This document shows, one piece after another, positions 1 through 64,000 of a stretch of 64,000 bases of DNA (positions are counted from its first letter, which is position 1; each line of letters opens with the position of its first letter). The translations under genes were made by a program, and so were the position numbers. The stretch comes from Cylindrospermum sp. NIES-4074. Its GTDB lineage: Bacteria; Cyanobacteriota; Cyanobacteriia; Cyanobacteriales; Nostocaceae. Location of the stretch: positions 4,241,677 to 4,305,676 of the forward strand of contig AP018269.1 in NCBI GenBank assembly GCA_003994795.1, given 5' to 3'. The notes under the pieces were generated by a model. That model was given only the letters and a program-made list of their open reading frames with translations. It did no database searches and was not told the origin of the DNA.

Positions 1-536
<536 letters not shown>

Positions 537-890
537 CTACTTGCCTAAAATAGAGCCTTTCAAAGCTTCAACGTTAGCCATTGCAGCGGCTGCATCGGCG
601 GCTGATACACCACTAGCGGTCATTGCAGCATTCAAGTGTTTGACGATAGTATCAAACTGAGCTTGTTGTAGCTTCATGCCTGTGTGGGTTTTTTCCATTG
701 GACGACCAGCGTATTGCTTTGGCCCTTCAAGGATTTGAGAGAAGAAAGCAATTTGATGAGCGCGTTGTTTTGCCATATCTGTTTTAGCAAAGTAACCGCT
801 GACGGAGCTATCTGCCAGAACACTCTTGTGGAAAGCATCAACAACTTTCTCAACTGTGGCTTGTCCGCCGATTTTGTCGTATAAACCCAT
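537..890 (-). CDS. glbN: Cyanoglobin, group I truncated haemoglobin
   Basis: 117-residue 2/2 haemoglobin that binds haem and O2. The protein opens MGLYDKIGGQATVEKVVDAF and contains the family segment DMAKQRAHQIAFFSQ (about 38-52). His69 in KTHTGMKLQQ matches the proximal F8 histidine; His45 lies at the E10 position; the B10 position appears to be His21 rather than the more usual Tyr. Length fits group I globins, which are about 115-125 residues. It sits between nifU and nifH on the same strand, the arrangement known for Nostoc commune glbN, where the protein is made under nitrogen-fixing, low-O2 conditions. A role in O2 handling near nitrogenase is inference. Confidence 0.95.
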   Translation of the reverse strand: MGLYDKIGGQATVEKVVDAFHKSVLADSSVSGYFAKTDMAKQRAHQIAFFSQILEGPKQYAGRPMEKTHTGMKLQQAQFDTIVKHLNAAMTASGVSAADAAAAMANVEALKGSILGK

Positions 891-1079
891 AATCTTTCTC
901 CTTTCCTGTGAAGCGAGTTGGATGGTGAAGTTTGCAATTAAGCGTTGAATCTCTACGCCTATATGCTGTGTTTTGTAAGCTGAACTGAAGTCTTGATTGT
1001 TGAGAATTATCTGGCGTCAAATCCTACTTTCAGTTCCTAGCTGATACACATAAATGTATCTTCGTAAAGACTTTATTTC

Positions 1080-1994
1080 CTACAGCAAGGGCGAAACTGC
1101 TTCGACTACAAGGTTTTTGCTAACACGATCTTGTAATCTGGCTTCGATCGCAATCTTGAGTGTGGCAGTGCTGCTAGAACAAGAACCGCAAGCACCTTGA
1201 AGGATCACTTTCACGCGATCGCCTTCTACATCGTACAGTTCAACATCTCCCCCGTCGGCGATCAATACAGGTCTGACTTCTTCATCAAGCACTTTTTGAA
1301 TTAAGGCAATTCTTTGCACATTGGTCAGCGGTTTTTGCTGTCCAGAAGTGGAGATATCTGTAGAGGTCTTCACGCCGTTGTTGTTGCGGGTTGATGTGGC
1401 GGCTTCCTGCTGTACTTCTTTAATAATATCATCAATGTTGGCTAAACAAGAACCGCATCCGCCACCAGCTTTCACATAATTTGTTACCTGTTCAGCACTG
1501 GTGAGTTTATTTTCTAAAACTGCACGGCGAATCTTTGACTCGCTAATGCCAAAGCAGCTACAAACTAACGCACCTTCATCATCGTCATCATGTGCCGCTA
1601 GGGGAATGCCTCGATAATTATAGATGGCTGCTTCTAAGGCTTCTTGCCCCATAACTGAGCAGTGCATCTTGGCTTCTGGTAATCCACCCAAGTAATCTGC
1701 AATGTCTTTGTTAGAGACTTTCAAGGCTTCATCTAAGGTTAAGCCCTTAATCATCTCGGTTAACGCACTGCTCGATGCGATCGCACTGGTGCAACCAAAT
1801 GTCTGAAAGCGTGCATCTAGAATTTTATCAGATTGTACTTCAACTTTCAGGTGCAATCTCAAAGCATCACCACAAGCAATGCTTCCTACCTCTCCAGTTG
1901 CTACCTTAACGCCGGTTTCGCCGGTTTCTTCAATTGCTCCCTGATTTTTGGGATCGTAAAACAACTCTAATACTTTATCGGTGTAGTCCCACAT
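1080..1994 (-). CDS. nifU: Nitrogenase Fe-S cluster scaffold NifU
   Basis: Three-domain scaffold that assembles [2Fe-2S]/[4Fe-4S] clusters from NifS-derived sulfur for NifH and other nif proteins. From the ATG at 1994 (protein begins MWDYTDKVLEL; the reading frame extends two codons upstream to a TTG, which I do not use) there are an IscU-like domain with Cys41, Cys68 and Cys112, a central BFD-like ferredoxin domain with Cys145, Cys147, Cys180 and Cys183, and a C-terminal Nfu domain with the CGSC motif near 269-272. Length of 304 residues is normal. It follows nifS and precedes glbN on the minus strand. Confidence 0.97.
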   Translation of the reverse strand: MWDYTDKVLELFYDPKNQGAIEETGETGVKVATGEVGSIACGDALRLHLKVEVQSDKILDARFQTFGCTSAIASSSALTEMIKGLTLDEALKVSNKDIADYLGGLPEAKMHCSVMGQEALEAAIYNYRGIPLAAHDDDDEGALVCSCFGISESKIRRAVLENKLTSAEQVTNYVKAGGGCGSCLANIDDIIKEVQQEAATSTRNNNGVKTSTDISTSGQQKPLTNVQRIALIQKVLDEEVRPVLIADGGDVELYDVEGDRVKVILQGACGSCSSSTATLKIAIEARLQDRVSKNLVVEAVSPLL

Positions 1995-2000
1995 GGTCAA

Positions 2001-2081
2001 TTTTAGATTTTGGATTTTAGATTTTGGATTTAAGATTAGTCAGTAGTCAGTTATCATTTACTACTGACCAATGACTAATGA
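2001..2081. repeat. Short tandem repeats between nifS and nifU
   Basis: Two simple arrays lie here: copies of an ATTTTAGATTTTGG-like unit next to the nifU start (about 2002-2035), and copies of the heptamer AATGACT (about 2065-2090). The heptamer array reaches into nifS, so the final SH-stop of NifS is written by the repeat (AGT CAT TAG on the coding strand). Such short tandem repeats are typical of heterocystous cyanobacteria. Confidence 0.75.
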
Positions 2082-3287
2082 CTAATGACTAGCGACAACT
2101 GACTGTTGTTGTAACCAACCCGCCTCGTCATTTTTGAAGGGTGAGAGGGCGCGTAAACGTTCAACAATTTCAGGCATTACAGCGATCACTTGGTCGATTT
2201 CAGCTTCTGTGGTGTAGCGACTGAGGCTGAAGCGAATAGAACCGTGCAAAGTAGTGTAGGGTAAACCCATAGCCCGGAGGACGTGGGAAGGTTCCAGTGA
2301 ACCAGAAGTACAAGCAGAACCAGATGAGGCACAGATACCGTATTTATTTAAAGAAAGCAGAATTGCTTCACCTTCGATATACTTAAAGCCTATATTGGTG
2401 GTGTTTGGCAATCTCTGCGTAGGATCACCATTAACTTCACAGTGAGGAATTGCAGCGAGTAAAGTTTTTTCCAGGCGATCGCGCAATTTTCTTTCTCTCT
2501 TGATCGCCTCTTCTAAATGTAACAGTTCCAGTTCCGCCGCTTTGCCCAAGGCAATAATTCCCGGAACATTCTCTGTTCCCGCACGGCGTCCCCGTTCTTG
2601 GTGTCCCCCAATCAGGAAGGGACGGAACCTCACCCCACGTCGCACATACAAAGCACCAATTCCTTTGGGTGCGTGCAGTTTGTGACCAGACAGAGTTAAC
2701 ATATCAATGGTGCTAGTCTTCATATTCAGCGGGATTTTTCCCACTGCTTGCACCGCATCGACGTGGAAGATAGCGCCTCGTTCTTTAACTCTTAACCCAA
2801 TTTGCTCAATTGGGAAAACCGTACCAGTTTCATTATTAGCATACATAATTGACACCAAGGCGGTGTTACCTGTCAGGGAAGCCTCTAATTCATTTAGATC
2901 CAACTGTCCCTGAGCATTCACCGAAAGATAAGTAACACTATAACCTTGGGTTTCTAGTTGTTTGCAGACATTCAACACCGCTGCGTGTTCTACTTGGGTG
3001 GTGATGATATGTCGCTTGTCTGGCTGTGCTAGCAATGCTGCACGGATAGCGGCGTTATTTCCCTCAGTTCCACAACTGGTAAAGATAATTTCTGATTCAT
3101 CAGCACCCAGGAGGGCTGCAAGTTGTTGTCTGGCTGTTTTTACCCCTTTGCCGACTTGTCCGCCAAAGGAATGCATACTAGAGGGATTACCGTAAAAGTC
3201 CGTCAGGTAAGGCAGCATTGCCTCTACAACTACTGGGTCTACCTTAGTGGTGGCATTATTATCGAGATAGATGCAGTTCTTTTGCAT
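2082..3287 (-). CDS. nifS: Cysteine desulfurase NifS
   Basis: PLP-dependent enzyme that takes sulfur from L-cysteine and passes it to NifU. I choose the ATG at 3287 (MQKNCIYLDNNATTKVDP). The open frame reaches back to a TTG at 3362, but those 25 codons include a GC-rich palindrome (GGCGGGG/CCCCGCC) between fdxN and nifS and look non-coding. The 401-residue protein has the N-terminal NNATT motif, the PLP lysine Lys203 in SGHKLHAPKG and the catalytic Cys326 in SSGSACTSG. The C-terminal codons and stop come from a tandem heptamer repeat. Confidence 0.96.
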   Translation of the reverse strand: MQKNCIYLDNNATTKVDPVVVEAMLPYLTDFYGNPSSMHSFGGQVGKGVKTARQQLAALLGADESEIIFTSCGTEGNNAAIRAALLAQPDKRHIITTQVEHAAVLNVCKQLETQGYSVTYLSVNAQGQLDLNELEASLTGNTALVSIMYANNETGTVFPIEQIGLRVKERGAIFHVDAVQAVGKIPLNMKTSTIDMLTLSGHKLHAPKGIGALYVRRGVRFRPFLIGGHQERGRRAGTENVPGIIALGKAAELELLHLEEAIKRERKLRDRLEKTLLAAIPHCEVNGDPTQRLPNTTNIGFKYIEGEAILLSLNKYGICASSGSACTSGSLEPSHVLRAMGLPYTTLHGSIRFSLSRYTTEAEIDQVIAVMPEIVERLRALSPFKNDEAGWLQQQSVVASH

Positions 3288-3358
3288 TGTTTCTAATTTT
3301 ATTTCATAAGGGCCATGTAGGGGCGGGGTTTCCCCGCCCAATGCCGGCAGATAATTAC

Positions 3359-3703
3359 TCAAGCTGCTACTTGGCGTTGACGCTTTTCTAACTGCTCAGA
3401 GAAGGTCTGGGAATAAGTGTTAAACCAACGCTCCCAGTAATCTTGTTTATTGGTTAACTTAGCTAAGACGCGGTTATAATTGGCAAACCAACTTTCCCAA
3501 TAATCGCTGGGCTGTTTAACGCAACCGTTGCAGGTGGGACAACCAGCTTTACACTGAGGTACGGTATGAATACTACCAACGCAATTTGTGCAAAGTTCAG
3601 GATCAATCCAGCGCTGGTCGTCAACTATCTTAATTGCATTGGTGGGACAGACAGACAGACAAAGATCACAGGAAATACACTGGCTAGTGATTTGGTAAGC
3701 CAT
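3359..3703 (-). CDS. fdxN: 2[4Fe-4S] ferredoxin FdxN
   Basis: Bacterial-type ferredoxin of 114 residues. Two Cys clusters are visible: CISCDLCLSVCP near 9-20 and a longer-looped second set, CTNC followed by CKAGCPTCNGC (about 38-61). It lies between nifB and nifS, the standard cyanobacterial position; in Anabaena PCC 7120 this gene is interrupted by the fdxN excision element. Here it is continuous and intact. Likely an electron donor in nif cofactor assembly; the partner is not shown by sequence. Confidence 0.94.
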   Translation of the reverse strand: MAYQITSQCISCDLCLSVCPTNAIKIVDDQRWIDPELCTNCVGSIHTVPQCKAGCPTCNGCVKQPSDYWESWFANYNRVLAKLTNKQDYWERWFNTYSQTFSEQLEKRQRQVAA

Positions 3704-3715
3704 GATTATTTACCT

Positions 3716-3838
3716 TTTTTGGGGATTAGGGATTGGTAATTGGTAATTGGGAAAAAGGTAATAGCTAATTGCTAATTGGTAATTATTCAGACTATTACCC
3801 ATTACCCATTACCCATTACCCATTACCCATTACCCATT
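3716..3838. repeat. Tandem CATTACC heptamers between nifB and fdxN
   Basis: The gap has imperfect TTGGTAATTGG-type repeats followed by about six perfect copies of the heptamer CATTACC (about 3793-3838). The array overlaps the nifB 3' end: the final Asn-Gly and the TAA stop of NifB lie inside it. Confidence 0.85.
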
Positions 3839-5365
3839 AGCTGTTACGTATTGCTCGTAAAACTCTAAAGCAACCTTTTCAATTACGTCGTAAGCTTCAA
3901 TGGTTTGGATGCCAGCTTCTTGCAGTTTTTCTTTGGGACAGTTACCAATCTTGGAAACCAAAACTGCTTTACAATCGGCGATCGCTTTCATTGTATGTTC
4001 AAAAGTGGCTTCTTCACTGTATCCACCTTGACAATACTGGTCAATCTTGCGATGACTGACAAAGCGTGCTTCGTTACCATCCACTTCATAAATCTGGAAT
4101 TCTTTCGCATGACCGAAGTGTTGGTTAACCAACCCACCACCCTTGGTTGCTACTGCAACTAGGATTTTGGGGTTGTTTTGTAGAGACGTTGCATGCAACG
4201 TCTCTACAGCAGATGCTTTCGCCTTTTCTTTGGCTGCTTTGATTTCTTCTTTGAACTTCTCGATGCCTTCGTGAACTGTAGCGCGTTGTTCTAGGTCATA
4301 TTCTGGAGTCATATCCAAGAATTTATCTTTGGTAAATTCCTGGCTGCGGTCTTCTCCCAATAATCCTACCGCATCGGCTCGGCACTGGCGACAGTGGCGC
4401 ATCATCTTCATGTTACCAGCGCAATTGTCTTGTACTTCCTTCAACTCTTTGGGTGAAGGCCCGCGCTGACCTGTTAAACCGAAGTGTGTGCCGTGTTCAG
4501 GTGCAGAAATCAGCGGCATGATATTGTGCAGAAAAGCACCATGCTCACGAATGTATTTATTGACTTCCACCAAGTGCTGGTCATTAATTCCCGGAATCAT
4601 CACCGAGTTAACTTTGCACAAGATATCAGCTTCTTTCAGGGCTTGCAATCCTTCCATCTGCTTTTCGAGCAGAATCTTAGCCCCTTCAATGCCTCTGTAA
4701 CGCTTGCGTTTGTAGTGAACCCAAGAATAAATCTGTGCGCCGATTTCTGGGTCTATGGTGTTAAAGGTGATAGTAACGTGGTCTATATTTAATTGTTTGA
4801 TGCGATCGATGTATTCGGTCAGCATCAAACCATTGGTTGATAAGCAAAGCTTAATATCTGGTGCTTTGTCTGCAATCAACTCAAAGGTGCGGAAAGTTTT
4901 TTCTGGATTCGCTAAAGGATCACCAGGGCCAGCAATTCCCAAAACTGTCATTTGAGGAATTTTGCCTGCAATCACCAAAGCCTTGTGTGCTGCTTCTTCT
5001 GGTGTTAGCAATTCGCTAACTACCCCAGGGCGACTTTCGTTAGCGCAGTCATATTTGCGGTTACAATAGTTGCATTGAATGTTACAAGCTGGTGCAACTG
5101 CAACGTGCATCCGGGCGTAGTGATGGTGAGCGTCTTCACTATAGCAAGGATGTTGGGCGATGCGTTGTTTAAGCTTTTCGTCCATTTCCACGGTGGCGCT
5201 AGTGTTGCTGTCGCAACCGCAACCACCGGATTTTGCTTGGGTTACTATTGGTTCCTGTTGGTCGGAAGTGAGGAGTCCTGTAGCCGGTAGTGTCATTGAA
5301 TTTCGCAAAAGGTCGGTGGGTTGGCTGCCACTGTGAGAGATGCCGTTGCTATTCACTATGCCCAT
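3830..5365 (-). CDS. nifB: Nitrogenase cofactor biosynthesis radical SAM protein NifB
   Basis: Makes NifB-co, the [8Fe-9S-C] precursor of FeMo-co. The 511-residue protein has the radical-SAM motif CNIQCNYC (Cys94, Cys98, Cys101) followed by the family's [13 protein letters not shown], and a C-terminal NifX/NafY-like domain from about residue 395 ([15 protein letters not shown]...). The linker between the domains contains VETLHATSL, encoded by a 28-bp perfect palindrome at 4180-4207 that occurs elsewhere in Nostocales as a dispersed repeat. The ATG at 5365 gives [13 protein letters not shown]; the first ~65 residues are family-variable, so the start is moderately sure. First gene of the operon, with a long upstream region. 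Confidence 0.97.
4180..4207. repeat. 28-bp perfect palindrome inserted in frame in nifB
   Basis: GTAGAGACGTTGCA followed directly by its exact reverse complement. It adds nine in-frame codons (VETLHATSL) to the linker between the radical-SAM and NifX-like domains of NifB. The sequence is a recognisable small dispersed repeat of filamentous cyanobacteria (known family, not searched here). Confidence 0.9.
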
Positions 5366-5641
5366 GAATTGAAGTCGCGCCTTATACTCACATAGCCCAC
5401 AGGTAGTTACCCTGGAGCCATATCGTAGACGCCCGTGAAGGCGGCTGATCGCAGGGTAGGGTAGGCTAAAAAATTACACTCTTGAGGTTCGGCTGGTGTG
5501 TCAACGTTTGCTTCTTGGGTAGAATTTGGACGTACAACCGCGACTTCTATTCACTTCAGGCATGGTGCTATCTCATCCCTCCACTCACTTTTCGCTTTGA
5601 TTTTTTGGATTAGAGCGTTGAGTGATTGGCGATATAAGATT
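5366..5641 (-). promoter_or_regulatory. nifB leader / 5' untranslated region
   Basis: About 275 bp between the nifB start and the conserved upstream module. No convincing gene is seen; the short frames here have no recognisable protein. The part next to nifB (about 5395-5465) has repeat-like GC-rich sequence. A long nifB leader is likely; the transcription start cannot be placed. Confidence 0.4.
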
Positions 5642-5914
5642 TATATCAGCCCGCCATTGCTAGGCAAATTAGCTATCTGGGATAGAATTTATTGGATTTA
5701 TTAAGTTTGTACTCAAAACCATCAAACCCCGATGTGGCAAGCATTACCAGAATTAAAAAATATTTTTTCAGGTAGGGGTTCTAGTGTTTTCTGATTGGGG
5801 TACGAGTATTTATGGAATGGGGTTCAGGATTTCTTTGTACTCATTTGAAATCCAATTCCATCAAGGGATTGAGCATTATTTTGGCGGTTTTTCGTTAACA
5901 CAAATCTGTACTCA
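5642..5914 (-). promoter_or_regulatory. Conserved nif upstream module (nifB copy)
   Basis: Read on the plus strand it has three exact TGTACTCA boxes at 5708-5715, 5836-5843 and 5907-5914, a TATATCAG motif at 5642, a TTTATTGGA...ATTAAG segment just left of the first box, and three GGGGT-type motifs between the first and second boxes (about 5775, 5797 and 5819), with GAGTATTTAT between the last two. The same elements, in the same order and at nearly the same spacing, recur in inverted orientation upstream of nifP (12430-12695). Relative to the downstream nif gene both copies point the same way. Probably the activator-binding region for nifB; CnfR/PatB is the candidate by inference. Confidence 0.7.
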
Positions 5915-6258
5915 TATTCGCCTCAAATCCCGCAACAGAACAATAATTTCCAGGGGATTTAAGGTGGAAAACTGGAGTAGGCTATGTCGTGCCACTCCAG
6001 ATACGTGCGAAATTCAATTCTGTATCCAACATATCATTTATTTTTGGCGAAAAATGTAATTCATATTTTTTTAATTTTTGCATTAATAATCATATTCAAT
6101 AGCGGCTATAAGCCTTATAAAATGGAGCCTACAGACCTTTAAGAATAGGCGTCTCGATGCAGATGATTTTCAAATAATTTAATTTTTCACTGCTCTTAGT
6201 GCTGGCTATAAATACTCATTACTTCACCAAAAACATGAGTTATTAGGGATTACAGACT
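5915..6258. other. Non-coding stretch left of the accessory island
   Basis: About 340 bp without a recognisable gene on either strand, AT-rich from about 6050. It separates the nifB regulatory module from the first island remnant. I see no tRNA, terminator or repeat that I can name. Confidence 0.5.
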
Positions 6259-6269
6259 ATGTTCACAGC

Positions 6270-6440
6270 CAGAAACCCCTCTCACGGCTCTACAAGTCCT
6301 ACAAAACTAGGGAAACATCCAATCAGTCAAGCAGTGTTAGTTAATGGCGCTGCGGGTGCTGTGGGCATTTTTGCGGTGCAAATTGCTAAGGCTTTGGGGG
6401 CGGAGGTGACGGGATTTTATAGTACCAAAAACAACCAGCA
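6270..6440 (+). pseudogene. Fragment of a zinc-type quinone oxidoreductase gene
   Basis: A ~160-bp stretch is nearly identical to the internal part of the complete oxidoreductase gene at about 7800-7960: both encode QAVLVNGAAG/QRVLVNGAAG, then VGIFAVQIAKALGAEVTG and STKN. Only this NAD(P)-binding Rossmann segment is present, preceded by a degraded match to the CTCACGGCTCTA...GGGAAA..TTCAATCAG region. The open frame over it runs into unrelated sequence before a stop at about 6513. A broken duplicate, not a functional gene. Confidence 0.8.
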
Positions 6441-6509
6441 GCCGCTCCAATTTTGTTACAATCGTTATAAATTTTATTGTCCCATAGCCAATGTCATCGG
6501 TTACAACCC

Positions 6510-7091
6510 ATGATTACTACCGTTGAGCGTCGCTACAGTTTAGATGAATATCGCGCCCTTGAAGAAAAAGCAGAAGGACGCAGCGAATATCGTAATGGAG
6601 AAATTGTACCAATGGCCGGAGGATCACTCAAGCACAGCCGTATCGGGGGCAATATTTTTGCCTTTCTTAAGTTTCTTCTGCGGGATACTCAATTTGAGCC
6701 AATTAACAGCGATTTGCGGCTGTGGATTCCTGAACATCAACGAGGAGTGTATCCAGACGTGATGATTTTTGAGGGTGAACCACAACTAAATGATGGTCGC
6801 TTAGATGAAGTTTTAAATCCTATTCTGATTGTTGAAGTTCTCTCCCCCTCAACAGCAGATTACGACCGCCAAAGTAAATTTCGGATGTATCGTTCGATTC
6901 CTAGTTTTTGCGAATATTTATTAGTCGAGCAAGATGAACCTTTTATAGAACGCTATAGCAAGCAAACTCAAGGTTGGTTACTCAGTGACTTTAACGATTT
7001 GGAGAAATCTATTTCTTTAGAATCAGTTGGGGTTGAATTACCAATGGCGGAAATTTATCGCGGTGTTATTTTTGGCTCAGGAAAATCTTAA
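6510..7091 (+). CDS. Uma2 family endonuclease-like protein
   Basis: Member of the Uma2 (DUF820) family, a PD-(D/E)XK nuclease-fold group greatly expanded in cyanobacteria; cellular role unknown. I choose the ATG at 6510 (MITTVERRYSLDEYRALEEK) over one 11 codons upstream. Family signatures are RSEYRNGEIVPMAGGS, YPDVMIFEGE and the IVEVLSPSTADYDRQSKFRMYR block; the acidic residues and E-V-L-S-P stretch match the expected active-site region. Length of 193 residues is typical. It directly follows the oxidoreductase fragment. Confidence 0.9.
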   Translation: MITTVERRYSLDEYRALEEKAEGRSEYRNGEIVPMAGGSLKHSRIGGNIFAFLKFLLRDTQFEPINSDLRLWIPEHQRGVYPDVMIFEGEPQLNDGRLDEVLNPILIVEVLSPSTADYDRQSKFRMYRSIPSFCEYLLVEQDEPFIERYSKQTQGWLLSDFNDLEKSISLESVGVELPMAEIYRGVIFGSGKS

Positions 7092-7146
7092 AGACTTCAA
7101 TCACTATCTCAGATAAGATTTTATAGCTTTAGGGAGAGAAGATAAT

Positions 7147-7335
7147 ATGAGCTATCACGATATTATTACAATTGAGCCAGATAAGCGGGGTGGTAAACCT
7201 TGTATTCGCCGGATGAGAATCACCGTGTATGATGTTCTGGGCTGGTTGGCAGCAGGTATGTCTCATCCAGAGATATTAGAGGATTTTCCTGAATTAACAG
7301 AAGAGGACATTAGGGCTTGTCTAGAATTGTACTAA
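7147..7335 (+). CDS. DUF433 family antitoxin-like protein, short
   Basis: 62-residue DUF433 protein, a winged-helix-like domain usually found as the antitoxin beside a DUF5615 PIN-like toxin. Visible motifs: IITIEPDKRGGKPCIRRMRITVYDVLGWLAAGMS and the ILEDFPELTEEDIRACL ending. Family members usually run another 10-15 residues past this point; here the frame stops after CLELY and no toxin gene follows, so it may be a truncated orphan. Confidence 0.75.
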   Translation: MSYHDIITIEPDKRGGKPCIRRMRITVYDVLGWLAAGMSHPEILEDFPELTEEDIRACLELY

Positions 7336-7421
7336 TGCTTGAAAAAACTGGATCAAATATTCTAAATATTTAATATTATGGTGCATTTTTTCGTAAAACA
7401 GGGTAGCAAGGAGGAACGGTG

Positions 7422-8369
7422 ATGAAAGCAATTGTTATCCGGCGGTATGGAACTCCTGAGGTGTTGCAGTATGAGGATGTGGAGTTACCAAAAATTAAGC
7501 CTAACCAGTTACTTATCAAGGTTTACGCTAGTTGTGTTAACCCCATTGATTGGAAAATCCGCAAAGGGATGTTGAGCTTAATTACAGGTAACAAATTCCC
7601 GATGGTTTTGGGGCTGGATGTGGCTGGTGAAGTGGTGGAGGTTGGCTCCCAAGTAACGCGCTTTCAGCCTGGAGCCGCTATTTATGGCAGCACTGACTTA
7701 TTTGGGGGGGCTTATGCAGAATATGCTGCTGTTTCTGAAAAGTGGGCGGCTCCCAAACCAATAAACATGACATATCAAGAAGCTGCATCTTTACCAGGAA
7801 GCGCTCTCACGGCTCTAAAAGCCCTGCGAGGTGAGGGAAATATTCAATCAGGTCAAAGGGTGTTAGTTAATGGCGCTGCGGGTGGTGTGGGCATTTTTGC
7901 GGTGCAAATTGCCAAGGCTTTGGGGGCAGAGGTGACGGGTGTTTGCAGTACCAAAAACTTGGATTTTGTTAAATCTCTGGGTGCAGACCGTGTGATTGAC
8001 TATACGCAACAAGATTTCACCCAAGATCCGGTGCAATATGACATTATTTTAGATGCGGTTGGTAAACGCTCTTTTTCTGATTGCAAAAGAGTTCTGAAGC
8101 CGAATGGGGTTTATATCACCACATTACCTACACTAGAAAACATGGTGCAGATTGCTTTAACGGCGTTAATTCCTGGTCAAAAAGCTAAATTTGTCTTGAA
8201 TAATCCCACAAATCAGGATTTGGTTTATGTGAAAGAGTTGATTGAGGCAGGCAAAATCCGCACAGTGATCGATCGCACCTATCCTTTAAACGAACTAGCT
8301 GCTGCTCATGCTTACAGTGAAACCGAGCGTGCAGTGGGAAAAATTGCGATCGCCATTAATTCCGTTTGA
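7422..8369 (+). CDS. NAD(P)-dependent quinone oxidoreductase / zinc-type alcohol dehydrogenase-like
   Basis: Medium-chain dehydrogenase/reductase of 315 residues. A clear ribosome site (AAGGAGG about 8 bp upstream) favours the ATG at 7422 over the GTG one codon earlier. The N-terminal GroES-like domain (MKAIVIRRYGTPEVLQYEDV) is followed by the Rossmann motif VLVNGAAGGVGIFAVQIAKALGA and then STKNLDFVKSLGADRVIDY. It lacks the usual structural-zinc cysteine cluster, as in quinone-reductase/crotonase-type members. Substrate unknown. A partial copy of its Rossmann region lies at 6270-6440. Confidence 0.9.
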   Translation: MKAIVIRRYGTPEVLQYEDVELPKIKPNQLLIKVYASCVNPIDWKIRKGMLSLITGNKFPMVLGLDVAGEVVEVGSQVTRFQPGAAIYGSTDLFGGAYAEYAAVSEKWAAPKPINMTYQEAASLPGSALTALKALRGEGNIQSGQRVLVNGAAGGVGIFAVQIAKALGAEVTGVCSTKNLDFVKSLGADRVIDYTQQDFTQDPVQYDIILDAVGKRSFSDCKRVLKPNGVYITTLPTLENMVQIALTALIPGQKAKFVLNNPTNQDLVYVKELIEAGKIRTVIDRTYPLNELAAAHAYSETERAVGKIAIAINSV

Positions 8370-8386
8370 TTTGGCGGTATCTTCGG

Positions 8387-8950
8387 TTATTCAGTTAGCC
8401 AACTGAACAATTGACCAACGGTGAGGCTGAATGACTCAGCAAAAGATGGCACAGGTAAGCGATCGCTCTCTATTTCAAATAGTGTAAGACGTTGATCGGC
8501 ATGATAGACAAAGACTAATTTCTCTTCGGGGTCAATCAACCAACCCATCTGAGTGCCGTGAACAAGGCAGTGAAGGATGTTGCGAACGACTTTGGTTTGG
8601 CTTTGGTCGGGGGAAAGGATTTCAATTGTCCAGTCAGGTGCGATCGCAAAAGTGTTAGCAACTTCGCCGTTTTCGTCGCGGGGGATGCGTTCCCAGGTGA
8701 AGACTGCAACATCAGGAACAATCGATCTGCCTCCAAAGGTACAGCGCAGTTCAGAGTATGCACGGGCAATACGCTGGGGTTTAAGTGCTAGGTTGATATC
8801 AGCACCGAGGTCAAGTTGAACCGTGCTGTGTTTTCCTTGGGGCATAGGTTTCTGGATAATCTGACCGTCAATGAATTCGCTAGCAGGTTTGGTTTCCGGC
8901 AACTTGAGAAATTCATCGAGAGTCAAGAGTTTGGTAGGGGTTTGAACCAT
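8387..8950 (-). CDS. Uma2 family endonuclease-like protein
   Basis: 187-residue Uma2 (DUF820) protein on the minus strand, convergent with the oxidoreductase. Signatures: LTLDEFLKLPETKPASEFIDGQIIQKPMPQGKHS, IVPDVAVFTWERIP and IAPDWTIEILSPDQSQTKVVRNILHCL. The start ATG at 8950 gives MVQTPTKLLTLDEF, the normal N-terminus of the family. PD-(D/E)XK nuclease fold; biological role unknown. Confidence 0.9.
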   Translation of the reverse strand: MVQTPTKLLTLDEFLKLPETKPASEFIDGQIIQKPMPQGKHSTVQLDLGADINLALKPQRIARAYSELRCTFGGRSIVPDVAVFTWERIPRDENGEVANTFAIAPDWTIEILSPDQSQTKVVRNILHCLVHGTQMGWLIDPEEKLVFVYHADQRLTLFEIESDRLPVPSFAESFSLTVGQLFSWLTE

Positions 8951-9172
8951 TACCGTTTAGAGTGGGTGGGTTGTAAGTATTGTATCGTTTTCTAGTTGTG
9001 GAAGTGCCTTGGTGTAACCCGTCGTAGACATCGGTTTTAGCTAAACCAGCAGATGTTTTGCGACTACGCACGCTAGAGGAGGAGTGCGATCGCGTAGCGT
9101 GCTGGAGGCGATCGCATAGCGTACCGGAGGTAATCGCCATTACCACTTAATTGAGCAACTAGATTATTCTCG
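8951..9172. repeat. HIP1-rich intergenic repeats
   Basis: Contains near-duplicate units GCGATCGCGTAGCGTGC and GCGATCGCATAGCGTAC (about 9086-9125), a common interspersed motif of Nostocales built on the HIP1 octamer. No gene seen. Confidence 0.5.
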
Positions 9173-9757
9173 TCACCGTGGTGTGCGTAGCATGGGAAAA
9201 ATTGGCGGTGATGCTCCAACCTGAATAGTGCCGAGTAACGCAAACCCGTGCCGTTCATAGAGGGGGACACTCTCAGGGTTGGAGGATTCGAGATATGCAA
9301 GTTTTTTGTCGCGATCGCACAATGTCAGGGTGTGCTGCAATAATGCCGAGCCATACCCTTTGCGCTGTGCGGACGGGTCTACACCAAGAAGCGGTAAATA
9401 CCAATGTGGCTCATTTGGGTGGTAGCTACCCATCTGTTCAAATACCTCAAATGCGTCCTCTAGATTCTCCTTGGCAACAGTTCTCTGAAGCAAAGCGATC
9501 AGCCCCTCTTCTTCAGGGTGAACATCGGGAGGAAACCAAAGCGCTGCCCCTTTGTAACCATCAACGTAGTAGGCACTTCCTTGTGTAAAAGCGTTGCCAC
9601 CAAATACCTTAACAAAGGCGGGAAAATGTACGAGGTACTGATGCGGATTAGGATACAGCCACCTAACAGCGGGGTCGGAGCTAAACGCCAGTACTAGGAC
9701 ATCAATGACAGCAACTTCATCAGCTGCCATTGTGGTTTTGATGGTCAGTTTTGTCAT
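9173..9757 (-). CDS. GNAT family N-acetyltransferase
   Basis: 194-residue acetyl-CoA-dependent N-acetyltransferase. The GNAT core is visible: motif A LLGVDPSAQRKGYGSALLQH (about 125-144, with the R-K-G-Y-G acetyl-CoA loop) and motif B ESSNPESVPLYERHGFALLG. The N-terminal half (LVLAFSSDPAVRWLYPNPHQY) is typical of the cyanobacterial/actinobacterial branch annotated simply as GNAT. Substrate cannot be told. Confidence 0.9.
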   Translation of the reverse strand: MTKLTIKTTMAADEVAVIDVLVLAFSSDPAVRWLYPNPHQYLVHFPAFVKVFGGNAFTQGSAYYVDGYKGAALWFPPDVHPEEEGLIALLQRTVAKENLEDAFEVFEQMGSYHPNEPHWYLPLLGVDPSAQRKGYGSALLQHTLTLCDRDKKLAYLESSNPESVPLYERHGFALLGTIQVGASPPIFPMLRTPR

Positions 9758-9799
9758 AGTTTGCTTCCTAAGATAAACCGTCTAAAACCAAGCATTAAT

Positions 9800-9855
9800 C
9801 AATTGGGTTGAATTACCAATAGCGGAAATTTATCGCGGTGTTATTTTTGGGTAAG
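9800..9855 (+). pseudogene. 3'-end relic of a Uma2 gene
   Basis: About 50 bp almost identical to the 3' end of the Uma2 gene at 7028-7076 (GGTTGAATTACCAAT.GCGG then AAATTTATCGCGGTGTTATT). It encodes VELPxAEIYRGVIFG in an otherwise gene-free spot. A related, weaker match (ATCGCTGTGTTGTTTTTGGG) lies at about 10880-10905. Confidence 0.7.
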
Positions 9856-9868
9856 CCAATTCAGTGCC

Positions 9869-10198
9869 CTAAACTTCATCTTCTAAATCCTCCACAGTCA
9901 TGGGAGCTTGGGCAGTATGGCGAACGTATAAAACATATACCATCATGTCTCGAATCGTAAACAGCACTCGGTAGACATTCTTAGATTTGCCATACAGCAG
10001 TTGGCGGACTTCTTCAGGAAAAATATCGTGTTCAACCGCTAAAACACAACGGTGAGGTTTTTCTTGCAAAGTGGCGATTGCATTCATCAATCCTCGAAAC
10101 CAGCGATCGGCAAATTCAGGATTACGCTCTCGATACCAGCGATAAGCTTGCTCAATCTGTTTTTCAGCAATTGGGGTAATCTCAACCTTCCATGTCAT
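9869..10198 (-). CDS. RelE/ParE-type toxin
   Basis: 109-residue protein from the ATG at 10198 (MTWKVEITPIAEKQIEQAYRWY), a start that overlaps the upstream antitoxin gene by 17 bp. ParE/RelE-fold features: the basic amphipathic N-terminal helices (QIEQAYRWYRERNPEFADRWF), VRQLLYGKSKNVYRVLFTI and a C-terminal YVLYVRH strand. Likely an mRNA interferase or gyrase poison paired with the gene at 10182-10445. Length is normal and no damage is seen, so this module may be active. Confidence 0.85.
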   Translation of the reverse strand: MTWKVEITPIAEKQIEQAYRWYRERNPEFADRWFRGLMNAIATLQEKPHRCVLAVEHDIFPEEVRQLLYGKSKNVYRVLFTIRDMMVYVLYVRHTAQAPMTVEDLEDEV

Positions 10199-10445
10199 AT
10201 TTCTGTTGCATTTCTTGGATAAAATCCCCAAGAGGGCGTGATTGACCAGCGTTGAGTTCTTCAAAACCCTGCTGAATACCAGCAATACTTTCTAAATGCT
10301 CAATTAATTGCCGTAGCTTAATGGAATCGATTTTACTAGGGTCGAGAAAGGTGACGAGAACCTGAGTACTATTGCTTACGTCTTTGGGGAGTTCAGTAAA
10401 TTCTATTTGCCCATCTCGATAAATACCTTCGACCGTTTTTAGCAT
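10182..10445 (-). CDS. Antitoxin of a RelE/ParE-type module
   Basis: 87-residue protein starting MLKTVEGIYRDGQIEFTELP, the DUF104/antitoxin-like N-terminal strand pattern, with a helical C-terminal tail (FEELNAGQSRPLGDFIQEMQQ). It is directly upstream of and overlaps the toxin gene, the usual antitoxin-first order. Assignment rests on N-terminal pattern and context. Confidence 0.75.
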   Translation of the reverse strand: MLKTVEGIYRDGQIEFTELPKDVSNSTQVLVTFLDPSKIDSIKLRQLIEHLESIAGIQQGFEELNAGQSRPLGDFIQEMQQKYDMEG

Positions 10446-10511
10446 AAGTCGTGTGGTGTTAATTATTTCTTTAATTCTACCACTGCGTATTTAGAGAATG
10501 GGTAAGCGTTT

Positions 10512-10578
10512 TGGGATGTTTGAGAATGTGGTGCGTTGCGCTTTGCGACAACGCACGATATGAGAGGAATGCGATCGC
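10512..10578. repeat. 67-bp dispersed repeat, copy 1
   Basis: Begins TGGGATGTTTGAGA and contains GTGCGTTG...CAACGCAC as inverted arms, ending GAGAGGAATGCGATCGC. A second copy with few differences lies at 11437-11503 in the same orientation. Copy 1 abuts the point where a DUF5615 toxin remnant ends, so it may have caused or sealed that truncation. Confidence 0.8.
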
Positions 10579-10646
10579 CTACGTATTGTGCCAGTAACAA
10601 TTGCTTGCTTGAGGTCAGCATCGGCTTGAAATCGAATTGCTGTCAT
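10579..10646 (-). pseudogene. N-terminal remnant of a DUF5615 PIN-like toxin
   Basis: From the ATG at 10646 the minus strand encodes MTAIRFQADADLKQAIVTG then TIRRR, the standard opening of DUF5615 toxins (normally about 110-120 residues). Homology stops at the edge of the 67-bp repeat. The ATG overlaps the stop of the upstream antitoxin remnant as ATGA, the expected TA layout. Confidence 0.75.
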
Positions 10647-10828
10647 ACCTGGCGCTGCTTCTGTGCTTGAGCAGCTTTCAACTTCTGATACAGAAGCGGA
10701 TTCTTTTGTCTCACGGATTGTTGTAATTTCTCAAATTCTGTCTCACCTTACTTCAAGTAGGCATCAACGACTTCTCGGTTAGCAAGATAAAAAGCGATCG
10801 CACCATAAACTTGTTCCAATGAAAGCAA
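10643..10828 (-). pseudogene. C-terminal remnant of a DUF433 antitoxin with an in-frame stop
   Basis: The minus strand encodes [20 protein letters not shown] and DAYLK, then a TAA, then in the same frame GETEFEKLQQSVRQKNPLLY and QKLKAAQ. This is the C-terminal half of a DUF433-type antitoxin broken by one nonsense codon and lacking its N-terminus. Together with the following DUF5615 remnant it is a dead DUF433-DUF5615 TA module. Confidence 0.75.
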
Positions 10829-10953
10829 AGGAAAGTTTAGAATAAACAAAAGGTAAAACTTTAAAGGCAATACTAGAATCGCTGTGTTGTTTTTGGGTCA
10901 GCCAATATTGTTACAATAATAATGAATTTCATTGCCTTAATTGTTTTAGAAAT

Positions 10954-11157
10954 ATGAAACTAAGAGTGATTCTAGAACCTAGTGATGAAGGTGGATACAC
11001 AGTTTATGTTCCCTCTTTACCTGGTTGTATCAGCGAGGGGGAAGATGTAGATGAGGCATTAGCAAATATTAAAGAAGCCATAGAGCTATATCTTGAACCT
11101 GTAGAACATGAGTTTTCTGCTCAGGAAGGTATCATTGTTCGAGAGTTAGTTCTATGA
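10954..11157 (+). CDS. hicB: HicB family antitoxin
   Basis: 67-residue HicB-fold protein: MKLRVILEPSDEGGYTVYVP followed by SLPGCISEGEDVDEALANI and KEAIELYLEP, the partial RNase-H-like domain that neutralises HicA. It lacks the extra DNA-binding C-terminal domain found in longer HicB proteins, which is common in cyanobacteria. It overlaps hicA by 4 bp (ATGA). Placed antitoxin-first, unlike the classical hicA-hicB order. Confidence 0.88.
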   Translation: MKLRVILEPSDEGGYTVYVPSLPGCISEGEDVDEALANIKEAIELYLEPVEHEFSAQEGIIVRELVL

Positions 11158-11381
11158 GTAAGGTTCCCAGCCTTCCATACACTAAAATCATAGCTGCTCT
11201 AGAACGAGATGGATGGATTGTAGTTCGTCAACGCGGTAGCCACATTCGACTAGAAAAGGAACTCGCTGATGAAGTTCTTAAATTGACAGTTCCGGCACAT
11301 AAACCTGTCAAACGTTCTACTCTTGCCCATATTTTGAAACAAGCCCGCACGGAAGTTGAGCAATTTCTTGATCTCCTGTAG
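11154..11381 (+). CDS. hicA: HicA family mRNA interferase toxin
   Basis: 75-residue double-stranded-RNA-binding-fold toxin with the HicA core: LPYTKIIAALERDGWIVVRQ, then RGSHIRL containing the catalytic His, and VPAHKPVKRSTLAHILKQA. Starts inside the hicB stop codon, so translation is coupled. All recognisable key features are intact, so this looks like a functional TA pair. Confidence 0.9.
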   Translation: MSKVPSLPYTKIIAALERDGWIVVRQRGSHIRLEKELADEVLKLTVPAHKPVKRSTLAHILKQARTEVEQFLDLL

Positions 11382-11436
11382 TGCGTCGTAAACATCGCCA
11401 TAACTTGACAAAAAGCCACTGTATACTTCTGATATT

Positions 11437-11503
11437 TGGGATGTTTGAGATTATGGTGCGTTGCGTTTTGCGACAACGCACGCTGCGAGAGGAATGCGAT
11501 CGC
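11437..11503. repeat. 67-bp dispersed repeat, copy 2
   Basis: Second copy of the repeat at 10512-10578, same orientation, with GTGCGTTG and CAACGCAC arms around a short loop. It lies 55 bp beyond the hicA stop. Confidence 0.8.
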
Positions 11504-11513
11504 ACTCCAAATA

Positions 11514-11793
11514 TTATCTCGAAACCCATGACCAACTATGTTTACATTTCGGACACGTCAAATTCAGTTGCCCTAAATGACTTGGAGCGCGTAGTTTCTG
11601 GGAGCATTTTGGACAAGGAACAATGACCTTTTCTGGTTCTGTTGTTTGGCTAGGTGAAAAAATCTGTCCCACAAGTTTATACGCTTCACTTAGAGGAATT
11701 TGACACCTCAAAGCTTTTTACCGATTCTGCTTCTGCATTCCAAAGCGCCAGTTTTAAGTTTGCTTGTCCTGCTGATAACTTTTTATTGTCCAT
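11514..11793 (-). pseudogene. Small zinc-ribbon protein gene with a frameshift
   Basis: An ATG at 11793 opens MDNKKLSAGQANLKLALWNA but stops after 35 codons at 11686. In another frame of the same strand the sequence continues QIPLSEAYKLVGQIF and ends with two CPxC pairs (CPKCSQKLRAPSH and TCPKCKHSW), a zinc-ribbon. The two parts fit one ~90-residue protein joined by a frameshift near 11695-11705. Function unknown; sequencing error is possible. Confidence 0.5.
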
Positions 11794-11898
11794 GAGATTT
11801 TTAGTGAAGCTTATTATACAAAATAATAGATACACGCATTAGCGTCTACTAGCCGATTCTAGTTGCTAAGATTAAAGAAACAGTTTATAAAAACAATC

Positions 11899-12138
11899 AT
11901 GATAATTTCAGATGAAGTCGTCAAGGCAAGTGGTTTATCAGAAAAGCAACTTTTGCTGGAAATTGTAGTTATGTTATTCCAGCAAGAAAAAATTAGCTTA
12001 GGTAAAGCTAGTGAAGTAATAGGAATGAATCAGATTAAGTTTCAAAAACTACTGGCTGAACGCGGGATATGTGTTCACTATGATGTACCTGAGTTACAAG
12101 AAGATATCCAGCATCTGCGCGAGAAAGGCTGGCTATGA
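11899..12138 (+). CDS. UPF0175 family antitoxin
   Basis: 79 residues from the ATG at 11899 (MIISDEVVKASGLSEKQLLL). The UPF0175 signature is clear: ISLGKASEVIGMNQIKFQKL followed by LAERGICVHYDVPELQED, a helix-turn-helix-like domain found upstream of DUF3368 PIN-domain toxins. It overlaps the next gene by 4 bp (ATGA). Intact, although its partner toxin is broken. Confidence 0.88.
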   Translation: MIISDEVVKASGLSEKQLLLEIVVMLFQQEKISLGKASEVIGMNQIKFQKLLAERGICVHYDVPELQEDIQHLREKGWL

Positions 12139-12317
12139 TTGTTGTCAGTGATACCTCACCTCTGAGCAGTTTAGCGATTGTTGGTTACTTGTCATTTTTA
12201 CAGCAGATTTATGACCAGAATATAGAGCTAGTGAATGCAAAATATCGGACTTCTCTAAGCATTAGGAGATATGAGATTGATAAAATTTGTATCTCTGCAT
12301 ACAGCAAAAGAAGCTGA
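12135..12317 (+). pseudogene. Truncated DUF3368 PIN-domain toxin
   Basis: Starts MIVVSDTSPLSSLAIVGYLS then FLQQIY, the PIN-fold N-terminus with the first active-site Asp (VSDTSP). After about 27 residues the similarity ends and unrelated residues follow to a stop at 12317. DUF3368 proteins are normally about 155-165 residues, so the catalytic domain is incomplete. Confidence 0.8.
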
Positions 12318-12429
12318 AAACAAAACAAAGAAAATAGTTTTTTAACTACCAAAATCATAAAATAACAATCGTATCTGAGTATACAGAATTGTTAGTTGTA
12401 GTCCTATCTACCGTACATTTCCGGGCAAA

Positions 12430-12695
12430 TGAGTACAGCTTAATATATCGCAAAACATCTAGCCTAAATCGCTGAAAAGTCCAAAAAGCAAAGGCTTTGT
12501 GTTGAGTACAAAAATTCTGAAACCCCTACCCAATAAATACTAGTACCCCTATTTTTAAAAGCTAGTACCCCTACCCCAAGGCAAATTTGAAATATGCCTG
12601 GACTAAGGATTTTAGGTAGTTGAGTACAACCTTAATTATTCCAATAAATCCAATCGGCATCTGATGTACTGTCCCTTTAGAGTCGCCTGATATAA
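12430..12695 (+). promoter_or_regulatory. Conserved nif upstream module (nifP copy)
   Basis: On the plus strand it has exact TGAGTACA boxes at 12430-12437, 12503-12510 and 12621-12628; AACCCCTACCC, then TAAATACTAGTACCCCTA and CTAGTACCCCTACCCC between the second and third box; CTTAATTATTCCAATAAA just after the third; and TGATATAA near 12688. This is the reverse complement of the block upstream of nifB (5642-5914), with box spacings of 73 and 118 bp here versus 71 and 128 bp there. The last box is 109 bp before the nifP ATG. Probably the activator site of the nifP operon. Confidence 0.7.
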
Positions 12696-12736
12696 GCATA
12701 AAAATAGCACATGGCTCTTTTAACCAGACAGTAACA

Positions 12737-13498
12737 ATGCAACAGTCTTTAGACAGTGACAGGAAAAACCAAACGGCAAAAATACAGGATTCTGCACCTA
12801 CCAGCCTGTGGAAAAATTTACTCTCTGGCGTTTTTTTTGAGCCATTGTTGAGCGATTTCTACATCATTTTTGAGCGCGATCCAGCAGCACGGAATTGGCT
12901 AGAGGTGGTGTTTTGCTACCCAGGATTTCATGCACTATGTTTGCATCGTCTCGCTCACTGGTTACACCTGCGGGGAGTGAGTTTTATTCCCCGGTTAATT
13001 TCTCACTTGGGGCGGTTTTTGACAGGAATTGAAATTCACCCAGGTGCAGAGATTGGTAAAGGTGTGTTTATCGACCACGGAATGGGGGTTGTGATTGGGG
13101 AAACTGCCATTGTGGGGGACTATACACTGATTTACCAAGGCGTTACCCTTGGGGGAACTGGGAAAGAAAGCGGTAAACGTCATCCCACTTTAGGCAAAAA
13201 TGTGGTGCTGGGTGCGGGTGCGAAGGTTTTGGGTAATCTGCAAATTGGCGATCGCGTCCGTATTGGTGCAGGTTCCATTGTCTTGCGGGATGTTCCTTCC
13301 GATTCTACCGTCGTTGGCGTTCCCGGCCGCATCATTTCCCACAAGCAAAGCGATTGTCCCCTGGAACATGGCAAAATACCCGATTTGGAAGCCAATGTGA
13401 TTCGTTCTTTGCACTCCCGCATTGAGCAACTAGAACAACAACTGCAAACCCTCATCAATCACCAAAAGGATCTAGAACTTTTGACAAAGGATCGTTGA
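12737..13498 (+). CDS. nifP: Serine O-acetyltransferase NifP (CysE-like)
   Basis: Acetylates L-serine to O-acetylserine, the precursor for cysteine that feeds NifS. The 253-residue protein has the hexapeptide-repeat left-handed beta-helix with [20 protein letters not shown] (catalytic His of the DHG motif), [21 protein letters not shown] and [23 protein letters not shown] short basic N-terminal extension precedes the enzyme. It heads a plus-strand series to nifT and has the same upstream module as nifB, which supports the nif-specific nifP name over housekeeping cysE. Confidence 0.93.
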
Positions 13499-13500
13499 GT

Positions 13501-13743
13501 ATGTTACCACCTTGTAATTACGACGACCGAGGCGATCAAGTTTTGCAGATTCCTTTAAGCGATCGCTGGCAAATATATCATCGCTTGCAAGAGTTGATGA
13601 TTCCCGCCTCCTGTCCTCCTGATGGTTCTTTGCACGTACAAGTAAATAGTTTACTAGCGGCGATTCTTGTCCGCAGTACAGTTATGCAATTTCTCGCTTC
13701 TCGTCAAGAATTAGTTGATTGGTTAGAGCGTTGCTGGAATTAG
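13501..13743 (+). CDS. Small conserved protein of the nifP operon
   Basis: 80 residues from the ATG at 13501 (MLPPCNYDDRGDQVLQIPLS); the frame also offers a start 6 bp upstream that overlaps nifP. Contains DRWQIYHRLQELMIPASCPP and a helical C-terminus SRQELVDWLERCW. Adjacent to nifP in the same place as a small unnamed gene in Anabaena-type nif clusters (alr1404-asr1405 order, from memory). No enzymatic motif is visible; function unknown, perhaps nitrogen-fixation related by context. Confidence 0.75.
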   Translation: MLPPCNYDDRGDQVLQIPLSDRWQIYHRLQELMIPASCPPDGSLHVQVNSLLAAILVRSTVMQFLASRQELVDWLERCWN

Positions 13744-14086
13744 CTTACAGAGTGCAAAGTGTGCAACAGAAAAGGTAAGGAACTTTTCTTTTCCAGTGCA
13801 TATAAGCGCAATGACGCTTTAGTATCTGTGCAATATATCTTCAATACAAGATCAGGGCAGAATTCATGATGCAAGCATGATTCAACTTATTGAGAATTTG
13901 AAGTTATTATTCACTAACAAATTCTATTGCAGATTAGCGAAACTTAGTCTAACCTTATGTTTCATCCCCTCTGCTAAATCTAAGATTTTCCTGACAGATT
14001 TATCCTGATAAAGGTGAAATTAGCAAGTAAGACTTGGAATTTCAATTTATTAATTTTTCCTGGCTCAATAATTTTAATTTCCGATT
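13744..14086. other. Intergenic gap before the DUF2949 gene
   Basis: 343 bp with no gene on either strand. AT-rich near 14030-14080, likely holding a promoter for the next small gene. No repeat family or RNA recognised. Confidence 0.4.
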
Positions 14087-14284
14087 ATGCTACATCGTAA
14101 CAGCGATAAAAAATTACTTAATTTTTTACACCATGAACTCGAACTTTCAAAAGCTGATATTGCTGTAGCGTTGCGACACCGTGAATCAGAGAATGGCCCT
14201 TTGCCGATGCTCCTTTGGCAATATGGTCTAGTTAATCTAGAACAGCTAGAGCGAATTTTTGACTGGCTATTAGACCACCCTTAG
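14087..14284 (+). CDS. DUF2949 domain protein
   Basis: 65-residue cyanobacterial protein. Pattern: LLNFLHHELELSKADIAVAL then RHRESENGPLPMLLWQYGLV and LEQLERIFDWL, the DUF2949 signature of three amphipathic helices. Position between nifP and nifV matches Anabaena-type clusters. Function unknown; no metal or catalytic motif is visible. Confidence 0.85.
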   Translation: MLHRNSDKKLLNFLHHELELSKADIAVALRHRESENGPLPMLLWQYGLVNLEQLERIFDWLLDHP

Positions 14285-14339
14285 CTGTTTCACTTCAAAG
14301 TAAAAATTGATAATTTATAATCCTGAAGTCTTGAAATAT

Positions 14340-14469
14340 GTAAGCATTCAGCTATCAGCGGTCAGCAGTCAGCTAAAACTGGGCTTTTGAGTTGGGGAGA
14401 TTTACACCAAAAGCAATTAGTATTACCTCTGACATTAAGATTGCTGATAGCTGAGGGCTGAACGCTTAC
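14340..14469 (+). mobile_element. MITE-like element, copy 1 (130 bp)
   Basis: Bounded by GTAAGCATTCAG and CTGAACGCTTAC inverted termini. The interior contains CAGCGGTCAGCAGTCAG, TTGGGGAGATTTACACCAAA and GCAATTAGTA. Two further copies lie at 25913-26086 and 58946-59120; this copy has lost part of the centre. No coding capacity, so it would be a non-autonomous element or structured repeat. Confidence 0.8.
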
Positions 14470-14523
14470 CAATCACCCGTATACCTAACACATCAATCAT
14501 GGGAATAACTTGAGGTTCGTAAC

Positions 14524-14640
14524 ATGATTTCTACTTTAATTGCTGGATTGAGCGTTTTATCTTTTTTGGGAATTGCTAACATCTACATCAACTGCTTGCT
14601 ACTCGCAGAAATGCCGAATGATAGTAGTAAAAAATATTAG
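14524..14640 (+). CDS. 38-residue single-pass membrane protein (putative)
   Basis: An ATG at 14524, preceded by GAGG about 10 bp upstream, opens MISTLIAGLSVLSFLGIANI followed by YINCLLLAEMPNDSSKKY and a stop. Residues 3-28 form one hydrophobic helix with a short polar, positively ending tail. It lies between the DUF2949 gene and nifV on the same strand. Tiny single-helix proteins are common in cyanobacterial membrane complexes, but I do not recognise this one. Real gene status is moderate. Confidence 0.45.
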   Translation: MISTLIAGLSVLSFLGIANIYINCLLLAEMPNDSSKKY

Positions 14641-14827
14641 TAAATTATACCAAAATTTAGTTCGCTGTCATACAGATGTAACGTGAGTGAATCGATAATA
14701 TTTAAGAATGACAAACCATGCATTAAGCATGGTGATATTTTTAGCATTTACCATCCTAGATATCTACAATTACTAGAAATTGTAGAAAAAAGATATTAAG
14801 AATAATTCCAAGCGAGGGATATTTGAG

Positions 14828-15961
14828 ATGAATGAAATCATAATTAACGACACTACATTACGTGATGGCGAACAAGCAGCAGGTGTTGCTTTTAACTTAG
14901 AAGAAAAAGTAGCGATCGCCAAATTTCTGGATGCCATTGGCATTCATGAATTAGAAGTCGGTATTCCGGCGATGGGTGAAGAAGAAAAATACGCCATCAT
15001 GGCTATTTCTGACTTGGGTTTACAAGCCAAACTCTTAACTTGGAACCGCGCCGTGATGTCAGATATTAAGGCTTCAATTGCCTGCGGTCTTCAGCGAGTA
15101 CATATTGCTATTCCTGTTTCTGGTATCCAAATCGCTGCTAAATTTCATGGCCAATGTCAGGTAAGTTTGCAAAAACTTAAAGACTGCATTAACTTCGCTC
15201 TTGATAATGGTCTTTGGGTAGCTGTAGGGGGAGAAGATTCTTCTAGAGCAGATGAAAGTTTTCTATTAGATGTAGCGTTGTCTGCTCAAGAATGGGGTGC
15301 ATCAAGATTTCGCTTTTGCGATACAGTGGGAGTTCTTGATCCTTTCAGCACCCTCACAAAAGTCAAGCGATTGGTATCAGCTTTATCAATTCCTTTAGAG
15401 ATTCACACCCATAATGATTTTGGTTTAGCAACTGCTAACGCTCTTGCTGGTATTAAAGGTGGAGCTTCATCTGTAAATACTACCGTCAATGGGTTAGGTG
15501 AAAGAGCCGGAAATGCAGCTTTAGAAGAAGTTGTGATGGCTATTAAGCGCATTTACGGCATTGATTTAGGTATTGATACACGCCACTTGCTAGAACTGTC
15601 TCAATTAGTCGCTGCGGCATCTGGTGCTAACGTGCCACCTTGGAAGGCAATTGTTGGCGAAAATACCTTTGCTCATGAATCTGGTATTCATGCTCATGGT
15701 GTACTGCAAAATCCTGATACTTACGAACCATTTGCACCAGAAGAAGTTGGTTGGGAACGGCGTTTAGTATTAGGTAAACATTCTGGACGGCATTTAATTT
15801 CTAATTTGCTAGCACAACATGGCATCTTTTTAAATTCAGAAGAAACCCAGTCTGTGTTAGATGCAGTACGCCATCAGTCGGTATTGAAAAAACGCAGTCT
15901 CACTACAGAAGAACTGTTAAATTTAGTCAGAGAACAGAGGTATTCTCATGCAACGCGATGA
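14828..15961 (+). CDS. nifV: Homocitrate synthase NifV
   Basis: Condenses acetyl-CoA and 2-oxoglutarate to homocitrate, the organic ligand of FeMo-co. The 377-residue protein has the N-terminal [17 protein letters not shown] motif (metal-binding Asp, catalytic Arg), [15 protein letters not shown] (the metal-binding HxH pair), [15 protein letters not shown] and the [19 protein letters not shown] lid. Length is typical of cyanobacterial NifV. nifZ starts inside its last codons. Confidence 0.96.
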
Positions 15962-16214
15962 ATTAGAACTGGATTTACCACCCGCTTTTGAAATTGGTCA
16001 AAAAGTGCGAATTCGCAAACTGATTAAAAATGATGGTACATTTCCCGGTCAAGAAATTGGGGCAGTTTTAGCGAAAAAGGGAGAAATTGGTTATGTGGCA
16101 AGTATAGGAACATATTTGCAGAGTTCCTATATTTATGCTGTGCATTTCTTAAATACAGGGTTCGTCGTCGGTTGTAAAAAGAAAGAAATAGAAGCTGTTG
16201 AGGAAAATTCATGA
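15948..16214 (+). CDS. nifZ: NifZ
   Basis: 88-residue protein needed for full P-cluster maturation of the MoFe protein in other diazotrophs. Core: FEIGQKVRIRKLIKNDGTFP followed by GQEIGAVLAKKGEIGYVASI and YIYAVHFLNTGFVVGCKKKE, an SH3-like beta fold. It overlaps nifV by 14 bp and nifT by 4 bp, so the three are almost certainly co-translated. Confidence 0.93.
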   Translation: MQRDELELDLPPAFEIGQKVRIRKLIKNDGTFPGQEIGAVLAKKGEIGYVASIGTYLQSSYIYAVHFLNTGFVVGCKKKEIEAVEENS

Positions 16215-16414
16215 AAGTAATGCTGCGTTTAAATGATGCTGGTACTTTGATTGCTTACGTTGCCAAAAAAGACCTTGAGGAAGAAGTTGTCAAACAAACT
16301 GATGGGGAGCAAGGGAAAGTTTTAACTTTAGCGAATGGGTGGGAATTAGAATTTACTGAATTACCTGATTCTAAAAGTTTACCTGTGACTGTAGAAGCTA
16401 AACGCATCGCCTAA
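16211..16414 (+). CDS. nifT: NifT/FixU
   Basis: 67-residue NifT/FixU family protein: MKVMLRLNDAGTLIAYVAKK, DLEEEVV and WELEFTELPDS. Conserved in nif clusters, role still unclear and usually not essential. Overlaps the nifZ stop (ATGA). A terminator follows about 90 bp downstream. Confidence 0.92.
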   Translation: MKVMLRLNDAGTLIAYVAKKDLEEEVVKQTDGEQGKVLTLANGWELEFTELPDSKSLPVTVEAKRIA

Positions 16415-16503
16415 AATCTCTATATAGCAGTGAAGAGGGAAGGTAAAAAGTAAAAAAATAAATAATTTTTACTTCTTCCTTCCTGCTGTGAATGCACAAC
16501 ATC

Positions 16504-16531
16504 ACCCCAATTTGTTGGGGTTTATTCTTTT
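16504..16531 (+). terminator. Rho-independent terminator after nifT
   Basis: Perfect stem ACCCCAA / TTGGGGT with a TTTG loop (16504-16521) followed by TTATTCTTTT. It sits between nifT and the next gene and probably ends the nifV-nifZ-nifT transcript. Confidence 0.7.
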
Positions 16532-16553
16532 CTACTGGGAATTTTAAGTTACT

Positions 16554-17108
16554 ATGGGTGAAAAATACTTGCCATTATCAGAATTAAAGATTGAGGGGCA
16601 ATTCCTGGGTTTTGTGGGGGATAAACCCAAGAAATACAAATATTTGCAATTAGCAGTTCCATCAGGGAATATGCAGATTAATATGCAAATTAAAGTTCCT
16701 AAAGAGTTGCGCCTTTCTCTAGGTTTATCTTTAGTGCCTGGGGAGCAAGTTCACGTTGCTGGTGTTAGTAGGTTAAACCCCAAAAAAAGTAAAATTAAAA
16801 TCATCGCCTATCATGTAAATTCAGTTGGTTTTTGCCCAATTAAAAATCCATCATCGCCACCGAAAGCTAAGATTATGGTATGTCAAAAATCTGGTTGTCT
16901 CAAGCGGGGTGGTAAGGGGTTATTATCAGACTTAGAGAAAACTTTGTGCGATCGCGGTTTGTTAGACAAGGTAACGATTGAGCATACCGATTGCCAAAAG
17001 CGTTGCAGTAGCGCCCCCAACTGCGTTTTGATGCTAGGTAAAAAGCAGTATAAGAAGGTGCGTCCAGAGGCGATCGCATCTTTGGTAGAAAATCATTTGA
17101 CTAAATAG
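16554..17108 (+). CDS. Thioredoxin-like [2Fe-2S] ferredoxin domain protein
   Basis: 184 residues. The N-terminal ~95 residues form a beta-rich domain (LKIEGQFLGFVGDKPKKYKY...) of unknown role. The C-terminal domain from about 105 (AKIMVCQKSGCLKRGGKGLL...) is a thioredoxin-fold ferredoxin with Cys in QKSGC, TDCQKRC and PNC positions suited to a [2Fe-2S] cluster. It follows nifT on the same strand, the usual neighbourhood in Nostocales, so a role in electron transfer for nitrogen fixation is plausible but unproven. Confidence 0.85.
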   Translation: MGEKYLPLSELKIEGQFLGFVGDKPKKYKYLQLAVPSGNMQINMQIKVPKELRLSLGLSLVPGEQVHVAGVSRLNPKKSKIKIIAYHVNSVGFCPIKNPSSPPKAKIMVCQKSGCLKRGGKGLLSDLEKTLCDRGLLDKVTIEHTDCQKRCSSAPNCVLMLGKKQYKKVRPEAIASLVENHLTK

Positions 17109-17159
17109 CGATTGGCGTCATCGTCTCCAGCCATTTTCAACCGTATACGTGACATTTTA

Positions 17160-17197
17160 GGGGGTAAAACAGCCGTTTTACCCCTATTTATGTTTTT
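17160..17197 (+). terminator. Rho-independent terminator
   Basis: Perfect 10-bp stem GGGGTAAAAC / GTTTTACCCC (17161-17170 and 17175-17184), loop AGCC, then TATTTATGTTTTT. About 50 bp beyond the ferredoxin-domain gene. Confidence 0.8.
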
Positions 17198-17327
17198 ATG
17201 GCTTAAATCAGCCCCTAACCCCCGTAAATGACCAGGAATTGCATTGTAAAAGTGCGATCGCCTAAGTTAAAATTTGCAGATTTCAAAACAGTTAAAATAC
17301 AAATAGCTCTGTATTCCTGTAGTTTTT

Positions 17328-17903
17328 ATGAATGTAATAACTGCTAAACGTTTCACCATAGCTGAATATCACCGCCTCATTGAATTGGGATTTCTTGCAG
17401 AAAATGACCGATTTGAACTGATTCACGGCATAATTATGCATAAAGTGGTGAAGACTCCCAAGCATTCAGCTTGTAGAACTAAAATGGTGCGGGAGTTATT
17501 TAAGCTAATAGAAGATAAAGCAAGTTTAAGTTGTGAATGTCCTGTAACTTTACCTCCAGATAGCGAACCTGAACCAGATGTAGTTATTGTCAAAAATCGC
17601 GCTGATGATTATCTAGAAGCACATCCTAGCAGTGAAGATATATTACTTTTAATTGAAATTGCAAATTCCTCTTTAAAGTATGATCAAGAGGTGAAATTAC
17701 CTCTTTATGCAGAAGCAAGTATTTCTGATTATTGGATATTTAATTTAATAGATAACTATCTGGAGTGCTACAGCCAGCCTTATCAAGATTCACAAGGTAG
17801 ATTTGGTTATCGCCGCAAGTTGATTTTTCTGCCTAATGAATCTGTTAATCTGCCATCCTTCCCTGATTTAGCTCTAGATTTATCTAAAGTGTTTCCAGGG
17901 TAA
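17328..17903 (+). CDS. Uma2 family endonuclease-like protein
   Basis: 191-residue Uma2 (DUF820) protein: AKRFTIAEYHRLIELGFLAE, ELIHGIIMHKVVKTPKHSAC, EPEPDVVIVKNRADDYLEAH and LLLIEIANSSLKYDQEVKLP with YAEASISDYWIFNL. These are the usual PD-(D/E)XK-fold landmarks (acidic residue in EPDVVIV, E-I in LIEIANSS). Role unknown. Third of four Uma2 genes in the first 19 kb. Confidence 0.92.
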   Translation: MNVITAKRFTIAEYHRLIELGFLAENDRFELIHGIIMHKVVKTPKHSACRTKMVRELFKLIEDKASLSCECPVTLPPDSEPEPDVVIVKNRADDYLEAHPSSEDILLLIEIANSSLKYDQEVKLPLYAEASISDYWIFNLIDNYLECYSQPYQDSQGRFGYRRKLIFLPNESVNLPSFPDLALDLSKVFPG

Positions 17904-18063
17904 AAACGAAAAACGCGAGGTTATCGATCAGTACCCTTATAGCAAGTTTACCTGCTATAATCCTTTTTATGGTAGTATTTTATTGCCTTTTACCGCTGAT
18001 ATTGGTATCGTCTTAATGTGAAGTCAGCGGACTTTTAATCACGGTTTTTCCTCTTAAATCGTC

Positions 18064-18831
18064 ATGCTAGACTACACCACACCTGAATATCTCCCTTCTT
18101 CAGAAGAGTTACCTTGCTCCGACGATACCCCTGTGGATAACGAATTACAAAACCTGATTCCCAACTTATTGAAAGCAACTTTAGCGTTAATTTGGCAAGT
18201 CCGATGGGACTGGTTTTTTGGAGTTGATATGGGCATTTATGACCGGACAGGTCAAATTAGACGCACTCCCATAATTCCCGATGGTTTTTTAAGTATCGGA
18301 GTTCCCCGTCGCAAGAATGACCCAAAGGGACGTTTAAGCTATGTTTTATTAGAAGAAAATAATATTCCCCCAATATTAGTATTAGAAGTTGTCTCCCAAA
18401 CCTACGGGGGAGAATACGACAGCAAAATGACCGCTTATGCTCGATTGGCTGTGTTGTATTATGTGATTTATAACCCCAATGATTACAAGCGTGATAACCA
18501 TGAACCTTTGGAAGTTTATCGTTTAGAAAACGGTGAATATTTGCGTCAGTTTGGTGAACCTGTATGGATGCCAGAGATAGGCTTGGGAATTGGTAGAGGT
18601 GAAGGTTTACATGAGGGATGGCAGCGGGAGTGGTTATACTGGTTTGATGAGCAAGGTAATAGATTTCTCACTCCAGAAGAACTTGCAGAACAAGAAAGTA
18701 TTCGTGCAGAACAAGAAAGCATTCGCGCAGAACAAGAAAGACAGCAACGGGTATTAGCAGAACAAGAAGCGGCACAAATGCAAGCTTTGTTGCAGCGTTA
18801 CCGCGAACAGTTTGGTGAATTGCCAGAGTAA
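18064..18831 (+). CDS. Uma2 family protein with C-terminal coiled coil
   Basis: 255 residues. The nuclease-like domain (about 1-190) has the variant IPDGFLSIGVPRRKNDPKGR and NIPPILVLEVVSQTYGGEYD landmarks of the longer cyanobacterial Uma2 branch. The C-terminus is a charged coiled coil with tandem EQESIRA / EQESIRA / EQERQQRV units, ending LLQRYREQFGELPE. Such heptad-like tails are common in this branch and vary in copy number. Confidence 0.9.
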   Translation: MLDYTTPEYLPSSEELPCSDDTPVDNELQNLIPNLLKATLALIWQVRWDWFFGVDMGIYDRTGQIRRTPIIPDGFLSIGVPRRKNDPKGRLSYVLLEENNIPPILVLEVVSQTYGGEYDSKMTAYARLAVLYYVIYNPNDYKRDNHEPLEVYRLENGEYLRQFGEPVWMPEIGLGIGRGEGLHEGWQREWLYWFDEQGNRFLTPEELAEQESIRAEQESIRAEQERQQRVLAEQEAAQMQALLQRYREQFGELPE

Positions 18832-18939
18832 CAGGAAGTGGTTACTCATTTTGTATCAATGCTGTTCAGTTAAGGCTAAAATTTACATATTTCCATAGAA
18901 CTAACGAAGCCTTGGCGTTGTCTGGTACGTTGTCCATTA

Positions 18940-19149
18940 ATGCTTCAATTGTATCAAGTTCAATCACCTAAGATGATTATTGAAAATAATCCATTAGATT
19001 TAGACTCGAACAATGTTACCGTTTACCCTCAGCTACCAATGGATTTGTCTATAGCTTTAGACACTGGTAATTTGAGAGAATTTTCACCAGATTTTTACAG
19101 CCGAGAATTGGAAATATATCCAAAGCGTATTCTCGTTGTAAACATATAG
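18940..19149 (+). CDS. Hypothetical short protein (doubtful)
   Basis: 69-codon open frame starting MLQLYQVQSPKMIIENNPLD. No recognisable domain, signal peptide or membrane segment; no clear ribosome site. Could be a remnant of a larger gene. Listed because it fills an otherwise empty gap and reads as ordinary amino-acid composition. Confidence 0.25.
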   Translation: MLQLYQVQSPKMIIENNPLDLDSNNVTVYPQLPMDLSIALDTGNLREFSPDFYSRELEIYPKRILVVNI

Positions 19150-19173
19150 GAATCCGGTTTGAATTCTGAAAAA

Positions 19174-20562
19174 TCATCCCTTAATAACCAAACCCTCCAA
19201 GGCTTGCTGCAAGTCATTTGTTAACTCAGCAACGGCTTGTTTTGCACCGACGCGATTAGCTTTATAAGCTGGAAAACGCTCAGAAACAGATATTGGTTTA
19301 CCCACAGAAAGTTTTACTTTTTGCTTACCTAATTGTGGACGTGGGGAAGAATTTCCGCCCTTGATTTTAGTAATCATATTCCATAAAATTAAGGTTGTCT
19401 CAGCGAATCTTTCTACTGTGGGTTTTTCGCGGATGTAGTTAGTTGAAACCGCCACAAAACTTTCCACTAACCTCATGTGCCACATTCGAGAATTTGCTTC
19501 TTCAGCAATGCGATCGCCTAATGCCTTCTCGATGGGAGATAATGCTTTAACATCCTTAAATTCTTCTCTAAATATATAATTCCATCCAGCTTGCTCAACC
19601 CGCCGACAACGGTCATTCCAACTACCTCTTGATGGCAGGTCGAAATACTGTTCTGAGATGAATAACGCTACATTCATTAAAGCTTGTAAACGATGGGCTA
19701 GGGCTTCATTTCTATCTGTAATTTCCTTATCTGTAATTTTGGCATCTGGCAGCTTTTGATGATAGAAACGGGTATAAAATTGCTCCATTAAAGATAGTAA
19801 ATGTTCTGCCAAAGTCAACAACCGGGGATAAAGGGACTCGAAAGAGAGTGCATTACCTTGGCCTTGATGCACAGGTAAACCACTAGCGGCTTCTAAATCA
19901 GTTAACAAATCAGCGATCGCATCCCAAGGTGCATCAACGTAACTATATTTAATCCCAACTGGTACAATGAGAACTTGTTCGGAGCGTTCTGCTTTCTGCA
20001 AATCTTCAGCGCACCAGAAGCCCATCTGAGCAATACCAGGTTCTAAAGGGCTGATAATCTCTGATAAACCATTAGTTGCACCTTCTGGTGCCGCAGCCAT
20101 CGGAAATTTACCATTAGCAAACAAGTCTCGCGCTGAACGTAAACCCGTCCAGTCAGCCTTACCCCGCTGGATGGGAGTACCACCCAAACGAGATGCTATC
20201 CAACCAACGTAGCTACCTGCCCATAGAGGAATTCCGCGATCGTAGATAAAATGGGCATGAATGGGAGATTGTAGCGGTATGCCCTTTTCTCGTGCTACCT
20301 TGGGCACGAGTTGCGATGACAAGTAGGTTAAAGCAAATGGGTCATCGGTTTTGGGATGGCGAAAAGCCAGTAAAAAGCGGATTTTACCCTCCTGAAACTG
20401 GCGATAAAGATCCGCCAAAACTTCTACATCCTCTGCTTCAATTTCGCTAATAGGTGTTTGCCAGCGGATCAAGTTCGGTAGCAATAGATGGAAAAATCGC
20501 AGAAATAAAGGATTAAACGCCGGTGGGATAAACTCTAGGGGTGGTTGTGCTTGATAATTCAT
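19174..20562 (-). CDS. 1-acyl-sn-glycerol-3-phosphate acyltransferase family protein (PlsC-like)
   Basis: 462-residue protein with an acyltransferase domain: the H-x4-D motif is in AFRHPKTDDPFALTYLSS (about 65-82) and the substrate motif is in AAPEGATNGLSE (about 158-169). The C-terminal ~230 residues are helical and cyanobacterium-specific. Probably transfers acyl chains to a glycerolipid precursor at the membrane; exact substrate not known. Monocistronic on the minus strand. Confidence 0.88.
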   Translation of the reverse strand: MNYQAQPPLEFIPPAFNPLFLRFFHLLLPNLIRWQTPISEIEAEDVEVLADLYRQFQEGKIRFLLAFRHPKTDDPFALTYLSSQLVPKVAREKGIPLQSPIHAHFIYDRGIPLWAGSYVGWIASRLGGTPIQRGKADWTGLRSARDLFANGKFPMAAAPEGATNGLSEIISPLEPGIAQMGFWCAEDLQKAERSEQVLIVPVGIKYSYVDAPWDAIADLLTDLEAASGLPVHQGQGNALSFESLYPRLLTLAEHLLSLMEQFYTRFYHQKLPDAKITDKEITDRNEALAHRLQALMNVALFISEQYFDLPSRGSWNDRCRRVEQAGWNYIFREEFKDVKALSPIEKALGDRIAEEANSRMWHMRLVESFVAVSTNYIREKPTVERFAETTLILWNMITKIKGGNSSPRPQLGKQKVKLSVGKPISVSERFPAYKANRVGAKQAVAELTNDLQQALEGLVIKG

Positions 20563-20649
20563 ATCGGATCAGGTAGTTGCTGCTGAAGTTGCACTGAGAG
20601 ACTTGAGACTTAACGATGAGAATGTTTATAAAGTTTCTTTTAAGATACT

Positions 20650-20800
20650 CTAGCGAATGTAAGTTACGGCTACACCAACCCAAGGTACTTTGGCGACTGT
20701 AAGTCACAGCTACACAGACAAAACCTGCCTCCGCAGGTTCAAAAACCTGGATTTTCTTTAGTCCGCAGCGGCGGACTTTGCTTGTGTAGACGCGATTTCT
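20650..20800. repeat. Palindromic intergenic repeats before proS
   Basis: Two near copies of TGTAAGTYACRGCTACAC (about 20658-20675 and 20698-20715) and two hairpins: AACCTGCCTCCGCAGGTT (about 20725-20742) and AGTCCGC..GCGGACT (about 20760-20778), followed by CTTGTGTAGACGCGATT. A recognisable interspersed repeat type of Nostocales. Confidence 0.65.
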
Positions 20801-20861
20801 AATCGTCGGCTATTTTATAAGCTTGATAAACAAATTAGTAATTCTGGAAAGGGCAAAAACG

Positions 20862-22670
20862 ATGCGACTGTCACAAATGTTATTTGTAACTCTTCGGGAT
20901 GATCCTGCTGATGCGGAAATTCCCAGCCATAAATTATTACTCCGTGCCGGATATATTCGTCGCATCGGTAGCGGTATTTATGCTTATCTGCCGCTGATGT
21001 GGCGCGTATTGCAAAAAGTTTCTCAAATTGTCCGGGAAGAAATGAACGCTACCGGCGCACAAGAATGTCTGTTACCCCAATTGCAACCGGCTGAGTTATG
21101 GAAGGAGTCGGGACGCTGGGATACTTACACTAAAGCTGAGGGAATTATGTTTTCCCTGATTGACCGTCGTGAGCAACAATTAGGATTAGGCCCCACTCAT
21201 GAAGAAGTAATTACAACTGTTGCCCGTGATATGATTCGCTCATATCGTCAATTACCTCTGCATCTCTACCAATTGCAAACTAAATTTCGTGATGAAATTC
21301 GTCCCCGTTTTGGTTTGATGCGCGGACGAGAATTTATCATGAAAGATGGTTATTCTTTCCATGCAGATGAAGAAAGTTTAAAAGCAACTTACCAAGATAT
21401 GTACACAGCTTACAGTAATATGCTGCGGCGTTCTGGTTTGGCTTTTCGCGCTGTGGAAGCTGATTCTGGTGCAATTGGTGGTTCTGGTTCAACAGAATTT
21501 ATGGTGCTGGCGGAAGCTGGAGAAGATGAAGTTCTCTATACTGAAGATGGTAAATATGCCGCTAATGTGGAAAAGGCGGTTTCTCTACCTGCGGATGCGG
21601 AAACTTCAAAATTTACAACTTACGAAAAACAAGCCACACCGGGAACTGAAACAATAGATAAACTCTGTCAATTATTTAATTGTTCTCCTACCCAAGTTGT
21701 AAAGAATGTTCTTTACCAAACGGTTTATGATAACGGAATTACCGCGTTAGTGTTGGTAAACATTCGCGGTGATCAAGAAGTTAATGAGGTCAAGTTGCAA
21801 AATGAATTGACCAAAATTGCTTCTCAATTCGGTGCTAAAGCTATTATTTCTTTAACTGTACCCAATGAGGAAGCACAACAAACCTGGGCAGCAAAATCTC
21901 TACCTTTAGGCTATATTGCCCCAGATATTGCTGATGACTATATCGCTGGTAGTAAAACGGTACATTCCCAGTTTGTGCGGTTGGTGGATAAAACAGCGGT
22001 TGATTTACAGAACTTTGTCACTGGTGCCAATGAATCTGGTTTTCACGTTGTGGGTGCAAATTGGGGTGAGAATTTTAAATTACCTACAGCAGTAGTAGAT
22101 ATTCGGAAAGCAAGACCAGGCGATCGCGCAATTCATAACCCTGAACAAACTCTACAAAGCGCTAGGGGAATTGAAGCTGGCCATATTTTCCAATTAGGGA
22201 CAAAGTATTCTCAAGCGATGGGTGCAACTTATACCAATGAACAAGGGGAAGAGAAGCCTTTAGTTATGGGTTGCTATGGTGTGGGTGTGTCCCGGTTGGC
22301 GCAATCGGCTGTGGAGCAATCTTATGATAAAGATGGGATTATCTGGCCAGTGGCGATCGCACCTTATCATGCGATCGTCACCATCCCCAACATCAAAGAC
22401 GCGCAACAAATCGAAATTGCCGAAAAACTCTACACAGAACTGAATCAAGCGGGTGTGGAAGCCTTGCTAGATGACCGCGATGAGCGGGCGGGGGTAAAAT
22501 TCAAAGATGCGGATTTAATCGGGATTCCCTTTAGAATCGTCACCGGGAGAGCGATCGCCAATGGTAAAGTAGAAGTAGTAAAACGCGCTACCCGTGAAAC
22601 TCAAGAAATCGCCATTGATGAAGTCGTAAATACCCTCAAACAATGGGTTAAAGCAGCGACAGAGGGCTAA
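20862..22670 (+). CDS. proS: Prolyl-tRNA synthetase
   Basis: Charges tRNA-Pro. I use the ATG at 20862 ([20 protein letters not shown]), the standard bacterial N-terminus; the frame extends 13 codons upstream to a TTG. The 602-residue enzyme is the bacterial type: class II motif 1 region ([20 protein letters not shown]), motif 2 ([21 protein letters not shown] region), an inserted YbaK-like editing domain (about 230-390), motif 3 ([17 protein letters not shown]) and a C-terminal anticodon-binding domain. Confidence 0.97.
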
Positions 22671-22680
22671 AATTCAACTC

Positions 22681-22735
22681 TTGTAGGGCAGGCATACTTC
22701 GACAAGCTCAGTACAAGTCTTGCCTGCCACTGATA
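22681..22735. repeat. Inverted repeat after proS
   Basis: Arms GGCAGGCA and TGCCTGCC flank about 30 bp containing ACTTCGACAAGCTCAGTAC. A dispersed hairpin sequence; it may act as a terminator for proS although no T-run follows. Confidence 0.45.
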
Positions 22736-22742
22736 CAGAAAA

Positions 22743-23154
22743 TGGCTAAAGACAAATTTCATGATGCCGTCAAAAATGCTTTAATTAAAGAAGGGTGGAC
22801 GATAACCAATGATCCCTTATTTATGCAATTTGGAGGAGTATATTTATATGTTTATTTGGGTCCCAAAAGATGCTTGCAGCCCAGAAAGATAATCAAAAAA
22901 TAGCTGTCGAAGTTAAAAGTTTTCTTGGTGATTCGACTATTTCTGAATTTCATCAAGCCCTTGGACAGTTGCTGAATTATCGTTTGGTTTTACGACGACA
23001 AGAGCCAGAACGGGTTTTATATTTAGCGGTTCCTCTTGATATTTACGAAAGTTTTTTTAAGCTTGAATTTACTCAAATAGCCATTGCTGATTATCAGTTA
23101 AAAATTATTGTTTATAACATCGACCAAGAGGTGATATCTCAATGGATAAATTAG
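22743..23154 (+). pseudogene. xisH: XisH-like protein, frameshifted
   Basis: From the ATG at 22743 the protein opens MAKDKFHDAVKNALIKEGWT and continues to LYVYLGPK, matching the XisH N-terminus. At a run of four A (about 22863-22869) the frame shifts; the other frame continues MLAAQKDNQKIAVEVKSFLG, GQLLNYRLVLRRQEPERVLY and ends EVISQWIN. One missing base in the A-run would restore a normal ~137-residue protein. XisH was first found as a factor needed for fdxN-element excision in Anabaena and has a restriction-endonuclease-like fold. It overlaps xisI. Confidence 0.85.
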
Positions 23155-23477
23155 AAAAATATCGGAGTTATATCGAAAATATCCTCAGAGAATATAGTCA
23201 ATATAAACCATCTTATGGAGATGTAGAATTAGAATTACTTCTAGACAGAGAACGCGACCACTATCAGTTAATGAGTGTAGGTTGGCATGGAGAAAAACGT
23301 ATTCACGGGATTATGTTACATATTGATATTAAAGATGGAAAAATTTGGATACAACATAATGGAACTGAGAGGGGAATTGCTCAAGATTTATTAGAATTAG
23401 GTGTACCTAAGCAAGATATTGTCTTGGCTTTTCACTCACCCACGAGAAGAAAGTATACTGATTTTGCAGTGAGTTAA
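23142..23477 (+). CDS. xisI: XisI-like protein
   Basis: 111-residue XisI family protein: MDKLEKYRSYIENILREYSQ, LLLDRERDHYQLMSVGWHGE, KRIHGIMLHIDIKDGKIWIQ and DIVLAFHSPTRRKYTDFAVS. Intact, and overlapping the frameshifted xisH by 13 bp. XisH and XisI are always encoded together; many copies in cyanobacteria are unrelated to any excision element, and none is visible here, so the present function is unknown. Confidence 0.92.
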   Translation: MDKLEKYRSYIENILREYSQYKPSYGDVELELLLDRERDHYQLMSVGWHGEKRIHGIMLHIDIKDGKIWIQHNGTERGIAQDLLELGVPKQDIVLAFHSPTRRKYTDFAVS

Positions 23478-23525
23478 GAGTGATATCAATTGGAAATTTT
23501 TCGAGATTTGGTGAGGAAGTTGAAA

Positions 23526-23822
23526 ATGATCAAGACTAACAATGCAATTAAAATACTTGACAAAATGACCAGTAAAGATACTGAGTTAGAAACAATAATA
23601 GCCGAAGAATCAATCAATGCAGAAGTGGCACAATTAATTTACGCAGCTAGAACCAAAGCAGGTTTAACCCAGAAAGAACTAGCAGAACTTATTGGCACAA
23701 AACAGCCTGTAATTGCTAGACTAGAAGATGCTAATTATGAAAGACATTCATTATCAACGTTGCAAAAAATAGCTGAAGTCCTTAATCAAAAATTAGTAAT
23801 TGATATGATACCCATAATTTAA
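23526..23822 (+). CDS. XRE-family helix-turn-helix protein (HigA-like)
   Basis: 98 residues from the ATG at 23526, which has GAGGAAG about 9 bp upstream; the frame extends 12 codons further to a TTG that I do not use. The Cro/C1-type HTH is AEVAQLIYAARTKAGLTQKE then LAELIGTKQPVIARLEDANY, followed by a short C-terminal strand (LVIDMIPII). Resembles HigA/MqsA-type antitoxins, but no RelE/HigB gene is adjacent upstream. May regulate the neighbouring small genes. Confidence 0.85.
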   Translation: MIKTNNAIKILDKMTSKDTELETIIAEESINAEVAQLIYAARTKAGLTQKELAELIGTKQPVIARLEDANYERHSLSTLQKIAEVLNQKLVIDMIPII

Positions 23823-23829
23823 AAAGCCA

Positions 23830-24060
23830 ATGCGTAAACAGACTATTCAGTATACATCACCATTAGATGCCTTAGTTGCGGTTGCTAAACGGCTGAGTAT
23901 CTATGAAAATCAACAAAAAATGGATTCTGAAGATTTTTTTTACCAATATAATCAAGGCATATTATCAGATGATACCCTATTTATAGAATGGGCAAATGAT
24001 TACCGTCACTACCTTGCTTTACGTCAGGAACTAGAGCAAAAATTTAACTATGCTGCCTAA
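23830..24060 (+). CDS. Probable antitoxin partner of a TumE-like toxin
   Basis: 76 residues, MRKQTIQYTSPLDALVAVAK then RLSIYENQQKMDSEDFFYQY, with a helical C-terminus rich in acidic residues. It starts 7 bp after the HTH gene and overlaps the next gene by 11 bp. No DNA-binding motif is obvious. Assignment as antitoxin rests on its place before a DUF6516 toxin-like gene. Confidence 0.6.
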   Translation: MRKQTIQYTSPLDALVAVAKRLSIYENQQKMDSEDFFYQYNQGILSDDTLFIEWANDYRHYLALRQELEQKFNYAA

Positions 24061-24433
24061 TATTCTATCTGATTACCTCAATCAAGTCGAGCAGGCAGTT
24101 CTTGTATACAGCAATGTTTATGTCGAACGCTATGAAGAGGAAATTTTGACCCCAAGCCGAGCGAATATAAGAATTCGATTGCGTTTCAATCAGACACATT
24201 TACTAGAAATAAATGAAGCTATTGTAGTCCTAGACCATCAATTAAAATTTCTCGATTACCGTTACCATTTTCAGAATGAACAGAATCACTTAATTTTTCG
24301 TTATGATAGCACGCCTCACTTTCCAAATCTGCCCAACTTTCCCCATCATAAACACTTGCCTGATGAAGTAATTGCTTCTGAAAAGCCTGAAATTGCTCAA
24401 GTTCTGAAAGAAGTAAATGAACTATTCATTTAA
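24050..24433 (+). CDS. DUF6516 / TumE-like toxin
   Basis: 127-residue protein with the family's tail: YRYHFQNEQNHLIFRYDSTP and FPNLPNFPHHKHLPDEV, and an N-terminal beta-rich half (LEINEAIVVLDHQLKFLDYR). Proteins of this family are annotated as the toxin of a small type II-like module. Length is normal and no defect is seen. Mode of action unknown. Confidence 0.68.
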   Translation: MLPNILSDYLNQVEQAVLVYSNVYVERYEEEILTPSRANIRIRLRFNQTHLLEINEAIVVLDHQLKFLDYRYHFQNEQNHLIFRYDSTPHFPNLPNFPHHKHLPDEVIASEKPEIAQVLKEVNELFI

Positions 24434-24451
24434 CATCAATGTCAGAATTTT

Positions 24452-24757
24452 ATGATGAAGAGGATGAACAAAGATATAACCACAACAGAAATAAAATTTA
24501 CCCTGACATTACCCGAAGTCCCAGAAAATCATCGTTTAGAAGCTGAGAAAAAAGCCAAAGAAGCATATATCATGACATTGTTACGTCATGGAGATATTAG
24601 CGCTGGACGTGCAGCAGAATTATTAGAAATTGAACGGTGGCAATTTTCTGATTTAATGGATAGCTATAAAATCTCTCCCTTCCCCACACAAACGAAGGAA
24701 GAATTACAGCAAGAAGTTATGCAAACATTAGAAATTTTAAACCAGTATAAAAAGTGA
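24452..24757 (+). CDS. UPF0175 family antitoxin
   Basis: 101 residues from the first ATG (MMKRMNKDITTTEIKFTLTL; a start at the Met5 codon is also possible). Core: AKEAYIMTLLRHGDISAGRA then AELLEIERWQFSDLMDSYKI, the UPF0175 pattern. Overlaps the following DUF3368 toxin remnant by 4 bp (GTGA). As with the pair at 11899-12317, the antitoxin is intact and the toxin is not. Confidence 0.85.
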   Translation: MMKRMNKDITTTEIKFTLTLPEVPENHRLEAEKKAKEAYIMTLLRHGDISAGRAAELLEIERWQFSDLMDSYKISPFPTQTKEELQQEVMQTLEILNQYKK

Positions 24758-24979
24758 TTATTGTTTCCGATGCAACTCCTTTAAGTGAAAAGAGCAAAAG
24801 TCGGACAACTAAATTTACTGCGGGATATTTTTGGTAAAGTTATTATTCCTCAAGAAGTTTATAATGAAGTAACAACAGGAACTCATCCAGCTGTTGATTT
24901 GGTCAAATCAGCAGATTGGATAGAGATAAGATCAGTTATAAATTTAGAAAAAGTATCTAAGTTAGTTTTCAGTTGTTGA
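24754..24979 (+). pseudogene. Frameshifted and truncated DUF3368 PIN-domain toxin
   Basis: A GTG at 24754 opens (V)IIVSDATPLSE in one frame; the similarity then moves to another frame as AKVGQLNLLRDIFGKVIIPQ, EVYNEVTTGTHPAV and LVKSADWIEIRSV, and the frame stops at 24979 after about 60 residues. A normal DUF3368 toxin has about 160. Both a frameshift near 24787 and loss of the C-terminal half are needed to explain it. Confidence 0.8.
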
Positions 24980-25280
24980 GGCGTTGCGGCGGTACGTCTG
25001 TATTTGTTAGTTGTAATTTAAATAACTATTCCCTCTTGTCCAATTACTTAGAAACTCCGGTTTTCAAAGAATTATGAGATTTGCATAATCGAATAGGTGA
25101 CGGAGTAGAAGTCCAATTCTAAAATTGAAGAAGAGACAGACAAAAATAGCAATAGTAGCATTATCACTAATCAAGGGATCTATAAATTTCAGGAAACTCT
25201 CCCCTCGTTAGTGTCGTCTTTAACCAGGCTGCTCATCATCAAAAATACCATTTCAGCCCTCAGTCAAGCAGGTTTTGCAT
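24980..25280. other. Intergenic gap before the GerMN gene
   Basis: About 300 bp, no gene or named repeat seen on either strand. Likely contains the remains of the DUF3368 gene's surroundings and the promoter of the next gene. Confidence 0.4.
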
Positions 25281-25898
25281 ATGAAAGACCAACAAGGATC
25301 TAATCGCATTTCTTCAGGTGTCATAGCCGCTGTCTCAGCTGCGGTTGTAACGGTAGGTGGTGGTGTGGCTTGGTTTACTTCACAATCTGGCAACACTCCT
25401 GCACCACCAAATACCTCTCAAACAATAACCCAGCCAGAAAAGCCGACGACAACAACCACAAACCCCAATAATGAGCAAACTGCCAATATATATTGGCTGA
25501 AACCAACGGACAAAGGCACTGATTTGGTTCCCCAGCCAGTGAAAGTCGCAGCTGCACAACCTAACCAGGCTTTAGAAGCAGCTTTCCAAAGTTTGTTAGC
25601 GGGCCCCACAGAAGGAACAAATTCCACAACTATTCCCAAGGGTACTAAATTGCTGGGGCTGAAGGCTGATAAAGATGAGATCCGCGTTAATTTATCTGAA
25701 GATTTTACCAGTGGCGGTGGTAGTACCTCAATGATGGGTCGCTTGGGGCAAGTTGTCTACACTGCTACAACTTTAAATCCCCAAGCCAAGGTTTACATTG
25801 AGGTCAACGGTAAGCAGTTGGATGTTTTAGGTGGCGAAGGTGTGGAAATAGAACAGCCACTAACTCGCAAACGCTTTAAAGAAGAATATTCTTTGTAG
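25281..25898 (+). CDS. GerMN domain protein, membrane-anchored
   Basis: 205 residues from the ATG at 25281 (MKDQQGSNRISSGVIAAVSA). One N-terminal transmembrane helix (about 11-33) is followed by a Pro/Thr/Asn-rich linker and a GerMN domain from about 75 (ANIYWLKPTDKGTDLVPQPV ... FQSLLAGPTEGTNSTTIPKG ... IRVNLSEDF). GerMN domains occur in spore germination and cell-envelope proteins; here probably periplasmic or cell-wall side. Exact role unknown. Confidence 0.88.
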   Translation: MKDQQGSNRISSGVIAAVSAAVVTVGGGVAWFTSQSGNTPAPPNTSQTITQPEKPTTTTTNPNNEQTANIYWLKPTDKGTDLVPQPVKVAAAQPNQALEAAFQSLLAGPTEGTNSTTIPKGTKLLGLKADKDEIRVNLSEDFTSGGGSTSMMGRLGQVVYTATTLNPQAKVYIEVNGKQLDVLGGEGVEIEQPLTRKRFKEEYSL

Positions 25899-25912
25899 TT
25901 GTTAGTCATTAG

Positions 25913-26086
25913 GTAAGCATTCAGCCGTCAGCTATCAGCTATCAGCAATCTTCAAGAATTGATGAGCATTCTGATACAGGGATTACTAATTAATTTTTGT
26001 GTAAATCTCCCCAACTCAAAACCGTTAAACTCAGTCTAAAACCCAGTTTTAGCTAACTGCTGACCGCTGAAGTGCTGAATGCTTAT
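25913..26086 (-). mobile_element. MITE-like element, copy 2 (174 bp)
   Basis: Bounded by GTAAGCATTCAGC and GCTGAATGCTTAT. Its reverse complement matches the element at 58946-59120 over nearly the whole length (for example CACTTCAGCGGTCAGCAGT, GGGTTTTAGACTGA and ATTAGTAATCCCT). No open frame. Lies just after the GerMN gene, followed by AATGAC heptamers. Confidence 0.85.
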
Positions 26087-26123
26087 GTCATTAGTCACAG
26101 GTAACTGACAAATGACTAATGAC

Positions 26124-26471
26124 CTACATCTGGCTGTTCAAAATGCGAAAACTACGGGCTTGCTGTTCTAGCCTTGTGGCGAGGCGATCGCAAACCCGGT
26201 TACACAAATCAAAAATCATTTCGTCTTCTACCCGGTAGTAGGCGCAAGTTCCTTCACTGCGGCGGCTAAGGATGCCCGCTTGCCACATTACCTTGAGGTG
26301 TTTAGACACATTTGCCTGAGACGTCTGGGTTGCCTCTACCAACTCTTGCACGCATTTTTCTTCATCCTTCAGTAAGTGCAACAGCCGTAGACGCATCGGC
26401 TCACTTAATAGGCTGAAGTATTCAGCTATTTGTTGCACCACTTCTGGCGGTACAGGCAACGCTTGTTTCAT
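26124..26471 (-). CDS. ArsR/SmtB family transcriptional regulator
   Basis: 115-residue winged-helix repressor: YFSLLSEPMRLRLLHLLKDE, then EKCVQELVEATQTSQANVSK and HLKVMWQAGILSRRSEGTCA. It has Cys39-type placement in the KCVQEL helix and other Cys near the C-terminus (LCNRVCDRL), so metal or redox sensing is possible, but no complete known metal site is recognised. Widely conserved in cyanobacteria as a stand-alone gene; target unknown. Confidence 0.88.
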   Translation of the reverse strand: MKQALPVPPEVVQQIAEYFSLLSEPMRLRLLHLLKDEEKCVQELVEATQTSQANVSKHLKVMWQAGILSRRSEGTCAYYRVEDEMIFDLCNRVCDRLATRLEQQARSFRILNSQM

Positions 26472-26533
26472 CAGGATTAACCCACAAGAACTGAGAGTGT
26501 TAGCAATGACTCATTTCATATATAGATTAATAC

Positions 26534-27052
26534 TTAATCGGGGTTAATTCGCATTAAAGGCTGACCATATTCTACTGGTTCGCCATTTTGCACCAAAATT
26601 TCCATTACTTGCCCTGAAACTTCTGCTTCAATTTCGTTCATCAGCTTCATGGCTTCAATAATGCAGACTGTTTGCCCACTACGGACGCGATCGCCTACTT
26701 CCACAAATGCCGCCTCTCCTGGTGCAGGGGCGCGGTAAAATGTTCCCACCATTGGGGAGGGTACATCTACTAATTTCGCTGAGGCGGCATTAACTGGCAA
26801 GGCGGCATTATCCAGGACGCGGTTCGTCCCTACTTCTGGTAAAGGTGCGGATACGGTCTGGCTTCCTGTAGGTGAAACTGAAGTCACCACACCACTTAAA
26901 GTTGCTTGACCTACTGACACCACTTGACCGCTGACATTTACTGCCTTACGTACTGTTAGCTCAAAGTCATTGCTTTTGAGCGTTACCTCGGCAATATCTG
27001 TTTGGGCAATAGTTGCCAGTAGTTGGCGGATTTCATTAAAGTCCAATGGCAC
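26534..27052 (-). CDS. accB: Biotin carboxyl carrier protein of acetyl-CoA carboxylase
   Basis: 172-residue AccB. The C-terminal biotinyl domain has the EAMKLMNE motif with biotinylated Lys136, and the thumb region [20 protein letters not shown]. The N-terminal ~35 residues ([20 protein letters not shown]) and a flexible Ser/Pro/Val linker are as usual. Fatty-acid synthesis, first committed step. efp lies 200 bp upstream on the same strand, the common efp-accB order in cyanobacteria. Confidence 0.97.
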
Positions 27053-27258
27053 GGTTTTTATTACCTCGACCTATCCGTAAATGGAAATTTTAAGTTTGGC
27101 AGGGATTTAATCCCTGTATGGAAGGGATTTAAATCAGAAAAAAGTATCTCACACCAATGCCAGGATTTTAGATTTTGGAGAAGCAGTCTTGACTAATAGC
27201 CTGGGCCACGAATCTCAAAAAATACTAACTATCTCAACTTGGTGAGGAGAAATGAAAA

Positions 27259-27816
27259 TTATTCCCTGCCGAGGTATTTATCTTCACGGGTATCAATTTT
27301 AATCCGTTCTCCTTGGGAAACAAACAAGGGAACCATGATAGTTGCACCAGTTTCGACGATGGCTGGTTTAGTACCACCAGTTGCAGTGTCACCTTTAACA
27401 CCTGGATCTGTTTGAATGATTTCCAGAACCACGGAGTTGGGCAGTTCCACTTCTAGCACTTGTTCGCCCCAACGAATGACATTGACTTCCATACCTTCTT
27501 TTAGGTATTTTACGCGATCGCCAATTTGCGTTGCGCTCAATCTGCCTTCTTCGTAGGTTTCCATATCCATAAAGACAAACTCCTCGCCTTCTTTATAGGT
27601 ATGCTGCATTGTGCTTTTTTCTAGAGTGGCTTGCGGCACAGTTTCCCCAGCCCGGAACGTTTTTTCTACCACGCTCCCATTCTGGACATTTTTGAGTTTG
27701 GTGCGTACAAAGGCAGAACCCTTACCTGGCTTAACGTGGAGGAATTCGATCACTCGCCATACAGACCCGTCCAATACAATTGAGACACCTGGTCGAAAGT
27801 CGTTACTAGAGATCAT
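27259..27816 (-). CDS. efp: Translation elongation factor P
   Basis: Relieves ribosome stalling at polyproline. I use the ATG at 27816 ([20 protein letters not shown]); the frame reaches 16 codons further but that part is not family-like. The 185-residue protein has the tip loop [14 protein letters not shown] with Lys32 at the modified position and the C-terminal domain ending [10 protein letters not shown]. Upstream of accB. Confidence 0.96.
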
Positions 27817-27990
27817 GAAACTTTCAAGTTTTGGAGGACAATCGGCATTTATTGTACCCTTCAAAGGTAGTCATTGCTCAAACCGGTCATTAGTTACTAA
27901 CTCAAGACTCCGCATTCAGGACTGTTACTGTGGGAAGATTATTGATGGGTAATTTCCCGTCAACAATTAAAGCTGCATTTGAGCTATCCC

Positions 27991-29100
27991 ATGTTTAACT
28001 TATTAAAGTCCTGGCTGAAAAACAGCCTAATGGCAATACTGCTGGTGACAATATTTTTAGGCATAAGTACAGCTGGGTGGACTCCTTCCAGTAACGCCGC
28101 CCTGCCAGCTGGAAACGCAATTACCGACGGCAAAGCTTTGTTGCGGTATGCACTCCCGATCAATAATCAACCTGTGCGGCAACTGCAAGCCAGTTTAGAA
28201 GATATCTCTACTCAACTGCGGGCAAATCGGCGGTGGGGTGCGATTTCCAGAGACCTCAGCAAAGCATCACGGATTCTCGATAAACCCGAACACATCTTAG
28301 CAAGCGTTCCCAAAGAACGCCAACCCCAAGCCGAGACTTGGCTGACTGAGTTGAAATCTGGTGTCAATTCACTGCAAGAATTGGTGAAAGTCAAAGATAA
28401 AGAACAAATTCTCGAAGGACGTGCCAAACTACTCGATCTCGTCACTTTGGTGGAAGAATCGATGGTGACGGGGTTTCCCTTTGAAGTACCTGCTGAGTAC
28501 AGTAATCTGCCCCAGCTTAAAGGTCATGCCACTATAGACTTCAAAACCAACAAAGGTAATCTCTCTATAGTTGTAGACGGCTACAGCGCCCCTGTAACCG
28601 CTGGTAACTTTGTGGATTTGGTGCAACGAGGTTTTTATAATGGTTTAGAATTCACCCGTTCGGAAGAATCATACTTTTTGCAAACTGGAGACCCACCAGG
28701 AAAAGAAGTTGGTTTCATTGACCCCACCACTGGCAAATATCGCGCCATTCCCTTAGAAATCTTAGCTGTAGGTGACAAGGAACCTACCTACGGCATTACC
28801 CTAGAAGAAGCTGGTCGTTACTTAGATATGCCAGTTCTGCCTTTTTCGTCCTTTGGTGCAGTGGTGATGGCCCGTCCTGAAAGTGAAGCTAATGGCGGTT
28901 CGTCACAATTTTTCTTCTTCCTGTTTGAACCAGAATTAACCCCAGCCGGACGTAATCTCTTGGATGGTCGTTATGCCGTTTTTGGTTATCTCACTGAAGG
29001 CAGAGAAGTTTTGGATCAACTCAAAGCTGGTGACAAAATTGAATCCGCAACTGTCGTTCAAGGAATAGAAAATTTAGTCGAGCCGCAACCAGCAGCGTAA
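27991..29100 (+). CDS. Cyclophilin-type peptidyl-prolyl isomerase, CYP38-like
   Basis: 369 residues from the ATG at 27991. A signal peptide (hydrophobic segment SLMAILLVTIFLGISTAGW, ending near SSNAA) points to export to the thylakoid lumen or periplasm. Then a helical N-terminal domain (about 50-160) with leucine-rich helices and a C-terminal cyclophilin-like domain (about 170-365: GHATIDFKTNKGNLSIVVDG ... FYNGLEFTR ... SSQFFFFLFEPELTPAGRN). This layout matches plant CYP38/TLP40 and cyanobacterial homologues, linked to photosystem II assembly. Isomerase activity is uncertain in this group. Confidence 0.9.
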   Translation: MFNLLKSWLKNSLMAILLVTIFLGISTAGWTPSSNAALPAGNAITDGKALLRYALPINNQPVRQLQASLEDISTQLRANRRWGAISRDLSKASRILDKPEHILASVPKERQPQAETWLTELKSGVNSLQELVKVKDKEQILEGRAKLLDLVTLVEESMVTGFPFEVPAEYSNLPQLKGHATIDFKTNKGNLSIVVDGYSAPVTAGNFVDLVQRGFYNGLEFTRSEESYFLQTGDPPGKEVGFIDPTTGKYRAIPLEILAVGDKEPTYGITLEEAGRYLDMPVLPFSSFGAVVMARPESEANGGSSQFFFFLFEPELTPAGRNLLDGRYAVFGYLTEGREVLDQLKAGDKIESATVVQGIENLVEPQPAA

Positions 29101-29541
29101 TCAATTTTAGATTTTAGATTTTGGATTTTAAATTGAATCTAAAATCTAGAATCTAAAATCTCAGTTTAACTTTTTCTTTTCCATGACTGGAGGATGCTAA
29201 TAACAATTAAAAGCCCTACGCAGATAGAAATAATCAAACTAGGCAAACCTGGTATATGAATTACAATGACACTTTGGATTATCAATACATTCATTAAACC
29301 TACAATTATTGTAGTGTTTGAGATATTTTATCTGCCCTTCGGGCAAGGCAGAAGGCAGAGGGCAGAGGGCATCCGGGAATAAAAAGTTTTAAGGTAAGCC
29401 TTTTTGCCTTGCCCAAACTGGGTTTAAGACCCCCACTAAATCTTAGATTTAGTAGTCTTCAATTAGAGGGATTCAGACCCCTCTAATTGGCATAGCTGCC
29501 TCCTGCCTTCTTCAACAATCCGTCCCATTTTTAACCCCTTG
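29101..29541. other. Repeat-rich intergenic region
   Basis: Holds AATCTAAAATC-type inverted repeats (29103-29160), a purine-rich GGCAGAAGGCAGAGGGCAGA run (about 29340-29370) and two hairpins: ACTAAATC/GATTTAGT (about 29438-29458) and CAATTAGAGGG/CCCCTCTAATTGG (about 29460-29490). A possible small ORF on the minus strand is listed separately. Confidence 0.6.
29166..29294 (-). CDS. 42-residue membrane protein (putative)
   Basis: ATG at 29294 opens MNVLIIQSVIVIHIPGLPSL followed by IISICVGLLIVISILQSWKR and KS-stop. A single hydrophobic helix with a basic tail, similar in style to the short 'small hydrophobic' proteins of cyanobacteria. No clear ribosome site; could be chance. Confidence 0.3.
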   Translation of the reverse strand: MNVLIIQSVIVIHIPGLPSLIISICVGLLIVISILQSWKRKS

Positions 29542-30516
29542 CTAGATTGTGATTTGATGTTTTTCGGTAAAACACATAGCAATACCTTTCTCGTAATAAG
29601 CAGCTTCATTGATAAACACTGGATAGACAGTAGAGTTTCCTTGATAGCTAATTATCTGATCATCAAATGTTAAGAACATAGGATCAGCGGGATTCAAAAC
29701 CTCATAATCTTTAAACTGAAGCTGAGGATGGATCACGGCTTGAATTTCTCCGCGTTCGTTTCTCGGATAATCAATTGCTTCCATGTATCTGTAGAAGATA
29801 AGGGTATTTGGAAAATGTGGTACTTTTCCCTGGTTGTACTGTTGTAAATAATCTAAAATTGTGTAGATTATAGCTTCAGTTTTGAGAAAGAAATCTGCAT
29901 TCAAAACACCTTGAGGAACAGAGCCAACCTCAATACCAATACCAAATCTGCCAAGTGATCTCAGCGAATTATGACTTCGACCGGAGTTTCCAGAACTATA
30001 AACCTTGACTGAAGGACTAACATAATTGAGATAAGCGGCTAATTGCATATTGAAGGGTTCATCATTATCCACAATGATGGTTACACCCATGTTGGCAGTT
30101 GTGCTATGTAAATCCAAGATAAAATCAACAGGAGTTTTACCATTTTGTCCAAACAGATGGTTAATCTCTTTAGCGCGTAAATCCTCATAACTAGAAAGTT
30201 TTGAATCTTCTAAATTTTGACGTAGGAAGCACCGATTCAAATCTTTGTTGATGTATCGTCTTGCTGCTGTAAATGCTTGAGGATTAGCCAACAACGTCAG
30301 TGTTTCAAAACTGGATCTGTGAATTAGTTCAGGGAATTGCTCAAACTTTTTGATCAAGTATGCTCCAGTGAATTCATTCCCGTGAGTTCCACCGACAATC
30401 AACACCCGACTCAGTTTATTCTTAGGCTTCATTCCTGGCTCTCCAGCGGCAAGTGGTTGTGTTGTCCTGAAGATATCTTGGAAAATCATGATATAATCAT
30501 CTTGTTTACGCAACAT
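29542..30516 (-). CDS. Aspartoacylase / succinylglutamate desuccinylase family protein
   Basis: 324-residue zinc hydrolase. Zn-binding H-x2-E is in [13 protein letters not shown] (about 42-54), the [20 protein letters not shown] segment gives the substrate-binding Asn-Asp-Arg residues, and the second zinc His is in [13 protein letters not shown]. These match aspartoacylase (N-acetylaspartate deacetylase) of the AspA group. Start taken as the ATG at 30516; one at 30489 is possible. Divergent from a LysR gene 20 bp away, which probably regulates it. Confidence 0.9.
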
Positions 30517-30536
30517 TACATGACTAAAATGTCATA
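30517..30536. promoter_or_regulatory. Short divergent intergenic region with palindrome
   Basis: Only 20 bp separate the two start codons. It carries ATGAC-TAAAAT-GTCAT (30520-30535), a likely operator half-site pair for the adjacent LysR protein. Promoters for both genes must lie inside the opposite gene, or one start is further in than annotated. Confidence 0.45.
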
Positions 30537-31481
30537 ATGCTGAAAAAACAAGAATCTTTAGCCTTTCGCAAATGGTCGAATTGGGATGAACTCGAACTGC
30601 GTCATCTAAAGTATGCGATCGCTGTAACCCAGAAGCAGGGATTTACCAACGCTGCTGCATATCTGGAAATCGATCAGGGATTTCTGAGTAAGCAAATCAA
30701 GTTGCTGGAAAAAAAAATTGGCTTTCAACTATTTGATCGCCACCAGCGCCCGTTAAAATTAACAGATGCTGGAAATGAGTTTTTGCAAGAAGCCAGTCAA
30801 ATTCTCAATCAGGTTGAACGAGCAATTGAATTAGGTCAACGATTAAGTCGTGGTGAGAAAGGACGATTAAATATAGGAATCAATACCTCCATCGCTAACA
30901 GTAAACTACCCGACATTCTCAGAGCATTTCACGAGAAATTTCCAGATGTGGAACTAGTGTTACAGGAACTAGCTTCTTATGAGCAAATTGACAAGTTACA
31001 AAGCCAACAACTTGATTTAGGTTTCTTTCACCTCCATAATATCCAGAACAGTAATGATGATGTCTTGAGTTTTATGCCTGTTCTTCAAGAAACGCTGGTC
31101 ATTGTTTTGCCTGAAAACCATCGTTTCGCAAGACGAACTAGTATTTCACTTGCAGCACTGGCAAATGAGCAATTTATCCTCCCACCACATAATCTGTTAT
31201 ATAACTTACGCAATCAAATTAATGTGCTTTGTATGGATGCAGGTTTTAAGCCAAAAGTTAGACAAGAAGCCGCCTGGATATCAACTGTTCTGAGTTTAGT
31301 TGCAGGTGGAATGGGAATTTCACTACTTCCAGCTAATGTCCAAAATCTGCAACGAAATGGTGTAGTCTATCGTTCTATAGAAGGAGAATCACCAGTATTA
31401 GAAATTGTTGCTGTTTGGCGAAGTGATAATGTATCTATAATTTTGAAAAATTTCCTGGAAGTGATTTCTAATTTAGCCTGA
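30537..31481 (+). CDS. LysR family transcriptional regulator
   Basis: 314 residues. N-terminal HTH domain: LRHLKYAIAVTQKQGFTNAA, AYLEIDQGFLSKQIKLLEKK and GFQLFDRHQRPLKLTDAGNE; C-terminal effector domain from about 105 (KGRLNIGINTSIANSKLPDI). Normal length. Divergently placed beside the aspartoacylase gene, the classical LysR regulator-target layout; the effector is unknown. Confidence 0.92.
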   Translation: MLKKQESLAFRKWSNWDELELRHLKYAIAVTQKQGFTNAAAYLEIDQGFLSKQIKLLEKKIGFQLFDRHQRPLKLTDAGNEFLQEASQILNQVERAIELGQRLSRGEKGRLNIGINTSIANSKLPDILRAFHEKFPDVELVLQELASYEQIDKLQSQQLDLGFFHLHNIQNSNDDVLSFMPVLQETLVIVLPENHRFARRTSISLAALANEQFILPPHNLLYNLRNQINVLCMDAGFKPKVRQEAAWISTVLSLVAGGMGISLLPANVQNLQRNGVVYRSIEGESPVLEIVAVWRSDNVSIILKNFLEVISNLA

Positions 31482-31560
31482 GGTTCTCTTCAAGTCATCA
31501 TCGCTGAGTCATTACCTTTAAAGTAAATTATCTAATCATATTCAAACTGGAAAATTGCCT

Positions 31561-32583
31561 GTGAACAGCGATTTATCTTCCCTGCAAATTAAAGATATTG
31601 GGGAACAAGGTCTTTTAGAAAGATTGCAGCGCTTTTGTCCTCCAGAAATTATTGGGGATGATGCAGCAGTGCTGTTAACTGCACCTGAGAAATCTTTGGT
31701 GGTAACTACAGATATGCTGGTTGACGGCGTACATTTTAGCGAAGTCACCACTTCCCCAGAAGATGCTGGTTGGCGAGCTGCTGCTGCTAATTTATCAGAT
31801 TTAGCGGCAATGGGTGCTTCCCCATTAGGAATTACTGTCGGACTGGGATTACCTGGAGAAGTGAGGGTGAGTTGGGTTGAGAGACTGTACCAGGGAATGA
31901 CAGAATGCTTGCAAAAGTACAATACCCCAATTGTTGGTGGTGATATTGTGCGATCGCCTATTACTACTCTAGCAATTACCGCTTTTGGTCAAGTTGACCC
32001 TAATTTAATTATTCGCCGTTCTGCGGCTCAGGTGGGTGAGGCGATCGTTGTCACGGGTATTCACGGAGCCTCCCGTGTAGGCTTGGAATTATTATTACAT
32101 CCCGAATTAGGGACAAATCTTCACCCTGAAGTCAAAAACGCACTGATCAAAGCACACCAGCGTCCCAACCCACGTTTAGATGTTTTACCAATTTTGTGGA
32201 AGATTCTAGAATCTCAACCTAAAATGGCGATCGCGGGAATGGATAGCAGCGATGGTCTAGCAGATGCTATTTTCCAAATCTGCCGCGCTAGCAGTGTTGG
32301 CGCTATCTTAGAAAGTAGGAAAATTCCCTTACCAAAAGTTTTTGATCATTGGTTAATCAAAGACCAAATACTAGAATACGCCCTCTACGGTGGCGAAGAT
32401 TTTGAATTAGTGCTGTGCTTGCCAAAAGAGTTAGCATTTGAATTGGTGCAACAACTGGGTCAAGGTGCAGCACTCGTGGGAACAATCACACCAGGAGCAA
32501 CAGTAATATTGCACGACGAACATGAAAAATTCCCCGACCAAGAACTAAGTCTTAGTCAGGGATTTCAACATTTTAGTCATTAG
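31561..32583 (+). CDS. thiL: Thiamine-monophosphate kinase
   Basis: Phosphorylates thiamine phosphate to the diphosphate cofactor. 340 residues from a GTG at 31561 (a TTG two codons upstream is possible; there is no ATG). Motifs: IKDIGEQGLLERLQRF, IGDDAAVLL, TTDMLVDGVHF, AAANLSDLAAMGASPLG and the C-terminal GMDSSDGLADAIFQI and YGGEDFELVLCLP. Its last codons and stop (AGT CAT TAG) lie in a tandem heptamer repeat. Confidence 0.95.
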   Translation: MNSDLSSLQIKDIGEQGLLERLQRFCPPEIIGDDAAVLLTAPEKSLVVTTDMLVDGVHFSEVTTSPEDAGWRAAAANLSDLAAMGASPLGITVGLGLPGEVRVSWVERLYQGMTECLQKYNTPIVGGDIVRSPITTLAITAFGQVDPNLIIRRSAAQVGEAIVVTGIHGASRVGLELLLHPELGTNLHPEVKNALIKAHQRPNPRLDVLPILWKILESQPKMAIAGMDSSDGLADAIFQICRASSVGAILESRKIPLPKVFDHWLIKDQILEYALYGGEDFELVLCLPKELAFELVQQLGQGAALVGTITPGATVILHDEHEKFPDQELSLSQGFQHFSH

Positions 32584-32642
32584 TCATTGGTTATTAGTCA
32601 TGAGTTAAAACCACTAATGCACCTGACACCTGACAAACTAAA

Positions 32643-33656
32643 TTAGACCCATTTTTCAGCCACTAATTCAGCCAAATCTAGAACCCGTTGGCTATAACCC
32701 CACTCGTTGTCATACCATGCCATGACCTTCACCAAGTCATTGCCCATAACTAAAGTTAAGGCAGCATCAACAATTGAAGAAGCATCAGTACCTTGGTAAT
32801 CAGAAGATACTAGTTGAAGTTCGCTGTAGTCCAAAATGCCTTTGAGTGGCCCTTCAGCCGCATCTTTCAGTGCTTGGTTGACTTCTTCCGTAATAGTACG
32901 CTTCTCAACCTGAACCACGAAATCAACCATCGAAACGTTGGGCGTAGGAACACGCAAAGCAACACCATTGAGTTTGCCTTTGAGGTCGGGAATAACCAAC
33001 GCTACCGCCTTTGCCGCACCAGTAGAGGTGGGTACAATGTTGATTGCTGCTGCTCTCGCCCGTCGCAAATCCCGGTGAGAAGCGTCTAGTAACCGCTGGT
33101 CGCCAGTGTAGCTGTGGGTGGTGGTCATCGTGCCTTTGATGATGCCAAATTTATCATTCAACACTTTGGCAATAGGGGCCAAGCAATTGGTGGTACAGCT
33201 GGCATTACTGATGATGTTGTGTATGTTGTGATCATAATCGTGATGATTCACACCCATCACAAAAGTGCCATCTTCGTTTTTACCAGGAGCAGTGATCAGC
33301 ACCTTCTTGGCTCCAGCATTTACGTGCTTGAGCGCCCCTTCTTTGCTGGTAAATACACCGGTCGCTTCAATAATCAGGTCAATTTCCCACTCTTTCCAGG
33401 GCAAGTTTTCTGGGTTGCGATCTGATACGCACTTGATAGTCTTACCGTTGACAATGATTGAGTTATCATCAGCAGTAATGTCAACATCCTTTAACTTGCC
33501 TAGCATTGAGTCATACTTCAGCAGATGAGCGTTGGTTCTAGGGTCTGATGTGTCATTAACAGCAACAAGGTCAATTTTGCTATTTTCTCTACCTACCCAG
33601 CAGCGTGCAAAGTTACGCCCAATCCGCCCGAAACCGTTGATTGCCACTCTAATCAC
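32643..33656 (-). CDS. gap2: Glyceraldehyde-3-phosphate dehydrogenase, type 2
   Basis: Photosynthetic NAD(P)-dependent GAPDH of the Calvin cycle. I take a GTG start at 33656 giving (M)[19 protein letters not shown] and 337 residues; the open frame extends 17 codons upstream without family similarity. Catalytic Cys154 is in SNASCTTNC; the C-terminus [20 protein letters not shown] is conserved. Sequence style (gap2, as against catabolic gap1) is judged by the tailored NAD(P) region [18 protein letters not shown]. Confidence 0.93.
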
Positions 33657-33772
33657 AGTGTCTTGCCCTCTGTATTTATGCTTATAAGTTGATATCGTTG
33701 ACCCCAATCATATCGCAAAGGGGGGGAGCATTAATAACCATAAAGTGTTAGATCCCAAAAAAAAAACACAAT

Positions 33773-34399
33773 TTATTCAGAATTGTCGGAGTAGAGTTGG
33801 TGGGTGGCGATGTAATGTTTGACTGGTTCCGGTACAAAATCACGAATTGACTGACATTCGTGGCTGAGTTTGCGAATGAGACTTGACGAAACTCCCACTA
33901 AAGGTATATGCAGGAGTTGCCAGTTAATGGTAAATGACTGCTCCCTAAATTTTTGCTCAACTTGCTTGCAGATTAACTCACTTTGAGCTATAGTCTCACC
34001 ACCTGGCAGTCGGGGTGCGACTAGCCAATCACACATTTGTGCTAGTTCATGTCCACGGTACCAACGGGGTAAAGTTTGGAAAGCATCCAAACCAATAATC
34101 CAGTACCAGTGAGTATTTGGGTGCAAAGCAGATAAGTCAATCAGGGTGTTAATGGCATAGGAAATCCCAGAGCGTTTTACCTCAATTAATGAGACAGTAA
34201 AAGCTGGGTGATCTCTTATGGCTAGTTGCATCATGGCTACCCGATGCTCAAATAAAGCTGCTTGTTTATGAGGAGGATTGAGCGATGGCACCCAGATTAT
34301 CTGTTCTAGAGGTACTTGATGCAAAGCTGTCTTGGCTATGAGCAAGTGTCCCCAATGAATTGGATCAAATGTGCCACCAAAAATTGCTACTTGCTGCAT
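33773..34399 (-). CDS. nadD: Nicotinate-nucleotide adenylyltransferase
   Basis: 208 residues, NAD biosynthesis. Nucleotidyltransferase signature IFGGTFDPIHWGHLLIAKTA (H-x-G-H) near the N-terminus and the VGVSSSLIRKLSHECQSIRD region (S-S-T/S-x-I-R) near the C-terminus. Two near-identical direct repeats lie just upstream of its start. Confidence 0.93.
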   Translation of the reverse strand: MQQVAIFGGTFDPIHWGHLLIAKTALHQVPLEQIIWVPSLNPPHKQAALFEHRVAMMQLAIRDHPAFTVSLIEVKRSGISYAINTLIDLSALHPNTHWYWIIGLDAFQTLPRWYRGHELAQMCDWLVAPRLPGGETIAQSELICKQVEQKFREQSFTINWQLLHIPLVGVSSSLIRKLSHECQSIRDFVPEPVKHYIATHQLYSDNSE

Positions 34400-34802
34400 C
34401 CAGCTTATGCCCTGGCTCTATGCAATTGAATAATAGTTTCACTACCAATGTACTATTGTAGTCAATTCAGGCCTAGGCTTGATGCAATTTAAAATCAGTT
34501 TCACTACCAATGTACTATCGTAGTTAATCCCAGTAAGGCGACCCAAAATATGTATTTGACATTACAAGATTTTATTTCCCGATGTGGCAGAAATTTACAG
34601 AATAATCATATAAACAGTTCAGAAATAGAAAAAACCTCACACAAGGGTAAAATCTTTTTGAACCAGCAAAACAAGAGTAAAAAATCAATCTTTAATCAGG
34701 TATGAGATTAATACAGCAGCAGTATCGATAAAAATCAAAATCCTGTTATGATACGCGTGTCATTTGTGATTATGGTGTGGTGTGGTTTCAGAGGAGTAAG
34801 CA
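34400..34802. repeat. nadD-murC divergent gap with two direct repeats
   Basis: 403 bp. A ~50-bp unit occurs twice at 62-bp spacing (34421-34470 and 34483-34532), sharing GTTTCACTACCAATGTACTA then GTAGT.AAT; each unit holds an imperfect CTACCAAT...ATTGTAG hairpin. The rest is AT-rich and probably contains the murC promoter. No gene seen. Confidence 0.6.
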
Positions 34803-36263
34803 ATGAGTAATTCTATAGATTTTAGCGGTAGACCATTTCATTTCATCGGCATAGGCGGGATTGGGATGTCTGCCCTGGCCTATGTTCTGGCAAAGCGTCA
34901 ATTACCAGTATCGGGTTCGGATCTGCGTCCAAACCAGATGACGCGAAAGTTGGAATCTATCGGCGCTCATATTTTTGGTAGACAAGAAGCAAGCAATCTA
35001 GAATTCTTTCGTCCTCAAGTATTGGCTAATAGAGTAGTATTAAACTCACAAGAACAATTATCTGCGGTTAAGTCGGTAATGCCCCAAGTAATTTGTTCAA
35101 CAGCTATCAACACAAATAATTTGGAATATAAAGCAGCCCTGGAATTAGGCTGCCCCATTTTACATCGTTCAGATGTACTAGCCGCCTTGATTGCTGATTA
35201 CTACAGCATTGCAGTGGCAGGAACCCACGGCAAAACTACGACCAGTAGCATGATTGGTTACATGTTATTGCAAGCTGGCCTAGACCCAACAATTTTGGTG
35301 GGTGGTGAAGTCAATGCTTGGGAAGGAAATGCTCGACTGGGAGAAAGTCGGTATCTGGTGGCAGAGGCAGATGAATCAGATGGTTCCCTGGTGAAACACG
35401 CGCCAGAGATTGGCATTATCACCAATATAGAACTGGATCATCCTGACCACTACGATACATTAGAAGAAGTAGTTGACACCTTCTTGAAGTTTGCTCAAGG
35501 TTGTAAAACTTTGGTAGGTAGTATTGATTGTGCTACGGTACGCGATCGCCTAAAACCAACAATCACTTACAGCCTACATCCAGAAACAGGCGCTGATTAT
35601 ACTGTTACCAATATTGATTATCGGGCTGATGGCACCACAGCTCTGGTTTGGGAGAAAGGCAAAGCTTTAGGCGTCTTGAATGTGCGACTACTGAGTCGCC
35701 ATAACCTGAGTAATGCCCTAGCAGCAGTAGCAGTAGGTCGCGCTTTGGGTTTAGAATTTGGGGCGATCGCCAAAGGTATTGCCACTTTTGAAGGTGCAAG
35801 ACGCCGCTTTGAATTCCGGGGTGAAGTCGATGGCATTACCTTTATTGATGACTATGCCCATCACCCCAGTGAAATTCGTGCTACCCTCGCCGCAGCACGC
35901 CTCCAAGCTAGACCAGGACAAAGAGTGGTTGCTATCTTCCAACCCCATCGTTATAGCCGTACAATTACCTTTTTAGAAGAATTTGCCGACTCCTTTACTC
36001 ATGCTGATCTGGTAGTGCTGACTGATATTTACAGCGCAGGCGAACCAGATTTAGGGCTAGTCAGCGGTGAAAAATTAGCAGCAGAAATTGGCAAGCAGCA
36101 CCAGCAGGTAGTTTATCAACCAACTTTAGCCTCAGTCCGCGAGTTCTTGCTGCAAACGCTGCGTCCTGGAGACTTGGCGCTGTTTTTGGGCGCAGGGAAC
36201 TTGAATCAGGAGATTCCTGAAGTCATAGCCACACTTCGTGAGCCGGCTAAAGTCACATCCTGA
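34803..36263 (+). CDS. murC: UDP-N-acetylmuramate-L-alanine ligase
   Basis: Adds L-Ala in peptidoglycan precursor synthesis. 486 residues with the dinucleotide-like FHFIGIGGIGMSALAYVLAK start, ATP loop GTHGKTTTSS (140-149), EADESDGSLVKHAPEIGIITN and FIDDYAHHPSEIRATLAAAR. Followed after ~125 bp by murB on the same strand, a standard mur pair. Confidence 0.97.
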   Translation: MSNSIDFSGRPFHFIGIGGIGMSALAYVLAKRQLPVSGSDLRPNQMTRKLESIGAHIFGRQEASNLEFFRPQVLANRVVLNSQEQLSAVKSVMPQVICSTAINTNNLEYKAALELGCPILHRSDVLAALIADYYSIAVAGTHGKTTTSSMIGYMLLQAGLDPTILVGGEVNAWEGNARLGESRYLVAEADESDGSLVKHAPEIGIITNIELDHPDHYDTLEEVVDTFLKFAQGCKTLVGSIDCATVRDRLKPTITYSLHPETGADYTVTNIDYRADGTTALVWEKGKALGVLNVRLLSRHNLSNALAAVAVGRALGLEFGAIAKGIATFEGARRRFEFRGEVDGITFIDDYAHHPSEIRATLAAARLQARPGQRVVAIFQPHRYSRTITFLEEFADSFTHADLVVLTDIYSAGEPDLGLVSGEKLAAEIGKQHQQVVYQPTLASVREFLLQTLRPGDLALFLGAGNLNQEIPEVIATLREPAKVTS

Positions 36264-36389
36264 ATTCAGGAGATTTGCTAGGTTTTATTTCCTCCTTCAA
36301 ATACCCATCTAGCAATGGTTCCCTTGGTCAATACTATTACCGCATCTTTGCGGTAGATTAATGTAAAAAAATTATCAATTGAAGTAAAG

Positions 36390-37385
36390 ATGACAACCTC
36401 CCAGGCAGCTGGAAACGTCTGCACAGTTTCTGCTTTGACTACCAGAAAACAGGAAACAGCTAATTCGGTCGATAGTGAAGTCATTTACTTACCCGGCACT
36501 GATTGTGCGATCAAGTCCCAAGCTTCCTTGTCAGCGTTTACTTCTTATAGGGTTGGTGGAGCAGCTGAATGGTACGTTGCTCCCCGAAACTTAGAAGCGC
36601 TACAAGCAAGTATTAAGTATGCAAAAGAACAAAATTTAGTAGTAACCATACTAGGGGCCGGTTCTAACTTATTGGTCAGCGATGGCGGTCTACCAGGTTT
36701 AGTGATTGCTACCCGTCATCTCAGGTCGAAATACTTTGATCCCGCAACAGGACGATTAACCGTCTCAGCGGGAGAATCTATCCCTAGTTTGGCATGGGAA
36801 GCCGCAGATTTGGGATGGCAGGGCTTAGAGTGGGCTGTTGGTATCCCTGGAACTGTTGGGGGTGCTGTGGTGATGAATGCAGGGGCACATAACAGCTGTA
36901 CCGCAGATATGTTGGTCAGCGCCCAAGTGCTTTTACCTGACGGGACTTTGGAAACTCTTACCCCCGACCAATTAGGATACCAATACAGAACTTCCTTATT
37001 GCAAGGTGGCGATCGCATAATTACCCAAGCCACCTTCCAACTCCAGCCAGGTTTTGACCCAGCACAAGTTGTAGCCACAACCAAGCAACATAAAAAACAT
37101 CGACTCAGTACCCAACCTTATAACTTCCCCAGTTGTGGTAGTGTGTTCCGCAATCCTAAACCTTATTCCGCTGGCTGGTTAATTGAACAAACTGGTCTCA
37201 AAGGCTATCAAATTGGTGGCGCACAAGTAGCGCAACTCCATGCCAATTTCATCGTCAATCGCGGTGGGGCCAAAGCTAGCGACATATTCTGTCTCATTCG
37301 CCACATTCAGCACCAAGTACAAGAACATTGGTCAATTTGGTTAGAGCCAGAAGTCAAAATGATCGGCGAGTTTCAAGTTTGTTAG
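36390..37385 (+). CDS. murB: UDP-N-acetylenolpyruvoylglucosamine reductase
   Basis: FAD enzyme that makes UDP-MurNAc. 331 residues; FAD domain [20 protein letters not shown], then [20 protein letters not shown], the type I YQYRTS motif with the active Tyr/Arg, [12 protein letters not shown] (catalytic Ser) and C-terminal [10 protein letters not shown] (catalytic Glu). The ~35-residue N-terminal extension before the conserved part makes the exact start uncertain. Confidence 0.95.
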
Positions 37386-37590
37386 GGACTGGGGACTGGG
37401 GACTAGGGAGATGGGGGAGATGGGGGAGATGGGGGAGATGGGGGAGATGGGGGAGATGGGGAGATGGGGAAGCAGAGGAGTAATATTTAATATTTCTCAC
37501 TCACCACTTCCCACACTTCCCACACTCCCCACACTCCCCACACTCCCCACATTCCCCACGCTCCCCACACTCCCCACACTCCCCCATGCT
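37386..37590. repeat. Two 9-bp tandem repeat arrays between murB and ebfC
   Basis: First array: GGGGGAGAT repeated about five times plus variants (about 37408-37470). Second array: CCCCACACT repeated about eight times with variants (about 37505-37585). An open frame across them has no real protein-coding character (GEM and PTL repeats) and I reject it. Confidence 0.85.
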
Positions 37591-37691
37591 CAATCCTCAG
37601 CATTAATTATTGGCAACACAAGAGGCAATTTACCTACCGCCTCTATAATTGAATTTGGTTTGTTAATCAACGCACGTGCGAACAATCAATT

Positions 37692-38039
37692 ATGACAGGA
37701 AAAGGACAGGGATTTGGCTTTGGCTTAGGAAAAATGAAAGAACTGGCTGAAGCCTTCAAAAAAGCACAGCAAGTTCAAGAAGGCGCAAAGCGACTCCAAG
37801 AAGAATTGGAGCAAATGGAAATTCTCGGAGAATCTGGCGGTGGTCTGGTCAAGGTGATTGTCAGTGGCAACCAAGAACCCAAGCGAGTGGAAATTTCCCC
37901 AAATGCTCTCAATGAAGGAGCAGAAGTGCTTTCTGATCTCGTGACAGTCGCAATGAAAGACGCCTACACCAAGTCTACAGCCACAATGCGGGAGCGAATG
38001 GAAGATTTGACTAGTGGATTGGAGCTGCCTGGATTTTAG
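37692..38039 (+). CDS. ebfC: YbaB/EbfC family nucleoid-associated protein
   Basis: 115 residues; tweezer-shaped DNA-binding dimer. Core: [40 protein letters not shown] and [20 protein letters not shown]. Position after murC-murB is a usual cyanobacterial order. Start ATG at 37692 gives [20 protein letters not shown], a typical N-terminus. Confidence 0.93.
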
Positions 38040-38111
38040 TCAATGGTCAGTGGTTAGTAGTTAGTAGAAAAAAACTGACTACTGACAACTGGCGCAAAAA
38101 GTGAAATATTT

Positions 38112-38603
38112 ATGACTTATAAGTTGCTATTTGTCTGTTTGGGTAATATCTGCCGATCGCCTTCAGCAGAAAACATTATGAATCATCTTATTGATCAGTC
38201 TGGCTTAGGCGATGGCTGCGCCGACGCCAAAGGCGTACGCATTATTTGTGACTCTGCTGGTACCTCTAGCTATCATATTGGTAGCCCACCTGACCGTCGT
38301 ATGAGTGCTGCGGCTGTTTCTAAGCTGGGAATTAAACTGCGTGGTCAAGCTCGTCAATTTCAAAAATCTGACTTTCAAGAATTTGATTTGATTCTGGCAA
38401 TGGATAGAGATAATTATGAAAATATTCTCTCTGTTGACCGTTCTGGACAATATCACCATAAAGTACGTTTAATGTGCGATTTTTGCTCTAGACACACCCT
38501 CAAGGAGGTTCCAGACCCTTATTACGGCGGTACAGAGGGATTTAATCAGGTGATTGATCTCCTCATTGATGCTTGTGAAGGTCTGCTGAAACATATTTCC
38601 TGA
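38112..38603 (+). CDS. Low-molecular-weight protein-tyrosine phosphatase
   Basis: 163 residues. P-loop CLGNICRS (Cys9, Arg15) near the N-terminus and the general-acid motif DPYYGG (about 136-141). Residues ~37-48 (GDGCADAKGVRI) are absent in most relatives and are encoded by a GCGCCGACGCC...GGCGTACGC repeat-like sequence at about 38208-38243, an in-frame insertion. It lies downstream of ebfC. Often linked to exopolysaccharide control in bacteria. Confidence 0.9.
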   Translation: MTYKLLFVCLGNICRSPSAENIMNHLIDQSGLGDGCADAKGVRIICDSAGTSSYHIGSPPDRRMSAAAVSKLGIKLRGQARQFQKSDFQEFDLILAMDRDNYENILSVDRSGQYHHKVRLMCDFCSRHTLKEVPDPYYGGTEGFNQVIDLLIDACEGLLKHIS

Positions 38604-38605
38604 GC

Positions 38606-38755
38606 ACTCAAAACTCAAAACTCAAAACTCCATACTCAGCACTCAGCACTCAGCACTCAGCACTCAGCACTCAGCACTCAGCACTCCATACTCAGCACTC
38701 AGCACTCAGCACTCAGCACTCAGCACTCAGCACTCAGCACTCAGCACTCTACACT
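38606..38755. repeat. CACTCAG heptamer tandem array
   Basis: About fifteen copies of CACTCAG (38632-38750) with flanking AACTCAAA variants. The array abuts the stop codon of the next minus-strand gene, which reads LVE-stop straight into the repeat. Confidence 0.9.
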
Positions 38756-39439
38756 CTACTCCACCAAGCCATGCTTAATTGCAAAACGCACCAATTCCGC
38801 TCGGTTATTGGTTGAGGTTTTTCTCAATAAACTGCTAACGTACTTTTCCACAGTTCGGGGGCTGAGGTGTAGCTGATGACCCATTTCGGCGTTAGATAGA
38901 CCATGAGTCAATAACTCTAGGACTTCCTGTTCTCTGGAAGTCAGTGCAGAAAGCATTTGGGATTGCTGAATTTGAGCAAACAGCGAATTATGGGTGTCCA
39001 CAGCTTTTGTAGAGTTGGACAGTCCCATACTTTCCTTATGAGAAAAACGATATTCTGATTGAATAATTTGCGATCGCTCCAGTAGATTACGAATGGCAGC
39101 AGCTAACTCTTCGAGTTCAAAAGGCTTAGGCAAATACAAATCACACCCTGATTGATAGCCCAGAATTCTTTCCTGAGTCTTGGTTCGGGCTGTTAATAAA
39201 ATTACAGGCAATAAACGAAAGGCTGGTTGTTGACGCACCCGGCGCACCAGTTCATAGCCATTCATTCGGGGCATCACAATATCAGTGACAATCAAATCGG
39301 GATGGTGTTCATCGACCATCGCCAAAGCCTCTTGACCGTCATCAGCCATGATCACTGAGTAGCCAGACAGTTCAAGGTAATCACTAATAGACAGACGAGT
39401 GCCCAGGTCGTCATCCACTACAAGGATCGTCAAGGGCAT
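38756..39439 (-). CDS. NarL/LuxR-type response regulator
   Basis: 227 residues from the ATG at 39439 (MPLTILVVDDDLGTRLSISD); 24 codons further upstream are open but not family-like. Receiver domain with D9/D10, phospho-acceptor Asp53 in IVTDIVMPRMNGYE and Lys in LPKPFE; C-terminal LuxR HTH (LTSREQEVLELLTHGLSNAE then QLHLSPRTVEKYVSSLLRKT). No histidine kinase is adjacent, so it is an orphan regulator of the cyanobacterial type with ~30-residue linker. Confidence 0.92.
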   Translation of the reverse strand: MPLTILVVDDDLGTRLSISDYLELSGYSVIMADDGQEALAMVDEHHPDLIVTDIVMPRMNGYELVRRVRQQPAFRLLPVILLTARTKTQERILGYQSGCDLYLPKPFELEELAAAIRNLLERSQIIQSEYRFSHKESMGLSNSTKAVDTHNSLFAQIQQSQMLSALTSREQEVLELLTHGLSNAEMGHQLHLSPRTVEKYVSSLLRKTSTNNRAELVRFAIKHGLVE

Positions 39440-40131
39440 GGATGGTACACCCCTAGCATTTTTTTTACTAACAAATTTGCTTTTATGAGCACTATCAATG
39501 AACACAACCAATAATAGTGTTCTTATGTTTCATACTATGACAGGATTACCAGCTAATGACTGCCTGAGGGGTGATTTATAAAGAAAATCTTAAATCCTTA
39601 GGAAGTGTTAACGAAGTTTAACGCACCTGCGACTCCCAGCGCTGATTAGGTGCAGAGAGGTTTGTAATTCGTAACAACTCACCAAAAAGTTTCTGAGGAG
39701 CCAGCCGCGTGGTGTAACGCCAGGAGTTGTAGCGGCTGAGTGTAGCGTCAAGGGTTTCCCGACTTGAGCTTGCCTGGCGTGGGGTTCCCAAGGCAGCAGC
39801 TTGCGGGGGTTCCCCCCGTTGTGCGGACTGCCGCCTCGTTGTTCGCGCAGCGTCACCGTTCGCGCAGCGTCTCCGATAGGAGAAGGAGAAGCCAGTGGCG
39901 TCGGACTGGCGTTGCTGAGAAGCCAGTGTGTTGCAGAATAAGGATAGTGAAAATTTTACCTAATGGGCAACCTCCGTGATAAAGTTAGAGAAAAACTTTG
40001 AATTACCTGTTTAAAAAAGCTAAATTAATGATATGCAGTCCCCCATTAATGTAGTTTCATTAAATCTTCTATAAATTCAACAGTCGAGCCAAACAATTTT
40101 TTCAGTATAATTAACGCCAGAAAAATACTCA
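39440..40131. other. Intergenic region with interspersed repeats before smpB
   Basis: 692 bp. The middle (about 39740-39910) is dense in known Nostocales repeat motifs: GGGGGTTCCCCCC, two copies of GTTCGCGCAGCGTC and CCGATAGGAGAAGGAGAAG. The short frame here reads through these repeats and is rejected. The last 120 bp are AT-rich and likely hold the smpB promoter. No tRNA or other RNA gene seen. Confidence 0.6.
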
Positions 40132-40599
40132 ATGAGCGATAACAACGACGGTTACAAAGTTATTAGTGATAATCGACAAGCCCGTTATCTGTATGAAATC
40201 CTAGAAACCTTTGAAGCGGGAATTCAGTTGACAGGAACTGAGGTGAAGTCAATTCGAGCAGGCAAAGTTAATCTTCAAGATGGCTATGCGTTACTTCGCA
40301 ATGGCGAAGCATGGTTAATCAATGTGCATATCTCGCCTTACAATGCTAGTGGACAATATTTCAATCATGAACCAAGGCGCACACGCAAGCTGCTGCTGCA
40401 TCGCCAGGAACTCCGCAAGCTGATTGGGAAGGTGGAACAGCAAGGTTTAACACTAGTCCCGTTGAAAATGTATCTTAAACGAGGCTGGGTGAAGATAAGT
40501 ATTGCCCTCGGAAAAGGTAAGAAACTCCACGACAAGCGAGAAGACCTCAAACGACGCCAAGATCAGCGTGATATTCAACGGGCGATGAAAAATTTCTGA
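40132..40599 (+). CDS. smpB: SsrA-binding protein SmpB
   Basis: 155 residues; binds tmRNA for trans-translation. Motifs: YKVISDNRQARYLYEILETF, EAGIQLTGTEVKSIRAGKVN, YNASGQYFNHEPRRTRKLLL and a basic C-terminal tail GKGKKLHDKREDLKRRQDQR. The tmRNA gene is not in the window. Confidence 0.97.
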   Translation: MSDNNDGYKVISDNRQARYLYEILETFEAGIQLTGTEVKSIRAGKVNLQDGYALLRNGEAWLINVHISPYNASGQYFNHEPRRTRKLLLHRQELRKLIGKVEQQGLTLVPLKMYLKRGWVKISIALGKGKKLHDKREDLKRRQDQRDIQRAMKNF

Positions 40600-40754
40600 G
40601 TTCCAGTCTGAGAAATTGATCGTAGCAGTAAGTGTAATGTATGCCCATAGCGTGAGTTAAGAAAACACCTAGTTTATAGCTGTAGGTTGATTTGGCTTCT
40701 TTTAAGACTCGATACAGTGGTGGGTAGCGTTAGAAGGGATGAGGCACACTGACT

Positions 40755-41030
40755 ATGAAACGTAATGTCACTAAAACTGTAGGCGTTGGTATTCTCACTT
40801 TGAGTATGGCAATCTTGCCCTTGAGTATACCAGCACAGGCCCAGGTTACTCAGCCAAGAACCGATACTGCCCCAAGGACAACTGTTGACGATCGCAATGA
40901 TTTTGATTGGGGTTGGCTGGGATTAATTGGTCTACTGGGTCTAGCTGGTTTAGCAGGTAGAAAGCGTGACGAAGAACCCACCCGTTATCGTGACCCCAAT
41001 GCTCCTGGGGCCGCAAGCTACCGAGACTAA
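40755..41030 (+). CDS. WGxxGxxG family small membrane protein
   Basis: 91 residues. Signal peptide (MKRNVTKTVGVGILTLSMAI...AQAQ), a Thr/Asp-rich spacer, then the WGWLGLIGLLGLAGLAGRKR segment that names the family: one glycine-rich membrane helix followed by basic residues. Resembles sorting tags such as PEP-CTERM and may be a substrate of a rhomboid- or exosortase-like system; the window encodes an exosortase at 59172. That link is inference. Confidence 0.85.
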   Translation: MKRNVTKTVGVGILTLSMAILPLSIPAQAQVTQPRTDTAPRTTVDDRNDFDWGWLGLIGLLGLAGLAGRKRDEEPTRYRDPNAPGAASYRD

Positions 41031-41679
41031 TACCGATTTGGGATTTGGGATTTTGGCTTGGTAACACCCACGGCTAGCCTATTTCGTTAATTTGAAGCCA
41101 TGCCACCTATTCCCATCTGTTCAGATTAGTACCGCAGGGCGGAATTAACAATTAAAAATAAAAAAAGTAGATTCCACAAGCTTTTGAGTTGAATCTCACT
41201 AGTTAGTCACTTTTGTCGCGCTGCACTAATCATAGAAAGCTAACCTCGACCTGTAACCAGAAATTGATGCTGTTTGTTGTTGAAGTTGACAACATGACCT
41301 GGTTTAGGCGAATTTCTCTTTCTGAACTTAATGCGATCGCCTACCCACCCACCAGAGGCGATCGCTCATCGCATTGCTAGAAAACACTCAAAGTCTGTAA
41401 ATTCTGAACCAACGCCAGAACCAGCATCAGAGAATGAAATCTGGAAGCGGCAAGATATGGGTGAGTATTTGAATACACAGCCCGTTGTTCCAATTTAATT
41501 TGCATATAAGCTGCCCTTCGAGGTGGCTTTTTTTATAAACATCATATTGATTATTGACGTGCTTGATTTCTAAATGAAGCTTTTTTACATTTACTCAGAG
41601 AAAAATACAAAAAACAACTATGAATATATACTGAGTTGGGTGGCTAAAAAAATTCCTGACTTCGGGTGTAAAGTGAGAT
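41031..41679. other. Intergenic region with possible gene remnant and terminator
   Basis: 649 bp. Around 41361-41498 one plus-strand frame reads AIAHRIARKHSKSVNSEPTP then EPASENEIWKRQDMGEYLNT and a stop, without an identifiable start: probably a 3' remnant of a gene I cannot name. A hairpin GCTGCC/GGTGGC followed by TTTTTTT (about 41510-41535) looks like its terminator. The rest is plain AT-rich sequence. Confidence 0.4.
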
Positions 41680-43089
41680 ATGGTCTACAAACGAGTGCAG
41701 AGGGATAATTCGTCTTCCAGTCCCGCCAACAAAAAGGCGGCTAACAAAAAGAGCGACTGGAAGAATAACTGGGAGAGTCCATTCACAGAAAGCTCTTTTG
41801 GTATCCAGCCTCAAGCAGACACAGATTCAACCCCTCACCAAGGAACTAATGATTACAAAAGCACCAACCGCCTCAGTAGAATCCTGGAAAATATCCAGCG
41901 TCAAGCATTAACAGAATCGCAGCCGTCCGAGAAAGCCGAAGAAGTATCGAATGAATCTGTGGAAATCCAGCGTCAGAGTGAGTCGTCAGAATCAGGAGAT
42001 GAGGATTCTAACTCAACAAATGACGGAACTATTCAGCGATTTGGTGCAGATAGCAAATCGGAATTGCAAGCAGAGCCATCAGAGTTAGAGATATCGCCAC
42101 AATCTAGTCCCATCCAAAGTCAAAATACACCAGAAGCACAAAATTTAGACCAAACCACCCCCATACAACCCAAACTTACCATAGGCGCTCCCGGCGATAA
42201 GTACGAGCAGGAAGCTGACTCAATGGCAGAACGGGTAATGTCAATGGATGCACCGACTGTTCAACAGCAACCAATTGGACACCAAGGTAAGCAACCAGAA
42301 GAGTCTATCCAGAGACAGCCAATAGCAACATCTATTACCCCACTCGTTCAGCGCTTTACTGGAGTTATTCAACGCCTCACAGAAGAAAAACTTCAAGCCA
42401 AAGCAGCAATTCAAACAAAAGGTGAAGGTGGTGCATCCCCAGCAACACCAGATTTAGAAACCCGTTTAGCCAGTAACAAAAGTGGGGGAACCCCCTTAGA
42501 TAAGGAAACGCGCTCTTTCATGGAGCCGCGTTTTGGTGCAGATTTTAGCTCTGTGAAAGTGCATACAGACAGTTCCTCTGTGCAGATGAACAAGGAATTG
42601 GGAGCGCAAGCATTTACTCATGGTCATGATGTTTACTTTGGGGCAGGGAAGTATAACCCTGGTGCAGATGACGGTAAACGGTTGCTGGCTCATGAATTAA
42701 CTCATGTGGTACAGCAGACGGGTGCTGTTCAGCCAAAGAAGCAGCAGCCAAAAGAGAATAAAAATGTAGAAAGGATTCAAGCAAAGAACCTTTTGGGGAA
42801 AATTCCCGAAATTCCCCTCAATAAAGAGCAGTTACCAGGGTCGCAATCGGCGGAAACGGCGAAAAGTGCCCTCCCAGCCAAGAACCTTTTGGGGAAAATT
42901 CCCGAAATTCCCCTCAATAAAGAGCAAATACCAGGGTCGCAATTGGCGGAAACGGCGAAAAATGCCCTCCCAGCCAAGAACCTCTTGGGACAAATTCCAA
43001 AAATTCCTGTAAATAAAGAGCAGTTAGCAGGTTCGCAATTGGCGGAAACAGCAAAAAGTGCCCTCCCAGCCAAGAACCTCTTGGGATAA
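41680..43089 (+). CDS. DUF4157 (eCIS core) protein, N-terminal part before an in-frame stop
   Basis: 469 codons, MVYKRVQRDNSSSSPANKKA onward. A low-complexity Gln/Ser/Glu-rich region with IQRQ/IQRL motifs (1-240) leads to a DUF4157 domain at about 270-355: FMEPRFGADFSSVKVHTDSS, AQAFTHGHDVYFGAGKYNPG and the metallopeptidase-like HELTH at 338-342. DUF4157 marks cargo of extracellular contractile injection systems. After it come 32-residue repeats (AKNLLGKIPEIPLNKEQ-type) from 42781. The frame ends at a TAA (43087-43089) inside the fourth repeat; earlier copies have CAA or AAA there. The same frame continues open to 46854, so this is one gene split by a nonsense codon. Confidence 0.9.
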   Translation: MVYKRVQRDNSSSSPANKKAANKKSDWKNNWESPFTESSFGIQPQADTDSTPHQGTNDYKSTNRLSRILENIQRQALTESQPSEKAEEVSNESVEIQRQSESSESGDEDSNSTNDGTIQRFGADSKSELQAEPSELEISPQSSPIQSQNTPEAQNLDQTTPIQPKLTIGAPGDKYEQEADSMAERVMSMDAPTVQQQPIGHQGKQPEESIQRQPIATSITPLVQRFTGVIQRLTEEKLQAKAAIQTKGEGGASPATPDLETRLASNKSGGTPLDKETRSFMEPRFGADFSSVKVHTDSSSVQMNKELGAQAFTHGHDVYFGAGKYNPGADDGKRLLAHELTHVVQQTGAVQPKKQQPKENKNVERIQAKNLLGKIPEIPLNKEQLPGSQSAETAKSALPAKNLLGKIPEIPLNKEQIPGSQLAETAKNALPAKNLLGQIPKIPVNKEQLAGSQLAETAKSALPAKNLLG

Positions 43090-43152
43090 ATCCCAGAAAT
43101 TCCTGTAAATAAAGAGCAGTTACCAGGTTCGCAATTAGCAGAAACACCTGTT
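42781..43152 (+). repeat. Four tandem 96-bp (32-residue) repeats
   Basis: Units start at 42781, 42877, 42973 and 43069, each coding AKNLLG-xIPxIPxNKEQ-xxGSQ-xAETAKxALP. The first two are almost identical; the fourth is partial and contains the TAA stop. High identity implies recent expansion by slippage or recombination. Confidence 0.92.
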
Positions 43153-43446
43153 ACTAAAACCCCAGAAATAGCACAAGACAAGGCAAAACCTGCTACTGCA
43201 CCACAGGGAGTACAACCAGAAGCTAAACAGGCTACCCCTGGAGTAGATGGAGGCAAAATAAAAGAGAAGAAAAATGAAGCGATCGCTCCAACCCTGCCAG
43301 ATGTTGAGCCGACAACCCAGTCAGCGCCTCAGGTAGAACAATCTGCTGATATAGATCAAGGGGGAGGTGGTTCTGCTCCAGATATCTCTGCGGGTGGAGG
43401 TGGTGGAGAGGAAACTGCTGCTGTTGATACAGGGGCAGATCAGGAA

Positions 43447-46400
43447 GTGGAGGAGATAGCTGCCGGCACAGAGGGTTTGCAATTAGAATCAGGCGATCGC
43501 GCCGAGGTGATGGGTTCTTTAGCAGAAGTCGGTCAAGGTGGAGGTGCAGCAGCAGTTGGTGGCGGTGGCGGTGGTGGTGGTGCAGCGATCGCCGACAAGC
43601 CTGTGCCACCAGTACCAGATGTCTCCCAATCTGAACCCTCCCAGGCTTTAGCATCCATCGGTAAGTTGCCCCCAGCGCAACTTTTGGGGGCTTTGGGTGG
43701 AGTCAGTGCAGCAGTTGGGAATACAGTTGGTAAGCAACGGGCAGAACTGGCAGCAAATCCCCCCCAGATGGAACAGCCCACAGGTGCGCCCACAAAAGAA
43801 GGTGCAGCTGGCGATCGCCCTCTCCCACAATCAGCAACGCCAAAACCCGTAGAAAAAGCACCAGAAGGTCAAGCCCAGCCTGTCCCCCAACCCCAACCAA
43901 TCACGCTCCCCCCAGCACCAACCGTCAAAGCCGTATCCCCTCCAGTCAAAGGAGATGCTGAGGGTAAAGTTTCTGCCAATGATGCCGAAGCGATGAAAGC
44001 ATCCTTGCGGCAAATCCCCACCACAGACCCCAATTTACAAGTTAATGCAGGCGCTCCACCCCCATTAGAATTAACTGGTAATGCAGACCCTCAACAAGCC
44101 CAAGAGCAAAAAGCCAAGTTAGAGCAAGGTGTCACAGCAGCCCACACCCAAGGACAGCAAGAACTAGCCCAACCAATGGGTGAAAATGAAATTTATCCCC
44201 AAATTGTCCCAGAAACCCTCAAGGCTGAGGGTATAGGTGGCAATGCGACGGCTCCTGAAGCACCTGTGATAGAGGGCATAGTGGGTGATGATGCAGTATC
44301 AATCATTGCCCAACAGGAACACGGTGCGGAAATTCAGGCAGCCGTTGCTCAAGCACAGGGGCAAATATCAGCGAAACAGCAAGAACATACAGCCCAAGTT
44401 GCTCAGGAGAAAGCTACTAATCAGCAGGAAATTGCTAAGTTACAGCAAGAGAATACCGCCCAGCAGTCAGCAGAACGTTCTAAAGCTCAGGCAGAAGTAC
44501 AGAAACAAAAGGAAGATTGGAATAAGGAACAAACTGATTTAGTTGCTAAGTCTCGCGCTGATGCGGAAGCGGAAATTGCCAAAGGGAATAAGGAAGTTGA
44601 ACAGGAGCAAACCCAGGCAGAAGCTAAGGCATCTGAGCATATTGAGAAAGGTAACACAGAGGCAGAGGCAGCCCGGAAGCAAGGGGAGAAAGACGCAGAA
44701 CAGGAACGCAGTAAGGGTGAGAAAGAGTCGGGGGGCATTTTTGGTTGGTTAGCAGACAAAGCTAAATCTTTCTTTGACGGCATCAAACAAGCAATCCAAA
44801 AAGCCTTTGAAATTGCCCGTGCGGCGGTGAAAGCTGCCATTGAGACGGCGCAGAAACTAGCAACGGCAGTGATTGAAGCGGCGCGTCAGGCTATTGTTAG
44901 CGTTATTAAGCGAGTGGGTGATGCTTTGATTGCGCTGGGGGATGTATTGTTAGCAGCATTCCCCGAAATGCGAGAAAGGTTCCGTAATGCTATCAAAGCC
45001 ACAGTCCAAGCCGCAGAAGCCGCAGTTAATGCTCTTGCCGAAAACCTCAAACAAGGTGTCCAAGCTGCCCTCAACCTCTTAGGAAAAGCCCTAGATGCCG
45101 CTTTAGGACTGCTAGAGAAAGGCTATTTAATGGCTGTGGACTTTGCCAGTAAAGCAGTGCAGGGAGCCATATCTGCTGCTAAAGCGGCTGTAGACGTACT
45201 AGGGACATTTGCCGTTCTCATTAAAGACATCGCTGGTAATCCTGGTCAATGGTTGAGTAACCTGGGAGCAGGGGCAAAAGATGGTGTTCAGAACCATTTG
45301 TGGACAGCCTTCCAAGTAGCAGTGCAGGCATGGTTTGGGCAGAAGGTGGAAGAAGTACTGGGTTTGGGAATGACTGTTTGGAACGTTCTCAACCAGGGAG
45401 GCATCAAAGTTGAAGAAGTGGGTGCAATGGCATGGGAAGGAATTAAATCAGCCATTCCCCCAGCACTGATTCAGCTGTTGATTGAGAAAGTGGTATCGAT
45501 GATTATCCCGGCTGCGGGGACGGTAATGTTAATCATCGAGGGATTACAGGCAGCTTGGGGGACGGTGAGCCGCATCTTGCAAGCGATGGAGAAGTTTATC
45601 AGCTTCTTGAAAGCGGTGAAATCAGGACAGTCAGGGCCACAGTTTGCAGAGATGTTGGCTGCTGCTGGTGTGGTGTTGATTGAGTTTGTCTCTATTTGGT
45701 TGCTGAAGCGGTTACGGGGTGCGGCTAGTAAGGTAGCTGCTAAGGTGCGGGAGATTGCCAAGAAGATTGGCAAGAAGTTGAAGAAGGGGCTGAAACGGCT
45801 GAAGCGGAAGTTAGGTAAAGTTAAGGATAAATTTTTTGGGAAGAAGGGAGATAAAAACAAGAACACCCCTGAGAATAAAGATAAACAGAAAGATCAGCGG
45901 TCAAAGGAACAAAAGTCTCAGGATTTACAGAAAGCTGTTGAAGAAATCAAAGCCCAGAGCAGAAATAAGTTAGTTCGTGGCCCGATATTCAAGCTTGCAC
46001 TTTCACGTATCAAAAATAAATATAAGCTAACTACATTAACAGCTAACAAGTCTGGTAAAGGCAGTGAATTAAAAATTTATGCAAAAATTAATCCAGATAT
46101 AACTTTTGAGGTAGCCTTCGTAGATGAAGATGCTAAACGGATCGGCAATGTATCCTGTCAAAGAATTGATTCTCTAGAGAATAAAACCTTAGAAAACATC
46201 AAGAGCATAATTGAGCAAGTCAAAAATCAGCAGGTAAGTCCTTCATACTCATTAGAATGGGGTAGTGGTGGTGAGCATCAACAAATACCTGTATTCTTAA
46301 TAAAAGAAACACAAAAGTTCTTAATAGGAACAATTTGGCAGCAGACGTATATTCCAATAAGTAAGTCCGAAGGACATCCAAATCAGAAGCTTTTTCAAAA

Positions 46401-46854
46401 AATAGCGGACAAAGAACATTATGTATTGGATAAGAAGGGGCAATATGTAAAAAGATATATTTACAGAAATATTTCACCACAAGATGTTGAAACTTTGAAA
46501 GATAAGCGTAAACGTCATATTGAACCCACTGGTTCAAAGTCACGTGTTACTCCTTTACAACATGTGGAGGGTAAGAAACCATCACCTTATATATCTACAA
46601 CTAAAACAAGTGGGGATATTACCAATCCTCAAGGAGAGAATTTTGATTATCATGGCAAGGTAAAAATTGACTTATTATATATAGATCCTGAAAATATTTT
46701 GGATTTGACTACAAAAGTGGGTCAAGACGAATGGGGATTCAGTGCGACAGCTAAGGGAGCTGCATTGCAGGCTCTTAAAGATGTTATACGTACCCAAGAG
46801 GTGTTGATTAAGGGAACTATACCAAAAGATGCCATACAAGACCTGCGAAAATGA
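43447..46854 (+). CDS. Large DUF4157-linked toxin protein, C-terminal part with ART-like domain
   Basis: Continues the frame of 41680-43089; the first start codon after the TAA is the GTG at 43447. In order: Pro/Ala/Gly-rich linker with polyglycine (to about 43900), a Gln/Glu/Ala-rich coiled coil (about 44300-44720), long amphipathic and hydrophobic helices (44740-45560; includes LIEKVVSMIIPAAGTVMLII) and a Lys-rich stretch (45720-45930). The last ~300 residues form a toxin-like domain: YRNISPQ, then YISTT, then TQEVLIKGTIP, an Arg...STT...Glu pattern like ADP-ribosyltransferases. Followed after 23 bp by a probable immunity gene. Confidence 0.8.
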   Translation: MEEIAAGTEGLQLESGDRAEVMGSLAEVGQGGGAAAVGGGGGGGGAAIADKPVPPVPDVSQSEPSQALASIGKLPPAQLLGALGGVSAAVGNTVGKQRAELAANPPQMEQPTGAPTKEGAAGDRPLPQSATPKPVEKAPEGQAQPVPQPQPITLPPAPTVKAVSPPVKGDAEGKVSANDAEAMKASLRQIPTTDPNLQVNAGAPPPLELTGNADPQQAQEQKAKLEQGVTAAHTQGQQELAQPMGENEIYPQIVPETLKAEGIGGNATAPEAPVIEGIVGDDAVSIIAQQEHGAEIQAAVAQAQGQISAKQQEHTAQVAQEKATNQQEIAKLQQENTAQQSAERSKAQAEVQKQKEDWNKEQTDLVAKSRADAEAEIAKGNKEVEQEQTQAEAKASEHIEKGNTEAEAARKQGEKDAEQERSKGEKESGGIFGWLADKAKSFFDGIKQAIQKAFEIARAAVKAAIETAQKLATAVIEAARQAIVSVIKRVGDALIALGDVLLAAFPEMRERFRNAIKATVQAAEAAVNALAENLKQGVQAALNLLGKALDAALGLLEKGYLMAVDFASKAVQGAISAAKAAVDVLGTFAVLIKDIAGNPGQWLSNLGAGAKDGVQNHLWTAFQVAVQAWFGQKVEEVLGLGMTVWNVLNQGGIKVEEVGAMAWEGIKSAIPPALIQLLIEKVVSMIIPAAGTVMLIIEGLQAAWGTVSRILQAMEKFISFLKAVKSGQSGPQFAEMLAAAGVVLIEFVSIWLLKRLRGAASKVAAKVREIAKKIGKKLKKGLKRLKRKLGKVKDKFFGKKGDKNKNTPENKDKQKDQRSKEQKSQDLQKAVEEIKAQSRNKLVRGPIFKLALSRIKNKYKLTTLTANKSGKGSELKIYAKINPDITFEVAFVDEDAKRIGNVSCQRIDSLENKTLENIKSIIEQVKNQQVSPSYSLEWGSGGEHQQIPVFLIKETQKFLIGTIWQQTYIPISKSEGHPNQKLFQKIADKEHYVLDKKGQYVKRYIYRNISPQDVETLKDKRKRHIEPTGSKSRVTPLQHVEGKKPSPYISTTKTSGDITNPQGENFDYHGKVKIDLLYIDPENILDLTTKVGQDEWGFSATAKGAALQALKDVIRTQEVLIKGTIPKDAIQDLRK

Positions 46855-46877
46855 ACTAGAAGTAAATAAATTAGGAC

Positions 46878-47657
46878 ATGATGAATCAATTCAAATCTTA
46901 CTATTGGACACCTGAAAACTTGGAATCGGAAACCTTACAGAAAGCGTTTTACCAACTTTTTAGTGAAGATTCGACTAACGAGAAAAAAGTATTATCATTT
47001 AAAACTTTGTTAGAAAGTGATTCTGTCGTAGCCCAAAGCATGGCTTTTGATCAGTTTTTTTATACAGAATCACTGACTAGATTTGGTAATAATAATCCCT
47101 ATGAGCAGTTCTCCGAGCAATTATTGAGCAAGGCACGACAGCAACTTAAAAACCCCCCAATTACAGCAAATAAGCTAAATGAGGAAACTGTTGGAGCCAA
47201 TTATGCGAGTGCTTTTGGGGTACTGGCACATCTTGGTCAAGAAGAAGACATTTTTCTAATTGAACCAATCATACGTTCTTCTCAAGATATAGGTGTCCTA
47301 TGGTCTGGATTATTTGCTGCTGAACACTGTCTCAGCAGTGCCAATAATTTATATTTAGATTTCACGGAAATACTTAGTAAAATTATTCTTGACGAAGAAC
47401 AAAATTTGGGAATTAGGACAGCTGCAATAGGTGTAATAGGTGCAATTTCCGAATATGCAATTTCTAGTGTAGAAGAACTTCTAGTTAGAGGAGTAAACCA
47501 ATGTTCACTTCCCATTTCTGCACATGCGGCATGGCTTTTGGGCTTCGCAGATTTGCCTAAATATGCTACTTTATTGCAGGAAATTTCTAATACCTGGGGA
47601 GATGATGCTATATATCCAGCTTCTGAAGTGCGCGACCTATTAAAAGAAATCAGCTAA
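46878..47657 (+). CDS. Probable immunity protein (HEAT-like helical)
   Basis: 259 residues starting MMNQFKSYYWTPENLESETL, no signal peptide. All-helical, with repeated two-helix units such as YASAFGVLAHLGQEEDIFLI, VLWSGLFAAEHCLSSANN and IRTAAIGVIGAISEYAISSV then ISAHAAWLLGFADLPKYATL, resembling HEAT repeats. It starts 23 bp after a polymorphic-toxin-like gene, where the cognate immunity protein is normally encoded. No name can be given. Confidence 0.65.
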   Translation: MMNQFKSYYWTPENLESETLQKAFYQLFSEDSTNEKKVLSFKTLLESDSVVAQSMAFDQFFYTESLTRFGNNNPYEQFSEQLLSKARQQLKNPPITANKLNEETVGANYASAFGVLAHLGQEEDIFLIEPIIRSSQDIGVLWSGLFAAEHCLSSANNLYLDFTEILSKIILDEEQNLGIRTAAIGVIGAISEYAISSVEELLVRGVNQCSLPISAHAAWLLGFADLPKYATLLQEISNTWGDDAIYPASEVRDLLKEIS

Positions 47658-47820
47658 ACAGATATCTATTTTTCGCACTAACTTAGGGGAGGCTATTGAA
47701 CCAGAACCTTTTCTTAAAGGCAATGAAATCATGTCAGTTGGAGTAACAGTTTGCCGAAATATTGGCTGCTGTGGCTGTAGTATTTCAGCAACTCAACTTG
47801 TCCCTTGAAAAATTCAAAAT

Positions 47821-50409
47821 ATGCGTACACTCCTGTATTCAGAGTCTCCCATGAATCCGCTAGCTATTGATCGGCAGCAGTCGCAAGTCGGTTTAGCATT
47901 TGAAAAACATTACTGGACTTTTCCCAACTCACTCAAAGATTACCCTATTTCCCTATTTAAATGTGTGCGGTCAGATAGCACATTACCCTTCACAGCTATC
48001 AAAGAAAAATATTTATTCCATATCAATGAGTACGATTATCCAGAAAAAGCAACACCCTTCATGGACTTCCTGTTACCTGATGCCATTCCTAGCCCACCCC
48101 TACATTTCACGCTTCTCTATGAAACACCCCTTTCTCTAATAAATAAAGGTGATAACCGTGAAGTTAAACATAGTCTTATATGGCATTTTTTGCAGTCCTC
48201 TAAAACACCTCTCTATTTAGTTTTTTCCTGGGAAATTATTAAGCCCTTAGATTCAGAACCAAAAACCACACGACACCTGGTAGATAGTGTTTTAGGTTAT
48301 CATTGGACAGGTGAAAGCAAGCCAGGATTAGTAGCGCTACTTGATGAAAAAACTCAACAACGCGCACTCTTAGCGCTAGGGGTAAAAGGGTTTACCCGCC
48401 TCTACATACTGGCAACTTCTCTCGAACTAGATAGTATGCCCCCGGATGCTCTAGCAACATTAAACAGCCTGACATCCTATTTAGATGATGATACTTACTA
48501 TCCATCGTTTCATTCCTTGGTATCCCAGTGTGATTGGATATTAACTACTCATAATTTAGTACCTGGACACGTTCCCTTTTGTTTATACAGCCCACAAGAT
48601 ATACGCCCCTTGTTAAGAGAAATTCATCAGCAAACTGCCAGTGAAGATAACCGAGAGCTAATTGAAATCAGCGAAATTTCTGTGTTACCCAATCCAGAAG
48701 TATTGCAAAATATCTCATTGTCTGAGGATGTAACGCTGGTGACGCAACCTAACATAGTGCATGAGGTTTCTGTCTCAGATATCGTGGAACTGGAAACGCT
48801 GGTAGGGGCAACAGAACTCTCACTAGCTTGGACAGACGTGACTCGGCTTGATGAATTATTAGAATTTAGGTCATTGCGACATTTAAATTTAGATGGAACT
48901 CCTTTAAAAGATTTGAGAACACTTGCTCAAATAAACTGGTTAGAGTCACTGTCTTTAAGACAAGTACAGCTAAAAGATATCAGTCCTCTTACTTCATTAA
49001 ATTCACTCAAAAATTTAGCAATTAGTAGAAAGCCGTTTGCAGGCTTGCAACCCTTGGGAGAGTTAACCAGTCTTGAGTCACTATCCCTGGATAGAATGCA
49101 GATAACCGATCTATCTCCAATTATGTCATGCCAGTTATTAAAGCGACTCTCACTGAACTACACGCCATTAGAGACAGTTAATGATATTGCGAAAATCCCC
49201 TCACTTCAGCATCTTTCTATAGATTCAACAAAAATAACTAACTTACAGCCGCTAGCTTTGCTGCCATCCTTAGAATATGTATCGATTAGTGATAATCAAA
49301 TAGAAGACATTACGCCTTTATCTTCCATCACAGGCTTGAAAGAGTTGATAGCCGAACGTATAAATTTGGATGATTGGTCACCACTACAGCAGATGCAAAA
49401 TTTAGAGAAACTTAGTGTCCAAGACAGTTCAGTTTCTGATATTTCGTTTCTAGCTCCTGTCTCAAGCATCAAGATTTTAGATTTATCAGGAACACGAGTG
49501 GTTGATGTGTCGCCCCTAAAACAGCTATTTGAACTTAAAGAACTTTATTTATTTAATACAGAAGTCAACGATATTAGAGGGCTGGTTGGCTTAAATCATT
49601 TAAAAACCTTATATCTTGATTCATGGGCAGTTAGAGATTTTAGTCCGCTGTCCCAGATGCCCAGCATTGAGAGTTTATACCTCTCTTCTTGCAGCGACAT
49701 TTCGTATTTGACTAACCTTGCAAATCTTAAAATTTTATATTTAGCATACACAAAGGTAGCTGACATTGCGGTATTAGAAACATTGCCAAATATACAAAAA
49801 CTTGATTTAACAAAGACCGATGTCAAAAACTTCAACAAATTGGCTGCTTTATCTAAGCTCATATCTTTAAACTTGCATTCTTGTGAAGTAGAGGATCTTT
49901 CGTGGCTGATAAGTTTGCATGACATTCAAGAGCTTATTTTGAGTAGAACTGGTATACAGGATATTGATATATTGGCGACTCTCACATATTTAAAGGTGCT
50001 TCACTTAAGTGAAACTGAGGTTGAATCTATTAATGTGTTGGCAGATAGTGCCCATTTAGAGGTGCTTGATATAAGTGAAACTAAGGTTCAATCAATTGAG
50101 GCATTAACTAATGCACGCGCTCTCAAAAACTTGAATTTTAACCTTACATCGGTAGAGAATTTATCACCTTTACGGAACTCATTGCAACTTGAAGAATTGA
50201 GTATCTGGCGAACACCAGTTTCTGACCTATCGGTGCTAAACCACTTTAAGCACCTGAAAAAACTGGATATTAGAGATACTTCTATTAAAGACTTTAGCCC
50301 TCTGTTAAATTTGCCAAGGCTATGGCAACTCCGGATAAACCCTAATCGTGTAAATGTTGATGTTTATGAAGCTCTGAAACATCGCCATAGAGTATTTCCG
50401 GAGGAATAG
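47821..50409 (+). CDS. Leucine-rich repeat protein (SDS22/internalin-like repeats)
   Basis: 862 residues. The N-terminal ~300 residues (FEKHYWTFPNSLKDYPISLF...) have no recognisable domain. From about 320 to 850 there are some 22-24 LRR units of ~22 residues with the L-xx-L-x-L-xx-T-x-V/I-x-D-I/L-x-P/x-L pattern (for example LKNLAISRKPFAGLQPLGEL, LKILYLAYTKVADIAVLETL and LEVLDISETKVQSIEALTNA). No signal peptide or membrane helix, so cytoplasmic or exported by a dedicated machine. Lies in the toxin cassette on the same strand; role unknown. Confidence 0.85.
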   Translation: MRTLLYSESPMNPLAIDRQQSQVGLAFEKHYWTFPNSLKDYPISLFKCVRSDSTLPFTAIKEKYLFHINEYDYPEKATPFMDFLLPDAIPSPPLHFTLLYETPLSLINKGDNREVKHSLIWHFLQSSKTPLYLVFSWEIIKPLDSEPKTTRHLVDSVLGYHWTGESKPGLVALLDEKTQQRALLALGVKGFTRLYILATSLELDSMPPDALATLNSLTSYLDDDTYYPSFHSLVSQCDWILTTHNLVPGHVPFCLYSPQDIRPLLREIHQQTASEDNRELIEISEISVLPNPEVLQNISLSEDVTLVTQPNIVHEVSVSDIVELETLVGATELSLAWTDVTRLDELLEFRSLRHLNLDGTPLKDLRTLAQINWLESLSLRQVQLKDISPLTSLNSLKNLAISRKPFAGLQPLGELTSLESLSLDRMQITDLSPIMSCQLLKRLSLNYTPLETVNDIAKIPSLQHLSIDSTKITNLQPLALLPSLEYVSISDNQIEDITPLSSITGLKELIAERINLDDWSPLQQMQNLEKLSVQDSSVSDISFLAPVSSIKILDLSGTRVVDVSPLKQLFELKELYLFNTEVNDIRGLVGLNHLKTLYLDSWAVRDFSPLSQMPSIESLYLSSCSDISYLTNLANLKILYLAYTKVADIAVLETLPNIQKLDLTKTDVKNFNKLAALSKLISLNLHSCEVEDLSWLISLHDIQELILSRTGIQDIDILATLTYLKVLHLSETEVESINVLADSAHLEVLDISETKVQSIEALTNARALKNLNFNLTSVENLSPLRNSLQLEELSIWRTPVSDLSVLNHFKHLKKLDIRDTSIKDFSPLLNLPRLWQLRINPNRVNVDVYEALKHRHRVFPEE

Positions 50410-50572
50410 GTATGGCGAAATTAATTTTTGCTTCGGAAGAATTGGCAATGCCTTTTGGAGCGAGATGCTGTTCGCGTTCGATGGGTGTTGCGATGCGAGA
50501 AGTGTGAAAAGCAGATGTATAATTAGTAGCATTATCCTCTGCACCTCTTCACTTAACTAGAAATAAATTTAT

Positions 50573-52390
50573 ATGACTACTTATACTCAAAACCATCAAC
50601 TAAACACTGAATTAACTCTCCTCGACTCTGAACAATCTCCCCTAACCATCCACGGTATCAGACTCTCCCTCAGCACCCAAAACGACATCCTCATCGAATC
50701 CCGTCTCACCTTCCAAGTCAACCCAGAACTCTACCAACGCATCCACAACCAAGCATTATTCAATCTACAACCTGAATTACGTGGTTCTTTCAGCAATGGG
50801 GAATTCGACGGTGAAACCAACATCGAAATCACAGCTAGTTTAAAACCCGATTTACTACCAAATCTCACCCCACACTTAGATAACGCACCTGTTTATCTAA
50901 AAACGCTTAGTCAAGAAGACCCAAATAATCCACTTTTAGCTACTGAAAGTTGGTTAGGCTTACAAGTCCATCAGCAACGCTTACCAATTGCAACTGGCTA
51001 TAGTACCTTTTGGGATTATCTTACCGCAATTAGTGGCGACAAAACTAACAGCGAACAAATTAGCGATGCCATCTTAAAATTCTTTCAAAATTGGGCTGAA
51101 GCTAATCTTGAACCTATCGCTAATGATGCCATTTCTCAAGCACTGTCTGAAGTAACTCAAGGGCTAGAAGAATGGATTGATAGTAGTATATCAGATATCA
51201 CTTCAGAAAGCCTAACTCAAGCAATTTCGGAAATTGCTAATGCTTTTGAACAATTGCTTGATACTAGTGAATTTGATATCAATCAAGATAATATTGCTAG
51301 TCAAAATATATTTGAAGCAATGGTCAATTTCTTCACAACAGATGACTGGCCCTATAGCAAAATTCAAGGTGAAGCAGCATTACAGATGGCATTTTCTGGT
51401 AAAAATGGTATGTGTAATTGCTATGCTAAAGCCAAAGAAATAGAGAAACAATTCGTCTTTTACTCTATTTGCCCCATTATAGCTCCAGAATCTAAACTTC
51501 AGGCTATGGCAGAATTTATTGCTAGGGCAAATTATGACATGGTTATCGGTAACTTTGAACTAGATTTTAACAGTGGGGAAATTCGCTACAAAACTAGCAT
51601 TAATGTAGAAGACGACAAACTCAGCTTTACCTGCATCAAATATTTGGTTTACACCAATGTCACTATGATGGATAAATACCTTCCAGGCATTATATCTGTA
51701 ATTAATAGTGAGCTTTTACCTGCATCTGCAATTAACCAAATTGAACTAATTCAAGATTTATTAGATAAACAGAAACAGTTTTCAGTTGATGCACCAGCTG
51801 ATAGTCAGGAAGATTTGGAGCTTAACTCTTCTTCTCAGAGTGATGTACAGGCAAACAGACTTGATAGGGAATCTCATATACTATCAATATTGACACCTGA
51901 AGAAATCGCTCAATTCCATCAAGTGTCGCAGATGGTAGCACCTTATCAACGGAAAAAAGTCCAAGAGATAACAGAGAAACTTAAAAGCGCAATTATTACT
52001 AGAATTGGGGAATTAGGAGAGGAAATATTTACCAGAGCATCTACTTTTTTCCTAGAGGTAAAATTAGAGGCTAAAAATTTCAAATTAATCCAACGTTATT
52101 CAGGGCTAGCGGGACGGGCAAGATTACTTTTACAACGTCTCAACAATTGGAGCAAGCAATATGGAGAACTGCCTCTTAATTCACGGGGAAGAATAGCCTT
52201 AGTTGAGTTAGACAAACTATTTTGGCGTATTGATGAGCGTTTGCAAAAACTACCAACAGATATATTCAAGGGTCAGCAAGAAGTAGAATTATTAATCGAG
52301 ATTGAAGAATTAAGGGAGCAGTTAGGCATTTATGAAAACCTGATCACAAAGATAGATGAAAATCCAGATATAGTTTTGGCTTCTACCTAA
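50573..52390 (+). CDS. YbjN-domain protein with unknown N- and C-terminal regions
   Basis: 605 residues. The middle (about 245-400) is a YbjN domain: FYSICPIIAPESKLQAMAEF, IARANYDMVIGNFELDFNSG and EIRYKTSINVEDDKLSF then TNVTMMDKYLPGIISVI. YbjN domains share a fold with type III secretion chaperones. The N-terminal ~240 residues are beta-rich then helical (no match recognised) and the C-terminal ~170 are helical with a coiled-coil character. Context after the DUF4157 toxin and LRR genes suggests an accessory or chaperone role; this is inference. Confidence 0.75.
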   Translation: MTTYTQNHQLNTELTLLDSEQSPLTIHGIRLSLSTQNDILIESRLTFQVNPELYQRIHNQALFNLQPELRGSFSNGEFDGETNIEITASLKPDLLPNLTPHLDNAPVYLKTLSQEDPNNPLLATESWLGLQVHQQRLPIATGYSTFWDYLTAISGDKTNSEQISDAILKFFQNWAEANLEPIANDAISQALSEVTQGLEEWIDSSISDITSESLTQAISEIANAFEQLLDTSEFDINQDNIASQNIFEAMVNFFTTDDWPYSKIQGEAALQMAFSGKNGMCNCYAKAKEIEKQFVFYSICPIIAPESKLQAMAEFIARANYDMVIGNFELDFNSGEIRYKTSINVEDDKLSFTCIKYLVYTNVTMMDKYLPGIISVINSELLPASAINQIELIQDLLDKQKQFSVDAPADSQEDLELNSSSQSDVQANRLDRESHILSILTPEEIAQFHQVSQMVAPYQRKKVQEITEKLKSAIITRIGELGEEIFTRASTFFLEVKLEAKNFKLIQRYSGLAGRARLLLQRLNNWSKQYGELPLNSRGRIALVELDKLFWRIDERLQKLPTDIFKGQQEVELLIEIEELREQLGIYENLITKIDENPDIVLAST

Positions 52391-52499
52391 CTAATAAACA
52401 TTTTAAATTTTGCTGATTCCAAGTTTTATCGCACCTTCCCCCCCTGCAAACCCCAAGTACAAACACGCTGAACTACCGAAAACGAGGTGAGGAGTGTAG

Positions 52500-52550
52500 G
52501 ATAAGCGTTCCCCACACCCCACACCCCACACCCTACACCCTGCACCCTAA
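52500..52550. repeat. CACCCCACACC simple repeat after the YbjN gene
   Basis: Degenerate tandem CCCCACACC/CCCTACACC units (about 52512-52546) directly before the 3' end of the IctB-family gene on the other strand. Confidence 0.6.
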
Positions 52551-53963
52551 TTAATTTGGCGTGGTTTCGAGTTCTTGGGTTTGGTCGATCGCCATTGGTT
52601 TCCAGTAGCTGGCAATTAAAGCTACCATTAGCCACCACAAAGTATTAACTTCGGGACGAAACCAGATGGTATCTACCGTACCATGAGCAAGCATTCCCAA
52701 CAAAGTAGCGATCGCCCCAATTAACCACAATCCCTCTGTACCTCTAGATTGTCGCCAGTGTCCTATTTGCACAAATGCAGTATTAAAGGTGACAATTAGT
52801 AGCCACAAAAAACAGGCTAAACCGACAAAGCCAGTTTCCACAGTCACCTCTAAAAAAATCGAATAGGCACTCAAGGCAGTAAAACGAGGTTGTTGATAGC
52901 GGGGATAAATGTTATTAAAAGAATTATGACCGGGGCCAATGCCAATAATTGGGCGATCGCGAATCATCTTAAAAACAGCATCCCAGACATTTCTGCGAAA
53001 ATTATTACTGCTATCTTTGCGATCAGCGAAAATGCTGACAACCCGGATACGTACTGGGTCTACAAATATTACTGCTAGCACCAATATCCCAATCAAACTG
53101 CACATAATGACCGGCAACGCCCAAGTGCGCCAAAACGCAGGCATTTCCGCACTCCACCAATAAAAAAGCAATGCCATCACCGCCCAAACTGCCACCACTA
53201 AACCAATCCAACCACCACGACTAAAGGTCAGAATTAGGCAGGCACTATTGACAATAAACATTGTTAATGCTAAAGCTTTTCTAATCCAGCTTTGCCAAAC
53301 AAAAATTGCCACCAAGCTAAAAACTACCGCTGGGAGAAGGTATCCTGCCAACAAGTTGGGATTACCCAAATAACTGTAAACCCTGGTAGTTTTAGATAGA
53401 GGAGATTCTGGATCAACCCAAGTTGCCAAGGCTGTAGCACCGAAAAACCATTGTCGCAACCCATATATACTGACAATTAGCGAGATGTGTAGGTAGAGAG
53501 TGATGATCCAAGAGCGGAGACGGGGCGATCGCAACACCCTAGCACAAAGAGCAAATAGCAGCAAATAGAGCGTCAACGTTCCCAAATCGCTCAACGCAGC
53601 CTTTTTTACTTCTGACAACGCTGTAGCAACTACCGCAACTCCCCAATAGAGCAATACCAGCAGGTGAATAGGAGTAACTGTTGAAGTATTTGCTGGTGTT
53701 GCTTCATCAGACAAAGTTAACAGCAGCCAAAATCCCACACAAGCCACCAGCAACAACCCCACCAAGGTGCTAGAAGCAAAAGGAGCCAGAGTGTACACCA
53801 AGCTGAGTAAAGCCGCCGCTATTGTGTCTCCCCACTGTATCAACACACTAGTTTGCCGCCAAGAACGCAAAAGCCCTACCAAAGAACGATGTAGGTAACT
53901 AGTAGCTAGATATTCTTTTGGCGCTAAAGACGATAAAGTAAATCTTTGCCAGACTAAATTCAT
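52551..53963 (-). CDS. ictB: IctB family membrane protein (O-antigen ligase-like)
   Basis: 470 residues from the ATG at 53963 (MNLVWQRFTLSSLAPKEYLA). About ten to twelve membrane helices and an O-antigen-ligase (Wzy_C) segment: ILTFSRGGWIGLVVAVWAVM, then a loop DRKDSSNNFRRNVWDAVFKM and IGIGPGHNSFNNIYPRYQQP with the characteristic R-x3-W and G-x-G-H-N. IctB was named for a proposed role in inorganic-carbon accumulation, but the fold fits glycan polymerase/ligase activity; true function is debated. Confidence 0.9.
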   Translation of the reverse strand: MNLVWQRFTLSSLAPKEYLATSYLHRSLVGLLRSWRQTSVLIQWGDTIAAALLSLVYTLAPFASSTLVGLLLVACVGFWLLLTLSDEATPANTSTVTPIHLLVLLYWGVAVVATALSEVKKAALSDLGTLTLYLLLFALCARVLRSPRLRSWIITLYLHISLIVSIYGLRQWFFGATALATWVDPESPLSKTTRVYSYLGNPNLLAGYLLPAVVFSLVAIFVWQSWIRKALALTMFIVNSACLILTFSRGGWIGLVVAVWAVMALLFYWWSAEMPAFWRTWALPVIMCSLIGILVLAVIFVDPVRIRVVSIFADRKDSSNNFRRNVWDAVFKMIRDRPIIGIGPGHNSFNNIYPRYQQPRFTALSAYSIFLEVTVETGFVGLACFLWLLIVTFNTAFVQIGHWRQSRGTEGLWLIGAIATLLGMLAHGTVDTIWFRPEVNTLWWLMVALIASYWKPMAIDQTQELETTPN

Positions 53964-54122
53964 AAAAAACGTTTTGACCAATCAGCACAACCGCGCAGAA
54001 CTAACTTGGACTCGATCTTAATGCGGTTAGCTAAAAAAAAGTCAAGTCGCTTCGCTCCAATTAAAAATTAAAAATTCAAAATTCAAAAGTAATAGGACTT
54101 ATATCATGCCCGGTTAATTACT

Positions 54123-54228
54123 TATAGCGGTATGCACTTGGATGAGATACATCATAGTCCCCTCATCGCTTGCGGGGAGGGGGTTGGGGGTGGGGTTCTT
54201 GTATCTCACTCAACCGAGAACCGCTATA
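54123..54228. repeat. 106-bp inverted-repeat element
   Basis: Outer arms TATAGCGGT / ACCGCTATA and inner arms GAGATAC / GTATCTC surround CCCCTCATCGCTTGCGGGG. It would fold into a long hairpin; a typical small dispersed repeat of cyanobacteria. Confidence 0.7.
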
Positions 54229-54563
54229 TAATTAAAGTAGTAGCGCAGCAAGCTTAATTTGTTGGGTTGAGTCATCAGAGAATATTTTTTTTGTTGGTGG
54301 ATTTTCTAGATTGTTGGAACCCAATATTTTAGGCTTGCCGCGCTAGTAGGTTGGGTTGAGGCAATGCGTTACCCAACAAAGGGAACAATTTTTGATGTTG
54401 GGTTTCCTTGCGTCAAACGCCACTTCACTCAACGGGGGGAACCCCCGCACGTGAGTGGCTCCCCAACCTACACAAGTGCATTTTATTTTAACTATTCATC
54501 CGGACTTGATATTACGCATTGACAGAAAGCACTAAATATGCTGTGGTATTGCTTAAGTCTCTT

Positions 54564-54625
54564 GTAGGGTGCGTCAGAGGTCAAAAATCTGTTAATGCCA
54601 AATTACTCAGTCTGACGCACCCTAC
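54564..54625. repeat. 62-bp element with perfect 15-bp terminal inverted repeats
   Basis: GTAGGGTGCGTCAGA at 54564-54578 and its exact reverse complement at 54611-54625, with a 32-bp AT-rich centre. MITE-like; no coding capacity. Confidence 0.8.
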
Positions 54626-54759
54626 TAATATGGTGTCGCAAAAGCCGGAAATGACCAATTATCGCTGATTCATATCATGTTCAATTTGTATAGTGCGTAA
54701 ATCCTAATTAACAATCTCCATAAATAAATTAATTGGCTCTGTATCCTTTTCTGTGTGGG

Positions 54760-56307
54760 TCAAAGGTCGCTAATTGCTTGCGGGGGAGCCTTCACTTGCT
54801 GAGGCAAAGACAACACATAGCGGTATCCTGATTCTAGTGAACCTTGAATCGAAATTTGCCCACCGTGCAATTCTGCCAGTTGACAGCCAAGTAACAACCC
54901 CAAGCTTTCGCGAGACAAACTACCAGAGGGCTTAGTTAAATCTATGCTGGAACTAGCAGCAGAGATACCTGGGTGCGACTTGTCCATCTCTGCTGGTAAA
55001 GTCTCTGATTGCTCCTGATTGTCTGCATGAATATTGTACTTCGCTGCTTCACCTACCAATTCAAACAGAGGTGAAGGATTAAGGCGAAAATAGGGGTCAA
55101 CTTCCGTGATACCATCTCCCAACCAGGGATGAGAAACCCACACAGTTACGTTGATCGTATCTTCTTTGTAAGAAACATGAATGCGAACAACGCTACCTGT
55201 AGCAGAAAGTTGAATCACGCTGAAAACCAAGTGATACAAGATTTGCCGCACCTTGTCTTTATCCAAAGGCCAAATGCGGCTGCGTCCCGGTTCTATCGAC
55301 AGACGAATCTCTTGCTCTCGGCGGTTAGCTACTTCTTCTAGAGTATTAATAGCTTGTTGACACAGCATTTCAATATCTACAGGAGCTAAATTCAACACAT
55401 TGGTGCTATCTTCAACCGCTCCCAGTTCAGTAATTTCATTCACCAAAGAAAGTAAATAGCGTCCACTGTGTTGAATAATCTCCAGATATTCTTTCTGCTT
55501 ATTCGTCAAGGGGCCATAAATTTCACGTCCTAGTACGCTAGCCATACCCAGCACAGATGTTAAAGGTGTACGCAACTCTTGAGTTAGCTGCGCCAAAAGT
55601 TCCAATTTTACTTGCTTGGTAGAAACCTGGCCTTTTTCTGAAGTGGGTGTGGTGATTTTTAAGTCAGCAGCACGCTCTTCCTTGAGTGACAAACTAGGAG
55701 CGCTTTTATAAATACTTTTTTCTGGTTTCCCTTGCTGCAATCGGTTGCGCTCAAATTCACTCATGCACCAACGAGCGATGATCTGTAAAAACTCAATCTC
55801 TCTAGGTGTAAAATTGCGCGGCACTAAATCCATCACTGCCAATGCACCTAAACAATTTCCCGCAGCATCAATCAGTGGCGCTCCTAAGTATGAGCGAATA
55901 CCATAATTTTGCACTAATTTACAGTCGGTAATTACTGAATCTGTAACTTTTTGCGTATCACCAATGAATAGGACTTGAAAATTCTCTACTACTTGGGTAC
56001 AAAATGATTCTCGGCGTAACAGTTGACGGGTTTGGGCTAAGTTATTCATTAGTCCTAACCTTGATAAGCCAACCGCTGATTTGAACCAGTGGCGTTCTTG
56101 ATCAATGAATCCCAAAATGGAAATTGGGGCTTCCAGAAAATGAGCAGCGGTTTGAGTGGCTTCTTCAAATACTGGAATCGTTTCTGGTTGCCGCAAACCT
56201 AATTCTGACAACGCTTTAAGCCGTTGTTGTTCTTTTGTCTCTAGGGAAGCCCAACCATCTTTAAGGGCAGATAATTTCTTTTCCGGCTCTACCATTGCCA
56301 CTGTCAC
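54760..56307 (-). CDS. GAF-domain histidine-kinase-like protein lacking the phospho-acceptor His
   Basis: 515 residues: an N-terminal GAF domain (about 40-190: FLEAPISILGFIDQERHWFK ... LGAPLIDAAGNCLGALAVMD), a HisKA-like dimerisation helix (about 232-300) and an HATPase-like domain (about 330-505). At the H-box the sequence is LAQLTQELRTPLTS: Gln243 stands where His is expected. The ATP-site N-box reads HLVFSVIQLSATGSV and the D-x-G-x-G loop is replaced (WVSHPWLGDG), so kinase activity is doubtful. Probably a pseudokinase sensor or scaffold. Not a frameshift: the frame is intact. Confidence 0.88.
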   Translation of the reverse strand: MTVAMVEPEKKLSALKDGWASLETKEQQRLKALSELGLRQPETIPVFEEATQTAAHFLEAPISILGFIDQERHWFKSAVGLSRLGLMNNLAQTRQLLRRESFCTQVVENFQVLFIGDTQKVTDSVITDCKLVQNYGIRSYLGAPLIDAAGNCLGALAVMDLVPRNFTPREIEFLQIIARWCMSEFERNRLQQGKPEKSIYKSAPSLSLKEERAADLKITTPTSEKGQVSTKQVKLELLAQLTQELRTPLTSVLGMASVLGREIYGPLTNKQKEYLEIIQHSGRYLLSLVNEITELGAVEDSTNVLNLAPVDIEMLCQQAINTLEEVANRREQEIRLSIEPGRSRIWPLDKDKVRQILYHLVFSVIQLSATGSVVRIHVSYKEDTINVTVWVSHPWLGDGITEVDPYFRLNPSPLFELVGEAAKYNIHADNQEQSETLPAEMDKSHPGISAASSSIDLTKPSGSLSRESLGLLLGCQLAELHGGQISIQGSLESGYRYVLSLPQQVKAPPQAISDL

Positions 56308-56515
56308 CTTGATAATTGCCCGATGCCGTAACGTAGATAACCGATGTTATTAGGTTACTATTTGCTATTTTTAAGCATTCCCCAATTTCGCCTCCAACAA
56401 ACAAATTGGGCACAAAATCTTTTTACTGGAGTCTTAAGCATTTCCTAAGCACCGGGAATTAAAGTTATATTTTTTACTAATTATGGCTTTCACGCCAAGC
56501 AACTGGTTTGCAAGC

Positions 56516-57114
56516 GTTTCCATCCCCGTTAGGGGAAGAGGTTTTGTAAAGTCCGAAGGAAGTAGTTCTTCCGCCAACTCTACCAGGTTTCCATCCCCGT
56601 TAGGGGAAGAGGTTTTGTAAAGAGTGAAGCTTTTGCAAAAGAGTCGTAAAGTAGAGTTTCCATCCCCGTTAGGGGAAGAGGTTTTGTAAAGAGATGATGC
56701 AACTACGCAAGCAAGCCTGCCTCAAGTTTCCATCCCCGTTAGGGGAAGAGGTTTTGTAAAGCCAAGTACGACATCCTCACCGGAGGAGGAAGTGTTTCCA
56801 TCCCCGTTAGGGGAAGAGGTTTTGTAAAGAATGCATGATTTAAACCTTAAATATGGCATTGTATGTTTCCATCCCCGTTAGGGGAAGAGGTTTTGTAAAG
56901 TTTAGTGCGCCCCCAGGCGCTAACGTTCCCGGGTTTCCATCCCCGTTAGGGGAAGAGGTTTTGTAAAGAACTTTCGCGACCCAAATCGGGGGCGATACTC
57001 TTCTAGTTTCCATCCCCGTTAGGGGAAGAGGTTTTGTAAAGTAGTTGCCTGGGTTGGCCCTCTGCCGATCCAACAAAAGTTTCCATCCCCGTTAGGGGAA
57101 GAGGTTTTGTAAAG
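56516..57114 (-). CRISPR. CRISPR array, 9 repeats and 8 spacers
   Basis: Nine identical 36-bp repeats begin at 56516, 56587, 56656, 56726, 56794, 56865, 56933, 57006 and 57079, each reading GTTTCCATCCCCGTTAGGGG then AAGAGGTTTTGTAAAG on the plus strand. Spacers are 32-37 bp and all different. Read on the minus strand the repeat ends GGGGATGGAAAC, the usual 3' end (8-nt handle ATGGAAAC) of type I/III cyanobacterial repeats, so transcription is probably leftward from 57115. No cas genes are in the window; minus-strand frames across the array are repeat translations, not genes. Confidence 0.97.
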
Positions 57115-57360
57115 AGTTCACCTCTGTAAACCTTACTGAGCAAGGGTTTCAGATACCCAAATCGACACCACTCTTGAAAGCGGTAAAAAACTTGAGCAAA
57201 ATTATCAATTTTGTAGCCTGAAATCCTTGCTGTGTAAGCAATCGACACCAGTCAACGAAATTATGCGGTTTTCAAGGTTCGGAGGAGTGATGTCGATGAA
57301 TTTTAAGACACTCTCTAAAAAGTAATATATCGTACTTAAAATTGTCAAGCTCACTTAAGA
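57115..57360 (-). promoter_or_regulatory. Putative CRISPR leader
   Basis: AT-rich flank on the 5' side of the array for leftward transcription. It contains two copies of AATCGACACCA (57160-57170 and 57240-57250) and an inverted pair CAAGGGTTTCAG / CTGAAATCCTTG (57141-57152 and 57219-57230). These may mark the leader's integration or promoter features. Confidence 0.5.
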
Positions 57361-57411
57361 AAAATCAAGCGAAACACCCGCTTTATAACAATCCGGTTCA
57401 GTTAGACTGAT

Positions 57412-57534
57412 ATCTTGCACCATTTTTAATTAACCCAAAGGTGGGCAATGCCCGTGACGCAAGAATCGGGGTTTCATGGCAATAAAAGCATTGCCCACCC
57501 TACAAAAATTGGCATTCAATAACTGGTGCAAGAT
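57412..57534. repeat. Nested inverted-repeat element (123 bp)
   Basis: Outer arms ATCTTGCACCA / TGGTGCAAGAT and inner arms GTGGGCAATGC / GCATTGCCCAC. Lies between the CRISPR leader and the aminotransferase gene; no coding capacity. The remaining gap to 57753 has no other feature that I can name. Confidence 0.75.
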
Positions 57535-57753
57535 GTGAGTAGAGCCAAAAATCTTAAATTGCGTAGGTTGGGGAGGTACTCACGTGTGTATTTTCCTTTC
57601 TTCCCCCACAGCCTGCTTTAAAAATCCAAAATTCATCAAAAATTCACAAAGCGTTGATAACTTTGTTGATGCCAAAGCTGACTCCTAGTCCAAAAATAGA
57701 TTAGATTTTGTACACCAGGATTTCGATATTTAATTTTTTTGAGGCATCTAGCA

Positions 57754-58920
57754 ATGAATAAAATCTCTATTAGAATTCCTTTTGTTGATCTTAAAATACA
57801 ACACCATTCAATACAAACGCAACTACAACAGGCTATTCAGGATGTTTTGGAAAAGGGAGATTTTATTTTAGGACAAGCATTATCAGATTTTGAAGCAGCA
57901 TTTGCGGCAGCGTCTGGTACAGAATATGGAATTGGTGTAGCATCAGGAACGGACGCGATCGCACTCGGCTTGCAAGCGTGTAATATTGGCCCTGGTGATG
58001 AAGTGATTATTCCAGCCAACACCTTTGTAGCCACTTTGATTGGAGTGTTACACGCTGGAGCCAAGCCGGTTTTAGTAGATTGCGACCCACAAACAGCTTT
58101 AATTGACTTGGAAGCGGCAGCAAAAGCCATCACACCCCATACTAAGGCAATTATCCCCGTACACCTTTATGGTCAGATGGTATCGCCACACGAGCTATTA
58201 GATTTTGCCGATACGCATAAACTACTAATTTTTGAAGATGCGGCTCAAGCACACCTAGCCGAAAGAGAGGGATATCGTGCTGGTTCGGTGGGAACAGCAG
58301 CAGCATTTAGTTTCTATCCCAGCAAGAATTTAGGAGCATTTGGGGATGGGGGAATGCTACTCACCAGAAATCTGGATGTAGCTCAGAAAATGCTGCGCTT
58401 ACGGAATTATGGGTCATCCCAAAAGTATGTGCATATTGAAACAGGTACTAATAGCCGCCTAGATACCTTGCAAGCAGCGGTATTGCACCAAAAATTACCA
58501 TATTTAGCAGAGTGGAATAGCGATCGCCTAAATATTGCTCAACAGTATGATATGGAACTAGCACCCTTAGCAGCTGCTGGTATTATTCCCATGCAAAACC
58601 AAAGCGACACAGGACACGTTTACCATCTCTACGTCATCAAAATTGATGATTCGTGTCCCCTAGAACGCCAGCAAATTCAAGAACAACTAACAGCAGCAGG
58701 AATCCAAACAGGCATTCACTACCCCATTCCCTGCCATCTTCAGCCAGCATTCACCAACTTAGGCTATCAACAAGGAGACTTTCCTCAAGCAGAAAAGTTG
58801 GCAAATCAAATATTATCATTACCCATGTACCCTGGTTTGACCAATAGCCAAATTAAAGAAGTTGTAGCCACAATGGCATTCATCCTCAGCGGTGAAACCC
58901 AACAGTTATTGCACATTTAA
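57754..58920 (+). CDS. DegT/DnrJ/EryC1/StrS family sugar aminotransferase
   Basis: 388 residues from the ATG at 57754 (MNKISIRIPFVDLKIQHHSI); a TTG five codons upstream is also in frame. PLP enzyme that makes amino-sugar nucleotides: GVASGTDAIALGLQACNIGP, the D-A-A-Q segment EDAAQAHLAERE and the PLP lysine Lys191 in FYPSKNLGAFGDGG. Substrate is not told by sequence. It precedes an exosortase/polysaccharide-export cluster, so it may supply a sugar for surface glycans. Confidence 0.93.
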   Translation: MNKISIRIPFVDLKIQHHSIQTQLQQAIQDVLEKGDFILGQALSDFEAAFAAASGTEYGIGVASGTDAIALGLQACNIGPGDEVIIPANTFVATLIGVLHAGAKPVLVDCDPQTALIDLEAAAKAITPHTKAIIPVHLYGQMVSPHELLDFADTHKLLIFEDAAQAHLAEREGYRAGSVGTAAAFSFYPSKNLGAFGDGGMLLTRNLDVAQKMLRLRNYGSSQKYVHIETGTNSRLDTLQAAVLHQKLPYLAEWNSDRLNIAQQYDMELAPLAAAGIIPMQNQSDTGHVYHLYVIKIDDSCPLERQQIQEQLTAAGIQTGIHYPIPCHLQPAFTNLGYQQGDFPQAEKLANQILSLPMYPGLTNSQIKEVVATMAFILSGETQQLLHI

Positions 58921-58945
58921 TTTATTGCTCAGTCAGCTATTTGCT

Positions 58946-59120
58946 GTAAGCATTCAGCACTTCAGCGGTCAGCAGTCAGGTAAAACCGGGTTTTAGACTG
59001 AAGTTTAAGGGTTTGCAGTTGGGTAAACTTACACCAAAGGCAATTAGTAATCCCTCTGTCAGAATGCTCATAAATTTTTGGATATTGCTGATAGCTTGAA
59101 GCTACAAGCTGAATGCTTAC
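58946..59120 (+). mobile_element. MITE-like element, copy 3 (175 bp)
   Basis: Ends GTAAGCATTCAGC and GCTGAATGCTTAC, a perfect 13-bp terminal inverted repeat. The fullest copy of the family also found at 14340-14469 and (inverted) 25913-26086. Lies between the aminotransferase and exosortase genes. Confidence 0.88.
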
Positions 59121-59171
59121 TATTTACTCACTAATAACTGACATATTTCCCATTTTTAAATACTTAAAATC

Positions 59172-60074
59172 ATGGCACTCCAGCAACAGATGAAAAACAG
59201 GAACACGTCACAATTATTAAACCTAGCTATCTTAGGCGTTTTGCTGCTGCTTTACACTCCTATATTGCTACACTGGATCGATGGTTGGCTGCACAAAAAT
59301 ATTAGTACAGAACATGAATATTTCAGCCACGGTATTATTGGTCTACCATTTGCTGCTTACTTGGTTTGGTTAAACCGCAAAAAGTGGCAACGTTTGCCAG
59401 ATGAAACCCATCCCTTAGGCGCTCTCTTGTTGTTAGTAGGGGGAATTTTTTATCTGAGCGGTGTCACAGAATGGGTTAACCTTTCCTTACCCATGATATT
59501 AGCAGGACTATGTTTGTGGTTTAAAGGAATATCAGGCTTCCAATTACAAGGATTTTCCTGGTTGCTAGTATTTTTAGCAACCCCAACGGCAGTACCTTAC
59601 CTTATTGCTCCCTACACCTTGCCCCTGCAAAGCTTTATTGCTGGCACAGCAGGCTTTATTCTGAATCAGTTTGGCATGGAAGTCACCGTCGAGTCTATAA
59701 ATCTATATGTAGGTGGCAGAATTGTCGAAGTTGCCCCTTATTGTGCAGGTCTGAAAATGTTGTTTACCACTCTATACGTCAGCTTGATGCTGCTTTATTG
59801 GACAGGCGTTTTATCTTCACGCCGCATAACTATTTTGTTTTTATCAAGTGCCGTTGTCGTTAGTATTACTGCCAATATAATTCGCAACACCTTACTAACA
59901 TTCTTTCACGGTTCGGGTAATGAAGCAGCATTTAAATGGCTGCATGAAGGTTGGGGTGGCGACCTCTACTCTGCCTGTATGCTGTTTTTATTAGTACCTC
60001 TACTGAATTGGCTGAATAGCTATTTTTCAATAGAGCCTGAAACTCAATTAGAGGCTGAAATTGGTAATGGGTAA
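59172..60074 (+). CDS. Cyanoexosortase
   Basis: 300-residue membrane cysteine protease/transpeptidase-like enzyme with about eight helices. The exosortase triad is visible: Cys191 in VEVAPYCAGLKML, Arg238 in NIIRNTLLTFF and His258 in WLHEGWGG. It cleaves PEP-CTERM-like C-terminal signals of exported proteins linked to exopolysaccharide. The following gene looks like its dedicated partner. Subfamily (A, B or C) not certain. Confidence 0.92.
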   Translation: MALQQQMKNRNTSQLLNLAILGVLLLLYTPILLHWIDGWLHKNISTEHEYFSHGIIGLPFAAYLVWLNRKKWQRLPDETHPLGALLLLVGGIFYLSGVTEWVNLSLPMILAGLCLWFKGISGFQLQGFSWLLVFLATPTAVPYLIAPYTLPLQSFIAGTAGFILNQFGMEVTVESINLYVGGRIVEVAPYCAGLKMLFTTLYVSLMLLYWTGVLSSRRITILFLSSAVVVSITANIIRNTLLTFFHGSGNEAAFKWLHEGWGGDLYSACMLFLLVPLLNWLNSYFSIEPETQLEAEIGNG

Positions 60075-60184
60075 TTGGTAATGGGTAATTGGTAATAGTT
60101 TATCTTGCCTCTTGCCTCATTGCCTTTTGCCTCTATTGTTATTTTATCGAGTAAAATACCTTCTAAGTATTGAAAAAATAACTT

Positions 60185-60919
60185 ATGATTTCCTTATTCA
60201 AGTCTCTCAAGCAACAGCAATTGAATCAGATAGCAGCACTTTTGTTGTTACTGTTGCTGTTGGGGATAGCAGGGGTTCCTGGTTATTTAACAGGACGTTG
60301 GCAATGGAAGCAACCACCACCAATCACTAGTCTCCAGGCATTGAAACAAATTCGTAAGGTGGGATTAAACCTTCCTGGTTGGCAAACTATTGACCAGGTA
60401 GAACAACTAATTGGCGAACACGAATGGTCTTTACAAATTATCAAGAAAGAAGGCACACAAACTCAGGCTATATTGCTTTTACTGCCACAAAACGGCCCCA
60501 CAGACCAACCAGAAGTAGAGTGGACAGAGATTAATAGTTGGGGAAAGTTACGTTGGGGAAAGTGGGACACAGCTCAAGAGCGCTCTGCTGATTTTACTGT
60601 TAAACAGCCAGCAAAGTTAAGTGCCAACGGTGACGCTAAAATAGAAGCTAGGTTCTTTCGTGCTGCCACACGACAGGGAACCTTCGCAGTCTTGCAATGG
60701 TATGCAATGCCGAATGGTGGCAATCCATCACCTTTACGCTGGTTTGTGGCAGATCAATTAAAACAGTGGCGTCAGCAGCGTACTCCTTGGGTGGCTGTGA
60801 GCATTCTGACACCTATGGAACATTTAGGGCAGATAGAAACATCTTGGTCTGAGGTACAGTCGCTTGGTGAAACAGTGCAAGCCACATTAATGGCTCTTAC
60901 TTTCTCAAGTAATAAATGA
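60185..60919 (+). CDS. Cyanoexosortase system-associated protein
   Basis: 244 residues. One N-terminal membrane helix (IAALLLLLLLLGIAGVPGYL) then a periplasmic domain rich in Trp and Gln (LKQIRKVGLNLPGWQTIDQV, VEWTEINSWGKLRWGKW, LRWFVADQLKQWRQQRTPWV). Resembles the EpsI-like/exosortase-associated proteins always encoded beside cyanoexosortases. Starts 110 bp after the exosortase. Precise role unknown. Confidence 0.82.
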   Translation: MISLFKSLKQQQLNQIAALLLLLLLLGIAGVPGYLTGRWQWKQPPPITSLQALKQIRKVGLNLPGWQTIDQVEQLIGEHEWSLQIIKKEGTQTQAILLLLPQNGPTDQPEVEWTEINSWGKLRWGKWDTAQERSADFTVKQPAKLSANGDAKIEARFFRAATRQGTFAVLQWYAMPNGGNPSPLRWFVADQLKQWRQQRTPWVAVSILTPMEHLGQIETSWSEVQSLGETVQATLMALTFSSNK

Positions 60920-60949
60920 ATAGTTGGTGCAGAAATATGATGGCAAATA

Positions 60950-61062
60950 TTCCCCCAAGGATAGAGGTCAGTTAAAGGTTAAAGTAAAAAGTTAAAAATA
61001 TCAGAATTACTAATGTTAACCTGTCAATCTCTATCCTTTTTAGTGGTAAATTCTTGGGGGTG
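60950..61062. repeat. Imperfect inverted arms before the polysaccharide export gene
   Basis: CCCCCAAGGATAGAG at 60952-60966; its complement appears in two pieces, CTCTATCC at 61029-61036 and TTGGGGG at 61054-61060, separated by 17 bp. May form a long hairpin with a bulge; could be an attenuator or a decayed repeat. Confidence 0.4.
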
Positions 61063-61163
61063 AACCAGACATTTAGAGTATTTCCAGAGTAAAATAGCGT
61101 TTTGGTGCCACCAATCCTGATTTACTCTTTACTGCACCGATTTTTATAGCGTCTAGTTATCGT

Positions 61164-62519
61164 ATGCGTGCATTCAGGGCCTTGTGTTTCGTCTGTCTTC
61201 ATACAGGTGTTTTTTTAACAACATCTGTGCAATCTGTTGTGGCTCAACCCTTACCATCTTTAGAGCAATCAATAGAGCAACCCCCCTCACCTCTGCCAAA
61301 CGCTGATGTTGACGCTACGGGTACAATTGAGGAAAGTTCCTCCCAACTCAGCCGCTACTACTTAGGAGCAGGAGATGTAATTAGCGTTGCCGTTCAGCGC
61401 CCTCCTGGTATTTACCGCTTAGAAATTGGAGATGTGATTAGTGTTTCGGTTCAACGGTTTCCAGACTTAAGTTTTCAAGCTGCTATTAATCCAGAAGGCA
61501 ACATTGTTGTGCCACTACTGGGAACTTTGTCCTTAAAAGGTTTGAGCTTGGAAGCGGCTAAAGAGAAAATTCGCTCTGGCTTAAATCGTTATGTAATTAA
61601 TCCAGTGATAGTTTTGTCGCTGGTAACCCAACGACAAGATTTAAGTTTTCAAGCTGCAATTAGTCCAGAAGGCAACATTGTAGTTCCACAAGTGGGAACG
61701 CTATCTGTACAAGGTTTGAGTTTGGAAGAAGCCCAAGAAAAAATTCGCTTGGCTTTAAGTCGCGTTCTTGTAGATCCGATTGTGGTAGCATCACTTGCAG
61801 GGACGCGACCAGTTCAAGTTACTATCACGGGAGAAGTTTTTCGTCCGGGAATTTACGGTGTTAGTTCGTCAATACCCCGCGTTGCCGATGCTTTATTGCT
61901 GGCTGGTGGTTCAACTTCGACAGCAGACCTACGGCAGGTGCAAGTACGCCGGAGGTTAATTGATGGTTCTATAGTTTCACAAAATATTGACTTATATGGG
62001 GCGTTGCAAAATGGTGGTTCGCTGCCCAATTTGCGCTTGCAAGATGGCGATGCAATCATTGTGACGCGCCGTGAAATAGGCAATGATGATGGTTACGATC
62101 GCAATTTGGTATCGCGGTCAACTTTGGCTGTGGCACTGATTAAAGTCCGGGTTTTAAATTACGCTGCCGGAGGAATTGCCACTCAATCATTGCCTAATGG
62201 TAGTACATTTGTAGACGCTTTGGCAGGAATCAATCTCGATACGACTAACCTCCGAGAGATAACTTTAGTTCGTTTTGATCCTGAACGCGGTAAAGCTGTT
62301 ACCCGAACACTTGATGCTAAGAAGGCCCTGGCAGGTGATGCAACTCAAAATATCGCACTTCAAGATAATGATGTGATTGTTGTTGGTCGAAACCTCATCG
62401 GCAAAGTTACTAATTTATTGAATACGATTACTCAACCGTTCTTTAATGTTCAGTCCTTTCTCCGCTTCTTTGACAACTTCGGTGGCGGATTATTTGGTGG
62501 TGGGAATAGACAAAATTAA
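61164..62519 (+). CDS. Polysaccharide export outer-membrane protein (Wza-like, SLBB)
   Basis: 451 residues with a signal peptide (MRAFRALCFVCLHTGVFLTT...VAQ; no clear lipobox). The Poly_export domain is duplicated: LSFQAAINPEGNIVVPLLGT with LSLEAAKEKIRSGLNR (about 110-150), and LSFQAAISPEGNIVVPQVGT with LSLEEAQEKIRLALSR (about 165-205). SLBB domains follow (VTITGEVFRPGIYGVSSSIP; ATQSLPNGSTFVDALAGINL). Outer-membrane pore for exopolysaccharide. Leads into a Wzc-like gene. Confidence 0.93.
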   Translation: MRAFRALCFVCLHTGVFLTTSVQSVVAQPLPSLEQSIEQPPSPLPNADVDATGTIEESSSQLSRYYLGAGDVISVAVQRPPGIYRLEIGDVISVSVQRFPDLSFQAAINPEGNIVVPLLGTLSLKGLSLEAAKEKIRSGLNRYVINPVIVLSLVTQRQDLSFQAAISPEGNIVVPQVGTLSVQGLSLEEAQEKIRLALSRVLVDPIVVASLAGTRPVQVTITGEVFRPGIYGVSSSIPRVADALLLAGGSTSTADLRQVQVRRRLIDGSIVSQNIDLYGALQNGGSLPNLRLQDGDAIIVTRREIGNDDGYDRNLVSRSTLAVALIKVRVLNYAAGGIATQSLPNGSTFVDALAGINLDTTNLREITLVRFDPERGKAVTRTLDAKKALAGDATQNIALQDNDVIVVGRNLIGKVTNLLNTITQPFFNVQSFLRFFDNFGGGLFGGGNRQN

Positions 62520-62539
62520 ACAGGGTATTTTTGACTACC

Positions 62540-62590
62540 GACCAATAACTAATGACTAATGACCAATGACCAATGACCAATGACCAATGA
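62540..62590. repeat. AATGACC heptamer array
   Basis: About six copies of AATGACC/AATGACT (62548-62588) between the polysaccharide export gene and the next start codon. Confidence 0.85.
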
Positions 62591-62596
62591 AATATT

Positions 62597-64000
62597 ATGA
62601 CCCCACCAATTGTTAAGCGCTATCTTATTGCTTTTGAAAAGTACAAGTGGTTTGGATTAACCAGTTTTGCTGTAGTTGTAGCAGGGTCAACGGTAGTGGC
62701 CATGCAACCCGATCCACCTGTTAGTTATATAGCAGATGCCGCACTTTCTTACACTCGTCCTCCAGTTTCTTTCTCTGCAACTGGTACTGCAATTCAACAG
62801 CAAGGGCAAGAATTGAAAAAAGAAATTTTGCTATCAGACGAGGTTTTGGAAGAGGTGGCAAAGAAAGTCAAGATTAACCCAGACAAGATTAAGGCAAGTA
62901 CGGACATATCTCTGCCTAAAAAGAATAGGGCTGGAGAGTTAGAATCTCCAATCTTGGAAATGATATATAGAGATAGGAATAAGAACCGAGCCGAAGAAGT
63001 CTTGCAGGCATTAATGCTACAAATGGTTGAGTTTAGTCGTCAACTTAATACTGGTCAATTAAAATCAATTATTGATAACATTAATAAGCGCTTACCAGAG
63101 GCAAAAAAGGAGTTACAAGAGGCAGAGCAGAATTTAGAACAGTACGATCGCGTTGAACGCACGGCAATATTGGCAGCAGAGAATGGTAGCTTACTGACTG
63201 GAATCACTACCAGCCTAAATCTGCAACGGCAAATTCAATTTACCATTTCTGGGATTGATGCCCAAATTCGCTCTTTAGAAAGTAAATTGGGGTTAACAGT
63301 TGGCCAAGCTTATGTTTCTTCGGCTTTGAGTGCTGATCCGATTATTGCCAATTTGCGATCGCAAATTTATCAAGCTGAGTCACAAATAACCTTGCTACAA
63401 AAAGATTTGCGCCCACAACACCCGACGATGATTCAGTTGCAGCGTCAGAAACAATCTGCTGAGGAATTGCTGCAACAACGTGCTGCTGAGGTGTTGGGTG
63501 GCAAGGGTACTCTAGCTAGTCTTCGAGGTAATGTTGCGGGTATTCGCACCCAAAGCAGCCTAGACCCCACTCGGCAAGGACTAGCAAACCAAATGGTGGC
63601 TTTGCAAACGCAACGGGAGACACTGCAACAACAGCTCACACAAGAAATTCGACAAGAAGCAAAATTACGGCGTGAGTATTCCTTAATCCCAAATAAGCAA
63701 TTGGAGCGATCGCGCTTAGAACAGGCAGTTAGTCTCAAAAAAGTTGTATATGACCAAATGCAAGCCAAATTAACTGACGCCAAAACCGCAGAAGCAGAAA
63801 CTGTCAGTAGCCTCAGAATAGCCCGTAATCCGGACGCCAACCCTGAATTTGTCAAACCTAAGAGTGTACCTATTACCTTGGGCGTTGGTGGCTTCTTGGG
63901 GGGCGTAATTGGTGCTGGGGTGGTGTTTTTGTTAGGGTCGTTGGAGGGAACATTCAAAACCAAAGAAGATATCCGCGACAGCTTCAAGCAGCGGGAAGTG
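62597..64000 (+). CDS. Wzc-like polysaccharide chain-length determinant / tyrosine autokinase (N-terminal part)
   Basis: Open from the ATG at 62597 to the window edge (about 468 codons, no stop). Begins MTPPIVKRYLIAFEKYKWFG with an N-terminal membrane helix (FAVVVAGSTVVAM), a Wzz-type domain (ISYIADAALSYTRPPVSFSA region), long periplasmic coiled coils (LPEAKKELQEAEQNLEQYDR; LRSQIYQAESQITLLQKDLR) with the PQHPTMIQL motif, and a second membrane helix near the end (LGVGGFLGGVIGAGVVFLLG). The C-terminal kinase domain, if present, lies outside. Works with the export protein upstream. Confidence 0.92.
   Translation, partial: MTPPIVKRYLIAFEKYKWFGLTSFAVVVAGSTVVAMQPDPPVSYIADAALSYTRPPVSFSATGTAIQQQGQELKKEILLSDEVLEEVAKKVKINPDKIKASTDISLPKKNRAGELESPILEMIYRDRNKNRAEEVLQALMLQMVEFSRQLNTGQLKSIIDNINKRLPEAKKELQEAEQNLEQYDRVERTAILAAENGSLLTGITTSLNLQRQIQFTISGIDAQIRSLESKLGLTVGQAYVSSALSADPIIANLRSQIYQAESQITLLQKDLRPQHPTMIQLQRQKQSAEELLQQRAAEVLGGKGTLASLRGNVAGIRTQSSLDPTRQGLANQMVALQTQRETLQQQLTQEIRQEAKLRREYSLIPNKQLERSRLEQAVSLKKVVYDQMQAKLTDAKTAEAETVSSLRIARNPDANPEFVKPKSVPITLGVGGFLGGVIGAGVVFLLGSLEGTFKTKEDIRDSFKQREV

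Follow-up and report, generated by a model that had tools for sequence, protein, structure and literature searches.

Paired regulatory modules upstream of nifB and nifP in Cylindrospermum sp. NIES-4074 are probable promoters for the nitrogenase activator CnfR

Previously, CnfR was reported to be required for nifB expression, and three conserved cis elements upstream of nifB were thought to be its binding sites; removing the first or the second element halved nifB expression, and a quarter was left when two were lost (PMC8510180, available text). According to the same text, CnfR-dependent nifB promoters have an extended -10 and no -35 (PMC8510180). The available parts of two other papers state that CnfR activates both nifB and nifP in Leptolyngbya boryana, for which motifs I-IX are described (PMC5943405), and that a TGAGTATA motif and an extended -10 are common to nifB1 and nifB2 (PMC4284476). 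For other species, CnfR-dependent elements in front of nifB and nifP are in print, and the core of what follows is known. In the literature that we searched, the box and repeat sequences described below were not shown as nif motifs, and the spacing steps, the fixed -10 distance and the further targets were not met, although the original papers may hold parts of these. Unlike other diazotrophs, cyanobacteria have no NifA/sigma-54 logic, and the literature searched says little about the rules of DNA recognition by CnfR.

The window analyzed here, a stretch of 64,000 nucleotides, contains nifB (3830..5365, minus strand; TIGR01290, 661 bits with a cut-off of 344) and, on the opposite strand with ~7 kb of other genes between, a serine O-acetyltransferase gene (12737..13498, plus strand; TIGR01172 cysE, 248 bits, cut-off 211), which we call nifP from its position before nifV. 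The nifV gene (14828..15961, plus strand; TIGR02660, 545 bits, cut-off 463) is presumably in one transcription unit with nifP. Beyond nifU, the nif region also holds a short frame of 117 aa (537-890, minus strand) that we take to be globin-like. An oxidoreductase gene fragment appears by eye to be doubled between nifB and nifP, beside the intact gene (6316-6435, 7419-8369).

Each of the two nif genes is preceded by a module which, read on the strand of the gene, consists of box1, box2, three tandem repeats, box3, an AT-rich tail and an extended -10, in that order. The two modules are inverted, lie 6.5 kb apart, and each points at its own gene. On the minus strand upstream of nifB, with mean conservation taken from an alignment of 60 modules, these elements are box1 TGAGTACA (5907..5914; 1.88 bits), box2 TGAGTACA (5836..5843; 1.60 bits), repeat a AAATCCTGAACCCC (5819..5832; 0.83 bits, the weakest repeat), repeat b AAATACTCGTACCCC (5797..5811; 1.27 bits), repeat c AACACTAGAACCCC (5775..5788; 1.44 bits), box3 TGAGTACA (5708..5715; 1.89 bits) and, after box3, the AT-rich tail TTAATAAATCCAATAAA (5688..5704; 1.36 bits), while columns outside the named motifs reach 0.55 bits. 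The predicted extended -10, TGATATAAA, is at 5640..5648, with its TG 67 bp past the start of box3, and the predicted nifB leader is ~270 nt from the putative transcription start site. On the plus strand upstream of nifP, the corresponding elements are box1 TGAGTACA (12430..12437), box2 TGAGTACA (12503..12510), repeats a AAATTCTGAAACCCC (12512..12526), b AAATACTAGTACCCC (12535..12549) and c AAAAGCTAGTACCCC (12557..12571), box3 TGAGTACA (12621..12628), followed by the AT-rich tail TTAATTATTCCAATAAA (12632..12648), and a predicted extended -10 TGATATAAG (12688..12696), again with TG 67 bp past the box3 start; the putative start site gives a predicted leader of ~34 nt. The repeats have the consensus AAATACTnGTACCCC and are 22-23 bp apart, the spacings of their ACCCC being 22/22 bp in one copy and 23/22 bp in the other. 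Boxes and repeats all hold an (A/n)GTAC-like core.

These results agree in most respects with a sequence-only reading of the same DNA, which had described a shared three-box arrangement upstream of both genes. The exact TGTACTCA boxes that it named are present at 5708, 5836 and 5907 (+) and at 12430, 12503 and 12621 (-), their spacings in the gene direction are 71/128 bp (nifB) and 73/118 bp (nifP) as claimed, and both copies have the same orientation relative to their own nif gene. The three GGGGT motifs that it placed between two of the boxes sit between boxes 2 and 3 and form the 3' parts of the three tandem repeats, and its TTTATTGGA..ATTAAG segment does adjoin a box, which in the gene direction is box3 (1.36 bits per column in the 60-sequence alignment). 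The extent that it gave to the modules held in outline, and we corrected the limits to 5640-5914 (-) and 12430-12696 (+), best read on the nif coding strands. It had also proposed that the sequence between the motifs has diverged more, and we found 74/84 motif positions identical between the copies and 56/136 of the remainder, with motif limits that were set after the alignment had been viewed, which favours this contrast. What it had not seen is that its TATATCAG element is the -10, that GGGGT lies inside repeats spaced by 22 bp, and that the link to CnfR is already in print. On the nif strand, TATATCAG reads CTGATATA, which is part of the extended -10, TGATATAA, of which TATATCAG represents the other strand.

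The box word TGTACTCA occurs 7 times in the 64 kb of the window versus 1.51 expected, and none of 100 shuffles (0/100) reached 7; six of the seven copies belong to the two modules and one lies elsewhere. Genome-wide there are 245 copies versus 137 of the reversed word. The word was rejected as a search term on its own, since 245 copies make it non-diagnostic, and a whole-module profile was therefore used for the searches. Given the high genome-wide frequency of the box, we treat the module, not the box, as the unit.

Spacing within the module proved to be stepped. Among 109 full-length modules, box1 and box2 are 70-76 bp apart in 91 of the 97 measured and 80-84 bp apart in 5, and box2 and box3 are 114-120 bp apart in 40/96 and 124-129 bp apart in 52/96, with none at 121-123 bp; the length step of ~10 bp sits between repeat c and box3. 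As the spacing classes are ~10 bp apart, the sequences suggest that helical phase is kept across modules. An extended -10 with at least 7/8 matches was found in 151 of 169 modules versus ~8 in shuffles that keep base composition only, and in 135 of the 151 it lies at +66 to +70 from box3. By comparison with shuffles of the same kind, no enrichment of a -35 was seen, at least 4/6 matches to TTGACA occurring in 15/151 versus ~26. The promoter is of the activator-dependent type, as described for nifB1 and nifB2 in the available text of PMC8510180.

The sequence-only reading had proposed that the upstream regions of nifB and nifP in relatives be compared, and in that comparison the module was kept. 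Our locus sample was the best 80 of 559 nifB relatives, comprising 53 cyanobacterial and 27 proteobacterial loci, and hits were accepted at E <1e-3. A profile built from the window's two copies only detected a nifB-facing module in 47/53 cyanobacterial loci and a nifP-facing module in 21/23 loci in which nifP was found. With a refined profile these counts were 49/53 and 23/23; the loci used to build this profile and R1 were later counted again, and the window-only counts are therefore given alongside. No module was detected in the proteobacterial nifB loci with either the window-only (0/27) or the refined (0/27) profile. The cyanobacterial loci without a nifB-facing match were L047, in which 91 bases are available upstream, L053, in which the contig end cuts nifB, L039, with the nifB start unmatched, and L051, in which the match has E 0.0086. 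In loci without nifP the opposite module faces a different gene: orf86-nifV in L018 (nifV by TIGR02660), a Mo-nitro_C gene followed by nifE in L041 (PF06967, TIGR01283), the same pair, identified by likeness, in L049, and a small gene in L033.

In a tree of 67 modules, displayed without support values, heterocyst-type nifB and nifP copies form separate groups and the window's copies each fall with their own kind, which places the origin of the nifB/nifP pair before the heterocyst-type clade. In some other lineages of the same tree (L035, L037), both copies from a single genome cluster with each other. In a Rivularia MAG locus (L030), a phage-integrase-like gene (7685-9079, plus strand; PF00589, E 1.3e-4, below the curated cut-off) lies between the module at 7228-7457 and nifB at 10034, and could be an excision element in the nifB leader.

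We also compared the distribution of the module with that of CnfR. In locus L138, a 530-aa protein with an N-terminal Fer4 and a C-terminal HTH_3 domain adjoins the module and was taken for CnfR from its domains and its place beside cox genes (compare the available text of PMC5943405). The present genome encodes a CnfR (C1:3502364-3503947) that shares 65% identity with the query and in which both Fer4 and HTH_3 score above cut-off; a strict cysteine-pattern screen for CnfR returned nothing, and a looser listing recovered it. With a strong module defined by E <1e-8 and CnfR by at least 550 bits, the order sample of 120 genomes contained a strong module in 34, CnfR in 34 and both in 32, and all 32 genomes with NifB above 600 bits were among the 34 with a strong module. 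In the phylum sample of 292 genomes, all 54 genomes with a strong module had a CnfR match at E <1e-90, a level reached in 55/292 overall; the weak cases among the 54 are G056, in which CnfR is partial, and G185, in which it is 38% identical. Both samples (120 and 292 genomes) are subsets, with stricter filters and few scored candidates in the large ones, so that a missing match is not proof of absence.

NifD is diverged (676-691 bits) in eight genomes of the order sample, as is NifB where it was found; only G005 among them has full CnfR and a module below 0.001 (3.6e-9). Module traces at 0.004-0.009 were seen in G009, G038 and G080, and in the phylum sample the diverged-nif genomes G009, G034, G038 and G080 gave no module at 0.001. 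G103 carries a strong module (L183:4983-5135, minus strand; E 1.8e-13) with an extended -10, and our searches of it returned no CnfR, no NifB and only a weak NifD-like match; its module is perhaps the remnant of a nif region since lost. G056 has a strong module and only a C-terminal piece of CnfR. Conversely, G018 and G102 have full CnfR, with no module at 0.001 and no NifB match, and G028, with most of CnfR present (479 bits), has no module. The CnfR of G102 is 91% identical to that of a diazotroph. Altogether, the module appears to track the presence of the CnfR gene rather than nitrogenase, and CnfR and module are confined to the same clades, so that their co-occurrence is not independent genome by genome.

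Copies of the module also stand before other genes. This genome has three strong modules, those of nifB and nifP and one at C1:4154024-4154243 (E 4.5e-30), which is 87 kb away and 486 bp upstream of a string of six small genes encoding a 142-aa membrane protein, proteins of 87, 103 and 121 aa, a luciferase-like monooxygenase (PF00296) and a 124-aa protein. The module before the 142-aa gene was found in all six window-family genomes of the order sample. The 142-aa protein is related to a small membrane protein encoded before coxBA in L138 (36% over 131 positions, E 2e-26), a locus whose module stands between cnfR and cox; that of L139 precedes fdxB and cox. A search of the cnfR, fdxB and cox region of the present genome found no module. 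A fourth match, which is degenerate, is located 306 bp upstream of nifJ (E 0.0015), and five relatives have a nifJ-side match at 1.3e-5 to 0.003, with nifJ downstream in all six. Two matches with E 0.31 each, at C1:5729627 and C1:4099546, fall within or next to ordinary reading frames and have no boxes; they were dropped, as were the remaining weak own-genome matches (E at least 0.65), of which two sequences were looked at.

In relatives, modules were also found at cox, fdxB, the Mo-nitro_C/nifE side, cnfR, nifX and pntA. Short modules, consisting of the last repeat and box3, face genes for a nitrogenase-associated protein (TIGR01616, behind an HSDR_N gene), a NifX/NafY-type protein (PF16844), PntA and a cupin-like protein, and in G068, G099 and G012 they face cnfR itself; the match before a CBS-CP12 protein gene followed by cytochrome bd is longer. 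Among 104 module matches below 1e-3 in the hit-selected loci, 22 face no reference gene, and about half of these were later identified; loci L122-L201 were chosen because of their module matches and give no prevalence. Seven loci (L137, L140, L161, L170, L183, L186 and L187) have module matches outside these assignments. Weak module-like matches in L186 (4454-4646, minus strand), L187 (4413-4599, plus strand) and L189 lie 0.4-0.7 kb before long genes that, from a reading of their frames, appear primase-like, and these three genomes are without CnfR.

We consider it quite likely, judging from sequence comparisons, that each module combines an upstream activating array with a promoter for CnfR (PatB). 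CnfR is an Fe-S protein whose C-terminal part is an XRE-type helix-turn-helix. It may bind the TGAGTACA boxes together with the TACTnGTA-CCCC repeats, at a fixed helical phasing, and then recruit RNA polymerase to the extended -10, with its TG 67-68 bp past box3 and no good -35. The window's own inverted copies would serve nifB, followed by nifS, nifU and further genes, and nifP, followed by nifV, and one activator could thereby switch on both sides of the nif region together. In hand are a conserved anatomy and spacing, a promoter element, presence in step with CnfR and copies before other genes; from these we infer that CnfR is the binder, that it binds both boxes and repeats, and that it acts by recruitment. 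The guess of the sequence-only reading that this could be the binding architecture of CnfR (PatB) thus appears well placed, given conservation before nifB and nifP, tracking of the CnfR gene and the extended -10.

Part of this proposal could be shared with a different protein. CnfR might occupy one site class, either repeats or boxes, and a second regulator or sigma-factor-linked protein the other, as might be expected from the separate conservation of boxes and repeats, the existence of short versions with one repeat and box3, and a requirement of CnfR2 activation for further factors (PMC8510180, available text). In addition, the word GTAN8TAC occurs in 32/109 full modules with flanks versus 15.9 in shuffles that keep base composition only. 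The fixed register of box, repeat and -10 nevertheless suits one cooperating complex, both site types share the GTAC core, and no second regulator was found to track the module, CnfR alone having been tested; we therefore hold this division of labor to be possible and somewhat doubtful. That NtcA or another general nitrogen regulator binds the modules instead of CnfR is very unlikely. An NtcA ChIP signal reported for Anabaena 7120, several hundred bases ahead of nifB (PMC4284476, available text), and exact GTAN8TAC words upstream of box1 at nifP would fit it, whereas no exact GTAN8TAC lies within 300 bp of the nifB module, and only 32/109 modules have one. NtcA was rejected as the binder since GTAN8TAC is not conserved, and the module is missing from at least 66 of 120 order genomes without CnfR, although NtcA generally occurs in cyanobacteria.

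The similarity between the copies might also reflect a recent promoter duplication that carried the motifs along without selection, which the inverted placement 6.5 kb apart and the doubled oxidoreductase fragment between (seen by eye) could recall. We give this very little credence, as motifs (74/84) and spacers (56/136) differ sharply in identity, both copies occur in 21 to 23 of 23 nifP loci, and the tree separates nifB and nifP copies in heterocyst-type loci, even though the L035 and L037 pairs group by genome; a recent duplication was rejected because the spacers are too diverged and both copies are old. Least probable of all, to the point of being nearly negligible, is that the conserved stretch acts as RNA, such as a leader or riboswitch, rather than as DNA. 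Conserved, structured spacing and the long predicted nifB leader are compatible with an RNA; in both copies, however, the module precedes the predicted -10, at a distance from it that is fixed in 135/169 modules, and would thus not be transcribed from the predicted promoter.

Returning to CnfR as the probable activator, we see about an even chance that one rigid grammar (box1, box2, 22-bp repeats, box3, and a -10 at +67/68, with insertions of roughly whole turns only) defines a phylum-wide CnfR regulon well beyond nif, including terminal oxidases, transhydrogenase, a nif-specific ferredoxin, nifJ and cnfR, and that the six-gene string, derived from the cnfR-cox promoter region, is a new nitrogen-fixation accessory set. 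Once tested, such a grammar would allow CnfR targets to be predicted from sequence and nitrogenase accessory genes to be discovered, as well as the design of CnfR-driven promoters with which nif clusters could be moved from one cyanobacterium to another, a goal named in the available text of PMC5943405 and PMC8510180.

The closest described systems, as far as their available accounts go, are those of Anabaena variabilis and L. boryana. In A. variabilis, elements CS1-CS3 of nifB1 and nifB2 (PMC8510180, with an older alignment described in PMC4284476) resemble the arrangement here in that several elements lie upstream of nifB, and in both cases there is an extended -10 without a -35 and CnfR in the genome. 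TGAGTATA is among the A. variabilis elements, where TGAGTACA is found here. The likeness is one of description, and the distance stated for the CS elements to the start site differs; the module elements here lie ~40-275 bp above the predicted -10 and 323-549 bp above the nifB start codon, distances that leave the match to CS1-CS3 less than certain. The nifP gene of A. variabilis is described as ~11 kb from the nif1 cluster. L. boryana, according to the available description, shares with the present locus divergent nifB and nifP genes under CnfR control and several conserved motifs; there the two genes share one intergenic region, whereas here 7 kb of other genes lie between them. The L. boryana-type loci that we examined carry two inverted modules, and motifs I-IX of L. 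boryana may be both modules together.
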